Source: Candidatus Neomarinimicrobiota bacterium
GTDB taxonomy: Bacteria; Fidelibacterota; Marinisomatia; Marinisomatales; S15-B10
NCBI GenBank assembly: GCA_030743815.1
Contig: JASLRT010000023.1
Span: 1-54,013, forward strand
Direction of reading: 5' to 3'
DNA: 54,013 bases
The position numbers were made by a program, and so were the translations under genes. Numbering within the stretch: position 1 is the stretch's first letter; each line of letters starts with the position of its first letter. Positions 1-54,013 of the stretch are shown piece by piece. A model generated the notes under the pieces. It had not been told where the DNA came from. It made no database searches and saw only the letters and a program-made list of their open reading frames with translations.

Positions 1-1469
1 ATTCGAATCAGTGCCACGGGAATACTTTCATCACGTTTACCCCTCCGCACACGAACAGCACGGGTAAATTCCAGCACAATGGTTCCCAGTACAAAAAAGC
101 TGAGAAAAATGGCGACCAGCGGATACGGCGACCGAACTCCCAGCAGAAACACGCTGAACAGTGCCACAAGCCCTGCCAGAACAGGTATTGAAAAATTCCT
201 GATCAGACTTTCTTTTGAGGTTCTTTTCCAGGCCAGAAGAGGACCCACACCCATGAGGAGTAGCAGGAAAAGACCGATGGGTACAGCTACCTGATTAAAG
301 AAAGGTGCTCCTACCGTGATCTGAGAACCTGTGACAGCTTCCGAAATGATAGGGAAAAGGGTTCCCCACAGTACAGCAAAACAGATACTCACAAAGACAA
401 CATTGTTGAAAAGGAAACCGCTCTCCCGTGACAGGAAGGAATCCAAATGAGTTTCTGACCGCAGATCCTTCATCCGGGTAATAAGAAGCGAAACGGTAAC
501 GACGATGATGAACAGCACAAAACCGAGGAACATGGGACCGAGAGAAGACTGGGTGAACGAGTGAACGGAGGAAACAATTCCGCTGCGGGTGAGAAATGTA
601 CCGAAAATACAGAGCACAAAAGTTCCAATAATCAGCACCATATTCCAGACGCGGAGCATCTTCTTTTTCTCCTGGATGATAATGCTGTGAACAAATGCTG
701 TTCCCGTGAGCCACGGCATGAACGATGCGTTTTCCACTGGATCCCAAGCCCAGTATCCGCCCCAACCAAGCTCAATATATGCCCACCATCCGCCGAGGAT
801 GATACCGCATCCGAGAGCGAGCCATGTGAAGAGTGTCCAGCGTCGTATGCTCCGAACCCACATAACGTCAAGTCTCCTGGAGATGAGGGCCGCAATGGCG
901 AAGGCGAAAGGGACAGAGAATCCGACGTAGCCCAGATAGAGCATAGGCGGATGGATAACCATGGTAGGATTCTGCAACAGAGGGTTCAGTCCCAGACCAT
1001 CCTGAACCACAAAATCCGCTTGCACCGGTCTGAAGGGGTTTTCAACAAAATTGACCAGAAAAAGAAAGAAGAGTTGAATTACCGTCAATGTTATAATCAC
1101 ATATGGCATCAAATCGTGATAACTGGAGCGATTCTGGATCACAACTATTACTGAATAGATGGAGAGGATAAACAGCCAGAAGAGAAGTGAACCGGACTGG
1201 CCGGCCCAGAGGGCACTCAATTTATATAGAACCGGGGTCGCCTGACTTGTATACTTGGCTACGTAGTCGACATCAAAGTTTCCCTGAAGAAGGTTTGTAA
1301 TCAGCGTAACAGTGGCGAGAAGCACCAGAAAGGAGACTCCCAGGGAAGCTCTCTGCCCTACCTGGAACAGCCGGTAATCACCTCCGCGAACATAAAAAAA
1401 GAGAGCAACCAGAGTGAGGACGGCAAGTCCGAGGGAGAGGTTCAACAGGGTAGCGCCGTAAACAGGCAT
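1..1469 (-). CDS. ccmF: Cytochrome c heme lyase subunit CcmF (3' end outside window)
   Basis: Integral membrane component of System I cytochrome c maturation, which takes heme from holo-CcmE and attaches it to apocytochromes on the periplasmic side. I translated the minus strand directly from the ATG at 1469; about 489 codons stay open to the left edge, where the gene is cut. The N-terminus begins MPVYGATLLNLSLGLAVLTL, followed by further hydrophobic segments and WAGQSGSLLFW. The tryptophan-rich WWD heme-handling motif (GWGGYWAWDPVENASF) lies at about residues 236-251. An AAGGA-like ribosome site precedes the ATG. The gene follows ccmE with a 28-base gap and is probably co-transcribed with it. 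Family assignment is secure; the missing C-terminus cannot be judged. Confidence 0.93.
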   Translation of the reverse strand, partial: MPVYGATLLNLSLGLAVLTLVALFFYVRGGDYRLFQVGQRASLGVSFLVLLATVTLITNLLQGNFDVDYVAKYTSQATPVLYKLSALWAGQSGSLLFWLFILSIYSVIVVIQNRSSYHDLMPYVIITLTVIQLFFLFLVNFVENPFRPVQADFVVQDGLGLNPLLQNPTMVIHPPMLYLGYVGFSVPFAFAIAALISRRLDVMWVRSIRRWTLFTWLALGCGIILGGWWAYIELGWGGYWAWDPVENASFMPWLTGTAFVHSIIIQEKKKMLRVWNMVLIIGTFVLCIFGTFLTRSGIVSSVHSFTQSSLGPMFLGFVLFIIVVTVSLLITRMKDLRSETHLDSFLSRESGFLFNNVVFVSICFAVLWGTLFPIISEAVTGSQITVGAPFFNQVAVPIGLFLLLLMGVGPLLAWKRTSKESLIRNFSIPVLAGLVALFSVFLLGVRSPYPLVAIFLSFFVLGTIVLEFTRAVRVRRGKRDESIPVALIR

Positions 1470-1497
1470 GAGGAGTATTCCTTGTGTACCTGAACCC

Positions 1498-1905
1498 TTA
1501 GCTGGATTCCTGAGTCTCTCTTAAGTCGCCCTCATAGCGGGAGGCGCATTTGGTCATCAGGTTATCGGCCTGAAATTCACCATCAATATAGTAACCTTCA
1601 ACAATTACTTCAGCACCATCACCGAACATATCTGGCACAATTTTGTGATACCTCACCGGCAACATTTCTGTCTCTTGCTTCAGCACGAAGCTGAGATCGA
1701 GCTGATCGCTTTCGCTCCTGAGGATTGATCCTTCTTCCACATTCCCACCCAGGCGGAACCGCTTCGACGGTCTCTTAGAGGCGGCGTCTTTCAACTCAAC
1801 GATAGTCACATAAGGTAGCTCATTGCCCTCAAATCCCATCACCACCCATATGACCAGAATAATAGCGATGGCACCTATGACGACACCGAATTTTTTACTG
1901 TTCAT
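1498..1905 (-). CDS. ccmE: Cytochrome c maturation heme chaperone CcmE, Cys-type (CxxxY)
   Basis: A 135-residue periplasmic heme chaperone anchored by one N-terminal membrane segment (about residues 6-24). The OB-fold core shows the family signatures FRLGGNVEEGSI (50-61) and PDMFGDGAEVIVEG (91-104). In most CcmE proteins a histidine in an HxxxY motif binds heme covalently. Here the same place reads KCASRYE, so the residue is Cys120 with Tyr124. This CxxxY form is known from Desulfovibrio and archaea, where it goes with a variant of System I. The gene sits just upstream of ccmF, which supports the assignment. Confidence 0.9.
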   Translation of the reverse strand: MNSKKFGVVIGAIAIILVIWVVMGFEGNELPYVTIVELKDAASKRPSKRFRLGGNVEEGSILRSESDQLDLSFVLKQETEMLPVRYHKIVPDMFGDGAEVIVEGYYIDGEFQADNLMTKCASRYEGDLRETQESS

Positions 1906-1923
1906 ACCTTGTTTTCTCTCATT

Positions 1924-3597
1924 TCAAAGGACAGGTGATTCCTGCCAGTCCCCAAAAACGTTCTTCATACATGCAACGATTTCACCAACTGTAGCACCTG
2001 ATTTTGCCGCATCCACGATGGGCTGAACCAGGTTCAAGTTCCCAGACGCAGCCTGTTCAACCTTCTTCAAAGATTTTTCAGCGGCGACATCATCTCTGGT
2101 CTTTCTAAACGCTTTAAGTTTTTTTATCTGAGATTGTTCCACTGCCGGGCCTATTTGCAAGACAGGAATTTCGATTTCTTCATCCTCTTTGACAAACCTA
2201 TTTACACCCACGACCACCCTTTTATTCTCATTTACCTCTTTCTCGTATTCGAAAGAAGCCCTGGCGATTTCTCTCTGGAAATATCCTTCCTCGACAGCTC
2301 GGATCACGCCTCCCATCTTCTTCACCGTTTCGAAGTATTCTTCCGCCTTGGCCTCAAGCTTATCAGTCAGCGATTCAAGGTACCACGATCCGCCAAGTGG
2401 ATCGGCCACATTCGCCACCCCTGTCTCATACGCGATCACCTGCTGCGTTCTGAGGGCGATCTCAGCCGCCTTTTGTGTCGGCAGTGCCAGTGTCTCATCC
2501 ATGGAATTGGTATGCAGGGACTGCGTTCCACCGAGTACGCCGGCAAGAGCCTGAAATGCTGTGCGGGCGATATTGATTTCGGGCTGTTGCGCCGTGAGGC
2601 TACATCCAGCGGTCTGAGTGTGAAAGCGGAGTTTCCACGTCCGCTCTTCCTTTGCCTTGTAGCGCTCCTTAATATGTCTTGCCCAGATACGCCGTGCAGC
2701 CCGGAACTTGGCAATCTCCTCAAAGAAATCGAGATGAGAATTGAAGAAAAATGAGAGACGCGGCGCAAAATCGTCAATATCTATACCCCGTTCCATAGCG
2801 TGATCCACATAACAGAATCCGTCAAGGAGCGTAAAAGCGAGTTCCTGGGCAGCAGTGGAACCGGCCTCGCGAATGTGATACCCGCTGACTGAAATAGTGT
2901 TGAACTTCGGCATCTTGGACGTGCAGAACTCGATAATATCAGTAATGACCCGCATATGTGGTTTAGGCGGAAAGATCCACTCCTTTTGGGCAATAAATTC
3001 CTTCAGGATATCGTTCTGCAGGGTACCCTGAAGTTTGTCTATGGCGACACCCTGTCTTTCTGCAGTAGCGATATAAAAGGCAAGCAAAATAATTGCCGGA
3101 CCGTTAATTGTCTGCGAGACACTGACTGCTCCCAGGTCGATCCCGTCAAATAGAACTTCCATATCTGCCAGGGAACTGACCGCCACACCGCACTTTCCTA
3201 CCTCTCCGGCGGCCAGCTGATCGTCGGCATCATAACCCATAAGTGTCGGCATATCGTAAGCTACGGAGAGACCCGTTTGCCCCTGATCCAACAGAAACTT
3301 GTAGCGTTCGTTGGTTTCTTCGGGCGTACCGAAACCCGAAAACTGCCGCATGGTCCACAGTTTGCCACGATACATATTGGCATGGATACCGCGGGTATAA
3401 GGGTACTGTCCCGGAAAACCGAGCTTATCCAAATAGTCACTATCCGGGAATTCCGGATAGTAGAGCGGATCGATCTCCTCTCCACTCACCGTGTCGAAGC
3501 TGTAGTCTCTCCCTTCACCGGCACTTGCTTCAGCTTCCCACTCGGCCCGTCGCTTTTCGAAAAAGTCAGCCTTCTTGTTAACCACCAGCCTCTCCAT
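1924..3597 (-). CDS. icmA: B12-dependent acyl-CoA mutase large subunit, isobutyryl-CoA mutase type
   Basis: A 557-residue catalytic subunit of an adenosylcobalamin-dependent acyl-CoA mutase, containing only the substrate-binding TIM barrel. The C-terminal B12-binding domain (DxHxxG) is absent, so it must pair with a separate small subunit, which is not in this window. Family landmarks are TMRQFSGFGT (82-91), SGYHIREAG with catalytic His241, RLSFFF and RFHTQTAG. In methylmalonyl-CoA mutase the substrate carboxylate is held by Tyr89 and Arg207 (Propionibacterium numbering). The equivalent positions here are Phe86 and Gln204, the same 118-residue spacing and the same residues as Phe80/Gln198 of isobutyryl-CoA mutase. 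Automatic annotation would probably say methylmalonyl-CoA mutase; the residues argue for the isobutyryl/n-butyryl pair. The start overlaps the cstA end by 20 bases. Confidence 0.85.
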   Translation of the reverse strand: MERLVVNKKADFFEKRRAEWEAEASAGEGRDYSFDTVSGEEIDPLYYPEFPDSDYLDKLGFPGQYPYTRGIHANMYRGKLWTMRQFSGFGTPEETNERYKFLLDQGQTGLSVAYDMPTLMGYDADDQLAAGEVGKCGVAVSSLADMEVLFDGIDLGAVSVSQTINGPAIILLAFYIATAERQGVAIDKLQGTLQNDILKEFIAQKEWIFPPKPHMRVITDIIEFCTSKMPKFNTISVSGYHIREAGSTAAQELAFTLLDGFCYVDHAMERGIDIDDFAPRLSFFFNSHLDFFEEIAKFRAARRIWARHIKERYKAKEERTWKLRFHTQTAGCSLTAQQPEINIARTAFQALAGVLGGTQSLHTNSMDETLALPTQKAAEIALRTQQVIAYETGVANVADPLGGSWYLESLTDKLEAKAEEYFETVKKMGGVIRAVEEGYFQREIARASFEYEKEVNENKRVVVGVNRFVKEDEEIEIPVLQIGPAVEQSQIKKLKAFRKTRDDVAAEKSLKKVEQAASGNLNLVQPIVDAAKSGATVGEIVACMKNVFGDWQESPVL

Positions 3598-5326
3598 TCA
3601 CAGGGGGCGGCGCTTCTTTGCGACGCCTTGCCGCCAGTATCCCTTCAACGATCATCCACCCTATGAGCACTGTCAGAATAGTATTGATAAGAAAAAGTAC
3701 GTTGTTCTGGCCATAGAAATCTACTGTCTTCAGCATGAGAGATGAAAGGGTCGCCACCATCACAAGAACCATGGGGATAAAAAGAGCACTGATAGATTTC
3801 TTGCGCTGCCAGAAGTAGAGGGTGACCACCATGAGCGTCAAGGCGGCCAGCATCTGATTACTGGCGCCAAAGATAGGCCAGAGAACCCATCCTGCCTGCT
3901 TCACACTTCCGCTGGCGGGATCAGTGATATTCCACAGCGCAAGCCACGCTCCAGGAAGAACAGCCACCGCTGTCGCCAGATACCTGTTGGTGAGGGACTT
4001 GATTTTGAGGGCTATTCCAAGTTCACTCAAGACAAAACGTTGGATCCTCGTGGCCGTGTCGAGGGTAGTTGCCGCAAACGAAATAACCAGAACCGCCATG
4101 AGTGTCTTAGCCAGTGCTGACGGCAAGCCAATCTGCTCCAGGAGCGCTCCGCCGCCTAAAACAAATGCCGCCGCCTTATTGCCGCTGGCGTGGGCCCACG
4201 TATCGTAATAGACCGCCCAGGAAAGATTATCCACATGACCAATAGAGGGAAGTTCACAGGATGCTACGAGCGTTATGCCGGCAACCGCCGCTACCGTGGA
4301 TGCCAGTGCAAGAGATCCCTCCCCAAGCATGCCGCCATAGCCGATAATTCGGGTGTCTCTCATTTCGTTCGCCTGTTTGGATGTAGTACCCGAAGCTACC
4401 AAACCGTGAAAGCCGCTGATGGCGCCACAGGCTATAGTAACAAAAAGGAGTGGGATCATGGGTGGCGCACCGGGATCTACTGCTGTACGGATGGCGGGTG
4501 CATCTATGGCCGGCTGAGCAATAAAAATACCAAGATAAAGAAGACCGAGTCCTACGAACAGCTGATGACTGTTAATGTAATCCCGCGGCTGCAGCAGAAA
4601 CCAGACCGGCAACAGGCTCGCTATTGATGAATAGATAAAAAGCAACACCACCCAGATAGTGGTAGCATCCTGTTTCGTCATCCCCAGTGATTCGAAACTG
4701 AGAGGCATGTGGGTACCAGCCCAGACAAAAAAGTATAGCAAAGCCAGTGCAATAAGGGAAGGAGCCAGCGCCATTGTATTCTTCCTGTAGATTAACCAGC
4801 CGACGGCTATCGCCAGGATGATTTCGATATTAATGGGAAGGACAGCTGTAGGCACCGCCACGAAGAGGTCTGCGATGGCCATGGCAAAGACGGCAAGAAC
4901 AAGCCACACCAGCATGAGGATGAAAATAAGGAACATGATGCGGGCACGATCGCTGATAACCTTACTGCTGATATCGGCAATACTTCTTCCCTTCTCACGA
5001 ACGCTGACTACCAGAGCCCCGAAGTCGTGTACAGCGCCCATAAAAACAGTGCCGATTACAATCCAGAGGAAAGCTGGAAGCCAGCCCCAGTAGGCCGCAA
5101 CGCACGGTCCTATGATGGGCGCCGCACCGGCAATTGAAGTGAAATGGTGCCCAAACAGAATGTGTCGTTTCGTGGGGACATAATCGAGATCATCGCGAAG
5201 CTCATGGGCCGGCATTTTGCGCAATTCATTGTACGCGTATATTCTGGTGCCTATGTAACGGGAGTAGAAACGATAGCCGAGAAGGAATATTACAATTCCG
5301 ACAATAGCCAGATAAGCCGAATTCAC
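3578..5326 (-). CDS. cstA: CstA-family carbon starvation protein / peptide or pyruvate transporter
   Basis: A 582-residue polytopic inner-membrane protein of the CstA family, whose members take up peptides or pyruvate during nutrient limitation. The N-terminus (LGYRFYSRYIGTRIY), the motif HHFTSIAGAAPIIGP (about 60-74) and the segment FGASNQMLAALTL are typical. Many hydrophobic helices run through to about residue 560. It is shorter than E. coli CstA (about 700 residues) but within the range of other bacterial members. The gene follows dxs with a 12-base gap, and its end overlaps the mutase start, so these genes are probably on one transcript. Substrate cannot be told from sequence. Confidence 0.9.
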   Translation of the reverse strand: MNSAYLAIVGIVIFLLGYRFYSRYIGTRIYAYNELRKMPAHELRDDLDYVPTKRHILFGHHFTSIAGAAPIIGPCVAAYWGWLPAFLWIVIGTVFMGAVHDFGALVVSVREKGRSIADISSKVISDRARIMFLIFILMLVWLVLAVFAMAIADLFVAVPTAVLPINIEIILAIAVGWLIYRKNTMALAPSLIALALLYFFVWAGTHMPLSFESLGMTKQDATTIWVVLLFIYSSIASLLPVWFLLQPRDYINSHQLFVGLGLLYLGIFIAQPAIDAPAIRTAVDPGAPPMIPLLFVTIACGAISGFHGLVASGTTSKQANEMRDTRIIGYGGMLGEGSLALASTVAAVAGITLVASCELPSIGHVDNLSWAVYYDTWAHASGNKAAAFVLGGGALLEQIGLPSALAKTLMAVLVISFAATTLDTATRIQRFVLSELGIALKIKSLTNRYLATAVAVLPGAWLALWNITDPASGSVKQAGWVLWPIFGASNQMLAALTLMVVTLYFWQRKKSISALFIPMVLVMVATLSSLMLKTVDFYGQNNVLFLINTILTVLIGWMIVEGILAARRRKEAPPPVNGEAGG

Positions 5327-5338
5327 TGTGAAAATGCG

Positions 5339-7231
5339 TTAAGTGGCGAGTACCTTTCTGGCGCTCTGGATGCGGCTGACGGTTCCGGCAATCTGTCGGG
5401 CGCTAAGGCCGAGATTGTCCAGAAGCACTCTCCGGCTGCCGTGATCCACAAATTCATCGGCAATCCCCAGCTGTTGCGTCGTCCCTCTGTAGCCGTGTTC
5501 GTTAAGCCACGAGAGGATCACAGAACCAAATCCTCCGGCAAGGCTCCCCTCTTCTATAGTCAAGACGGCAGGAAACCTATTACTGATATTTCTCAACATT
5601 GCTTCATCTATCGGCTTCACAAATCTTGCATTTACAATATGCGGACTGATGCCCTCGGCTCTTATAGCGGAAATCGCCTTCAGCGTTTCATCCACCATAC
5701 TTCCCACTGCCAGAATTGCAACATCCTTACCTTCCGCCAAAACTTCCCAGGAACCGATTTCGACCGCTTTTGGCTGCGCATCCTCATCAAAGCTCAGACT
5801 TGAGGTCTTCGGATAGCGAACGGAGAAAGGGCCTTCGTAGTGATTGAGTCCCGTATACAGGAGGTCCCTCAACTCATTACCGTCTTTGGGTGCTGTAATT
5901 GCCATGCCGGGAATCATTTGCAGAAAAGAAAAATCGAATACACCATGATGAGTTGGGCCGTCCGGACCGACAACGCCACCGCGATCAAGGGCAAAGACCA
6001 CGTGCAGATTCTGAAGAGCAACATCGTGGATTATCATATCGAAACTTCGCTGAAGAAAGGTGGAATAGATGGCTACCACAGGTTTCAGACCGGATATCGC
6101 TAATCCTCCGGCGAAGGTTACCGCATGTTCTTCAGCGATTCCACAGTCGAAAAAACGTTCGGGATATCTCTCTGCGAACTCTACAAGGCCGGTCCCCTCG
6201 CGCATGGCAGCGACCACGCAGGCGATATCTTCATCTTCAGCTGCCAGCTGACAGGTGATCTTGCCGAAAGCGTCACTGTATCCCACCGCCAGATCATCTC
6301 CCTTCTTCCCGTCCGCGCGTCCAGATAGACTATAGTACTTGAGAGGATCTTCCTCAGCATGATCCCTGCCGACCCCTTTTTTCGTCAGAACATGGACAAC
6401 AGCAGGTTGATTGAAATTCTTAAGGTTCGCAAAAGTCTCGATCATTTCATTCACGTCGTGTCCGTCGATGGGACCAAAATATCGTATGCCCAGTTCCTCA
6501 AAGATCATACCGGGAACGAGAAAATTCTTAAGTCCTTCCTGCAAGCTGTGGAGGAATCGTCTGACCGCGCCGGAGATCTTTGGTAACTTACCCGTCAGTT
6601 TCCATATCTCGTCCCGGACGCGATTGTAGATTGGGTTGGTGACGATCTTTGTCAGATAGTGTGAGAGGGCACCCACCGTGGGTGAAATGGACATGCGGTT
6701 ATCATTTAGTACTATCAATAACTGACTTTTCAGGACGCCGGCATTATTTAGCCCTTCGTAAGCGAGACCGCCTGTCAGGGCGCCGTCACCAATAATGGTA
6801 ACAATCTTATGTTTCTTTCCCTTCAGGTCTCTTGCTTTGGCGAGCCCGACAGCGGCAGAAATCGAAGTGCTGGCGTGACCAGTACCGAAGACATCATATT
6901 CGCTCTCCTCCCGGCTGCAGTAACCGCTGATACCGCCGTCCTGACGCAAGGTAGGAAACTCATCGCGGCGACCGGTGAGAATCTTGTGAGCATAGCACTG
7001 GTGGCTGACATCCCAAATGAGTTGATCTGTGGGTGTATCGAATGCCCTGTGAAGAGCCACCGTTAAATCGACCACTCCAAGAGGTGAGGCGAAATGTCCC
7101 CCTTTTTCTTCCACTACATCGATAATATATGTGCGCAACTCATTACAAACCGCATCGAGCTCTTTTTGGGAGAGCTTTCTTAGATCGTCAGGCGAGTCAA
7201 TCTTGTGAAGGTGTTTAAAACTATTCTGCAA
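5339..7231 (-). CDS. dxs: 1-deoxy-D-xylulose-5-phosphate synthase
   Basis: A 630-residue thiamine-diphosphate enzyme that condenses pyruvate and glyceraldehyde-3-phosphate in the first step of the MEP isoprenoid pathway. The ThDP/Mg motif starts at GDGALTGG (about 148-155) and continues to the paired Asn in LNDN. HKILTGR near residue 83 and the transketolase-like ALDRGGVVGPDGPTHHG region are also family features. Length is normal. The ATG overlaps the end of pdxT by 11 bases. With ispH in the same gene run and pdxS/pdxT between them, the neighbourhood joins isoprenoid synthesis to PLP synthesis. Confidence 0.97.
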   Translation of the reverse strand: MQNSFKHLHKIDSPDDLRKLSQKELDAVCNELRTYIIDVVEEKGGHFASPLGVVDLTVALHRAFDTPTDQLIWDVSHQCYAHKILTGRRDEFPTLRQDGGISGYCSREESEYDVFGTGHASTSISAAVGLAKARDLKGKKHKIVTIIGDGALTGGLAYEGLNNAGVLKSQLLIVLNDNRMSISPTVGALSHYLTKIVTNPIYNRVRDEIWKLTGKLPKISGAVRRFLHSLQEGLKNFLVPGMIFEELGIRYFGPIDGHDVNEMIETFANLKNFNQPAVVHVLTKKGVGRDHAEEDPLKYYSLSGRADGKKGDDLAVGYSDAFGKITCQLAAEDEDIACVVAAMREGTGLVEFAERYPERFFDCGIAEEHAVTFAGGLAISGLKPVVAIYSTFLQRSFDMIIHDVALQNLHVVFALDRGGVVGPDGPTHHGVFDFSFLQMIPGMAITAPKDGNELRDLLYTGLNHYEGPFSVRYPKTSSLSFDEDAQPKAVEIGSWEVLAEGKDVAILAVGSMVDETLKAISAIRAEGISPHIVNARFVKPIDEAMLRNISNRFPAVLTIEEGSLAGGFGSVILSWLNEHGYRGTTQQLGIADEFVDHGSRRVLLDNLGLSARQIAGTVSRIQSARKVLAT

Positions 7232-7808
7232 GAACCGTCTCCTCGGCTAATGACACGAAATATTCATGGACAGTGGTGTTGTCTGACAACTCGGGATGAA
7301 ATGAACTTGCCAGATGGTGACCCTGCCGCACAAACACCGGCTCACCATCAATAGAGGCGAGTACACTCACATCTTTACCTACTGACTTGATCCGTGGTGC
7401 CCGGATAAAGACGCCCGCCATCCGGGAGATAGACCCATTTGTAGAGATCTCCAGCGAGCGGATAAATGAATCGACCTGTCGGCCGTAGGCGTTGCGCACC
7501 ACTTCAATATCGATAAGGTTCAGAGGGCGCACTTGTAGATCCTCCACTTGTGAAGCCATTATGATCATTCCGGCACAAGTACCGAGGAGAGGGTATCGTT
7601 CAGCAAAATCTAGCAGTGGTTCCCGAATACCGATATAGTCCATAAGCTTGGTTATAGTAGTGGACTCACCCCCCGGAATGATGACACCATCGCATCCATC
7701 AAGGTCGGCGGGGAGACGGACAATCCGCGTATAGACATTGAGCCGCGACAGGACAGCTTCATGTCTGGCAAAAGCGCCCTGCAAGCCGAGGATACCGATT
7801 GTGATCAC
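7221..7808 (-). CDS. pdxT: Pyridoxal 5'-phosphate synthase glutaminase subunit
   Basis: A 195-residue class I glutamine amidotransferase that supplies ammonia to PdxS for PLP synthesis. The N-terminus GILGLQGAFARHE, the oxyanion region IIPGGESTT, the nucleophile in LLGTCAGMI (Cys79) and the His-Glu pair in FHPELSDN form the complete catalytic set. Translation starts at a GTG at 7808 that shares one base with the TAG stop of pdxS (TAGTG), so the two subunits are almost certainly translationally coupled, matching the complex they form. Confidence 0.96.
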   Translation of the reverse strand: MITIGILGLQGAFARHEAVLSRLNVYTRIVRLPADLDGCDGVIIPGGESTTITKLMDYIGIREPLLDFAERYPLLGTCAGMIIMASQVEDLQVRPLNLIDIEVVRNAYGRQVDSFIRSLEISTNGSISRMAGVFIRAPRIKSVGKDVSVLASIDGEPVFVRQGHHLASSFHPELSDNTTVHEYFVSLAEETVLAE

Positions 7809-8689
7809 TACCAGCCTCTTTCCTGCAGTCTCTGCTCCTGCGGAATTTCGGCAATATCAAGACCTTTCATCGCCTTCTTCAGACCGTAAGACACCTCAGC
7901 CAACTTTTCAGGATTGGCATAATAGGTCACCGCGGCGACGATGGCGGCAGCTCTTACCGGTGGATCCTCAGACTTAAATATGCCGGAACCGACGAAAACG
8001 CTTTCGGCGCCCAGCTGCATCATAAGTGACGCATCAGCCGGCGTAGCTATACCGCCGGCAGCAAAGTTAGGAACAGGTAGTTTGCCCAGTTTAGCCACCT
8101 GTTTTACGAGACTGTAAGGGGCTCCCAGTTCCTTGGCTTGCGCCATCATCTCTTCCTCTCCGAACACGGTCAATTTCCTTATGTCGCCCTGCACCTTGCG
8201 CATGTGGCGCACAGCCTCCACAATATTGCCACTGCCGGCTTCACCCTTGGTGCGGATCATGGCTGCGCCTTCCCCGATTCGCCGCAGCGCTTCACCAAGA
8301 TCACGACAGCCGCAGACAAAAGGAATCTTGAAAGCGTGCTTATCGATGTGGTTGTGCTCATCCGCCGGCGTCAGAACTTCACTCTCATCTACAAAATCGA
8401 CACCGATAGATTCAAGAATCTGCGCCTCGGCAAAATGACCGATACGGCACTTGGCCATGACGGGAATTGAGACTGCCTCCTGGATATCCTTGATCATCTG
8501 AGGATCTGACATGCGGGCAATACCGCCGTCTTCGCGGATATCTGCCGGAATGCGTTCAAGAGCCATTACGGCCGCAGCCCCTGCATCTTCGGCTATCTTA
8601 GCATCCTCCACGTTGGTCACATCCATGATGACGGCGCCTTTCAGCATCTCGGCAAGACCGACCTTTACTTCAAATGAACCCTTTTCCAT
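7808..8689 (-). CDS. pdxS: Pyridoxal 5'-phosphate synthase lyase subunit
   Basis: A 293-residue TIM-barrel PLP synthase subunit (DXP-independent route), building PLP from ribose-5-phosphate, glyceraldehyde-3-phosphate and ammonia. Diagnostic stretches are [20 protein letters not shown] near the start, [15 protein letters not shown] with the active-site lysine, [14 protein letters not shown] and [13 protein letters not shown]. Length matches the family. It sits one base after the ispH stop and directly before pdxT. The pathway is complete for its two subunits, so de novo B6 synthesis is supported. Confidence 0.97.
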
Positions 8690-8690
8690 T

Positions 8691-9560
8691 CTAACACACC
8701 TCCTCTAATTCGGTGATAAACTGTTCAATTCTTGCTTTTACCTCTTCAATGAGATAGTCCGGTGTTGAGGCGCCGGCGGAGATGCCTACATGAGCAACAT
8801 CCCGAAACCATAACTCGTCCAGCTCATCGGCTGAATTGACCTGATATGTAACTGGATTAACCTGACTGGACAGCAGTGCGAGACGTTTCGAATTCGCGCT
8901 GGTGAATGAACCGATAATAATTATTGCGTCACTCTCTTTTGCTAATTCTATAATCTGTTCCTGGTTCCGCTTGGTGGGGAAACAGATAGTATTCACAAAT
9001 CGTAGATCGAAGACTTTCGTCATCAGGATATTGATAATGGCTTGCACATTTTCAATTGACTGTGTCGATTGACTTACCACGCCGGCCCTCTTCATCTTAC
9101 GCAATCTTTTAGCTTCATCCGCTGTGGCCACCACAACAGCATTCTCAACCTGACTGGCAATCCCCACTACCTCATCGTGCCCGTGATCACCGATGATAAT
9201 AACAGGCCTGTCTTCCTGCGTAAGTTTTTTTACCTCGTGATGAATCTCTTTTACCAGCGGACAGGTAGCATCGATGATGTTCAAGTTTTTCTTCTCAGCT
9301 TTACTCCATACTTCGGTCTCTGTTCCGTGGGCACGGAAAAGGACAGGTTTTTCGCTGGGAATTGCGGACATAGTATCTACTACCCTGGCTCCCGCCTGTC
9401 CCAGATCGTGAACAACATGTTCGTTATGGACGATATGTCCTAGCATATAGACCTCTCCATGTTCATGCGCGGTCTCGTACGCCAGATTCACCGCATCTCT
9501 GACGCCAAAGCAGTATCCGGCATCTTTTGCCACGCTGATTTTCACCGGATCATTCCTCAA
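8691..9560 (-). CDS. ispH: 4-hydroxy-3-methylbut-2-enyl diphosphate reductase
   Basis: A 289-residue iron-sulfur enzyme (LytB) that makes IPP and DMAPP in the last step of the MEP pathway. The three cluster cysteines are visible in AGYCFGV (Cys17), DATCPLV (Cys99) and NTICFPT (Cys194). Substrate-binding His residues lie in GHIVHNEHV and RAHGTE, and [11 protein letters not shown] is typical of the C-terminal domain. The ATG lies inside the end of the upstream DHH gene (11-base overlap). Confidence 0.97.
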
Positions 9561-10590
9561 GATTCAGCTGGATCTTGATCTCCGTCAGGATCTTTGAAAC
9601 GACAAGGCTGGTAGCCTCCTCAATGGGCTGTTCCAACAAGACTCCAGCGGCGAAGGCGTGACCTCCTCCACCGAGGCACCTCGCCAGTTCATCTATTCTC
9701 ACCCGGCCTTTGGAGCGGAAGTTCACGCGTGATTGGCCTCCCGGTTTCTCATGTACCATCGCAGCTACTTCAACTCCTTTGATAGAACGCACAAGATCGG
9801 TAAAACCGCCTACATGCTCATCTTTGGCTCCCGCCTCTTCCATCATCTCCTTCGTCACGGTAAACCACGCTAGAGTACCATCCCCCTCAACCTCAACCGT
9901 ATCCAGTGCCAGCGCCATCAGGCGTATTCTTTCAACCGGTGTTGATTCGTAAACCTGTTCATAAACGTCGTAAGGCCTTACGCCGCTTCTTATCAGTTCG
10001 CTGGCCATCTCGTGAGCTTCAGCGGATGTATTGTTGAACCTGAACGACCCTGTATCCGTAAGGATTGCAACATATAGACTCTTAGCAATCTCTGGCTCGA
10101 GAGCTGGCCTAGAACCGTTCTTACCGTTCGCATATTTTATGTACTCATAAACGAGAAAACCTGTGGCACAGGCAGAAATGTCGTGAACGGAGTAGGTAAA
10201 TCCGTTGGGAGAAGGATGAGGATGATGGTCAATGGACAATGCGGGAAGACATGCCTTCTGAAAATCATGTCCCAGCCGGCCGAGCCTTTTGTAGTCACCG
10301 ATATCGAATGCTATGGCCAGATCCGCACTCTTTACCCAATCAAAGTGCATCTGGCGATCATATTCCTCAAAAGTTCCAAACTCGGTTAAAAAGTGCATAT
10401 CACCCGGTAGTGGCGTAGGGTTGAAAATTCTGCACTCTTTGCCACGTTTTTCCAGAAACCTGGCCATGGCGAGTTGGGAGCCAAGACCATCGCCATCAGG
10501 ACTGATGTGCGTCGAAAACACGATCCGATCTGAATCATCAATAAGCTGGTGCACCGACGCCCACCGCTTTTCCAGTTTTGAGTCAATCAT
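9550..10590 (-). CDS. nrnA: DHH-family phosphoesterase, NrnA-like (oligoribonuclease / pAp phosphatase)
   Basis: A 346-residue DHH-DHHA1 protein. The metal-binding motifs appear in order: SPDGDGLGS (30-38), AFDIGD, the DHH signature in LSIDHHPHP and AILTDTGSF. The C-terminal DHHA1 substrate domain has LGGGGHAFAAG. This layout and length fit NrnA, which degrades short oligoribonucleotides and dephosphorylates 3'-phosphoadenosine 5'-phosphate. Related DHH enzymes with c-di-AMP activity cannot be excluded, but those usually carry extra sensory domains. The gene begins a run with ispH-pdxS-pdxT-dxs-cstA; the 180 bases upstream may hold its promoter. Confidence 0.88.
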   Translation of the reverse strand: MIDSKLEKRWASVHQLIDDSDRIVFSTHISPDGDGLGSQLAMARFLEKRGKECRIFNPTPLPGDMHFLTEFGTFEEYDRQMHFDWVKSADLAIAFDIGDYKRLGRLGHDFQKACLPALSIDHHPHPSPNGFTYSVHDISACATGFLVYEYIKYANGKNGSRPALEPEIAKSLYVAILTDTGSFRFNNTSAEAHEMASELIRSGVRPYDVYEQVYESTPVERIRLMALALDTVEVEGDGTLAWFTVTKEMMEEAGAKDEHVGGFTDLVRSIKGVEVAAMVHEKPGGQSRVNFRSKGRVRIDELARCLGGGGHAFAAGVLLEQPIEEATSLVVSKILTEIKIQLNLEE

Positions 10591-10770
10591 CGTCGCTTCT
10601 CTCTTATGAGGAAATCATATCCTACTCAGTCAGGAAATTTACGCTGGCATGTCCGCAACTCAAAATGCTATTCGGGCAACTCCCGACGGAAGCCAGGTCT
10701 TTGAGTTGAAGGATAGATATACCTGACGAGTCCGACACCTGATCCAGAAAGTACGTTGCAACACACCAAT
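10591..10770. other. Intergenic region with a 9-bp inverted repeat
   Basis: This 180-base gap lies between the end of dprA and the start of nrnA. It contains a perfect 9-bp inverted repeat, CAACTCAAA (10656-10664) with TTTGAGTTG (10700-10708), enclosing a smaller hairpin TCGGG (10672-10676) / CCCGA (10682-10686). There is no T-run, so it is not a standard intrinsic terminator. On the minus strand a TATGAT-like -10 box occurs near the nrnA end of the gap. It may be a structured leader or a processing site; function is unknown. Confidence 0.4.
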
Positions 10771-12904
<2,134 letters not shown>

Positions 12905-12912
12905 TCACGTAG

Positions 12913-12941
12913 ATAAAAAAGGGGCACTCTTTCTCCCTTTT
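12913..12941 (-). terminator. Intrinsic terminator downstream of isocitrate dehydrogenase gene
   Basis: Read on the minus strand, a stem AAAAGGG / CCCTTTT (with one more possible G-C pair) closes a loop of about 11 bases and runs into a T-rich tail. It lies about 28 bases past the stop of the dehydrogenase gene, where a Rho-independent terminator is expected. The stem is short and A/T-rich at its base. Confidence 0.6.
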
Positions 12942-12968
12942 CCAAAAGATAACTATGCAGATACTAAC

Positions 12969-14168
12969 TCAGACTGCCTGGTAAGTCTGCCACCTGTTCT
13001 CGAGATCGGGATCCTGTATTGTCTCCATCAGATAGGCGGAGAATTTCTCTCCCGTAGCACCTGTGTCCCGGCCAGTCATGACGAGTTTCTTCTCGAACTG
13101 ACCGCAAATATCCAGGGCCATCTCCAGCTTTTGCGCGCGGTCAAGATAACCGATATGCTGCATAAGCATGGCACCGGCCCGAATCATGCTACTGGGATCG
13201 GCGTATTTAGCGCGTTCTTCATCCACCATTCTCGGCGCGGAGCCGTGAATCGCCTCAAACATAGAATACTTCCGACCAATGTTGGCAGCCCCGGCAGTAC
13301 CGACACCGCCCTGGAATTCAGCCGCTTCATCAGTGAGGATATCGCCGTAGAGATTCGGCAAAGCCATGACACGGAACTGAGTCCGCCGCTTGGGATCTAC
13401 CAACTTAGCCGTCATAATATCTATATACCAGTCGTCTACCTCCACATCGGGGTACTCCTTGGCAATCTCATAGCCGATCTTAAGAAATTTGCCGTCTGTC
13501 GTTTTTACAACATTGGCCTTAGTCACAAGCGTCAGCTTATTGATACCGTTCTTGCTGGCGTAGTCAAAGGCCAACCGGATGAGGCGCTCTGACCCCTGCG
13601 TGGTGGCAACAGTGAAATCGATTGCCATGTCATCCGTAACTTCTATCCCATCGTCGCCGAGAGCGTAGGCCCCTTCAGTATTTTCCCTGAAAAACATCCA
13701 GTCGATTCCTTCAGAAGGGACACGAACGGGACGGACGTTTGCGAAGAGATCAAGCTCTTTTCTCATCGCTACGTTGGCGCTCTCGATGTTGGGCCATGGA
13801 TCACCCTTCCTTGGCGTGGTAGTAGGTCCCTTCAGCGTCACGTGACATTTCTTTATCTCTTCCAGAACGTCATCCGGAATTGGTTTTTCCACTTCTGCAC
13901 GATATTCAATTGTAAGACCCTCGATATCCCTGAATTCCACCTTGCCCGATTTCTGCTCTTCCGCCAATAGGAATTTGAGGATACGCCGCGCCTCTTCAGC
14001 AATATACGGGCCGATGCCGTCACCACCAATAATTCCGATAATGATAGGTTTGAGCGCGGCGTAGTCGGTCTCTTCTTCTCCCGCCTTCATCTTCTCGATG
14101 CGGACCAACTGTTGCTCCAGTACTCGACCAAAATGCTCCTTCGCCTGCTCAACTGCTGGGTTACTCAT
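12969..14168 (-). CDS. icd: Isocitrate/isopropylmalate dehydrogenase family protein, probable isocitrate dehydrogenase
   Basis: A 399-residue beta-decarboxylating dehydrogenase, probably converting isocitrate to 2-oxoglutarate. The nucleotide-binding start IGIIGGDGIGP is at about 47-57. The substrate loop IESANVAMRKELDLFANVRP has the Ser-x-Asn of isocitrate dehydrogenases. FFRENTEGAYA, TLVTKANVVKTTDGKF, NLYGDILTDEAAEFQGG and EAIHGSAPR complete the family pattern. About 45 residues precede the usual fold start. The coenzyme loop after HGSAPR is unusual (MVDEERAKYADPS), so NAD or NADP preference is uncertain, and a homoisocitrate or tartrate/isopropylmalate role cannot be fully excluded. A terminator follows and a 114-base gap precedes it, so it looks like a single-gene unit. 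Confidence 0.85.
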   Translation of the reverse strand: MSNPAVEQAKEHFGRVLEQQLVRIEKMKAGEEETDYAALKPIIIGIIGGDGIGPYIAEEARRILKFLLAEEQKSGKVEFRDIEGLTIEYRAEVEKPIPDDVLEEIKKCHVTLKGPTTTPRKGDPWPNIESANVAMRKELDLFANVRPVRVPSEGIDWMFFRENTEGAYALGDDGIEVTDDMAIDFTVATTQGSERLIRLAFDYASKNGINKLTLVTKANVVKTTDGKFLKIGYEIAKEYPDVEVDDWYIDIMTAKLVDPKRRTQFRVMALPNLYGDILTDEAAEFQGGVGTAGAANIGRKYSMFEAIHGSAPRMVDEERAKYADPSSMIRAGAMLMQHIGYLDRAQKLEMALDICGQFEKKLVMTGRDTGATGEKFSAYLMETIQDPDLENRWQTYQAV

Positions 14169-14282
14169 GATTCCCCCTGTTAGATTTAGGAAGACTTACA
14201 AACTACACGGTAAACAGTTAACTCCAGTCAGAAACGCCGTTGCTACCGTGCTCAGATAGAATGATGAAATAATTACCTGTCA

Positions 14283-14585
14283 TCACTCCTTTTTATCCTT
14301 CTTGGTTGACGTCTTATTATTCGTTTCCAACTGTGGTGACTCCTCCTTTTTACCATCGGTCTTAGGCTTAACCTTATTCTGACTGTTGCCCCCTGAGGTG
14401 TTACGGTTCTTGTAATCAGTAATGTAAAATCCGGAACCTTTAAAGATCAGACCAGCCCCACCGCCTATCAGCCGCTTTAAGGTACCCGCACAAACAGGAC
14501 AATGTGCAAGAGGGTCTTCAGTCATAGTCTGAAGGTGCTCAAACTCATGTCCACAATCACTACATCTGTAATCGTATGTTGGCAT
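14283..14585 (-). CDS. FmdB-family zinc ribbon protein
   Basis: A 100-residue protein with an N-terminal FmdB/putative regulatory zinc ribbon. It starts MPTYDYRCSDCGHEFE, with paired cysteines at C8/C11 and C29/C32, then the glycine-rich FKGSGFYITDYKN that marks the family. The last 40 residues are lysine-, threonine- and asparagine-rich and probably disordered. Family members are widespread and their role is not settled (formamidase regulation is the historical name). Confidence 0.9.
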   Translation of the reverse strand: MPTYDYRCSDCGHEFEHLQTMTEDPLAHCPVCAGTLKRLIGGGAGLIFKGSGFYITDYKNRNTSGGNSQNKVKPKTDGKKEESPQLETNNKTSTKKDKKE

Positions 14586-14651
14586 TAGCTTTTCTGTATT
14601 CCGAACTTCACAAATTCCGGCTAAGAATTTACAAATACTATACTTTACAGG

Positions 14652-14669
14652 GAGCCATTATTATGGCTC
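14652..14669. repeat. Perfect 7-bp palindrome with 4-base spacer
   Basis: GAGCCAT and ATGGCTC flank TATT in the 131-base gap between coaD and the FmdB-type gene. It could form a compact RNA hairpin on either strand or be a dimeric protein-binding site. No clear T-run follows on the minus strand, so I do not call it a terminator. Confidence 0.5.
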
Positions 14670-14716
14670 AAAGAATTCCTTTATTCTTGAAAACAGTTTA
14701 AAGCAATCTTTCCTGT

Positions 14717-15202
14717 TCATTTACCGAATTTTTCGTGGAGTCGTTCAACGACAGCTGGTGGAACATAGCTGTCGATATCCGCCCCGAGTTCTGCTGCTTC
14801 ACGGATGACTGTTGAACTTAGATGCGTATATTTAGCATCCGTCATCAGGAATACCGTATTGACATCTCTGTTCAGATGTCGGTTTACCCAAGCAAGCTGA
14901 AATTCGAATTCGATGTCACTCACGAACCTGAGTCCCCTGATAAGTGCACAGGCCCCTTTTTCGCGGGCAAAGTCAACGATAAGTCCGTCATACGATGTAA
15001 CTTCAACATTCTCATAGTCAACTGAACAGGTACGGATCATTTCGAGCCTCTCATCAAGACCAAACAGTGGTTCCTTGTCTCTATGGGTGGCTATCGTTAT
15101 AATGAGATGATCAAACAGATGAACGGCTCGGTCGACGACATCCAGATGACCGTAGGTAATAGGATCGAACGATCCGGGATAGATGGCTATTTTCTTATTC
15201 AC
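14717..15202 (-). CDS. coaD: Phosphopantetheine adenylyltransferase
   Basis: A 161-residue nucleotidyltransferase that makes dephospho-CoA from 4'-phosphopantetheine and ATP. The N-terminal YPGSFDPITYGHLDVVDRA has the T/HxGH nucleotide motif, IRGLRFVSDIEFEFQL is the substrate region and HLSSTVIREAA the C-terminal ATP-binding SS/TxxR motif. Length is exactly typical. It overlaps the end of rsmD by 4 bases; rsmD-coaD adjacency is conserved in many bacteria. Confidence 0.97.
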   Translation of the reverse strand: MNKKIAIYPGSFDPITYGHLDVVDRAVHLFDHLIITIATHRDKEPLFGLDERLEMIRTCSVDYENVEVTSYDGLIVDFAREKGACALIRGLRFVSDIEFEFQLAWVNRHLNRDVNTVFLMTDAKYTHLSSTVIREAAELGADIDSYVPPAVVERLHEKFGK

Positions 15203-15726
15203 GGCACATTCCGGAAAAGGGAAATCTGTGTATCGCCATAATATCTGACGTCAGCTTCATCGCTCTGCCACTCCTCACGCCGGGCCGACTCAACGATCAG
15301 GACACCTTCTTCTCCAAGGCGTCTACACGCCAGGTTCACAAGCAGATCAAGATTAACCATCCCATATGGAGGATCAGCAAAAATGAGGTCAAACTCTTCC
15401 TTACAGCTGCGGAGATAGCGGAAAACATCACTGTACAGGATAGTGATCTTATGGCTGTCAAAGAGAAGCCTATTCTTCTCGATCACTCCCACAACCTTCG
15501 CGTTCAATTCAACAAATGTTACTGATGCAGCCCCCCGGCTGAGCGCTTCGAAACCGAGCGATCCTGACCCCGCATACAAATCGAGGGCTTTTTCCCCTAC
15601 CACTGTCTGCAAGATGTCAAAGATACTCTTCCGTACCCTCGCTTGCGTCGGGCGGACATCGTCAGCTCCACCCACTTTGAGACGAACCCCCTTCAGACTG
15701 CCTGCAAGGATAGCTGTTCTAGTCAT
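15199..15726 (-). CDS. rsmD: 16S rRNA (guanine966-N2)-methyltransferase RsmD
   Basis: A 175-residue SAM-dependent methyltransferase of the 30S subunit. RPTQARVRKSIFDIL and LDLYAGSGSLGFEALSRGA (SAM motif I) are typical, and the catalytic motif IV is FADPPYG. The start overlaps the end of the upstream small membrane protein gene by 8 bases. Directly followed by coaD, as in many genomes. Confidence 0.95.
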   Translation of the reverse strand: MTRTAILAGSLKGVRLKVGGADDVRPTQARVRKSIFDILQTVVGEKALDLYAGSGSLGFEALSRGAASVTFVELNAKVVGVIEKNRLLFDSHKITILYSDVFRYLRSCKEEFDLIFADPPYGMVNLDLLVNLACRRLGEEGVLIVESARREEWQSDEADVRYYGDTQISLFRNVP

Positions 15727-16021
15727 TGTCAGCTTTCGGCCTGGCCAGGAATTCGTGTGGCGTATATTCCGTCACTTCAGATCGCACCGTAGTTTTCATT
15801 ACAAAATACCACCATATTAGCGCACCCACGATAACAGCAAGCACAACCGCACCGAGTTCCTGTACGAGGAACGATTTCTTCATCTTCTTCTGTTTCGTTT
15901 TCTTCTGTTTCGTTGCCGCTTCTTTTTCCTCTGTCACCCGATTCTCCTTCTCTTCCACTAATTCAGGCACCGGAATATCCTCCTGAAATCCTCTATTTCC
16001 AAAAAGATTGATGTCTGGCAT
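15719..16021 (-). CDS. Small single-pass membrane protein, PilN-like N-terminus
   Basis: A 100-residue protein I cannot assign by family. It starts MPDINLFGNRGFQEDIPVPE, resembling the short cytoplasmic INLL-type leader of PilN/GspL-like pilus proteins. A highly charged lysine/glutamate segment (about 30-50) and one membrane helix (about 55-71, LGAVVLAVIVGALIWWYFV) follow, and only about 25 residues lie outside. It is much shorter than PilN. Its ATG shares a base with the stop of the PilM-like gene upstream, so the two products probably work together. Confidence 0.6.
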   Translation of the reverse strand: MPDINLFGNRGFQEDIPVPELVEEKENRVTEEKEAATKQKKTKQKKMKKSFLVQELGAVVLAVIVGALIWWYFVMKTTVRSEVTEYTPHEFLARPKADND

Positions 16022-16941
16022 CAGCCCGCTCTCCTCTGAATAAGACCCAGCAACTCCACAAATGGAGAACCTTTCCTGCGTGAGGATCCCATTCCAGATA
16101 TATCTGTTCGCGGAAAAGGGTCGATAACATCTGTTACCCCGTCACCGGCTTCATTACCTTTAAGAGCACTAAAACGTGGCTTTGTAAACTCACCTGTGAG
16201 GACAATCCGCAGATTCGGAGATTTATCAGAATCATTAAGATAGCTGTTCCACTCTTCAATACATCTGTCGGCGAAATCTGCGTCTCCCTGCAGAGACACA
16301 CCTTTTACCTTTCCCGACCGGACGTTCAGCACCCCAAAACTTCTTAATCTTCCCCGATCAATGAATTGTGCATCCAAGATTGTTTCTCGCGCAACCGCGA
16401 CTATCGCCTTCGAATGTCTCCCGTCATCAGAAGCTTTCACTGTTCGGTAAACGGAAAGAGAAGTGGACTCAAGCCACGAAGGGACATAACCTATACTATC
16501 GATAGAGGATCTAACACTTTCGACGAGGTTTTCAGTGGTAGTACAGGCGACAGTCAGTTCTTCTCCCTCGTCACCATTTGGGACAGCTTGAAAGAAAACC
16601 GCCGATTCATTCCAGAGAGTCCCCCATCTCTGGGCAAGGATCCACCTGAGATAAGACTCTTTTGTCGCCTCATCAAGGACCGCATCGCTCTTTAACAGGG
16701 TACAGTCGATCCATTCCGGATCCAGTGAAACAAACACTTCCCTGTCAGGTTTCTCAAGTGTGTCGGCAACTTGTTCAAATACATCATGAAGTAGTCCTCG
16801 AAGGCCGGGTGAACCCAGTTCAGGAGGGGAAAGTTCAGACGGGAGGGGTAGACTGTCTATACAGTTAATCTTAAAACTGTGGCCACCGATATCAGCCTGG
16901 GTGTACCGCAACCAGCCACCTTTAATACAGACAGCTAGCAC
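16021..16941 (-). CDS. PilM/GspL-like protein of unknown function
   Basis: A 306-residue soluble protein without a signal peptide. The pattern ESYLRWILAQRWG, then ELTVACTTTENLVESVRSSI and YVPSWLESTSLSVYRTV, resembles the actin-fold core of PilM and the cytoplasmic part of GspL, which organise the inner-membrane platform of type IV pili and type II secretion. The match is remote and made by eye. The next gene encodes a small single-pass protein with a PilN-like start, and a ComEA-like gene lies upstream, which fits a pilus or DNA-uptake role, but no other pilus genes are here. Confidence 0.5.
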   Translation of the reverse strand: MLAVCIKGGWLRYTQADIGGHSFKINCIDSLPLPSELSPPELGSPGLRGLLHDVFEQVADTLEKPDREVFVSLDPEWIDCTLLKSDAVLDEATKESYLRWILAQRWGTLWNESAVFFQAVPNGDEGEELTVACTTTENLVESVRSSIDSIGYVPSWLESTSLSVYRTVKASDDGRHSKAIVAVARETILDAQFIDRGRLRSFGVLNVRSGKVKGVSLQGDADFADRCIEEWNSYLNDSDKSPNLRIVLTGEFTKPRFSALKGNEAGDGVTDVIDPFPRTDISGMGSSRRKGSPFVELLGLIQRRAG

Positions 16942-16947
16942 AGCTTT

Positions 16948-17712
16948 TTAGAACCTGTCCCAGCTTTTATCTCCGTCTTCAATCTTTCCATGAGAGTTGG
17001 ATTTGAACGAAAATACCAGGTATCTTTGTTCTTTGTAAGTTTCAGTTATTGGACTCTGCACTGTCAGCATGTCATCTTCAGAGATCGTAATGATGTAAGG
17101 TTTCTCTGTCAAAGAGCAGAAAAACATAGTGGAATCCGGCATGTAGGAATCGTAATAGCTGACAACTTCCACGTGGCTTGAGAGATTCGTATCCGGAATG
17201 TCCACAAGAGTCGTATCCTTAAGGTAAGGATCAATCATATCGAGCCGTATAAAAGAGGTGTCGTAGCGTGCATCTTCCTGATTGTAAGTCACTACCGTGT
17301 AGACGGTGTCAACAATTGTATCTTTGCGCGTCATTAGGAAGCCGAAGGAAGTATCATACACAACATCATAGCCTTCGAATACATCAACATCAATTGATTC
17401 GTCCCCAAGGTGGATCGTCTGCTGACCAAGGAATGTTGAATCTGCGGTTAGGGAATCCCTGGTTGCATTTACTACTTTAAGTGCCCAGAGGCCATTCTCT
17501 GTCTGCTGATCCGTCAATCTTTCATAGTAGGTAAGAACATCATAATCGTTTTCCATTCTGAAACGACTTTCAGTTCTTATAGTCTCCTCCTCATCCCATA
17601 TGGCGCGAGGTATATATATCACAAGTATGAATATAACGATTGCCATAAGTATGCCCAATTCCAGCAGGTCACGCACCCACCATTTAAATTTAAAGTCAGA
17701 TATCTCAACCAT
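16948..17712 (-). CDS. Hypothetical membrane-anchored protein
   Basis: A 254-residue protein of no recognised family. One N-terminal membrane helix (about residues 15-34) anchors a long Asp/Thr/Tyr-rich extracytoplasmic domain that contains repeated D-T-x-x-V strand-like stretches (DTIVDTVYTVV, DTTLVDIPDTN), suggesting a beta-rich fold. It lies between the comEA-like and PilM-like genes with gaps of 35 and 6 bases, so it probably belongs to the same membrane or DNA-uptake set. Confidence 0.65.
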   Translation of the reverse strand: MVEISDFKFKWWVRDLLELGILMAIVIFILVIYIPRAIWDEEETIRTESRFRMENDYDVLTYYERLTDQQTENGLWALKVVNATRDSLTADSTFLGQQTIHLGDESIDVDVFEGYDVVYDTSFGFLMTRKDTIVDTVYTVVTYNQEDARYDTSFIRLDMIDPYLKDTTLVDIPDTNLSSHVEVVSYYDSYMPDSTMFFCSLTEKPYIITISEDDMLTVQSPITETYKEQRYLVFSFKSNSHGKIEDGDKSWDRF

Positions 17713-17747
17713 CGATCCGCTTGCTCCTTTCCAAATCCGTTTTCTGT

Positions 17748-18170
17748 TTAGATTGTTATCAGATTTCCGAGTCGTTGCAACGACTTTTCTCCGATTCCTC
17801 TTACTTTTTTCAGTTCTTCAATCGATTTGAAATTACCGTAATCCTGGCGATAGATGATAATTTTCTCGGCGAGCGCAGGTCCGATACCCGGCAAGAGTAC
17901 CAGTTCCTCCAGCGCGGCTGTGTTTATGTTCACTTTTACCATTGCGGAGATGATTTGATTTTTCCCCTCACCATCTTCCGAGGTGAGGCTAGCCTCATAC
18001 CGGTCACGATTTGATGCCGCAATGGATGCGATGGCAATGGCTGTCTCCTCAGCCTCAGCACTGAGTTGTGGTGAGGTACCAAACCATTCCCTTCTCACAA
18101 AACCAATCACGACCCCTACTACAAAAACAGTCAGGAGAAATCTTAGTATCATCTTTTCCTGGGAAGTCAT
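17748..18170 (-). CDS. comEA: ComEA-like helix-hairpin-helix DNA-binding protein
   Basis: A 140-residue protein with an N-terminal membrane anchor (about 10-24), a linker of about 50 residues and a C-terminal tandem helix-hairpin-helix domain. It has the hallmark VNINTAALEELVLLPGIGP and a second hairpin LKKVRGIGEKSLQRL. ComEA proteins bind double-stranded DNA in the periplasm during natural transformation. Presence of dprA in the same region supports a competence role, although no ComEC is in the window. Confidence 0.85.
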   Translation of the reverse strand: MTSQEKMILRFLLTVFVVGVVIGFVRREWFGTSPQLSAEAEETAIAIASIAASNRDRYEASLTSEDGEGKNQIISAMVKVNINTAALEELVLLPGIGPALAEKIIIYRQDYGNFKSIEELKKVRGIGEKSLQRLGNLITI

Positions 18171-18181
18171 AACCGCTACCG

Positions 18182-19297
18182 CTATGAACGCACCCTTTTT
18201 ATGCTCGCTTTCCCTATACTGCCGTTGCTGGCGGCCAGTTCTTCTAATAGATTCTTCTGCTTCGAATTGAGTTTCGTTGGTGTCTTGACCTGAATTTTCA
18301 CCAGTTCATCTCCTCTATAACTTCCTCTCAATTCAGGAAGTCCTTTGCCGCGCATGCGTAATACCTGCCCCGATTGAATACCCGCCGGAATACTCAGTTT
18401 TGCGCCACCATCGAGAGTTGGTACTTTGACCGAATCTCCCAACGCCGCCTGAGAGAATGATATTTCTAGTTCGGCAATGATATCCGAGCCGTGGCGTGTG
18501 AAATACTTATGTTCCTTTTCCTCGAAAAAGATGATAAGATCGCCGGATTCCGAACCTCTTGGTCCCCGGTTGCCTTCACCCCGTAGAGTCATATAGTTGC
18601 CCGTGGCAACTCCCGCAGGCACCTCGACCTTTATCTGGGACGGTTCCTTTTTCCGCCCCTCTCCTGAACATTTGCGGCAAGGACTGCTCACAACCTCGCC
18701 AGTACCGCCACAGTGAGCGCACTGGACAACATTCACGAACTGTCCGAAGAGCGACTTCGAAATCTGCTTCAACTGGCCGGAGCCGTTACAGGCTGAACAG
18801 CGCGAAGGCATCGTCCCAGGTTCGGCACCCGTTCCGGCACACGTATCGCAGGGATTCCACCTCTTGATCTTCATGGTCTTTGAGACTCCAATGGCAATCT
18901 CCTCCAGATCCAGTTCGAGGGTCACTTTCAGGTCGCCGCCGCTTACTCTACGTGTGTGGCGTCCACCGCCGCCGAAGAAATCGTCGAACGAACCAAAACC
19001 TTCCATAAAGGTGCGTAATGCATCAGAAAGATCAAAATCTCCAAATCCAAAACCACCAAAACCCGCTCCTGCCCCTTCTGTAGCCGCATGACCGAACTGA
19101 TCATACTGCGAACGCTTCTGAGCATCACTGAGTACCGAGTAGGCCTCCGCCGCTTCCTTGAACTTCTCTTCCGCCTCTGCATTTCCGGGATTTTTATCAG
19201 GATGATATTTCATTGCCAGTTTGCGGTAGGCCTTCTTGATCTCCGCTTCCGATGCGTTGCGGTCCAGATCGAGGACTTCGTAGTAGTCTCTTTTCAC
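18182..19297 (-). CDS. dnaJ: Chaperone protein DnaJ
   Basis: A 372-residue Hsp40 co-chaperone with all type I parts. The J domain starts [20 protein letters not shown] and contains HPD ([10 protein letters not shown]). A Gly/Phe region around 75-110 is followed by four zinc-binding repeats ([32 protein letters not shown]) and the C-terminal substrate domains. I place the start at GTG 19297 rather than at a longer ATG at 19342: the extra 14 residues (arginine/lysine-rich) are out-of-frame grpE sequence, DnaJ normally begins right at the J domain, and an AAGGAAG site lies about 10 bases upstream of the GTG. It follows grpE with one intervening base. Confidence 0.95.
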
Positions 19298-19298
19298 G

Positions 19299-19916
19299 CT
19301 ATTTCGCTTCCTTTGTCTTGTCTTCTTTTTCCTCTTCCGCAACGGATGTTGCGTTGACTATCACTTTCGCGTGACGGATCACTCTGTCTTTGTAGCGGTA
19401 ACCTTTCTCAAATTCCTGCAGGATTATGTTCTCATCGTGCTCGTCTGAATTTTCTGTCATCATAGCCTCGTGGAGCTCGGGATCAAACTCCTCACCAACG
19501 GACTCGAAAGGTTCCACACCGTTACGGGAGAGCCGCCGCCTGAACTTTGCCAGAATCAGGTTTATCCCCTCAAGTACCGAATCAAGATTCTGTTCCTCGC
19601 CACCGTTACCTGAATTAACCACCCTCTCGATATCATCGATTACAGGCAGTAACGATTTGATCACTTCTTCCCCCTGATATTGCAACAGGCGGCTGAATTC
19701 CCTCTCTTTCCTCTTTCGGTAGTTGTCGAACTCAGCTCTCAGACGAAGGTGCCGATCTTCCAGTTCAGCTGATGCCAGCGCAAGCTCCTTAATCTGATCT
19801 TCAAGCTCCGTAACACCGTCTTCGACGGACTTAGTCGTCTTCGCTTCGCCATTTGGCTCAGCAGATCTGTCTTTTTCCTCTTTAACCTCTTTTTTCGTCT
19901 TTCCCTTTTTAGCCAT
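19299..19916 (-). CDS. grpE: Nucleotide exchange factor GrpE
   Basis: About 205 residues. A charged, probably disordered N-terminus rich in Lys/Glu precedes the long coiled coil with the family signature [16 protein letters not shown]. The beta domain has [12 protein letters not shown] and the end [19 protein letters not shown]. GrpE drives ADP release from DnaK. The preferred start is one of two adjacent ATGs at 19919/19916, which overlap the end of hrcA by 8-11 bases. It sits between hrcA and dnaJ; dnaK is not adjacent. Confidence 0.95.
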
Positions 19917-20952
19917 CATATACATCCATAACAATTGAAATGAACGTATTCACCAGCAACTGGGCATCTTTGTATGACATACGTGTCGGCCCGATTATAC
20001 CGAGCCTGCCCATCAGTTCACCGTGCTCAAATGTCCCGGCAACTACAGAACAGTCCCTAAAAGCAGCTGATCGGTTCTCAGAACCTATGACCACCTCGGC
20101 CTCACCAGTGGTATCAGTGACGGGCATTGATTGAACAAGAAGTGATTCATTATCAAGAGCTGTCACGATTGACTGCATTTCCCGGGGTTCGCTGAACTCA
20201 GGATTCTGGAGCAGATAATCTTTCTGTGAAGTGCAAACAGTATTAGTGGTCGAAGTTGAAAAGTAGACCTCTACGTTATCGATGATAACTTGTACAATCT
20301 CATTGCTAAAGATGTCCTGATCCTTAAGCCTCTCCGCAATTGTCTGCCTTATCTCCTTAATTGTCAAACCCAGCAGACGTTCCCGCAACACCGAGGAAAC
20401 GGTTTCCATGAGAGAATCACGTACCTCGACGGCCACATTCAGCACAACTGTTTTAATCTGATCGGACTGAAATCCCAGAATCAGCAAAACATGCCCGGAA
20501 CTGAGAGATACCAGATCAAGATCGGTCAATTTTGCATTTCTGTTAGATGAAAGGTATGCGAAACCGAAGAGATTGCTTATCTGAGCCAGGGCATTCGCAG
20601 TTACCTGCAGAATCTCATCAACATTCAGAGCGACTATGGAAAGCTCTTCCATCATCCTGCTCTTAATATTTTCAGGGCCTGAAATAAGATCGATCAGTTC
20701 ATCCACGTAGAACCTGTAGCCATAATCGGTAGGTACACGTCCGGAGGATGTATGCAAATGATTCAAGAACCCTGTCTCCTCAAGAGCATGCAGCGTATTG
20801 CGGATAGAGGCTGGACTTAGCGCAATGTTGAACCTGTCCTTCAGACGCTTTGAAGGTACCGGAGAGGCTGTCTGGATATAGTCTTCCACCACGAGCTTAA
20901 GAATATCACGCTCGCGATCTGTAGGCACTTTATCAGGGATATTTTCTGTCAT
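19909..20952 (-). CDS. hrcA: Heat-inducible transcription repressor HrcA
   Basis: A 347-residue repressor of class I heat-shock genes. The N-terminal winged helix has PVPSKRLKDRFNIALSPASI and RNTLHALEETGFLNHLHTSSG, followed by RVPTDYGYRFYVD; the C-terminal part has the GAF-like core ending GRLGIIGPTRMSYKDA. HrcA normally binds CIRCE (TTAGCACTC-N9-GAGTGCTAA). I do not see a CIRCE element in the 81 bases upstream, only an A/T-rich segment with a TATACT-like box. First gene of the hrcA-grpE-dnaJ unit. Confidence 0.95.
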   Translation of the reverse strand: MTENIPDKVPTDRERDILKLVVEDYIQTASPVPSKRLKDRFNIALSPASIRNTLHALEETGFLNHLHTSSGRVPTDYGYRFYVDELIDLISGPENIKSRMMEELSIVALNVDEILQVTANALAQISNLFGFAYLSSNRNAKLTDLDLVSLSSGHVLLILGFQSDQIKTVVLNVAVEVRDSLMETVSSVLRERLLGLTIKEIRQTIAERLKDQDIFSNEIVQVIIDNVEVYFSTSTTNTVCTSQKDYLLQNPEFSEPREMQSIVTALDNESLLVQSMPVTDTTGEAEVVIGSENRSAAFRDCSVVAGTFEHGELMGRLGIIGPTRMSYKDAQLLVNTFISIVMDVYDG

Positions 20953-21033
20953 TTTTCAACTCGAGTATAGTATATTAAGTTAATCTCTTCCTGAAGGAGA
21001 ATCAAGATGAACATCATGCCTGTTTTTCACAGC

Positions 21034-21903
21034 TCACACCAGAAACTTTCGCACAGATCTCAGGCTGCCGGCAATAGCGAAAAAGACGACAACCACCACC
21101 AGAATTGCCACTATCTTCATATCCCACATCAGGCGATATCTAACAAACAGGGATAGAAAATAGTTTCCGGCGTGGACGAAACCGTAAGCAACCGCACTCG
21201 CCAGAAACGCTCCCAGAACCCCTTCGATAATCCCCTCAACCAAAAAAGGAAAGCGGATGAAACGATCGGTTGCACCAACCAGCTTAAGTATTCTGATCAA
21301 ATCACGCCTGGAGTAGATAGTGAGACGAATGGTGTTCGATATCAGAAGAACTGTCCCTAACAGGACAACTACAGCCAGAGCCGTCACCACGGCAAAGAAT
21401 CCCTGGTAGTATTGTTCAACGAGTGAAATGATGCGACCCTGATAGCGCACATCCGACACATCTGGCATGGCACGTATCTGTCTGATGATCGGACTTACGC
21501 GAAGCCTCTCTTCGCCCTCTTCCTCAAGCTTTACCACACAGCTGGCAGGCAGCGGATTCTCTTGCAGCAAGTCGTATATGTTTTCGCCAAACTCGCTCTC
21601 AAAGATTTCCGATGCTTCCTGTTTAGTGATCAGCCTTGCTGACTTAACGCGCTCAATCTCCATGATATTATCAACGGTTTTTTTTGCTTCAGAATCGGAA
21701 ATGAGAGGCGAAAAGAATACTTCAAACCTGTATTGAGATCTGGCAAACTCGATAAGGTCAGAAAAGTTTTGACCGATAATGGCACCAAAACCGACGAAGC
21801 TCATGGAGACCCCGATGGCCGTGATGGATGCAACTGCCGTCAGTCGGGCGCGCCACAGGCTACGGAATCCTTCCGCAATCAAATAAAGGATTTTATCGAT
21901 CAC
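21034..21903 (-). CDS. ftsX: Cell division ABC transporter permease FtsX
   Basis: A 289-residue permease with the FtsX layout: a first membrane helix (about 22-45), a periplasmic domain of about 120 residues (46-165) and three C-terminal helices (about 170-285). FtsEX couples ATP hydrolysis to activation of septal peptidoglycan hydrolases. ASITAIGVSMSFVGFG near the start and YSRRDLIRILKLVGATDRFIR (about 197-217) before the next helix are family features. The ATG overlaps the ftsE stop by 4 bases. Confidence 0.94.
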   Translation of the reverse strand: MIDKILYLIAEGFRSLWRARLTAVASITAIGVSMSFVGFGAIIGQNFSDLIEFARSQYRFEVFFSPLISDSEAKKTVDNIMEIERVKSARLITKQEASEIFESEFGENIYDLLQENPLPASCVVKLEEEGEERLRVSPIIRQIRAMPDVSDVRYQGRIISLVEQYYQGFFAVVTALAVVVLLGTVLLISNTIRLTIYSRRDLIRILKLVGATDRFIRFPFLVEGIIEGVLGAFLASAVAYGFVHAGNYFLSLFVRYRLMWDMKIVAILVVVVVFFAIAGSLRSVRKFLV

Positions 21904-22550
21904 GCTGCAACACGTCCTTGAACTACTTCGATGAAACGGTGGCCGCGATCTTTCACAAGACTATAGTCATGTGTCGCCATAAGAACAGCTGTTCCATCCT
22001 CGTTGATCTGCTCCAGGAGCTTTACGATCTTAAGCGATGCGGCCGGATCGAGATTACCTGTTGGCTCATCCGCCAGAACTACAATCGGCTTTTTCACGAT
22101 AGCCCGCGCCAGTGAAACAATTTGTTGCTCGCCGCCAGATAATTCTGACGGCAAGTGATGACTCTTGTCGGCGATCCCCAGCTCTTCCAGAACGCTGGTG
22201 ACTCGTGGTCTAATCTCCTTGATGCTTAATCCGATTACATGTAGTGGAATGGCAACATTTTCATAAACGCTGCGGTCCTCAAGTAGCTCGAATTCCTGGA
22301 ACACCATTCCTACCTTTCTCCTCAGGTACGGAATACGCCTGCGCTTTATCTTAACTGAACTGAATTCATTTACTGTCACTTTCCCTTTCTCAGGAAAAAT
22401 ATCCATGTAGATAAGACGCAAAAGTGTAGTCTTGCCGGCACCTGTAGGACCTATAATGCAGACGAACTCCCCTGGATCTACCTCGAAACTGGTTTTTTCG
22501 ATACCAGAACCGCTAACAAATTTACAGGTGACACTTTCAAACTTTATCAT
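21900..22550 (-). CDS. ftsE: Cell division ATP-binding protein FtsE
   Basis: A 216-residue ABC ATPase, partner of FtsX. Walker A is GPTGAGKTTLLR, the signature LSGGEQQIVSLARA, Walker B VVLADEPTGNLD, and the switch His lies in LMATHDY. I start it at ATG 22550 (MIKFESVTC), which has GGTGG just upstream; a GTG at 22562 would add four residues. The Q-loop region (GMVFQEFELL) is also present. Confidence 0.95.
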   Translation of the reverse strand: MIKFESVTCKFVSGSGIEKTSFEVDPGEFVCIIGPTGAGKTTLLRLIYMDIFPEKGKVTVNEFSSVKIKRRRIPYLRRKVGMVFQEFELLEDRSVYENVAIPLHVIGLSIKEIRPRVTSVLEELGIADKSHHLPSELSGGEQQIVSLARAIVKKPIVVLADEPTGNLDPAASLKIVKLLEQINEDGTAVLMATHDYSLVKDRGHRFIEVVQGRVAA

Positions 22551-22697
22551 ATTGGCCACCACATCAGATCAGTACATATTCTTCTAGTATAAACACAGTT
22601 TAAAATTGGGGAAATGTAAGATATCAAAATCTCCTCTGCCGTCTTTTCAATACAATTGAACTACGAACATGATACAATCATCAAGCAAGAGTTTTTA

Positions 22698-23618
22698 TCA
22701 GGAAAAACTATAGATCCACCGCAACAAACCAATCAACACCAGTATCACTCCTTCCTTGCGGGAGACAACCCACCCTGTGCGCATGAACAGTAACACAATT
22801 GCAACCATCATCGATAAAATCACCAGATTCACTCTGGCTTCTACGCCGACAGGAAGATCTCTCAGGATTCCCGCCACTCCAAGAACGCCAAACAGGTTAA
22901 AAATATCACTCCCGATGAGGTTACCGACTGACATGCTGTAGCGCGATTTGAGAGCGGCTGCTAATGATGTAGCGAATTCAGGAGCCGAAGTTCCCGCAGC
23001 AACGATGGTAGCCCCGATTACCCATTCTGAGACTCCTACTAACCTTGCAAGATTAACGGCAGACTCAACCAGAAAGTGGGCTCCAGTTAGAACCATTATC
23101 AGTCCCAATAGCAGCACTACAGGATCCCACCAATACATCTCGTGACTTGGCAACTCAGTTTCTAAAGGTTGTTTTTTCACGTACAGTTGGATCAAATAGA
23201 GCACAAGTAAAGTAAACAGGATTACGCCTTCTATTCTGCTTAGAGTCAAGTCCCATAGAAAAACGGATAACAGTAACGCACCAAATAACAAGAAGAAGCC
23301 GTCCCTCCGGATGACAATCCTGCTCGTTTTAAGGTTGTGGATAATTGCAGTACCCCCAAGTATAAATCCAAGATTGAATATGTTTGAACCTACAATATTG
23401 CCAACAGAAATATCACCCATTCCCCGCAGAGCCGCCAGAATCGTCACACCAAATTCTGGCGCTGAAGTTCCAAGAGCTACTATTGTCAACCCAATCACCA
23501 ATTCTGAAATTCCGAAATGTTTGGCAACCCTGGCAGCTGCATCCACAAGCCAGCCGGCTCCTTTCCCGATCACTACGAAGGAGACCAGAAGAATGAGTAC
23601 ATCTTTTAGAATTTCCAT
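22698..23618 (-). CDS. Calcium/sodium:proton antiporter, CaCA family (YrbG-like)
   Basis: A 306-residue membrane protein with the two inverted alpha repeats of the Ca2+/cation antiporter superfamily. Repeat one has GLTIVALGTSAPEFGVT and SVGNIVGSNIFNLGFILGG. Repeat two has GATIVAAGTSAPEFATS and SVGNLIGSDIFNLFGVLG. The conserved acidic residues in both GTSAPE motifs are present. About ten hydrophobic segments fit the YrbG type. It stands apart from neighbours by 147 bases (ftsE side) and 151 bases (nadD side), so it is likely transcribed alone. Ion specificity is inferred only from family. Confidence 0.92.
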   Translation of the reverse strand: MEILKDVLILLVSFVVIGKGAGWLVDAAARVAKHFGISELVIGLTIVALGTSAPEFGVTILAALRGMGDISVGNIVGSNIFNLGFILGGTAIIHNLKTSRIVIRRDGFFLLFGALLLSVFLWDLTLSRIEGVILFTLLVLYLIQLYVKKQPLETELPSHEMYWWDPVVLLLGLIMVLTGAHFLVESAVNLARLVGVSEWVIGATIVAAGTSAPEFATSLAAALKSRYSMSVGNLIGSDIFNLFGVLGVAGILRDLPVGVEARVNLVILSMMVAIVLLFMRTGWVVSRKEGVILVLIGLLRWIYSFS

Positions 23619-23769
23619 GATTCCCTTTTTCCAATCAATTCACTAAAGAGATGCAGCGTCACTTAGCCTTATGGCAGTTCACTGATGATCCATTCAGGGG
23701 GTAGCATTTCAACTATCATAAGCATCGTGCGGGTTCTCGATAGAAGTACCACGATCTGAAAAGAATATT

Positions 23770-24354
23770 TCACTCGTAAAGACCCTTTTCCTGGATATAC
23801 TTCCAGACAGGATCCAAGACCATATAACGGATTGTCTGTCCGCTCCGAGCTTTGCGTCTTATCTGGGATGAGGAAATTTCAAACTGAGGCATATTGGCAA
23901 ACCGGATTTGCGCCATAATATCTGGTGCAATCCTGCTGGAGCGGAAACCGGGTCGTATCGCCACCAGAACACGACACTCTTTAAGAATCGCGAGGTGATC
24001 TTTCCATATGTGAAACTGGAGAAGCGAATCGCTACCCATCAGAAAGTAAATGTCTCGCTTGGTGAGACTGTAACGCGATTTGAGCTCAAGTATAGTATCA
24101 ATTGTGTAAGAAATTCCTCCCCGTTCAATCTCGATATCGGAAAGTTCAAAAGTTTCATCATGACTCACCGAGAGTCTCAACATTTCCAGTCGATCCTCAA
24201 TGGACGAAAGATTGGAGTCATTCTTGTGCGGCGGATGGAATGCTGGCACAAAAATCATCTTGTCAAACCGTTCGGACTCCTTGATCGTCTCAGCGATAAT
24301 GAGATGACCTATATGAGGAGGATCAAAGGTTCCGCCGAAAAGACAAATTCTCAC
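23770..24354 (-). CDS. nadD: Nicotinate-nucleotide adenylyltransferase
   Basis: A 194-residue NaMN adenylyltransferase of NAD synthesis. The N-terminus CLFGGTFDPPHIGHLIIAE holds the GxFDPxHxGH nucleotide motif. FVPAFHPPHK and YFLMGSDSLLQFHIWKD are NadD-specific, and EISSSQIRRKARSGQTIRYM is the C-terminal SxxxR motif. The start overlaps the end of bamD by 4 bases. Confidence 0.96.
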   Translation of the reverse strand: MRICLFGGTFDPPHIGHLIIAETIKESERFDKMIFVPAFHPPHKNDSNLSSIEDRLEMLRLSVSHDETFELSDIEIERGGISYTIDTILELKSRYSLTKRDIYFLMGSDSLLQFHIWKDHLAILKECRVLVAIRPGFRSSRIAPDIMAQIRFANMPQFEISSSQIRRKARSGQTIRYMVLDPVWKYIQEKGLYE

Positions 24355-25124
24355 GTCTTTCCTCCGCTCTTTATATCTGTTTTTTTCTCTTCCAGTAGAG
24401 ATCTTGCCTGCCGCAGAGTTTCCTCATCTCTGAATTTGTTTTCATTTTCCGAGATGAACTCCTCTGCCTCATGAATTTCACCAACTTTCAGATGTATTTC
24501 AACGATTCCCAGACGCGCGCGGTCGGCATAGTCCGTATCGTAGTAGGATGTCAACAGATCAGTATAGTAGCGAATAGCCGACTCATACTCCTCCATCTTG
24601 GTATATAGCACTGCTGATTCGTATGCCTTGCGGGCAAGTTTTGCTCTCAGAAACTCTGACGATTCGGCTACCTCGTCGCGAAACTCAGACTCTGGATAAT
24701 CTTCAATAAATTCCTGCAACTTATTAATCGCTTTTATGGTGTAATCCTGATCATGGAAATATTTTGGAGATTTCTTGATATAACTCTGACAGATACGATA
24801 CCTGCTCTTGTGAACGAAAGGACTGTAAGTCATTTGCCTGACCAGTCGATCGTACTCTGAGATGGCGAGCAGATATTCCTTATTGAGATAATACGATTCC
24901 CCAAGGTAGAACTGAGCATCATCTCCCAGATCAGTATGTCTTCCTCGCATCAACACATATTCGAACTCCTGCTGGGCGCGATAGTACTTCTTTTTTTCCA
25001 GATACATTTTACCTTTTTCGAACCGCTCGTCTACATCGTCAACTGCCAAGTCCACCTGGGAACGTGAACATCCCAGAAACATACCCAAACACAAAATGAA
25101 GGATAGATCAGCTATACGGCGCAT
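24351..25124 (-). CDS. bamD: Outer membrane assembly lipoprotein BamD-like
   Basis: A 257-residue lipoprotein with a signal peptide ending in the lipobox LGMFLGC (Cys19). Five TPR-like helical repeats follow (for example YLEKKKYYRAQQEFEYVL, AQFYLGESYYLNKEYLLAISEY, MEEYESAIRYYTDLLTSY), as in BamD of the beta-barrel assembly machine. The Tyr-rich helices and length agree with BamD; a related TPR lipoprotein such as CpoB is less likely. Its overlap with nadD suggests shared transcription. Confidence 0.85.
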   Translation of the reverse strand: MRRIADLSFILCLGMFLGCSRSQVDLAVDDVDERFEKGKMYLEKKKYYRAQQEFEYVLMRGRHTDLGDDAQFYLGESYYLNKEYLLAISEYDRLVRQMTYSPFVHKSRYRICQSYIKKSPKYFHDQDYTIKAINKLQEFIEDYPESEFRDEVAESSEFLRAKLARKAYESAVLYTKMEEYESAIRYYTDLLTSYYDTDYADRARLGIVEIHLKVGEIHEAEEFISENENKFRDEETLRQARSLLEEKKTDIKSGGKT

Positions 25125-25154
25125 ATCAGAGAATGTGTTAAATATCGATAATAT

Positions 25155-26039
25155 CTACCAGCTTACAGCCAGCGCAATACCGCCGACACCTCTTCTCGCC
25201 ACAGGTGAAAACATCAATCCCATAGACGTCTTGATCTCGAGCGAACTCCATCTCCGATTTGTTTCCCGAAAAGCATCGATCCCTGAAACCAGATGATTGA
25301 ACATAATAGCGCTTACGGCGTAGCTCGCCACTTGCAGCAGGCGATTATATTCCTGACGCATGGACAGATACTTATCTCGCCTTTCAGTCATGACCAAAAT
25401 TTCAACGCTGTCTCCAACCGATTTCTCTTTTTCCCACCACGCCTGATTGCCGTTCTCATCAAAAAGATCGTCCCAGCCCGCCACGAATTGATCATACTTA
25501 CCGATATTCTCATAAAACTCGTGATTGGCAATCACCGTTGCTCCCTCGATCCAGCCCGAGCATAAGGAGTCAGAAGTCACAACAGCTTCTCCGGGCAGGA
25601 GTATCCGCAAGTGATGCGTTCCATGGCATGCCACATCAGCAAATTTCGATGTGAGCAGGGAAGTCCTTTGCCACCACTGATAGAGATCCCAGTGTATATC
25701 AGCAAAGTCTTGATACTCCGACAGTTGATCTTCCCCGCGAATGTCCATCTGCCGCCACGTAGCCCACCCCGCCAGTTCCAGTACAGCGAACAGTGCGGTC
25801 TTCTTCTTTGATCCTGCATAGAGCTGTCCCAGTCCCGGCACAGCCAACGACATCACCAGTCCACGGGCAGGGTACTTTACAACGGAAGAATCCTGTTCAG
25901 TTGTATCAGGAAGTACCTCTTGCTGGAAAAGAAAGCTCCCGTGATAACGCGGACGGTATTCCAGCAGTCCAGATCCTGCTGAAGCAAATGTTAACAAGAC
26001 CAGGAGTGGTAGCGCGACGTTAGTTAATTGGATGTTCAT
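25155..26039 (-). CDS. DUF5683-like membrane protein
   Basis: A 294-residue exported protein with a signal peptide (about 1-21). The stretch RGLVMSLAVPGLGQLYAGSKKKTALF matches the start of the DUF5683-type domain, in which PGLGQxYxG precedes a membrane helix; here it lies at about residues 59-84. A second hydrophobic helix occurs near 245. No catalytic motif is visible. It lies 2 bases from the downstream end of the 992-residue fusion gene and 30 bases before bamD, so a role in the cell envelope is plausible, but function is unknown. Confidence 0.7.
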   Translation of the reverse strand: MNIQLTNVALPLLVLLTFASAGSGLLEYRPRYHGSFLFQQEVLPDTTEQDSSVVKYPARGLVMSLAVPGLGQLYAGSKKKTALFAVLELAGWATWRQMDIRGEDQLSEYQDFADIHWDLYQWWQRTSLLTSKFADVACHGTHHLRILLPGEAVVTSDSLCSGWIEGATVIANHEFYENIGKYDQFVAGWDDLFDENGNQAWWEKEKSVGDSVEILVMTERRDKYLSMRQEYNRLLQVASYAVSAIMFNHLVSGIDAFRETNRRWSSLEIKTSMGLMFSPVARRGVGGIALAVSW

Positions 26040-26041
26040 GA

Positions 26042-29020
26042 TTAAAAGCCGAAAAGCAGGGTGAAATATGTTCTTAACTCACCCCCATATCGGTGGTTCA
26101 TAAACGAAAATTTATCCAATCCTCTGTGGATTTCCACGCCAATTCCTGTGGGATAGTTGTAGAACGAAAACCCACCCAATCGAATTTGCACTCCCACTGA
26201 CCGTTTCGCAACCGGTTCGGATTGTGAACCGTCCCAAGCATCGCCCATCTGTACGACTGATCCCACAACAACATTTTGAAGGATGAAGGGGCCAAAGGCG
26301 ATATGTCTTTGGCGCACAAGAGGCATACGAAACATCAGTGATGCCACAGCCATTCTATTGCCTTCTATAGCATAGAATGGATAACCGCGTAATCCCGGCA
26401 TACCGCCCGCAAAGAAATTAAAAAATGAATCGACCGCTGTCTCCGTCATCCAGCCGAGGGATATCTCTCCCGAAACTGTCCACCGCTCTGTTCGCGGGAC
26501 GGTAGCGTGTATCCGGCCGTTTGCTGAATACCTCAGGAAACTGGATCGATCGTAGATAAGTTGGAAGAGCGATTCATTCGCATTGAAGAATCGATTCTTT
26601 TCATGCCTTATATCCAGATCGAAATGATAGCCGTTACTGGGATTGATGTCCTGATCCACTGTAGGTCTGAATACATCCGTTTTCCAGGCCAACCCAAAAT
26701 GTTGGCCAACGTAATAGTCCACACCCGACTTGCCCGAAAGGTTCTCCTGATTCACCCACCAGACAGAGCTGGCCCGATAATTCTGGTAGGAGCCGTAAAA
26801 TTTAATCTCGTTGCTTCCCATAACAGGGAATTTCGCCCCGCTCTCGATCTGGAACAGGCGATAGCGAATATCCGCATCAAAGCCGTACACGTCCATCAAT
26901 TTTGACCGGTCTGAGATGTGGCGTGTTAAGAAAAATACATCGGTATAGAGTGTAGGATAGAAAGTCCGCAACTCGAAAAGGAGGAACATATCGAGATCAC
27001 GTACGAAATTTGCCGATACCCCACCAAAAACGTTCAAACGGTTGAGTATTTCGCTGTTCATAAAATAGAGTCCCAGCTTGGGCATGCCGTAGTCCATCAT
27101 CATTTTCGGGAACAAGAACATGGGCGAAAAGTTGTCACTGTAGGCCATAACCTGCGACGAATCCACATCTGTTATCGATGGCGGTAAACCGTTGAATTTC
27201 TGGAAATGGTCAGGGTCGTAGCCTACTCTATTCTCATCTATTAAATTTAGAGAGTCGAGTAGCGCAATGCGAAATCGGCCGTCTTCGTAGAGAGAATAAA
27301 GTACCCTCCCTTTGACATCCATGTCCGGCATGAATGCGCCGCCGCGGACATTAGTGATATATCCCTGTTGACCGTTCGCCGGATTGAGCATGAACAGATT
27401 AAAGATGCCGCTCTTGTCGCTGGCATAGATCAGTGTATCACCGGGTCCTTTTACAATGTCTCGCTCGTCCCATTCGGGGATGGATACGAGATCGAAGAAG
27501 GTGGTATCCGACAGACCGAGATAAGCGGTATTGCGGAAATGATTCTGCAGATAGTCAAACATGAGCCAGTTCCGCCCCGGATCGTAGGCGAGGCTGAAAA
27601 CCTGTCTGCCATCCTTGAAATCTGTTAACTGGACAGATTCTTCTGTGTTCAAGTTGATGAGAGAAATGTTGTGCGTACCGTCCCGGGCTGCCAGATATGC
27701 AATCAGACTGTCTCCTTCAAGCACAACAGCCGAAAAGGCCCTCGCCCCCTTTGTGATTCTCGTTTCTTTCTCATCTTCAATAGAATATTCATACAGATCA
27801 AACCAGCGCGAACCGTGACGATTGTGCTTCGATTTTTTCGTATAGTATATGATGTCACCGGTCGATTTCCAGTCCGGTGATGAAAGGACGCCTCTGGCAA
27901 TCCTTTCCGAAGTACCGTCGTCGAATGAATAGATAAAGAGATCTGTTTGCGATATATAATCGTGATTACTGTTCGAAAGATACGCGAAATGTTCACCATC
28001 CGGCGACCAGACAGGATGGATGTTTATGGTGCCGTCTTCTACAAGAACCGTTCCTTTAACCTCAGTTTCCTCAAGTTCCCGCGCCAGAATGCTGTAGCGC
28101 TCTATAAGGGTACTTTCAAAATCGATATACAACCGCTCAGCCGAAACACCTGTTGCGCTCTCAATGGCCGAGTCAACCGAAATCTTGAGGGGATCGGACA
28201 GACCGGAGGTGATCTGTCTGAGAGCGTCCTCGCCGTACTTGTAGACTATATACCGCACGAGAGCAAATCCAGCATTGTAGGTCGATTCATTGCCAATCCC
28301 CGGCTTGCCGAAGGTACTCATTTCAGTAAGGGTGAGAAGTTTGTCGTTCAGCACCCGGTCCCGCAGGATCATGTCCCTGTGGGTATCCCAGAAATCGTAG
28401 GTGGCACCCATGTACATGTACTGAGCAACGCCCTCCGCCAGCCAAGGAGGGACCGTTGTGCCCGCTACAGGATAAGAAACGACGGTGTAAGGATAGCCGT
28501 AGAGAACGTCTTCCCTTTTTTCCTTTTCATACCCAATCCACTGCAAATATCCCGCTGGAATCTTGCCGCCAAATTTCATCGCTTTCTGTATCGATACAAT
28601 GTGAGTGAATTCGTGCGTGATGACGTTTTGAAGCCACCGATGTGAACCTCTAAACTCTAGGTCCATAGGCGACGCCCAGATCTCGATCTTATTGTCGTAG
28701 AAATATGTGATCCCGTTGGAATAGTCATCGGTATCCAGGAAAATGAGGTGCGTTTTCTGGGGCGGTTCGTATTGATACAGTTCTGTTATGTGAGGATAGA
28801 TTGCTTCAGCGACAAAGGCTCCCTCGCGGGCGGTTCGTTCTGTTCCATCGTGAAAGTGTACCTGAAAGTGAGCGGTCTCGAAGGATTGCCATTTCAACTC
28901 GGGATGGTTGTAACTGATCTGACCAGTGACACCAGTTAAAGAAACGAGATGGAATACGAGGATCATACGAAATGTTTGGGGAAGCTTTTTGGACATAAAC
29001 GTAGCTGACTGAGATTTCAT
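26042..29020 (-). CDS. Peptidase MA-like / TolB-type propeller / outer-membrane beta-barrel fusion
   Basis: A 992-residue exported protein with three parts. Residues about 35-300 look like a gluzincin-type metallopeptidase: the zinc motif HEFTH (His136, Glu137, His140) and the third ligand in WLAEGVAQY (Glu196). Residues about 320-620 carry PD40/TolB-like propeller blades (NIHPVWSPDGEHFAYLS, LSSPDWKSTGDIIYYT, DTLIYASDKSGIFNLF). Residues about 640-992 are beta-strand-rich and end in an aromatic residue (LLFGF); PGLRGYPFYAIEGNRM resembles the surface-antigen (Omp85-type) barrel loop motif. The barrel would place the protease in the outer membrane. The ATG at 29020 is used; an ATG at 28996 would shorten the signal peptide. 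It follows the M6-like gene by 14 bases. Confidence 0.8.
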   Translation of the reverse strand: MKSQSATFMSKKLPQTFRMILVFHLVSLTGVTGQISYNHPELKWQSFETAHFQVHFHDGTERTAREGAFVAEAIYPHITELYQYEPPQKTHLIFLDTDDYSNGITYFYDNKIEIWASPMDLEFRGSHRWLQNVITHEFTHIVSIQKAMKFGGKIPAGYLQWIGYEKEKREDVLYGYPYTVVSYPVAGTTVPPWLAEGVAQYMYMGATYDFWDTHRDMILRDRVLNDKLLTLTEMSTFGKPGIGNESTYNAGFALVRYIVYKYGEDALRQITSGLSDPLKISVDSAIESATGVSAERLYIDFESTLIERYSILARELEETEVKGTVLVEDGTINIHPVWSPDGEHFAYLSNSNHDYISQTDLFIYSFDDGTSERIARGVLSSPDWKSTGDIIYYTKKSKHNRHGSRWFDLYEYSIEDEKETRITKGARAFSAVVLEGDSLIAYLAARDGTHNISLINLNTEESVQLTDFKDGRQVFSLAYDPGRNWLMFDYLQNHFRNTAYLGLSDTTFFDLVSIPEWDERDIVKGPGDTLIYASDKSGIFNLFMLNPANGQQGYITNVRGGAFMPDMDVKGRVLYSLYEDGRFRIALLDSLNLIDENRVGYDPDHFQKFNGLPPSITDVDSSQVMAYSDNFSPMFLFPKMMMDYGMPKLGLYFMNSEILNRLNVFGGVSANFVRDLDMFLLFELRTFYPTLYTDVFFLTRHISDRSKLMDVYGFDADIRYRLFQIESGAKFPVMGSNEIKFYGSYQNYRASSVWWVNQENLSGKSGVDYYVGQHFGLAWKTDVFRPTVDQDINPSNGYHFDLDIRHEKNRFFNANESLFQLIYDRSSFLRYSANGRIHATVPRTERWTVSGEISLGWMTETAVDSFFNFFAGGMPGLRGYPFYAIEGNRMAVASLMFRMPLVRQRHIAFGPFILQNVVVGSVVQMGDAWDGSQSEPVAKRSVGVQIRLGGFSFYNYPTGIGVEIHRGLDKFSFMNHRYGGELRTYFTLLFGF

Positions 29021-29034
29021 TTGTCAAACATCGG

Positions 29035-31920
29035 TCAATGGATGACTGATATCTTCAGAATTTTTTTCTCGGACTTGGCGCCTTGTGTAGCTTCCACATT
29101 AGCAAAGTAGAGACCGCTTTCAACTGTCTGTACATCCCAGACAATTTCATTGACTTCCCCCTGAACCAGGTCATCCATCGTTAGCTTCTCCACAAAGAAT
29201 CCGGCCACATCGTAGATGCGAATCTCCACCTTCTCCGCCGATTCCACAAAGACGCGAATCGTTGTTGACCCTTCCTGTACCGGATTTGGATAGTTGTAGG
29301 TACGATTGTTGTCCATCAGAGTGGCAGCGGGCTGGCGAGGTGACGGGAATGTAGCGACAAACTCAGCGCTGTGCGTGGGACTGCCGAGGTCCATGGGCCA
29401 CTCGTTTCCGCTGGTCTCCGCAGCATCATCAAACTGCCAGATGACTGATTCGGCAACAACGGCACTCTTCCCCTTGAATTCGGTCACCATCCTCAACTCG
29501 CTCTCCTTGCTGTTGGAGAGCCGATACCGTTCTCTCCCGCCCCAATCCACAACGACGATATCGCCCCCTTCTACTTGCAGCACAATTTCGGGATGAGCAT
29601 CACCGAAGAGGTCCCGCGCCAGCACGGCGGATGTGGCATGGAGATCGAGAGGAAAGCCGAATTCATGTGTCATGTTGCTATTGATGACATAGGCAGTACC
29701 ATCTGTGTCTGTGGCCAGAAATTCTAATCGGCCGTCTAAGTCTATATCCACTATACCTAACGAATTGAACAGAATCATCTGGAACCCGGTTTGACCTTCC
29801 CCATCCTCAGATGAATAGTGGAGACCGTAGTCCCGATGAACACTCGCAATCCCCGAGATTGGACTGCTTCCGTCATCTTGATAAGATAACTCCCACGCTA
29901 CACGGCGAAAAGGCTGCGTCACATCTATTACGTCTTCCACAATCGTCCATACAGAATCCTCAGTCATGTGTATTGATTTTCTGTTGACGAGTTGTTCATC
30001 ATAATATTCAAGCACAAGTTCATCTTCATCAGCAAAACCGTACAGCAATCCCGGCATGGTATCGTGGACTGTCTGCGTCCAAAGCAAGTCGAAGCCTCCC
30101 TCGCCACCGGCTGCGGGCGAAAAAAGGTGCAGATGGAGCGAATCACCCAAATCTTCCAGCGCCACCAGATGGGGACTCACTTCGTCGTTGGTGATGCAGA
30201 GTTGAAAGTCTTTACCGTGGAGCTTGTGAAATGCTCCTGTGACGATCGAGTCCGCCCCAGACCACCACAACGAATCTTTACCACCGATGATCTCCCGCTG
30301 ACCGTCTCCGTCAAAGTCATAGAAGAATTGGATGCCAAGCGAAGAGTCAGGAAATCCGTCGGTCACGAGAGAATTCTCCACGGAAAAAGTCATCGTCTTC
30401 CCTGCTACGGCAATGTTGTTGATTTCGATAAAGGAGTCGGCGCCGTTGTTGGCGCGTGTGTTGGGATAAGTGTCCGGACCGAAGGACGGCGGCTGATCGG
30501 CAAAGGCGGGGTTGGCGAGAGTGTACTGGGAATTCCCGTCAAACCACATATCCGACCAGAGACCGATGGAGGGGTCGGTGAAGATAAACAGAGACGGATA
30601 ACCAATGTCCTGCGCACCATCGGCCTCTTCCAGGTCAATGCCCCGGTGATCCCGGTCGATGTTCACGGCATAGCTTCCAAGCCCTTGCGCGATTTTCGAT
30701 TCATCGATATGCCAAATAAGAAGTCCCGAAGCGGGAAGACCGATGTCATAATCCGGGATTTTCGCAATGACTCCACTGGTTTCATCTATCCCTATATTAA
30801 CCGAATCCAACAGAATTTCGGCGTATGGTGGCATGATATTATCCGCGTCTCTATTCTTCCATCGCAGCGAATCAACATCTGCCGCACCAGAAACCCAGTT
30901 ATTGCGGTTCTCGATGAGAAAGTACTCGGAACCGTTAATCTCTGCCCGAACGATCTTGTCTGCCGCAGCATCCCGTGACAGCAATTCTACAACCGTTCCG
31001 GGCGTGACAGTTGTTGTTGTTTCCCACCCAGCCCAGATTCGCGTCCACGGATCGGGCGGCGCTGGAATGAGGCCGCGACCGTTGTTGGAACCCTGATCCA
31101 TAAGCGCAAAAACTCCAACGCCTGCGACGCCTTTCTCAATCTCCCAGAGGGGCGGCAAACCGATGGCGAAGCCCATCATGAGTGCAAACGTACCCGTGAG
31201 GCCGAACTGGTAATCGCACGGCTCATCGACACCGAAAAAAACCTCTTCAGCGATGTCGTATAAAAGATGGTTTTGTGTTTCAGGCAGGATGATACCGGAA
31301 GAAACTGAACTTCCATCAGGCAAGGTGATTTTATCAACGCTGAGTTGTTGCTGCAGAAATTCGGCATCTATGTATGTCGACGGTATATCTTCCGGTGTCG
31401 GATCAAGGAACGGCAGCGAAAAATCCTGCCCGATACCGGCGTGAAAAATGACCAACAGATCATAAGCATCATAATCTACCTCATCTTTTTCATAGGCCAG
31501 CTCTACAGCTTCGCGGAAAAACTCAGCCATCTGTTCATCCTGTAACTCTTCCCCAGCATACGGATGATACTCACTCAGCATCATGCTCATTTCATAGCTC
31601 CCTTCCGGATCTTGCGGCATGATTTTGGAGCCGTCGAGATCGATACCGAATCTGCCACGAGAGACATTTCTGAAGTAGTTGTCCACCGCTTCGATCTGGG
31701 CGTGAAAATAGTCTCTATTGTGAGGCGGCGGATCTATGGTGTAGCCGCCGCAGCCATCGCCCGACAGGACCTCAAGAAATCGACCGTCGCCCGTCGAACT
31801 AATACTGTTATCTTGTGGAAACGAAACGCGGAGTGCAAGAATCTTCACCTCATCGTGCGTCAGAACAAGTTGTGCAAAGAGGGGAGAGAGAAGAAAAAAA
31901 CAGAGAGCTGATCGTTTCAA
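29035..31920 (-). CDS. Secreted M6-like protein without the zinc motif, with type IX-style C-terminal sorting domain
   Basis: A 961-residue exported protein (signal peptide about 1-16). Residues about 60-340 follow the M6 (immune inhibitor A) protease layout: LLVIFHAGIGQD, IYSP-less linker, then GLTGTFALMMGFAIGLPPLW and GVGVFALMDQGSNNG. In active M6 enzymes the first of these contains HExxH; here that place is LMMGF (247-251), so catalytic and zinc residues are gone. FG-GAP/VCBS-like stretches (DFDGDGQREIIGG, DIDLDGRLEFLATD) occur in the middle. The C-terminus has YNYPNPVQEGSTTIRV and SGLYFANVEATQG, the pattern of a type IX secretion sorting domain. A PorV-like gene lies directly upstream. 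Probably a secreted surface or binding protein rather than a protease. Confidence 0.8.
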   Translation of the reverse strand: MKRSALCFFLLSPLFAQLVLTHDEVKILALRVSFPQDNSISSTGDGRFLEVLSGDGCGGYTIDPPPHNRDYFHAQIEAVDNYFRNVSRGRFGIDLDGSKIMPQDPEGSYEMSMMLSEYHPYAGEELQDEQMAEFFREAVELAYEKDEVDYDAYDLLVIFHAGIGQDFSLPFLDPTPEDIPSTYIDAEFLQQQLSVDKITLPDGSSVSSGIILPETQNHLLYDIAEEVFFGVDEPCDYQFGLTGTFALMMGFAIGLPPLWEIEKGVAGVGVFALMDQGSNNGRGLIPAPPDPWTRIWAGWETTTTVTPGTVVELLSRDAAADKIVRAEINGSEYFLIENRNNWVSGAADVDSLRWKNRDADNIMPPYAEILLDSVNIGIDETSGVIAKIPDYDIGLPASGLLIWHIDESKIAQGLGSYAVNIDRDHRGIDLEEADGAQDIGYPSLFIFTDPSIGLWSDMWFDGNSQYTLANPAFADQPPSFGPDTYPNTRANNGADSFIEINNIAVAGKTMTFSVENSLVTDGFPDSSLGIQFFYDFDGDGQREIIGGKDSLWWSGADSIVTGAFHKLHGKDFQLCITNDEVSPHLVALEDLGDSLHLHLFSPAAGGEGGFDLLWTQTVHDTMPGLLYGFADEDELVLEYYDEQLVNRKSIHMTEDSVWTIVEDVIDVTQPFRRVAWELSYQDDGSSPISGIASVHRDYGLHYSSEDGEGQTGFQMILFNSLGIVDIDLDGRLEFLATDTDGTAYVINSNMTHEFGFPLDLHATSAVLARDLFGDAHPEIVLQVEGGDIVVVDWGGRERYRLSNSKESELRMVTEFKGKSAVVAESVIWQFDDAAETSGNEWPMDLGSPTHSAEFVATFPSPRQPAATLMDNNRTYNYPNPVQEGSTTIRVFVESAEKVEIRIYDVAGFFVEKLTMDDLVQGEVNEIVWDVQTVESGLYFANVEATQGAKSEKKILKISVIH

Positions 31921-31928
31921 GACTATTT

Positions 31929-31963
31929 ACAAAAAAGTCCTGTAATCACGGATCACAGGACTT
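31929..31963 (-). terminator. Intrinsic terminator downstream of porV-like gene
   Basis: On the minus strand AAGTCCTGT (31963-31955) pairs perfectly with ACAGGACTT (31943-31935) around an 11-base loop, and the stem runs directly into a T-tract (31936-31931). It lies between the PorV-like gene and the M6-like gene, so the latter may be reached only by readthrough or have its own start within the 66-base gap. Confidence 0.8.
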
Positions 31964-31986
31964 CATCACCATTGTCAGAGATCCTG

Positions 31987-33315
31987 TCAGAACTCCATGT
32001 TAAGGGAAAACCGCATCGTATTTGTGAGCGGATGGCCGGGCTCACCCAGAGTGAATCCGGCGTCAAAGCCATATCTCCCCACGCGGAGTCCGATACCGAA
32101 TGTAGGATTACTGATCTTGCCGGTCTTATCGTAGTAGTATCCCGCTCTCAGGGCAAAGTACCTTGAATACCAGTATTCGGCTCCAAGGTTAATAACCAGT
32201 TCATCCAACTCACTCCGGAAACTTCTCTGCTTGCCTGAACCAACTTCCAATTCGCCAGCATCGTTATATTTACCGTAGGCGGCATCGCTCCATTCGACGT
32301 TAGTCGCCGTCCAGTTGCCATCGCTATCCTGAGTATAACCGCCGATCTTGCCATCTGTCGTGCCGTTCTTTCCGGGCCTGTCGATGTCGCCACCCAAAAG
32401 CCAATCGTCAAGCCAAGAGGTAAAGATGCCGAGATAGATCGGGTCAGTATGAGCAATCTCTCTCTGACCTTTTTCATTATACTCCCCGCTCGGTCCAATG
32501 TAGGTTCCATCTTTATCGAAGTAGCCAACTTTGCCATCGCTGTCCCAATCCATATCCGGGTAGGATGCCACCAGCATTTTATCGATATCCATGACAAAAT
32601 TCAATTTGTTGAACTCAGTATCAACGAGGCGGTAATTCAGACCCAAAGTAAAGTTTGTCGGCATCGGATCGGCCTGCGCTTCATCAATAAAAGAGATCCT
32701 GGGTCCGATGTTTGTTACGGTCATTCCAAGATCCATGCGGGTAGACCAGAGAGACTGCTTCAATAGCGCAAAATCAAACGCAAAATCTGTTGTAACACCC
32801 TTGCCCTTTTCAGCACCGGCGCCTATTTCGGCAAGTTTCTGATGCAGAATCTTCACGTTCAGCCCGATGGCCGTATTCCTGGAGATAAAAGCTCCGTAAG
32901 ATCCGGTAGCCGCAAACATGAAACTCGTAAAGGTACCGAGGTTTTCTCCCTGTTCATCGGTACGTGTCTGCTCTCCAAGATTGAGGAAGATAATGTGGCC
33001 TCCAAGAGTCCCGAGATTAGGGACGTGATGCCGGAACGCCATAAACTCATAGTACATGTCGGATACGAGATTGGGGAGCCAGTTTACGTGCATGAGGGCG
33101 ATTTCACTTTTCTGCAGGAATGCCAGCCCGGCGGGATTCCAATAACTGGCGTAAGCATCATTAGCCACTGCTACCTGAGCTTCTCCCATACCGCCCGCGC
33201 GTGCTCCCGGTGAAATCAGCAGAAACAGGGCGCCTGCTTCGCTGACGGCTGAAAGGTTACCCGTCAAAACAGTCAAAACCACCAATATTGAGGTAAATTG
33301 CCTCTTCATGAACAA
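31987..33315 (-). CDS. PorV/PorQ-family outer membrane protein
   Basis: A 442-residue exported beta-barrel protein. After the signal peptide the N-terminus ALFLLISPGARAGGMGEAQVAVANDAYASYWNPAGLAF carries the hallmark of the PorV/PorQ (UPF0164-like) family, with the SPGARAxGMG box and the YWNPAGL turn. In type IX secretion PorV shuttles cargo carrying C-terminal sorting domains. An acidic DSDGKVGYFDKDG / GTTDGKIGGYTQDSDG insert (about 255-330) has calcium-loop-like spacing. The barrel ends in phenylalanine (LNMEF). A terminator follows, and a gene for a protein with a sorting domain comes next, which fits its role. Confidence 0.85.
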   Translation of the reverse strand: MFMKRQFTSILVVLTVLTGNLSAVSEAGALFLLISPGARAGGMGEAQVAVANDAYASYWNPAGLAFLQKSEIALMHVNWLPNLVSDMYYEFMAFRHHVPNLGTLGGHIIFLNLGEQTRTDEQGENLGTFTSFMFAATGSYGAFISRNTAIGLNVKILHQKLAEIGAGAEKGKGVTTDFAFDFALLKQSLWSTRMDLGMTVTNIGPRISFIDEAQADPMPTNFTLGLNYRLVDTEFNKLNFVMDIDKMLVASYPDMDWDSDGKVGYFDKDGTYIGPSGEYNEKGQREIAHTDPIYLGIFTSWLDDWLLGGDIDRPGKNGTTDGKIGGYTQDSDGNWTATNVEWSDAAYGKYNDAGELEVGSGKQRSFRSELDELVINLGAEYWYSRYFALRAGYYYDKTGKISNPTFGIGLRVGRYGFDAGFTLGEPGHPLTNTMRFSLNMEF

Positions 33316-33468
33316 ACCGTTAAACTCGCTTCATCTCATTCAGTTCCGTCAAGATACCGTCGGTTAATGTGCGGCGAATATATCTTCGCGACATCCATTT
33401 ATCAAGAAATAGAATTTTGCCACTTGCGATTTCATTAACATAATTCTGAAAGGCAGCTGACATTTTCG

Positions 33469-35289
33469 TCACATCCCCCCCACCAGACTCAGCGATATAG
33501 CCGGTATATAGGTGATAGCTAATACAGCGATCAACAGGATTATGAAAAAGGGGAGAGTTGCCGTATACACCTCCGGCATCGACTTATCAAATCTATAGGC
33601 AGAGAGGAACAAATTCATCCCTACCGGAGGCGTTAGATAACCCAACTCAAGATTAGCCAGAAAAATAACCGCCATATGAACCGGATCGATCCCAAAATGG
33701 ACGCCCATCGGTTCGATGAGCGGTACGACGACAATAATGGCTGAAAAGATGTCCATGAGGCACCCGACGATTAAGAGGAGAATATTGAGCGTCAGGAGAA
33801 AGACATACTTGCTCTGAATATTCTCCTTTACCCAATCGAGTGCAATGAGAGGCACCTGAGCATCTACGAGATAGTTGGTGAGGCCCATGGCTACGCCCAG
33901 AATAATTAGTACACCGCCTACCAAGGTTGCACAATCGACGATCACTCCCGGGATGTCGTTGAGTTTGACATCCTTATAGATGATAGTCTCCACGAATAAG
34001 ACGTAAACCACCGTGAATGCGGCCACTTCAACCAGCGTCGTAAATCCGCCAAATATACCTACAAGGATCATAAACGGAATCGCCACTTCCCACTTCGCCC
34101 GCCACAGCGCTACAAAGGCTTTTCTGGCCTCAAAAGGCTTACGCTTAACACCGGATTTAAATCCTTGCCTGACGCCCCAGGCCGCCACGACAGCCACCAG
34201 AAGCGTCCCCGGTAAAATACCCGCCAGAAAGATTTTGTTTATAGCAACACCGGCTGTAACACCATAAATGATAGCTGGCAGACTCGGTGGAAACAGAAGT
34301 CCGAGGGATCCCGAAACAGTGATCAGGCCGATGGAGAATCTCATAGAATAATTCTCGGCGCGGAGCATAGGCAGAAGGAGACCGCCGAGGGCGAGAATAG
34401 TCACCCCAGAACCACCGGTAAGGGTAGTAAAGAATCCGCACAGCACTGTTACCATTACGGGCGTGCCGCCGGGCATCCAGCCAAACCAGTGACGGAAAAC
34501 TTCAATCATCCGTTTCGAGGCACCGCTTTCAGCCAAAATATATCCTGCCAGTGTAAAGAGCGGAATAGTCGGCAGTGTGGGAGAGACGACAATCCTGTAC
34601 ATTTCGACGGGGATGGCCGCAATAGGGACCGCGTCGTTCCAGAAGAAAAGAACAGCAAGTCCTCCAAGTCCTATGAACAGAGGTGCACCAAACACGATCG
34701 CTGTGAGGAGCGCAATGACACCGCCCCAAACTACGAAGGAGATGCGCAGCGATTCACCGAGCCCAATTGCCCCTATGACGATCACCACAAAAATCATGAG
34801 CGCCCGCCACATCATGTCTTTCCTGCTCGCCTTGAAGATTTCGAGCCCGATGAGAAAGAAACCGAGCGGCATAATGGATTGTATCACCCAAATCGGGACC
34901 CCGGGAAGAACGTCTCTAGGATAGGATGCCTCCACGCGAACCATCTGGAAACTGGCCCACGCCAAGAGAACAGTCACCGTGATCGTGACCGTCTTTGCAA
35001 ACCAGTACTTCGGTCCGCCGGGCGCTTCCTCCGGCACTTCAACTGGTTTGGTCAACGATAGCAATTTCCCACGTCGCGCCGCTAGAATGGCACCCAGAAA
35101 CCCGATCCAGAGCGTCATATGCTGTACAATAACGGCTGATCCAGGAACGCCTTGAATTCTGAAAAGGCGCGTCACAGCCTCAATAGAGGGGAGAAAAGCC
35201 ATCGCCAGAAGGGCGGCCATGGCAAGAACGTCTTCCCAATGTCCGACGGTCTTGGACCAGAATTGCGAGGAACGTTCGCTGTTCTTCAT
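33469..35289 (-). CDS. TRAP transporter fused small and large permease (DctQM-like)
   Basis: A 606-residue inner-membrane protein. Residues about 20-170 hold four helices like the DctQ small permease (IVQHMTLWIGFLGAILAARRGKLL). Residues about 180-606 hold the DctM large permease with PLFTLAGYILAESGAS, TGGSGVTILALGGLLLP, SGSLGLLFPPSLPAIIYG and LGYLTPPVGMNLF. Such QM fusions are common in TRAP systems. The ATG overlaps the stop of the binding-protein gene by 4 bases. The TRAP system imports a substrate using an ion gradient; the substrate is unknown. Confidence 0.93.
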   Translation of the reverse strand: MKNSERSSQFWSKTVGHWEDVLAMAALLAMAFLPSIEAVTRLFRIQGVPGSAVIVQHMTLWIGFLGAILAARRGKLLSLTKPVEVPEEAPGGPKYWFAKTVTITVTVLLAWASFQMVRVEASYPRDVLPGVPIWVIQSIMPLGFFLIGLEIFKASRKDMMWRALMIFVVIVIGAIGLGESLRISFVVWGGVIALLTAIVFGAPLFIGLGGLAVLFFWNDAVPIAAIPVEMYRIVVSPTLPTIPLFTLAGYILAESGASKRMIEVFRHWFGWMPGGTPVMVTVLCGFFTTLTGGSGVTILALGGLLLPMLRAENYSMRFSIGLITVSGSLGLLFPPSLPAIIYGVTAGVAINKIFLAGILPGTLLVAVVAAWGVRQGFKSGVKRKPFEARKAFVALWRAKWEVAIPFMILVGIFGGFTTLVEVAAFTVVYVLFVETIIYKDVKLNDIPGVIVDCATLVGGVLIILGVAMGLTNYLVDAQVPLIALDWVKENIQSKYVFLLTLNILLLIVGCLMDIFSAIIVVVPLIEPMGVHFGIDPVHMAVIFLANLELGYLTPPVGMNLFLSAYRFDKSMPEVYTATLPFFIILLIAVLAITYIPAISLSLVGGM

Positions 35290-36320
35290 TTCTCTCCGCT
35301 TTGAAGCGCCTTAGTTTCCTTTAGTTCATTCTTCAGCTCGATAGCGCGATCGAATATATCTTCGGGGACCAAAGTCCCCCGAATGTGGGGATAGAAAGAA
35401 GTCGTCAATTGGACCCACTGTTCTCTTTCTTCCAATTTCAGATGATTCACGATCAGACCGTGTTCGCCCATTACTGCCAGAGCATTTTCCACTTCAGGAA
35501 CGAGACTTCTCGCTTCACTTTCGACTTCAGCACCAATCCTCACAATGTCTTCGTGATATTCCGGCGGTATGGAATTCCAGATTCTGTCGCTGAGAATGAT
35601 GGCGCCGATGATAGGGCCCCATTTCAGATCCAGCATGTTGGGTGCCAGAGAAAACCATTGAAATGACAGTGCCGCCAAAGGCGTTGTAGAAAAAGCGTCG
35701 ATGATGCCCGTCTGAAGCGATGGCAGAATATCAACAGACGAAAGCGGCACAGGGTGAAATCCTGCCGTTTTCCACAGTTCAGCGGTATAGTAGTCGCCCG
35801 CCCAGGTAAAAATGCGCAACTTCCTTAATTCTTTCGGCACCATTATAGGCTCTTTGGTAAACCAATAGGCCCAGCCGATATCCGCCCAGCTCAAGACTCT
35901 GAAACCACCTTTTTTCAATGCAGCGAAGAGCTGTGGTGAAAGCGCTTGACGTATAGTGTCGAGATCCTCAAAAGAATCGACTAGCATGGGGATGTAAAAA
36001 ACATTCATATCCCTCGAGATTTCGGTAAGTCCTTCAATAGTGACTGCGGCGGCGTGTATCTGACCGATCCTTATCTTCCGGATCATGTCTCTCTCATCTC
36101 CTGCGATACCGCCGGGATAGATTCGGAGAACGACATTCCCATCCGTCGCTTCATGCCATCTGTGACCCATGTCTATCAGAAGCTGGTGCCATAAGGAACC
36201 GTCCGGTGCAAGGGTAGCCATCTTAACAATGATTTTTTTTCCCTGCGCTGTCCAAGGTATCAGAAGGAACAGAAGCAGTAGAACGGTGCGTCGCAAGATA
36301 TCAGAAGAACAGCTCATCAA
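35286..36320 (-). CDS. TRAP transporter substrate-binding protein (TatP/DctP type)
   Basis: A 344-residue periplasmic binding protein. The signal peptide ends about residue 26, then KIIVKMATLAPDGSLWHQLL begins the DctP fold. GGIAGDERDMIRKIRIGQIHAA, LRKLRIFTWAGDYY and LQTGIIDAFSTTPLAAL are family features. DctP proteins usually have an Arg that holds the substrate carboxylate; here the region LRIFTW lacks the usual R-x-x-x-S-P, so the ligand may not be a simple carboxylate (inference). It lies between tatT and the fused permease, and the whole set overlaps by 4-20 bases, indicating one operon. Confidence 0.9.
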   Translation of the reverse strand: MMSCSSDILRRTVLLLLFLLIPWTAQGKKIIVKMATLAPDGSLWHQLLIDMGHRWHEATDGNVVLRIYPGGIAGDERDMIRKIRIGQIHAAAVTIEGLTEISRDMNVFYIPMLVDSFEDLDTIRQALSPQLFAALKKGGFRVLSWADIGWAYWFTKEPIMVPKELRKLRIFTWAGDYYTAELWKTAGFHPVPLSSVDILPSLQTGIIDAFSTTPLAALSFQWFSLAPNMLDLKWGPIIGAIILSDRIWNSIPPEYHEDIVRIGAEVESEARSLVPEVENALAVMGEHGLIVNHLKLEEREQWVQLTTSFYPHIRGTLVPEDIFDRAIELKNELKETKALQSGEK

Positions 36321-37236
36321 CCCGTCCCTTCAACCAGCGTGCGCGTTCTTGGGTCAGAATGTTAGCCAATCGTGACGATGGATCTTCGTCCACATCTATA
36401 GCCAGAGCGCGATCCAGCAAAGAGATAAACTGTCCCCTATCCTGCTTCGTCACACAAATTGACTCAGCGTAAGAGACAAAGACAGAGGCACGTTTTCCTT
36501 GCGATAGTTCCAGAGCCCTCTCATAGTGGGCTATCGCCTCAACTTCAGCGTCACTCCCTCCACCGGGGCGACTTAATGCGTAAGAGAACATTAGCTCATG
36601 AAGTGCTCCATTGTCAAAACTCTCATCCAGTGCCAGTGCGCGCTCGAGGAGATAGCCGACGTTAGGTAGTTCAATAATAGCGGCGGGAACATCTTTCGAG
36701 GCGGAGATAAGGCTTCCCCAGGCGGCGGCTGTCCAATATAGCAGAGGGACATTTTCCTTTCCTACCTTTAACAGTGTCTTCTCAGGCTCAGCATTGTACG
36801 CGTCCGAAAAACCGGGGTACTTGACTTCCAGTGCACGAAAGGCATACCCCTTAGCCCGCCGTAACAGTTTCCTTGCTCGTCTCGTAATACGCATCGATTC
36901 CTGGACATCAACTGACATTGCCAGTTCCGCATCACGCATCACGAATGCATAGCCGTATATCGTGAATGCCTGAGAAGTCGAAAGGAGAAGGTCTGCATTG
37001 TCAGGCGACTGCTGGATCATCAACTCCATCAGCTTGAGATTTGTCGGCATCGACTCTCTTACGAGTTCCGGATCATTCTCTGTCAGGTAGATCTTATCGA
37101 TACCGCCAAACGAGTTCATCAGGCTTGCTATCGCGGCGTTCTTTATCAGGGAACAGCTGGAGGTAAAAAGAAGTAGTGAGGAAAGTAGGATCAGTCTCAC
37201 GGTCTGATTTAGCTGGTGGTGAGTCGGTTGTGGCAT
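36301..37236 (-). CDS. TatT-type TRAP transporter tetratricopeptide lipoprotein
   Basis: A 311-residue lipoprotein: the signal peptide ends in the lipobox LFTSSC. A helical-repeat protein follows, with KLMELMIQQSPDNADLLLSTSQAF and LLYWTAAAWGSLISAS, typical of the TatT component of Treponema-type TPR-associated TRAP transporters. In that system TatT trimers bind the TatP binding protein at the membrane and may hand over hydrophobic ligands. The gene overlaps the binding-protein gene by 20 bases, as expected for partners. Assignment rests on this order and the sequence pattern. Confidence 0.85.
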   Translation of the reverse strand: MPQPTHHQLNQTVRLILLSSLLLFTSSCSLIKNAAIASLMNSFGGIDKIYLTENDPELVRESMPTNLKLMELMIQQSPDNADLLLSTSQAFTIYGYAFVMRDAELAMSVDVQESMRITRRARKLLRRAKGYAFRALEVKYPGFSDAYNAEPEKTLLKVGKENVPLLYWTAAAWGSLISASKDVPAAIIELPNVGYLLERALALDESFDNGALHELMFSYALSRPGGGSDAEVEAIAHYERALELSQGKRASVFVSYAESICVTKQDRGQFISLLDRALAIDVDEDPSSRLANILTQERARWLKGRVDELFF

Positions 37237-37253
37237 GATACCCGGAAGATCAG

Positions 37254-38567
37254 TTATGTCCTGAGATCGGGATAGAGAGGAAATCGACCGGTCAGTTCCT
37301 TCACCTCCTGCCGTATAGTCAACTGCACTGCACTATCATCGGGAGCAGAGATGATCCGGCCGATCATTTTGGCGATCTGCTGCATTTCATCCACTCCCAT
37401 CCTTCTCGTAGTTATCGCCGGCGTTCCTACTCGGATGCCGCTGGTAACCATGGGACTTCTCTCATCATACGGTACCATATTCTTATTCACGGTGATACCT
37501 GCCGTCTCGAGAGATTTTTCAGCTGCCTTGCCAGTGATATTCTTATCTGTGAGATCAACGAGTATCACGTGCGTGTCAGTGCCACCGCTCACCAGTTTGA
37601 AATCGAGCTGGAGCAGTGTTTCAGCCATCGTTTTCGCATTCTTCACGATCTGTGCACAGTAGTCGCGGAACTCCGGCTGCAGAGCTTCCCCGAAAGCCAC
37701 AGCTTTAGCCGCTATGATATGCATGAGCGGGCCTCCCTGAATCCCCGGCATCACGTTGGAATCGATCAGTTCCGACACCATCTTCACCCTTCCCGATTTG
37801 GGTGCCACCATTCCCCACGTGTTCTCCCAATCCTTACCCATAAGGATCAGTCCACCTCTCGGACCTCGGAGGGTTTTGTGGGTTGTGGACGTCACCACAT
37901 GACAGTACGGCCACGGGCTGGGATGAATTCCTGTGGCAACGAGCCCCGCCGGATGGGCAATGTCCGCCAGCAAAAAAGCGCCCACCGCATCAGCAACTTC
38001 GCGGTATTTCTCAAATTCGATGTTTCGCGGATAGGCGCTCCCTCCGCAAATAATGAGTTTCGGTTTTTCCTGTTTCGCGTTCTTGAGGAGTTTGTCAAAA
38101 TCAACTCGGCCGGACTCCTTCTCCACCTGATAGGAGACTACATCGAACAGTCGCCCCGAAAAATTGACGGGGCTTCCGTGGGTGAGATGACCACCGTGTG
38201 AAAGGTCGAGACCCATGATAACATCACCCGGTTTCAGGAAAGTAAAATAGGCGGCCATATTGGCCTGGGATCCGGAATGCGGCTGCACATTGGCATATTC
38301 AGCGTCAAAAAGTTTCTTGACCCGATCCCGCGCGATATCTTCCGCCACGTCGACCCATTCACAACCGCCGTAGTAGCGCCGCCCCGGATACCCTTCCGCG
38401 TATTTGTTGGTCATAACACCGCCGGCCGCCTCCAACACAGCATAACTGACAAAATTCTCCGAAGCAATTAATTCAAGTGTCTTGTGCTCCCGGTCAGTTT
38501 CGCGCTGAACCGAATCATAAACATCGGGGTCGCTATGCTTCAGATTTTCGTAAAAACTACCTGCCAT
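37254..38567 (-). CDS. glyA: Serine hydroxymethyltransferase
   Basis: About 437 residues of PLP-dependent serine hydroxymethyltransferase, converting serine and tetrahydrofolate to glycine and methylene-THF. [34 protein letters not shown] and [15 protein letters not shown] (PLP-lysine 231 in this numbering) are diagnostic. I start at ATG 38567 with GGATTGGA just upstream; a TTG at 38576 would add three residues. Glycine/serine one-carbon metabolism is not otherwise represented nearby. Confidence 0.97.
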
Positions 38568-38696
38568 TGATTCCAATCCCAGTTATAATCTCAATCAACA
38601 GAAATGCAAAATATCTTCGCCTAATAAAAATGCCGGACAGAATCCAGCACTCACATTACGCTTCATATCAGCTTTTTCGAAGAGAAAGATGAACTC

Positions 38697-39992
38697 TTAC
38701 TTCCAAGAGGGGTCTTTCTTGACCGATTCCTTTACCCAGCTGTAACATTCACCTGTCGGCTTGATTGAGCCTTTCTTCTTCTCTTTCTCCTCAAGAAAGA
38801 ACCACTCCTCACTGCCAAACATGAGATCATCGCTATTATCCTCAAGATATTTACGATCTCTCTTGAAGCGGTTATGCCCCTTCTCTTCACTGGTCTGGAA
38901 ATAGCCGAAGGCGAGGCGCGCAACAATCTTATCATCCTTGGAAGGATAATCTGCCCTGCACTCCTGAAAAGCACGATAATAGACTAAACCTTTGTGTCCA
39001 TAGGTTTCACCATTATCGGGAGCAATTTTTATGGCTTCCTCAGCCCACCAGAGGGCCTTGCCAAAGTTCATCAGCTCAATGTTTATTTGGGTCACTTCCA
39101 AGGCTGTTTTAAAATCGCGTCTATCCAGTTCAAACAGCTTTTCGCTGGCTTTTGATGCTTCCTCCAGTTCGTCCGCTTTATAGTGTGCATCTGTCAGCTT
39201 GTTCAAGATAAGCTTGGTTGAGACAGAACCGTTTCCGCTGCCTGAGTCTCTCAGGCGCGACAGGACTTTCACCGCCTCGCTGTACTCTCCCGCCCTCATG
39301 AGCTGATCAGCAAGATCCAGACCGAACGATAGGTTTTCCGGATTGTCAGCAAACCGCTGCCTGTAAATATCAATGGGATCTTTCCCCGTCGTCTCGTATG
39401 CTCGTGCCAGATCGCCCTGGGCATCCTTATTATCTGGTTCGATCGCCAGGATCTTTTTGAGAATGTAGATTTGGTCATCGTACCGGCCCACTTCGCCATA
39501 GAGGTCGCTCAGACTCTTCATCGGTTCGGGGTCATCAGGCGTCATGTCACTAATTCTCTCATATTCAAATATCTCTTTTTCCTTGTTGCCAATCCGCTTG
39601 TAGGCATAGGCAAGTCTGTTATGGAGGTTCAGGTTTTCGGGCAGTGACTTCAAACCCTGAAGCAGGACGTACTCTGAACTGTCGAACTTTCCAAGGTACT
39701 CGTATGCAATTGCCCAATACTGATATACTTCTTCCTCACTCCCCTTATCACAGCCGACGTTCACCAATTCCTCATAGACGCGTACTGTTGATGCCCAGTC
39801 CTTGTTTTTATAGTACTCAGCAGCACTGCTTAACATCTGCAGACACTTTATTTCATCGACCGGTTCTCTCTCTACCATAGCTTCTTCATCCACTTCGGAA
39901 GCAGGCGGAACGCAACCAATCGCTAAAAAGATTACTATGAGGAATAAGGTCACTGAGAGCTTGACTCTCAACTCAATAATAGCTTCTGACAT
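38697..39992 (-). CDS. TPR-repeat lipoprotein
   Basis: A 431-residue lipoprotein: after a long N-terminal stretch, a hydrophobic segment ends in a lipobox (FLAIGC, Cys27). At least seven tetratricopeptide-like units follow (YWAIAYEYLGKFDSSEYVLL, NRLAYAYKRIGNKEKEIFEY, GDLARAYETTGKDPIDIY). The last 60 residues are rich in charged amino acids. No enzymatic motif is present. It lies 2 bases from the outer-membrane protein gene upstream, suggesting an envelope-associated scaffolding role, which is inference. Confidence 0.8.
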   Translation of the reverse strand: MSEAIIELRVKLSVTLFLIVIFLAIGCVPPASEVDEEAMVEREPVDEIKCLQMLSSAAEYYKNKDWASTVRVYEELVNVGCDKGSEEEVYQYWAIAYEYLGKFDSSEYVLLQGLKSLPENLNLHNRLAYAYKRIGNKEKEIFEYERISDMTPDDPEPMKSLSDLYGEVGRYDDQIYILKKILAIEPDNKDAQGDLARAYETTGKDPIDIYRQRFADNPENLSFGLDLADQLMRAGEYSEAVKVLSRLRDSGSGNGSVSTKLILNKLTDAHYKADELEEASKASEKLFELDRRDFKTALEVTQINIELMNFGKALWWAEEAIKIAPDNGETYGHKGLVYYRAFQECRADYPSKDDKIVARLAFGYFQTSEEKGHNRFKRDRKYLEDNSDDLMFGSEEWFFLEEKEKKKGSIKPTGECYSWVKESVKKDPSWK

Positions 39993-39993
39993 T

Positions 39994-41232
39994 TTATCTC
40001 CTTCTTCGCTTCACTAACCAGATATCTCCTATAGTCAATCCAATGGTGAATTGACGGATGATCTCAGGATTATCGGTAAGAAACCCTTTTCTACTCGAAA
40101 ACTGAAAACCAAAGTCAATCTGGTTCTGAGTCAGCCCGAACGGGATACCAAGACCTACAGATAATCCCCTCTCAATCAGGGCATCTTCAGCACGGAAAAT
40201 GTAATGTTGTCTTCTATAAAATCCAATGCGGTAATGCAACAGATCAAAGAAGTCCCGCGACCCAATAATACGCTCCCTTAAAAGACCTACACTCAGTCGG
40301 GAAGCGTCCCCGAAAGAACCTGTCAACGAATTGAGGACATAGTCTTCTTTCTCCTTAAAGTAACGGCCTTGATATTCGACTCCAAGATGCAGGTTACCAG
40401 TCAGATGACGAGCAATGCCACCCATGACAGTTACAGGCAGGGGGAATTCCTCGGGAGATTGTTTTTCGGAATCGACATAAGGAAAATAATCCGTCCTGAC
40501 AACCTTTGATTCACCTACCGGTACTTTCAAACCGAGATAAAACGTAGACTTGAGTCGTTCTTTTCGTTGAGATGAAGTGAAGTATAGTGATGCCATGGTA
40601 CCCCGGTACTCGGAGTGTCTGCGGTAGTAAGGATACTCATTATGGTAGTACCCGGACAGAAAGCTGACGGGGAGTAGAGCGGTTGTAGAATCATCGAACG
40701 TTCCGAAGAGAAAGTCGAGATTCAGTCCAAAAGAATTGGTCTCATTGAAGCGCCAAGTACCGCCGATAAAAAAACTGCTGATGCCGCCAGAACCGATTAG
40801 ACTCTTTGCCATGCCGAGCGTATCATCCGCAAAGATCACCGACGCGGCACTGCTGTCAACAATAGAGAACTGTTTGCGCGACAAGGGCGCAACACCTAAC
40901 CCCAAGGCATATTTGCCACGGATGGGAATAATGAACGACGCATTCGCCAGACGTCCGAAACCCGCCCTAGACTCACTTCCACCGTATTGAACTTCGCCTG
41001 TATTATAGTGCGCTGAAAGCAATGTAAATGTCAGGTTAGCCCAAGTTGAAGGATTCTCAAAAGAGAACCAAGAACTGTGAGCGGAGACCAACCCTACACC
41101 ACCATAACCCACACTTGCGGCCGCTCCGCGGTCCAGGATGATTCCGTGCAGAGCAGAATTGTAAGGTGACTGACCGTAAGTAACAGCCGTCAAGACAAGA
41201 AACGACAGCAATCTCACTCTAAGGCAACGCAT
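39994..41232 (-). CDS. Outer membrane beta-barrel protein of unknown function
   Basis: About 412 residues from the preferred ATG at 41232, where a standard signal peptide begins (MRCLRVRLLSFLVLTAVTYG). An ATG at 41289 would add 19 residues that overlap the upstream gene and lack signal-peptide character. Alternating strands with aromatic residues (GLGVAPLSRKQF, NSFGLNLDFLFGTFDD, HLGVEYQGRYF, QIDFGFQFSSRKG) indicate a barrel similar to FadL/PorV-like proteins. The N-terminal RGAAASVGYGGVGLVSAH resembles the opening of such barrels. It follows a lipoprotein gene with a 14-base overlap. Confidence 0.72.
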   Translation of the reverse strand: MRCLRVRLLSFLVLTAVTYGQSPYNSALHGIILDRGAAASVGYGGVGLVSAHSSWFSFENPSTWANLTFTLLSAHYNTGEVQYGGSESRAGFGRLANASFIIPIRGKYALGLGVAPLSRKQFSIVDSSAASVIFADDTLGMAKSLIGSGGISSFFIGGTWRFNETNSFGLNLDFLFGTFDDSTTALLPVSFLSGYYHNEYPYYRRHSEYRGTMASLYFTSSQRKERLKSTFYLGLKVPVGESKVVRTDYFPYVDSEKQSPEEFPLPVTVMGGIARHLTGNLHLGVEYQGRYFKEKEDYVLNSLTGSFGDASRLSVGLLRERIIGSRDFFDLLHYRIGFYRRQHYIFRAEDALIERGLSVGLGIPFGLTQNQIDFGFQFSSRKGFLTDNPEIIRQFTIGLTIGDIWLVKRRRR

Positions 41233-42478
41233 AGAGGATCTCCAAGCGTGGCGCTGTTCCGGCCAGATCACCGGTATGTAGAGCGACATAATCGAAAACG
41301 GATGGTGAACTGACCATCATTAGTTTGAGCCCAAGATTCGTGATTGAAGAATCTTCCACCACTCGTTCACTAATGATCGACTGGAAAACATCCTTCACAT
41401 CCAGAACAAAAGTAGAATCGCTGATCACTGCCGTCGGAGAAATGGTACCCGCCACGATCAAATGCTCAAAAGTATCTTCTTCCATGACGCCTTCCCCCCA
41501 CATCCAGCTGTCAACAGTATCGGAGAGTGTAAATATCTGCACCTTAGTGTCGCTTTCAGAGGTGATTGCACTCGCACTATGAGCAACTGGCAGGATCAGG
41601 TTTGCAGCGATGACTACGGCAATAGAGGGGATCTCCAGCGACTCCAGATCTGCCCGGATGAGAGTGCGCAGACCTGCTGCAGCACCGGCATAGCTCAAGG
41701 TCGTGTCAAAATGCGCATTATCAAGCGGTGGCGGAATCACTATGGAGAGATCATCTACGATGTTCACCGTTATAGTTGAATCAATCGGAACGGCTGTTGT
41801 GTCAGCAGCACTATCAGGAGCAGTATGATAAAAAATCCTGAATGCAGGCTGGTTCTTCGTGCTCTCGGAAGAATGAAAAGCGAGCATGGTTGAAAGATCG
41901 TCCGCTGCTTTGACAACAAACAACCGCTCCTCATTCGCCGTATCCGCCAGACTCATAACAAAGCTGGAGTCTAGCCGGAATTTTACATGTGTCAGGCCAG
42001 CGGTATCGATGGAAGTGAATGACGGCAGTTTGAGAGAATCCGATGGTAACCAGTCAATATTGGTGTAATTTGACTCAATCTCAGAATAGAGCGTATCAGA
42101 CTCAAAATAACCGAGTGTCAACGGTATATCGTTGAGCACTGTATCGGTTTTGGAGGTATCAAGCGTCATCTCAAAATGTGCGCTGTCCACTAACATGGAT
42201 GATGTTATCACATCTGAAACAGTACTAAGTTTGAAGAAGGTAAACGGCATCTCAAAGTCGCGTTTCTTGCCAAAGTAAAGAGCTCCATGACCTCCCAGCG
42301 ACGGGGGAATCTGATATGTCTTGAAAATAATTTCGTTAGTTATAACATCGTGTGGATGTACAAAGGTGTCTTCATTCAACTCTGTAACGAACGGATCATC
42401 TGTACAGGCAAAGAAATAAGAGACAAGAATGAACAAAAAAACGGTCAGCTTGCGGAGTTTATAAATGTATCTGGTCAA
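41219..42478 (-). CDS. Hypothetical lipoprotein with DNRLRE-like beta-rich repeats
   Basis: A 419-residue exported protein; the signal peptide ends in YFFAC (Cys25), a probable lipobox. It is rich in Ser, Thr, Asp and hydrophobic strand pairs. Two stretches around residues 65-200 and 260-415 share a pattern of short strands (SSMLVDSAHFEMTL and AVVIAANLILPVAHS), loosely like the DNRLRE domain. I do not recognise a firm family. It starts the three-gene set of lipoprotein, barrel and TPR lipoprotein, which probably form one envelope complex (inference). Confidence 0.65.
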   Translation of the reverse strand: MTRYIYKLRKLTVFLFILVSYFFACTDDPFVTELNEDTFVHPHDVITNEIIFKTYQIPPSLGGHGALYFGKKRDFEMPFTFFKLSTVSDVITSSMLVDSAHFEMTLDTSKTDTVLNDIPLTLGYFESDTLYSEIESNYTNIDWLPSDSLKLPSFTSIDTAGLTHVKFRLDSSFVMSLADTANEERLFVVKAADDLSTMLAFHSSESTKNQPAFRIFYHTAPDSAADTTAVPIDSTITVNIVDDLSIVIPPPLDNAHFDTTLSYAGAAAGLRTLIRADLESLEIPSIAVVIAANLILPVAHSASAITSESDTKVQIFTLSDTVDSWMWGEGVMEEDTFEHLIVAGTISPTAVISDSTFVLDVKDVFQSIISERVVEDSSITNLGLKLMMVSSPSVFDYVALHTGDLAGTAPRLEILYALP

Positions 42479-42507
42479 GGTGAGTCTATAAGTGAAACGA
42501 GAAAGTT

Positions 42508-43350
42508 TCAGGCAAAAAGCTCTTCGATAAAAACGTTTATTTCGTCCGCGACCGTTCTATAGTTTTCCTCTGAACTATCTTTCAAAGAAACCGTTCTTAA
42601 CTTTGATTCAATAGCTTTGTATGAGGATTCAAAGTCAGTATGGGAGGAAAGTTCCTTTGAGATTTCGGAGCCGGGGCGATCAATTGCAATCACAAGATCG
42701 GCAAATTGACATGCTACCACAAGAGAATTCCTACTCTTCCCCTCACCGCCGGAACTTTCTACTTTGACTCCCAGCTTCTCATAGATTCCGGCTGAAACTT
42801 GAGCATAGTCGTCCAAGCTGTGAAGAAGTTGTACCGTTTTGATATCTTTGTAGAAATCTTTACCAGCGAAAAGTTGCTTGTATACTATAGGTACCGATGC
42901 CGATTGCCAGTCGTTACACAAGATGACATCCGGACTCCAGAAAAGGTGTGTCAGCATACAGAGAGCCGTTTTACTGAAAAAGGCAAACCTTTCATCATTG
43001 TCACTTAGAGGACGACCATTCCGCGATTTATAGAGCAGAGGATTCAACGGCTGAAACCAGTCAGGGTGTTCCATGAAATAGACTTGCACCCGTGTCTTGG
43101 GAATGAACGCCGATTTTGCTGAGGCCATCACAATATCGCCATTCATTTCACATTCGATCTCGCGCAGTCTGATGACTTCTCTTAGTGTATACTTCCGTTC
43201 GCTGATGAACCCGTACTTCGGCGACGTCAGCCTGACGTCATGTTTGTGCTCCTGCAGTCTTATGGGCACATATCTGGCAAAATGTGCCAGATCGCCAGTT
43301 TCCGAAAAGGGGATGATTTCAGATACTAAAAAGTAGATTTTTCGTGACAT
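42508..43350 (-). CDS. Single-domain glycogen/starch synthase-like protein (GT5 N-terminal domain)
   Basis: A 280-residue protein matching only the N-terminal catalytic half of glycogen synthase. MSRKIYFLVSEIIPFSETG is the family opening (normally KxGGL follows EVAPFAKTGG), and DVILCNDWQSASVPI is the conserved D-W-Q/H-T region. The C-terminal GT1-type domain that binds ADP-glucose is missing, although the frame is complete from ATG to stop. The KxGGL lysine loop is altered to ETGDLAHF, so catalysis is doubtful. Short forms occur in Bacteroidota. It sits between the YbgF-like gene and the lipoprotein set. Confidence 0.75.
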   Translation of the reverse strand: MSRKIYFLVSEIIPFSETGDLAHFARYVPIRLQEHKHDVRLTSPKYGFISERKYTLREVIRLREIECEMNGDIVMASAKSAFIPKTRVQVYFMEHPDWFQPLNPLLYKSRNGRPLSDNDERFAFFSKTALCMLTHLFWSPDVILCNDWQSASVPIVYKQLFAGKDFYKDIKTVQLLHSLDDYAQVSAGIYEKLGVKVESSGGEGKSRNSLVVACQFADLVIAIDRPGSEISKELSSHTDFESSYKAIESKLRTVSLKDSSEENYRTVADEINVFIEELFA

Positions 43351-43389
43351 TATTGTCTCTCCTAAACTGGCACAGGTGAGTTAAAATAA

Positions 43390-44244
43390 TTACAGCTGAC
43401 GGAGATACTGCTGTGCCCTTTGGGTATACTCGCTGTCAGGATATCGATCAAGGAGTTTCTGAAACTCATCACGGGCTTTGTCCAGATTACCCATTTTCTG
43501 ATGACAGATTCCTAGTTTTATCTGGGCATCGTCCCACTTGTCATTCTCCTCAAACTGAAAAACTTTCTGAAACTCGAGAACGGCCCGTTTGTAATTCTTA
43601 AGCGAATAAAAAGCTTCGCCAAGCCAATACTGACTGTTATCAGCCAATTTGTGATTCGGATCAGCACCAGCCAGAGCAGAGAAGCCTTCAATAGCTTTAT
43701 GAAAGTCACCGTTCTGATACTGACTGAGAGCCTTCACATAGTTACGTTTGAACTCATCTGAACTCATCCCGCCGGCCCTACTCTCCGCTTTGCCTATCCG
43801 CATGCCGTAAAGTTCATTGAAGCTCTTTGTCAGTGTAACGATCTTATTCTCGATCATCATGAGCTGCTGCAGAATCTGCAAGTTACTGCTGTCAGAATAA
43901 GCGGCCTTATCCTCCAGAATCTTTATCTTGTTTTGGAGCGTATTTATTCGATTGATTACCATAATGGTGGCACTATCTGACTGGGCCTTCGAGGAAACCA
44001 TGGCATTGAGAGCGTTTTCCACATCCGGGATCACAATCCCCATAAGCTGGTTCAACTTAGTCTCCAGCGTAGCCACCCGCTGTTCTAACTTGGCTGCCTG
44101 CTCACCCTGCGAACTGGAAGTTCTTTTCGTCTGTGATTGACGGGCTTGAGGCGGTGAATTAACAGTGGGCTCTGGATCCACAGCGTGGGTCACACCAAGC
44201 AAGATGACCATAAAACTCAGTACGCGTACTGTACGAATTATCAT
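43390..44244 (-). CDS. CpoB/YbgF-like TPR protein (Tol-Pal associated type)
   Basis: About 284 residues from ATG 44244, where the signal peptide starts (MIIRTVRVLSFMVILLGVTHA). An ATG at 44319 would add 25 residues without such character. An Ala/Gln/Ser linker and coiled coil (about 50-160) precede three C-terminal TPRs with the YbgF pattern: YVKALSQYQNGDFHKAI, DNSQYWLGEAFYSLKNY and AQIKLGICHQKMGN, ending LLDRYPDSEYTQRAQQYL. In E. coli CpoB ties peptidoglycan synthesis to Tol-Pal. It lies next to rodA here, in keeping with envelope growth. Confidence 0.85.
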   Translation of the reverse strand: MIIRTVRVLSFMVILLGVTHAVDPEPTVNSPPQARQSQTKRTSSSQGEQAAKLEQRVATLETKLNQLMGIVIPDVENALNAMVSSKAQSDSATIMVINRINTLQNKIKILEDKAAYSDSSNLQILQQLMMIENKIVTLTKSFNELYGMRIGKAESRAGGMSSDEFKRNYVKALSQYQNGDFHKAIEGFSALAGADPNHKLADNSQYWLGEAFYSLKNYKRAVLEFQKVFQFEENDKWDDAQIKLGICHQKMGNLDKARDEFQKLLDRYPDSEYTQRAQQYLRQL

Positions 44245-44370
44245 AATGTGATCAATTAACAGACTCCAACCTCGGCAAAATAGACCTTGGAAGTTACTCT
44301 TCTCGACGGTAACTATCAACAGTTTTTGGTCCTAAAAATTGTTACACAATCGGTCAAGTTCGTTCCGCAG

Positions 44371-45594
44371 TTATTCGTTGAACTCTACCGACATATTCAT
44401 TGCAAGCCCCAGCATGGCATAACAAGAAAGAAGAAAGGTCCCTCCATAGCTGAGAAACGGAAGCGGCAACCCTTTCACCGGCAGAAGATTCACTGTCATA
44501 CCTACATTGACAAAGATATGAGCAAGGAAAAGTGTGGCAATCCCAATGAGAACGAGGCTAGGAAAACGTTCAACGGTTTTATACGCTGAATGAATCAGAT
44601 CCAGTACCAGAAACGCGAACAGACCAAGTATCAGACAGACGATCACAAATCCGAATTCTTCACCGATGACAGAGAAAATGAAGTCCGTCTCCTGCTCCGG
44701 CAGGAACTTAAGATGCGTCTGGGTTCCTTTCCCCCACCCCTTACCCCAGAAGCCGCCTGAGCCGATAGCTGTCTGGGATTGAATGACCTGATAAGCAGCG
44801 CCCTTGGGATCGCGCGAGACATCGAAGAATACGAGGATTCTTTCCTGATGATAAGGCTTCAGCTGACCCCAGAAATACGGTGTCAGGAGACCGAGGAAGA
44901 TATTACCGAAAAAATTGCTAAGCCCAACCCTTAGTGTCGGCCGGGAGCGGTAGAGAATAACGGCCAAAATGATAATCCACAGCGTGAATGAGTAGTAGTT
45001 GGACGCTGTCATAATACTGAGTATAGGAGCCAGAAGTAAAAACAGGTGGACAGGTTTGGCACCAACCCAGAAGAGCATGGGAATAACGGGAGTGAGTACG
45101 ATGATCGCAGAGCCCAGATCGGACTGTCTCAGAATAACAGCTGCTGGGATAAGCGCAATTATGATAGGAAAAGCCAGCGAATAAATTTTCTTCATTTCAA
45201 GATTGTAGTCCGACAAATACCTCGCCAGGGCGATTACCAAGAACCACTTAATCGGCTCGGACGGCTGAAAACTGACGCTTCCCAGAGAGATCCATCTATG
45301 AGTCCCCGCTACAGTACCCGTAAGAAAAGGAATCAGCAATGCACCAAGTCCCAGCCCAAAGGCAACGTAAGCATACTTATGAATAATCCTAGTTGAAGGA
45401 GAGAAACAGACAACAAAGATCAAAAGAGAAGGAATAATCCAGAGAGCGTGCTTTGCGAACCTGGATGACAGGGAAATTTCACCTGCGTGGGAAGCGATAC
45501 TATAAAGGGCCAGCAAACCGAACCCGGTCAATATCAGACCAATTACGAGCCATCTTACAGAAGATTCTCCCAGCTTTGAGATAAAACGAATCAT
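44371..45594 (-). CDS. rodA: Rod shape-determining peptidoglycan glycosyltransferase RodA
   Basis: A 407-residue SEDS-family membrane protein that polymerises glycan strands in the elongasome. SLGSVSFQPSEPIKWFLVI (catalytic region preceding the helix), QSQTAIGSGGFWGKGWG, FLPEQETDFIFSVIGEEFG and the C-terminal MTVNLLPVKGLPLPFLSYGG are diagnostic. About ten helices are visible. The ATG overlaps the stop of mrdA by 4 bases. Confidence 0.96.
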   Translation of the reverse strand: MIRFISKLGESSVRWLVIGLILTGFGLLALYSIASHAGEISLSSRFAKHALWIIPSLLIFVVCFSPSTRIIHKYAYVAFGLGLGALLIPFLTGTVAGTHRWISLGSVSFQPSEPIKWFLVIALARYLSDYNLEMKKIYSLAFPIIIALIPAAVILRQSDLGSAIIVLTPVIPMLFWVGAKPVHLFLLLAPILSIMTASNYYSFTLWIIILAVILYRSRPTLRVGLSNFFGNIFLGLLTPYFWGQLKPYHQERILVFFDVSRDPKGAAYQVIQSQTAIGSGGFWGKGWGKGTQTHLKFLPEQETDFIFSVIGEEFGFVIVCLILGLFAFLVLDLIHSAYKTVERFPSLVLIGIATLFLAHIFVNVGMTVNLLPVKGLPLPFLSYGGTFLLSCYAMLGLAMNMSVEFNE

Positions 45595-47366
45595 CTAAAT
45601 GTCAATTGATCCTTTTTATCTTGGAAGTATTCGCGGACGATACGAGCGGCAAGAGGCGCGGCGGCAGTACCACCTTTACCCCCGTGCTCCACCAGAACCA
45701 CAAGAGCAATCTTCTGATCACCTTTTTCAGCAAATCCTATAAACCAGGCGTGCAAGTCACCAAGGGGGTTCTGCGCCGATCCCGTTTTACCAAAGAAATT
45801 GACATCTGAAGCAACAAAACCCGGACTGTATGCTGTTCCATCAGGGCTGTTTACTACATCAAACATCAAGCGGCGAATCCTTGACCAAGTAGATTGTTTA
45901 AGAAACAGACGATCGCGTATCTCCCTGATTTTTGATTCACTCTCTGCTTGAATAAGTGTCAGCTTTGGGATTTCGCCCCTGGCGGCCAACAATGCCGCAA
46001 AATGCGCCATCTGAAGCGGGGTTACCAGGATATCACCCTGACCGATGGCTATATTCAGGAGATGCCCTTTTGTCCAGCCACGTTTCCCATATTTCCCGTC
46101 CATGAAAACGGTATTAGGAACGGTACCGCCATATTCTTCTGTTACCTCAACCCCTGTCTTTTGACCAAAACCAAACATCATTGCGTAACGATGCCATGAA
46201 TCGAGCTTAATGCGCTGAACAAGCTGATAGAAGTAAATGTTACAAGATTCTACTATCGCTCTCGATAGATTCACGACTCCGTGGCCTTCCTCTTTCCAAC
46301 AGCCGTAAAATCGATCACCGTAGTGATAAGTTCCTGAACAGGAAACGGTCCAGCCGGGATTAACCAATCCTTCCTCAAGAGCAGTAATAGTAGTAATGAG
46401 CTTCATAGCTGAACCGGGAGGATATATACCCTGTACGGCTCTATTAAAGAGCGGTTTGTTGCCGTCCCCGGTGTATTTTCTCCACACCTCAGGTTCCATA
46501 AAACCAGCGAAATCCTCCAGTTGATAGTCCGGCTTACTCACCATAGCCAACACTTGACCCTTCACAGCATCAAGAACAATTGCCGACCCAATCTTGCCCT
46601 CCATGATATATTCAATATTACCTTGGAGATTTCCGTCAACAGTCAGATGGATATCTTCGCCGGGTACCGCTGGAATAGGCGGTCTTTCTTTGACCGTACC
46701 GACTTGTCTGCCGTACGCATCCACCTGTTGAAAATAGGTGCCTTTCTTCCCGCGGAGTACAGATTCGAACTCTTTCTCTATTCCCTGAGCACCGATAAAA
46801 TCGCCAGGCAAATAGTCCGGACCATCAAGTTCACTGCGGGCAATCTCGCGTAGATAACCGAGCAGGTGAGAAGCTCTAACTCTTTCCAGTTTAGGATAAT
46901 AACGGACGGGGAATTCAGAATAGATAACGCCGGGGAGCTGATTCTTGTGTTCTTCTACCAGACTTAATCTTTCTATGGGGACATCGCGTGCGATGCGAGC
47001 CGGGAGGAAGCGGCCTCTATAGTATTTATTAAGATTCTCAATTACTTCGGCACTGTTCATTTCGAGATAGCTGGCAACAATCTTCAACTCCCGATCTTTA
47101 TCAACTATTTCATCCCTGATAATAGAAATAGTGTAAACTGACCGATTCGCTACCAGAATATTCCCGTACTTGTCTAGAACTTTCCCTCGAGGAGCATAGG
47201 TGGTGATGGGACGGACGCGATTATATTCTGACAGCTCAAAGAATTTGTCGTACCGATAGATTTGAAGAATGAAGAATTTGGTGATCAGTAGAGCAAACAG
47301 CGCCGCCGCCACACCATAAACAACATTCCTTTTACCAGTGGTGACATATATTTCACTCTTCAGCAC
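45591..47366 (-). CDS. mrdA: Penicillin-binding protein 2 (peptidoglycan transpeptidase)
   Basis: A 591-residue class B PBP and partner of RodA. One N-terminal membrane helix (about 13-32) precedes the dimerisation domain with YAPRGKVLDKYGNILVANR. The transpeptidase motifs are SxxK in PGSAMKLI, SxN in VESCN and KTG in FFGKTGSAQNP. Length matches PBP2. It sits 6 bases after mreD. Confidence 0.96.
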   Translation of the reverse strand: MLKSEIYVTTGKRNVVYGVAAALFALLITKFFILQIYRYDKFFELSEYNRVRPITTYAPRGKVLDKYGNILVANRSVYTISIIRDEIVDKDRELKIVASYLEMNSAEVIENLNKYYRGRFLPARIARDVPIERLSLVEEHKNQLPGVIYSEFPVRYYPKLERVRASHLLGYLREIARSELDGPDYLPGDFIGAQGIEKEFESVLRGKKGTYFQQVDAYGRQVGTVKERPPIPAVPGEDIHLTVDGNLQGNIEYIMEGKIGSAIVLDAVKGQVLAMVSKPDYQLEDFAGFMEPEVWRKYTGDGNKPLFNRAVQGIYPPGSAMKLITTITALEEGLVNPGWTVSCSGTYHYGDRFYGCWKEEGHGVVNLSRAIVESCNIYFYQLVQRIKLDSWHRYAMMFGFGQKTGVEVTEEYGGTVPNTVFMDGKYGKRGWTKGHLLNIAIGQGDILVTPLQMAHFAALLAARGEIPKLTLIQAESESKIREIRDRLFLKQSTWSRIRRLMFDVVNSPDGTAYSPGFVASDVNFFGKTGSAQNPLGDLHAWFIGFAEKGDQKIALVVLVEHGGKGGTAAAPLAARIVREYFQDKKDQLTFR

Positions 47367-47372
47367 TGAAAG

Positions 47373-47867
47373 TTATGCCAGCTTATCGTTTGGGTGAACG
47401 CGGTGAAAAGGGACGATAATCTGCATTATGCCGATGAAGACAAACGTGTATCCCGCAACCAGAATCCACGTTCCCCAGAAAAGAGGCTGAGAAGATTCAT
47501 AAACACTCTGATAGCGTACATAGACGTACACAACGAAGTGCAACAGTCCCACAGCTACCCAGGCAATGTGAAATACGAAAGGATTCATACGGTGGAACTT
47601 TCCCTGCAATCTTCCAATCAGGAAACCGGTAATGGACTTCGTCAGAGGTGCCAAACCGATAAGGGATCCGGCACTGAGAAAATCTTCAATGATGCCGAGA
47701 GCGAAGCCGTAGATAACTCCCTGCATGCTTCCGTTCTTCAAAGCCAAGTAGATGACAAAAATAAGGAGGAAATCGGGGCGGATGCGTTGAATTGTCAGGT
47801 ACTCTGACAGGACAAACTGAAGCAGAAAAACTGCGAAGGCTCCAATGGCAGGATGTCTCCAGTTCAC
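47373..47867 (-). CDS. mreD: Rod shape-determining protein MreD
   Basis: A 164-residue protein with about five membrane helices. RIRPDFLLIFVIYLALKNGSMQG and GFALGIIEDFLSAGSLIGLAPLTK have the family pattern of a G-x-x-x-D/E after the second helix. MreD bridges MreC and the elongasome enzymes. The overlap with mreC (4 bases) and the mreB-C-D-mrdA-rodA order confirm it. Confidence 0.93.
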   Translation of the reverse strand: MNWRHPAIGAFAVFLLQFVLSEYLTIQRIRPDFLLIFVIYLALKNGSMQGVIYGFALGIIEDFLSAGSLIGLAPLTKSITGFLIGRLQGKFHRMNPFVFHIAWVAVGLLHFVVYVYVRYQSVYESSQPLFWGTWILVAGYTFVFIGIMQIIVPFHRVHPNDKLA

Positions 47868-48655
47868 CTCGCCTCCTTCAAAATCACAAACAGGTGCTGG
47901 AGCGCCGTAAAATCGGTAAATGCATCTGCTACAACAATTTTGTGCAGCATCTCCGGTCGCTCTGTTACGCCAACAACCAATCCTACCGGGAAATTCTCGG
48001 GAAAAATATCACTGAAACCAGAAGTAATAATCCGTTCGCCGATTCCCACATCGACCGCTTTGGGTATCTCCCAAACCTCAAACGTTTCGCCACTCTTCCA
48101 GCGCAGAATGCCCGTTGCCGCGGATTTTTCAAGCTTCACACTTATGCGGAAATTGTAGTCGGTCATTAATTGAACAACGGACGTTTTCTTTCCTACTGAG
48201 ACAGTCTTACCAACAACACCGCCCAAACCGACAACAGCGTAATCTATTCCGATTCCATACTCGCTACCCGTATCGATAGTGACCGACGAAATCAACGGCG
48301 CGATCCCTTTATTAATAATCCTGGCCGGAACCAATTCATATTGGCTGACTCGTTCATAATCCAGCATTGCACGGAGTTCCTCATTCTCTGCCTTAAAACT
48401 CAGAAGCGAACTGTTCAAGAATAACAACTGCATCACCTTCTCGCGCAACAGCTGATTTTCCTCCCGCACTTCACTGATTCCTCTTACCCACAGGACCGGC
48501 TGATATAAGACGGTCAAGACAGTATTAACCTTGCTCTGGATTAATCGAACTTCAGGTGATTCACTGTAAGAGAGAAGATAGATTGAAACAACTATTGCGA
48601 GGAAGAGTGAAACGTAATCTCTTCGCTCAAAGAGGAAACCGAGAAATCTGCGCAT
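47864..48655 (-). CDS. mreC: Cell shape-determining protein MreC
   Basis: A 263-residue protein with one N-terminal membrane helix (about 14-30), a coiled-coil segment (about 55-100) and the periplasmic beta-domain core: VPARIINKGIAPLISSVTID, GIDYAVVGLGGVVGKTVSVG, TSVVQLMTDYNFRISVKL. It scaffolds PBP2 in the elongation complex. It follows mreB by 9 bases. Confidence 0.95.
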   Translation of the reverse strand: MRRFLGFLFERRDYVSLFLAIVVSIYLLSYSESPEVRLIQSKVNTVLTVLYQPVLWVRGISEVREENQLLREKVMQLLFLNSSLLSFKAENEELRAMLDYERVSQYELVPARIINKGIAPLISSVTIDTGSEYGIGIDYAVVGLGGVVGKTVSVGKKTSVVQLMTDYNFRISVKLEKSAATGILRWKSGETFEVWEIPKAVDVGIGERIITSGFSDIFPENFPVGLVVGVTERPEMLHKIVVADAFTDFTALQHLFVILKEAR

Positions 48656-48664
48656 TAAGAAGAG

Positions 48665-49681
48665 CTAAATGAGGACTTCGGCATACTTCTTGATATTATT
48701 GAGGACTATGCCTGTGCCCTTGACAACGTCCAAAAGAGGAAACTCAGAAACGTTTGCCGCCAAGTGCGTTCTTTCACGAATGTTTTGATCCAGACCTTTC
48801 AACAGTGCCGTTCCGCCCGTAAGGATGATGCCACGATCGAGAATATCGACTGACAGCTCTGGCGGCGTCTTTTCGAGAGTTCGTTTCACCGCATCAACGA
48901 TTTGGGTTACAGTATCCTTGAGGGCTTGCCGTAGTTCATCAGAGGATATCTCGACTGTTTTCGGAATACCGGAAACCATATCGCGCCCCTTTACGGTAAT
49001 TGGCTTATCATTCATGCGCATGGCTGTGCCCACAGAAACTTTAATTCTCTCCGCGGTCGGTTCACCGATTTCTAACTTGTGTTCGTTACGAAACCAAGAA
49101 ACGACTGCCTTGTCCATGGCCCTTCCGGCTACCCTGATCGTCTCTTTCGTGACAACACCGTTGAGGGCAATGACAGCAATCTCTGTAGTCCCGCCACCAA
49201 TATCTACGATCATATTGCCCACAGGCTTGCTTATATCGAGGCCGATGCCGATGGCCGCAGCCACGGGTTCCTCAATAAGATATATCTCACGTGCATTAGC
49301 TCTTTCACCGGAGTCCTTCACAGCACGCCTCTCCACCTCAGTAACACCGCTGGGAACACAGATGACCATTCTGGGACGGGCTATCCGATTGAATCGAATC
49401 TTCCTGACGAATCCTTGTAGCAAACCGTCAGTCATCTCGAAATCGGCAATTACACCATCTTTCAGAGGTCGGATCGTCTCTATGTCCCGGTGAGTCTTGC
49501 CAACCATCTCATTCGCTTCATTTCCCACTGCAAGGATAACTCCGTCATTAATTCCCCGGGCAACAATGGATGGCTCATTAATAACCACCCCCTTGCCCTG
49601 AAGCCAGATAAGTGTATTGGCCGTCCCCAAGTCAATGGCGATATCACCGGAAACCCATCCACCCGGACGGAAACTATTCAT
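48665..49681 (-). CDS. mreB: Rod shape-determining protein MreB
   Basis: A 338-residue bacterial actin. Phosphate 1 motif is AIDLGTANTLIW, with GKGVVINEPSIVA after it. Phosphate 2 is NMIVDIGGGTTEIAVIAL and the adenosine motif ILTGGTALLKGLD. It directs lateral wall growth. First gene of the shape operon; its 5' region carries a promoter-like pair of boxes and a leader hairpin. Confidence 0.98.
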   Translation of the reverse strand: MNSFRPGGWVSGDIAIDLGTANTLIWLQGKGVVINEPSIVARGINDGVILAVGNEANEMVGKTHRDIETIRPLKDGVIADFEMTDGLLQGFVRKIRFNRIARPRMVICVPSGVTEVERRAVKDSGERANAREIYLIEEPVAAAIGIGLDISKPVGNMIVDIGGGTTEIAVIALNGVVTKETIRVAGRAMDKAVVSWFRNEHKLEIGEPTAERIKVSVGTAMRMNDKPITVKGRDMVSGIPKTVEISSDELRQALKDTVTQIVDAVKRTLEKTPPELSVDILDRGIILTGGTALLKGLDQNIRERTHLAANVSEFPLLDVVKGTGIVLNNIKKYAEVLI

Positions 49682-49724
49682 TTACTCTACTCACGCTAAA
49701 GAAATAACAAATTTAGATGATTTT

Positions 49725-49749
49725 CCCTTCCTCGGAGTCCTCGGGAGGG
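49725..49749 (-). other. Hairpin in the mreB leader
   Basis: CCCTTCC (49725-49731) pairs with GGGAGGG (49743-49749), seven pairs with one G-T wobble when read as plus-strand RNA; the minus-strand transcript has CCCTCCC with GGAAGGG (one mismatch-type A-C position). No T-run follows in the mreB direction. It lies about 45-70 bases upstream of mreB and could influence leader structure or act as a weak boundary element. Confidence 0.35.
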
Positions 49750-49753
49750 TTAT

Positions 49754-49782
49754 AAGTTACTGTCCGGCAAACTACTAGTCAA
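49754..49782 (-). promoter_or_regulatory. Candidate sigma-70-type promoter of the mreB operon
   Basis: On the minus strand TTGACT (49782-49777) is followed after 17 bases by TAACTT (49759-49754). The -35 box is close to consensus; the -10 box is weak. It lies about 70 bases before mreB. Sequence-pattern evidence only. Confidence 0.3.
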
Positions 49783-49935
49783 TCTGAATCTAAGCAATCA
49801 TGTGTATATCACAAGCGAGATGAGAAACCAAACTGGAAATGAGAATTTTTCAATGGAAGTAATTTTTATCTGAATAGAATAAATTCGACCAGTAATCAAT
49901 CCACTGAAAGTAGGTAAAACTAATGGAGGAACCAA

Positions 49936-50289
49936 ATGAACGACATTACCAACTATCATAACCCGCGCTGATCAAAGATCCGGGAATCCGTGCAGATTCT
50001 CAGAGATAAGGGAGTTGAGCCTCAGATCGTGGAGTATCTTAAGACGACGCCTGACGCGACTACCCTGAAGAAGCTGGCTTCAATGATGGGTCTCCGCCCC
50101 AAGGATTTTATCCGCAGGCGTGAGGTCGATTTCAAAGAGCTTGGACTGAAGGATAAACTGGAAGACGACGCTGAACTTTTTCGACAGATGGTAGCACATC
50201 CAAAGCTGATGGAGCGCCCCATTGCAATAAAGGGAGATCAGGTAGTTCTCGGGCGGCCGCCAGATAGAGTGCTTGAGCTACTGCATTGA
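49936..50289 (+). CDS. arsC: ArsC-family arsenate reductase, candidate selenoprotein (in-frame UGA at catalytic Cys)
   Basis: A 117-residue ArsC-family reductase if the TGA at 49969-49971 is read as selenocysteine. The ATG at 49936 has a strong site GGAGGA (49925-49930) five bases before it. From there the frame reads YHNPR-U-SKIRES and continues unbroken to the stop at 50289. The TGA is codon 12, where E. coli ArsC has its catalytic Cys12. His8 and the arginines Arg60, Arg94 (MERPI) and Arg107 (LGRPP) fall at the same numbers as in E. coli ArsC, so nothing else is missing. A hairpin fitting a bacterial SECIS follows the TGA. A conventional call would begin at GTG 49990 and lose the active site. 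The alternative is a pseudogene with a point mutation or a base error. It starts a plus-strand group with a TauE-like permease. Confidence 0.8.
49972..50001 (+). promoter_or_regulatory. Candidate bacterial SECIS hairpin
   Basis: Just after the UGA, GGGAATC (49982-49988) pairs with GATTCTC (49995-50001): seven pairs, one G-U. The six-base apical loop CGTGCA (49989-49994) has G in its second position. The loop begins 17 bases after the UGA, inside the 16-37 range of published bacterial SECIS rules. A short lower stem ATC/GAT may extend it past an internal loop. The structure was folded by eye. Confidence 0.6.
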
Positions 50290-50332
50290 AAGATGTGACA
50301 GGTTGGTAACGACCTGAAAGATCAACTCCCTG

Positions 50333-51103
50333 ATGGAATACATAATCGTTTCACTTGTCGCTCTGTTGGTATCGGGGTTAACGCTCTTCTCGGGCTTTGG
50401 TCTCGGTTCTCTCCTCATGCCCGTCATGGCCATTTTCTTTCCCATGCAGGTAGCGATCGTAGCAACTGCCGTTGTTCACCTGGCCAACAACTTTTTCAAA
50501 CTGTCACTCTTTGGCAAATATCGTCGCGGCGACGTAGTGGTAAAATTCGGGATGCCAGCAATCGTTTTTGCCGCCGCCGGGGCTTGGATTCTAACACGCA
50601 TCTCAGGTCTTCCTCCCGTTGCAACTTACACCTGGTTCGCCAGACAGTTCGAAGTAGAATGGGTGAAACTTATGATCGCCGCTCTCATAGTCATCTTCGC
50701 ATTGATTGAGGTGCTGCCAATGTTTCGAAAACTCGAGTTCAGCGTCAGCCTGTTGCCGTTGGGTGGCGTTCTAAGCGGCCTGTTCGGCGGACTTTCCGGA
50801 CACCAGGGAGCCATGAGAAGTGCCTTCCTCGCTAACACAGGACTTACTAAGGAACAGTTCATCGGTACGGGTGTCACCATCGCTTGCATGGTTGATATCA
50901 CCCGTCTCACCGTCTACGGCGTTAATTTCTCTATCCTAGAATTAGAAAATAGTAAACTTGTCCTGGCCGGATCTCTGGCGGCATTTCTCGGTGCTTACCT
51001 CGGAAAGCGAATGGTTGAGAAAGTGACTATGATTCATATCCAGAGATTTGTTGCCATATCATTAATCGTCCTGAGTATTGCATTAGGGTCGGGTCTTATT
51101 TAA
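50333..51103 (+). CDS. TauE/SafE-family membrane permease
   Basis: A 256-residue membrane protein of the TauE/SafE (sulfite exporter-like) family. Its paired halves open with VSGLTLFSGFGLGSLLMPVMAI and GGVLSGLFGGLSGHQGAMRSAF, the glycine-rich repeat that defines the family. About eight helices are predicted by eye. Members move sulfite, sulfoacetate or other organic or inorganic anions; the substrate here is unknown. It follows the ArsC gene by 43 bases on the same strand, so an anion linked to thiol or arsenic chemistry is possible but unproven. Confidence 0.88.
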   Translation: MEYIIVSLVALLVSGLTLFSGFGLGSLLMPVMAIFFPMQVAIVATAVVHLANNFFKLSLFGKYRRGDVVVKFGMPAIVFAAAGAWILTRISGLPPVATYTWFARQFEVEWVKLMIAALIVIFALIEVLPMFRKLEFSVSLLPLGGVLSGLFGGLSGHQGAMRSAFLANTGLTKEQFIGTGVTIACMVDITRLTVYGVNFSILELENSKLVLAGSLAAFLGAYLGKRMVEKVTMIHIQRFVAISLIVLSIALGSGLI

Positions 51104-51134
51104 AGAAAAACTTGAATAGACAAAGGAATTAATT

Positions 51135-51623
51135 ATGATCACTATCCGTAATGCGACAGAAGCTGACATAGCTATTATTGTAGCCTTTAATAGTGCCCTT
51201 GCTGAAGAAAGTGAAAATCGATCCCTGGAACCAAAAATTTTGAAGAGCGGCGTCACTCAATTTCTGCAGCAACCGCAACAGGGATTCTACACTCTCGCTG
51301 AAGTAGACGGTGAAATCGTGGGACAGGTGATGATCACCACCGAATTCACTGACTGGCGCAACGGCGTCATGTGGTGGATTCAAAGCGTCTATGTGAAACC
51401 CAAATACAGGCGACAAGGTATCTATCGAGCTCTCCACGAATATTTAGCCGAATTGGCCGCAAAAAAAGAGGAAGTCCGCGGTATCCGTGTCTATGTACAT
51501 GATGAAAACAAGTTAGCGCAACAGGTATACCTGAACCTCGGCATGGAATGGTCCGGCTTCAAGATTATGGAGAAAGACTTTGTCTTACCACCGGTCGGCA
51601 GTACAAACAAGTCAGCTGATTGA
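51135..51623 (+). CDS. GNAT-family N-acetyltransferase
   Basis: A 162-residue acetyltransferase. ITIRNATEADIAIIVAFNSAL opens the fold; WWIQSVYVKPKYRRQGIYRALHEYL contains the acetyl-CoA pyrophosphate loop (RRQGIY), and YVHDENKLAQQVYLNLGM is the closing strand and helix. The substrate cannot be inferred. It is 31 bases past the permease gene and likely in the same transcript. Confidence 0.9.
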   Translation: MITIRNATEADIAIIVAFNSALAEESENRSLEPKILKSGVTQFLQQPQQGFYTLAEVDGEIVGQVMITTEFTDWRNGVMWWIQSVYVKPKYRRQGIYRALHEYLAELAAKKEEVRGIRVYVHDENKLAQQVYLNLGMEWSGFKIMEKDFVLPPVGSTNKSAD

Positions 51624-51800
51624 CCCTCTTCAGGAAACAGTTCGCACTTATGTCAGTTTTGCAACGACAAAACAGACCCAGCAGAAAAGCTCCACAATCG
51701 AAAACTATACTGTCTTTCCCTTGCCTGCCAGCTCCCCCTTCTCCTAAATTTAATCGTTATCTGATCCAGCATAATCATCTTTTTACAATCTATCGGAATC

Positions 51801-53435
51801 ATGACTAATAAAATCATTCCCTGTCCAGAACCGGTAAACGAACCCATCAAGTCGTACGAACCGGGCTCTGATGAACGTAACAGTCTTATGGCAGAACTGA
51901 GGAAACTCCGAACCACCGAAATTGAGATTCCTCTTATTATCAGCGGCAAAGAGGTACGAACCGGCAATTTTACCGATTGTGTTATGCCTCACAATCATCA
52001 GCACATCCTGGCACGATACCACAAAGCGGGCAAGGCGGAAGTCAATCTGGCAATAGAGAGTGCGAAGGAGGCGTGGCACGATTGGTCACGAAGTTCACTG
52101 GAAGAAAGATCAGCAATTTTTCACACAATGGCAGATCTTCTGGCGGGTCCCTATCGCAATCTCCTGAATGCGGCGACCATGCTGAATGTAAGCAAGAACG
52201 TCTTCCAGGCCGAGATCGATTCAGCTTGTGAACTTATTGATTTCTACCGCTTTAATCCGTGGTACGCGCAGGAATTATACAGTCATCAGCCGATGTATTC
52301 TCCCAAGCCAACGAAAAACCGGACAGAACACAGACCGCTGGAAGGTTTCGTATTCGCGGTGACACCGTTCAATTTTGTCTCTATCGCCGGGAACCTCCCC
52401 ACCTCCCCTGTCCTCATGGGCAACGTTTCGCTCTGGAAGCCGGCTTCCAGCGCTGTCTTCCCTGCATATTACCTGATGAAACTTTTCCAGGAAGCAGGCA
52501 TTCCAGACGGCGTTATCAATTTCATCCCGGGACCAGGCTCTAAAGTTGGACCAACTGTTTTGCCGAATACCGATCTGACTGGAATCCATTTTACCGGCTC
52601 AACAGCTGTCTTTCAGTCCATGTGGAAAACAGTTGGAGAAAACATCGCCGGCTATGCTACTTATCCTCGCATCGTGGGCGAAACTGGAGGCAAAGATTTC
52701 TGTGTAGCTCATGAATCCGCCGATCTCGACGCCCTAGTTACCTGTATGGTGCGGGGTGCATTTGAGTATCAGGGACAGAAGTGTTCCGCACTCTCGCGGG
52801 CGTACATCCCGTCAACCATCTGGCCGGAGGTGAAGGATCGGTACACTGCCGAAGTGGAATCCATCAGAATGGGAGACGTAGAAGATTTCACGAACTTCAT
52901 GAACGCGGTGATAGACAAACCGGCTTTCGGCTCAATTGTTGACTACATAAACTACGCAAAAGAATCGTCCGACGCCGAGTTTCTCACGGGCGGAGGCTAT
53001 GACGACTCGGTGGGCTACTTTGTTGAACCAACTACTATCATTACTACCGATCCCCACTTCAAAACGATGGAAGAAGAGATATTTGGCCCCGTCCTGACTA
53101 TTTACGTTTACGATCCCAATGAATGGCAGGATACTCTGCAACTGGTTGATCGAACGTCGATCTATGCCCTGACGGGATGTATTATGGCTCAAGACAGAGC
53201 TGCCATCGATGATGCCTCGCTAGCACTCACTCATGCCGCGGGTAACTTCTACATCAATGATAAGCCGACAGGAGCTGTGGTAGGCCAGCAACCATTCGGC
53301 GGCAGCAGGGCATCAGGAACGAACGACAAGGCAGGTTCTATCTGGAACTTAGCACGCTGGGTTTCTCAGAGGACCATCAAGGAAAATTTCGATCCCCCAA
53401 AAGATTATAGGTATCCATTCATGGCTGACGAATGA
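51801..53435 (+). CDS. pruA: L-glutamate gamma-semialdehyde (delta-1-pyrroline-5-carboxylate) dehydrogenase
   Basis: A 544-residue aldehyde dehydrogenase of proline catabolism, oxidising glutamate semialdehyde to glutamate with NAD. The N-terminus PVNEPIKSYEPGSDER is typical of stand-alone P5C dehydrogenases of the animal-like (ALDH4) type. FAVTPFNFVSIAGNLP, the catalytic Glu294 in VGETGGKDF, the nucleophile Cys328 in GQKCSALSR and EEIFGPVLTIYVY complete the set. Proline dehydrogenase is not in the window. A 177-base non-coding gap precedes it, so it may have its own promoter. Confidence 0.96.
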   Translation: MTNKIIPCPEPVNEPIKSYEPGSDERNSLMAELRKLRTTEIEIPLIISGKEVRTGNFTDCVMPHNHQHILARYHKAGKAEVNLAIESAKEAWHDWSRSSLEERSAIFHTMADLLAGPYRNLLNAATMLNVSKNVFQAEIDSACELIDFYRFNPWYAQELYSHQPMYSPKPTKNRTEHRPLEGFVFAVTPFNFVSIAGNLPTSPVLMGNVSLWKPASSAVFPAYYLMKLFQEAGIPDGVINFIPGPGSKVGPTVLPNTDLTGIHFTGSTAVFQSMWKTVGENIAGYATYPRIVGETGGKDFCVAHESADLDALVTCMVRGAFEYQGQKCSALSRAYIPSTIWPEVKDRYTAEVESIRMGDVEDFTNFMNAVIDKPAFGSIVDYINYAKESSDAEFLTGGGYDDSVGYFVEPTTIITTDPHFKTMEEEIFGPVLTIYVYDPNEWQDTLQLVDRTSIYALTGCIMAQDRAAIDDASLALTHAAGNFYINDKPTGAVVGQQPFGGSRASGTNDKAGSIWNLARWVSQRTIKENFDPPKDYRYPFMADE

Positions 53436-53581
53436 TCAGGTTCATCAAAAGAATTCTCGGATTCAGGAGCTTCTTCGGATTCAGCTAACATTTTCTCCTC
53501 TCAAAGCAACTCCTGTTCCAAGTGCGATGGCACGGGGTTTTCTATAGAATCAAGCATAAGCTGCGAAAGGCCTGAACAGAT

Positions 53582-54013
53582 ATGAGAAGAACTCGAGTCC
53601 TCATCATGGGAGCCGCTGGGCGTGATTTTCATGATTTCAACGTAATCTACCGCGATGATCCGCAAAGCGAGGTTGTCGCCTTCACGGCAACGCAAATCCC
53701 CAACATCGAAGGTAGGCTATATCCACCCGCTCTCAGTGGTGAACTGTATCCCGATGGGATACCCATTCTGGACGAGGCTGATCTGTCCCGTCTGATATCT
53801 GAAATGAAAATCGACGATGTAGTCTTCGCCTACAGCGATGTTTCCCATCAATATGTGATGCACAAGGCGTCGGAAGTCCTGAAGTGCGGGTCAAATTTCA
53901 AGCTCTTGGGTGGCGAAAAGACAATGATCAAATCTAATAAACCGGTAATAGCAATCGGCGCTGTCAGAACCGGATCTGGGAAAAGTCAGACGACTCGGCG
54001 AGTGGCAGAAGTA
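53582..54013 (+). CDS. Cyclic 2,3-diphosphoglycerate synthetase-like NTPase (3' end outside window)
   Basis: The first 144 codons of a larger gene, open to the right edge. The start MRRTRVLIMGAAGRDFHDFN and the middle PPALSGELYPDGIPI match the N-terminal domain of the cyclic 2,3-diphosphoglycerate synthetase-like family, and the P-loop AIGAVRTGSGKSQTTR follows at about 124-139. In methanogens the enzyme makes a thermoprotective solute; bacterial members are usually labelled GTPase and their role is not established. The start ATG at 53582 lies 146 bases past pruA. Confidence 0.85.
   Translation, partial: MRRTRVLIMGAAGRDFHDFNVIYRDDPQSEVVAFTATQIPNIEGRLYPPALSGELYPDGIPILDEADLSRLISEMKIDDVVFAYSDVSHQYVMHKASEVLKCGSNFKLLGGEKTMIKSNKPVIAIGAVRTGSGKSQTTRRVAEV

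Follow-up and report, generated by a model that had tools for sequence, protein, structure and literature searches.

A predicted selenocysteine-containing arsenate reductase (ArsC) in Marinimicrobia, with SECIS hairpins at differing positions among its relatives

A glutaredoxin-type arsenate reductase gene (arsC) in a Marinimicrobia MAG very probably encodes a selenocysteine (Sec)-containing enzyme of the glutaredoxin-coupled type, with an in-frame UGA standing where the catalytic cysteine codon is expected. The gene lies near one end of a contig of 54,013 nucleotides, here called the window. The MAG itself comprises 2.11 Mb in 123 contigs and is 96.9% complete. The gene and the elements within it are listed below.

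49936..50289, + strand: predicted arsC-Sec, glutaredoxin-type arsenate reductase gene, 117 codons, codon 12 = UGA (Sec); TIGR00014, PF03960 and phmmer against PDB ArsC
49969..49971, + strand: in-frame TGA, predicted Sec codon at the catalytic Cys12 position; aligned homologs
49982..50001, + strand: bSECIS apical hairpin, stem GGGAATC (49982-49988) / GATTCTC (49995-50001), loop CGTGCA (49989-49994), 17 nt past the UGA
49990..50289, + strand: truncated 99-aa ORF from table-11 calling, its GTG start within the SECIS loop; ORF calling

The arsC frame opens with an ATG at 49936, a few bases 3′ of a GGAGG Shine-Dalgarno sequence, and is broken solely by the TGA at 49969, as an earlier, sequence-only reading of the window had described. 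After this codon 12, 105 open codons lead to a terminal TGA at 50287-50289. Translation with TGA as U yields 117 residues (MNDITNYHNPRUSKIRESVQ...), including the stretch YHNPRUSK. The product aligns end to end (1-116/1-116) with E. coli R773 ArsC (PDB 1jzw and 1i9d), which confirms that codon 12 occupies the place of Cys12 and that His8, Arg60, Arg94 and Arg107 fall at the same numbers, all of which had been proposed from the letters alone along with the length of 117 residues. The expected loss of the active site in standard annotation is also borne out, with table-11 calling returning at this locus only the 99-aa ORF that starts at GTG 49990. An Rfam search of 49700-50400 gave no match, and a consensus search found neither a sigma-70-like promoter nor a terminator. 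A scan of the window for an in-frame TGA combined with a long frame and a hairpin returned five more sites, and the residues printed for these show no recognisable active-site context.

Homologs of this gene alternate between Sec and Cys at a single codon. The gene is present in 80 of the 245 genomes of the phylum at E<=1e-15, with an internal TGA in 66 and without one in 14. A codon alignment of 82 rows, made up of 81 Marinimicrobia sequences (including one weaker match) and one from Aquimarina, has TGA at codon 12 in 67 rows and TGC or TGT in 15, Aquimarina among the latter, and nothing else; restricted to the 81 Marinimicrobia rows, the split is 67 to 14. No other disruption of the frame occurs at that column, which shows the alternation of TGA with TGC/TGT that the sequence-only reading had proposed looking for. 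Every one of the 82 rows has Arg60, and Arg94 and Arg107 never vary where a residue is readable. Between the window and its genus mate, codons 33-116 have a dN of 0.11 and a dS of 0.58, so purifying selection acts on the part that follows the UGA. A scan of genomic contigs for homologs returned only the genus mate and the Aquimarina Cys form, while plasmid homologs all share <60% identity and those with annotation are ordinary arsC.

The window protein is filed under ArsC/TIGR00014. It scores 130.7 bits against TIGR00014 (arsenate reductase, glutaredoxin; an equivalog model with a cut-off of 106.05) and 60.6 bits against PF03960, and its best phmmer match among PDB ArsC entries has an E-value of 9.6e-28. 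Related models fit less well: the Spx/MgsR model scores 42.9, below its cut-off of 75.05, the PRK10853 ArsC-family reductase model scores 16.4, below its cut-off of 121, and NF041106 is not among the NCBIfam matches. Relative to E. coli R773 ArsC, the window protein has Sec12 for Cys12, Ile15 for Ser15 and a different operon context. It resembles the UxxS Sec-ArsC proteins described in 2005 (later ‘ArsC 1’) in protein family, Sec at the catalytic position, a SECIS just downstream and marine origin; it differs from them in its Marinimicrobia host, in a SECIS register that varies among its relatives and in having Ile in place of Ser three residues past Sec. The UxxS motif is therefore not kept (U-S-K-I, or UxxI). 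Residue 15 (ATC) is Ile in the window protein and Ser in every other readable homolog, including the genus mate and 65 of the 67 Sec rows (one row being unreadable), and the Ile may be genuine or may stem from a MAG error. On the grounds of synteny and of its 79% identity to a UxxS copy, the protein is classed as an ortholog of the UxxS family, though not a strict UxxS protein. The UxxC arsenate reductase-like selenoprotein (‘ArsC 2’ of the GOS survey; NF041106) also belongs to the ArsC superfamily; the window protein lacks its resolving Cys three residues after Sec.

Arsenate reduction is the best assignment for this predicted selenoenzyme, given the equivalog match, the conserved arginines and an Acr3 arsenite efflux gene located elsewhere in the genome. 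During translation, SelB with Sec-tRNA(Sec) would bind the hairpin, with its loop beginning 17 nt past the UGA, and decode codon 12 as Sec. In a scheme carried over from E. coli ArsC, the Sec12 selenolate, in the role of Cys12, would then attack arsenate bound by three arginines (Arg60, Arg94 and Arg107), and a small thiol or glutaredoxin would resolve the Sec12 intermediate and release arsenite for export by the Acr3 pump. We infer Sec insertion at UGA 12, arsenate as the true substrate and the electron donor. Two genes flank arsC in the window.

50333..51103, + strand: TauE/SafE-type exporter downstream of arsC, a possible functional partner; PF01925, 69.7 bits
48665..49681, - strand: mreB, divergent upstream neighbour that marks the conserved gene location; PF06723, 426.7 bits

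A TauE/SafE-type exporter gene follows arsC in several genera; most f1 and f5 family members share the arsC-tauE pairing, and at locus L106 the TauE/SafE gene (L106:3227-3997) overlaps the end of arsC by a few bases. The mreB gene is likewise a neighbour at the loci of families f1 and f5, among them L072, a Cys form, and the other flank of these loci mostly holds a TauE/SafE exporter, a GNAT gene or an aldehyde dehydrogenase gene. No ars operon surrounds arsC, and neither arsR nor acr3 lies beside it in the window or at the f1 and f5 loci. The glutathione (GSH) synthetase PF02955 was not found in the 97% complete MAG. The absence of an ars operon and of a detectable GSH synthetase leaves the substrate and donor of this ArsC uncertain. 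The same observations lend some weight to a different function, in which the ArsC-fold selenoprotein acts mainly as a Sec-dependent thiol-disulfide or sulfur/selenium oxyanion redox enzyme together with the adjacent TauE/SafE exporter, and the functions of Sec-ArsC proteins are so far based on bioinformatics only (PMC13188914). We regard this alternative as unlikely, since the protein passes the TIGR00014 cut-off while falling short of those of the Spx/MgsR and PRK10853 models, its three arginines are conserved and acr3 is present in the genome.

The genome encodes a Grx4-type monothiol glutaredoxin. A second thiol-redox selenoprotein candidate, a glutaredoxin with an in-frame TGA in its active site (WUPHC), lies at L115:1492-1710 (G000 contig C78); a hairpin follows its TGA, and the gene is cut off by the contig end. 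This candidate Sec-glutaredoxin could serve as the donor for Sec-ArsC.

The genome also holds the full machinery for Sec decoding, which the sequence-only reading had proposed looking for. All four components are present: SelA (446.8 bits), SelB (351 bits, its gene adjoining selA), SelD (402.7 bits) and a tRNA-Sec, the product of selC (67.8 bits, anticodon TCA). SelD (L012:1330-2445, - strand) is itself a predicted selenoprotein, with an in-frame TGA in the context LSHGSGUACK and a strong hairpin behind it. A Sec-containing SelD is a known arrangement. Across the phylum, SelB over the cut-off was not found in five genomes with the TGA form; three of these carry tRNA-Sec, and completeness is 86% in the remaining two. 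Among the eight Cys forms of the first survey, six come from genomes with SelB over the cut-off (G007, G010, G014, G027, G048 and G069), and the remaining two genomes (G026 and G090) have tRNA-Sec. Cys forms thus occur mostly in Sec-decoding genomes, indicating that the exchange of TGA and Cys codons happens at the gene and does not follow from loss of the machinery. The ArsC homolog at locus L072 (G007, same family as the window genome) lies beside mreB at the syntenic place, has Cys (TGT), lacks a SECIS and belongs to a genome with SelB; a change from Sec to Cys in place is likely there.

The hairpin just past the UGA matches the published bSECIS model, which specifies a loop of 3-9 nt with a G within its first two positions, a stem of 4-16 bp, a distance of 16-37 nt from the UGA and an MFE <= -7.5 (PMC13188914). 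In the window, 7 bp enclose a 6-nt loop (CGUGCA) at a spacing of 17 nt; the UGA and the next 40 nt together reach -8.8 kcal/mol in a fold that includes this hairpin, and the 20-nt hairpin alone reaches -6.0. The single-sequence fold of the first 62 nt carries no excess stability (z 0.26) and is uninformative, so the evidence had to be comparative. Synonymous shuffling of the window gene alone gives p 0.022 when this particular hairpin is required and 0.10 when any hairpin of the kind counts. Across relatives, at least five pairs form at the 17-nt register in 43 of the 67 Sec genes. Covariation at this register, computed on 43 distinct sequences without the second hairpin form described below, scores 0.383 against 0.228 when shuffled, a value reached in 0 of 500 shuffles. 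The co-changing pairs are T-A/G-C, A-T/G-C and G-C/A-T, and sliding the partner strand lowers the score. Genes with Cys show no excess stem at this place. The check on bSECIS and covariation proposed from the letters therefore came out in favour of a selenoprotein, with a covarying hairpin in Sec forms that is absent from Cys forms.

Against this evidence, an explanation of the locus as a pseudogene or assembly error, with the TGA a nonsense mutation or a miscalled TGC or TGT and only the 99-aa GTG ORF or nothing being made, has next to no probability. TGA is one base away from either Cys codon, the window derives from a MAG and Ile15 is odd; yet the same TGA occurs in 66 other Marinimicrobia genomes, which makes a base-call error at codon 12 very unlikely, and dS well above dN after the TGA, the covarying SECIS and the full Sec machinery all speak against it. 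The 67:15 pattern of TGA and Cys codons in 82 homologs practically excludes both a nonsense mutation and a base-call error, upholding the earlier argument that the TGA did not arise by chance. Any read-through would yield a full-length protein, but decoding of the UGA as another residue, for example Trp through a changed genetic code or a suppressor tRNA, is rejected as a negligible prospect, since homologs without TGA have only Cys codons in its place, the genome has a genuine tRNA-Sec (anticodon TCA) and window genes such as mreB and tauE read well under table 11. The reading of this gene as an ArsC selenoprotein is accordingly supported, and, of the refuting observations named in the sequence-only reading, none turned up among those tested.

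The position of the SECIS varies within the family. Nineteen genes, mainly from family f8 and genus g11, lack the 17-nt hairpin and carry a second form, whose loop (CGUGA) is placed 30 nt past the UGA; this hairpin is 99% paired and covaries (0/500 shuffles).

Family f8 and genus g11 loci with the 30-nt SECIS (those with TGA): L035-L037, L040, L043, L045-L047, L049-L051, L054, L055, L057, L059, L063, L071, L081, L090, L094

A third position is found at L084, where a 7-bp hairpin has its loop 22 nt after the UGA. The hairpin also leaves a mark on the protein. Codon 19 is the GTG of the 17-nt loop, and Val19 is present in 46 of the 67 Sec rows versus Leu in 14 of the 15 Cys rows, suggesting that the SECIS dictates an enzyme residue. 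Within one gene family and one phylum, registers of 17, 22 and 30 nt thus lie in different reading phase, the two main forms share the loop start CGUG, and the signal would impose Val19 (GTG) in the 17-nt form or Arg-Asp (CGTGAC) in the 30-nt form. We lean, with moderate confidence, towards an account in which the SECIS migrated while Sec was kept, or Sec was gained repeatedly from Cys, and in which the Sec glutaredoxin is the likely donor. A protein tree built without the SECIS columns (92 columns) has many open forks and does not fix how many times Sec was gained or the SECIS shifted. The AU test rejects neither a single clade of the 30-nt form (p 0.24) nor a single clade of Cys forms (p 0.17).

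Sec-containing ArsC is a known kind of protein, and the sequence-only reading was correct that metagenomic surveys had reported it (PMC1088965, PMC2398784, PMC13188914). A 2005 study of the Sargasso Sea described 14 sequences of UxxS selenoprotein arsenate reductases (PMC1088965), and the GOS survey of 2008 reported 77 selenoprotein arsenate reductase sequences (‘ArsC 1’, pfam03960) as well as the arsenate reductase-like UxxC group ‘ArsC 2’ (PMC2398784). A 2026 review places Sec-ArsC (TIGR00014) among selenoproteins whose functions are largely uncharacterized and also lists the arsenate reductase-like NF041106 (PMC13188914). No paper linking Sec-ArsC to Marinimicrobia was found in the open-licence literature. 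The fresh detail is the SECIS at differing positions in related species. Less expected were the three registers in one family, the Sec glutaredoxin in the genome, the failure to find GSH synthetase and the TauE/SafE neighbour. The analysis places a known, mostly environmental selenoprotein family in Marinimicrobia, a marine phylum that is widespread and uncultured. Counts of arsenic genes that rely on table-11 calls would miss this arsC, whose called product of 99 aa lacks the active site. The family has 67 Sec members, 15 Cys members and SECIS elements at three registers, and is a natural data set on the movement of a recoding signal and on the constraints that such a signal places on the protein containing it.
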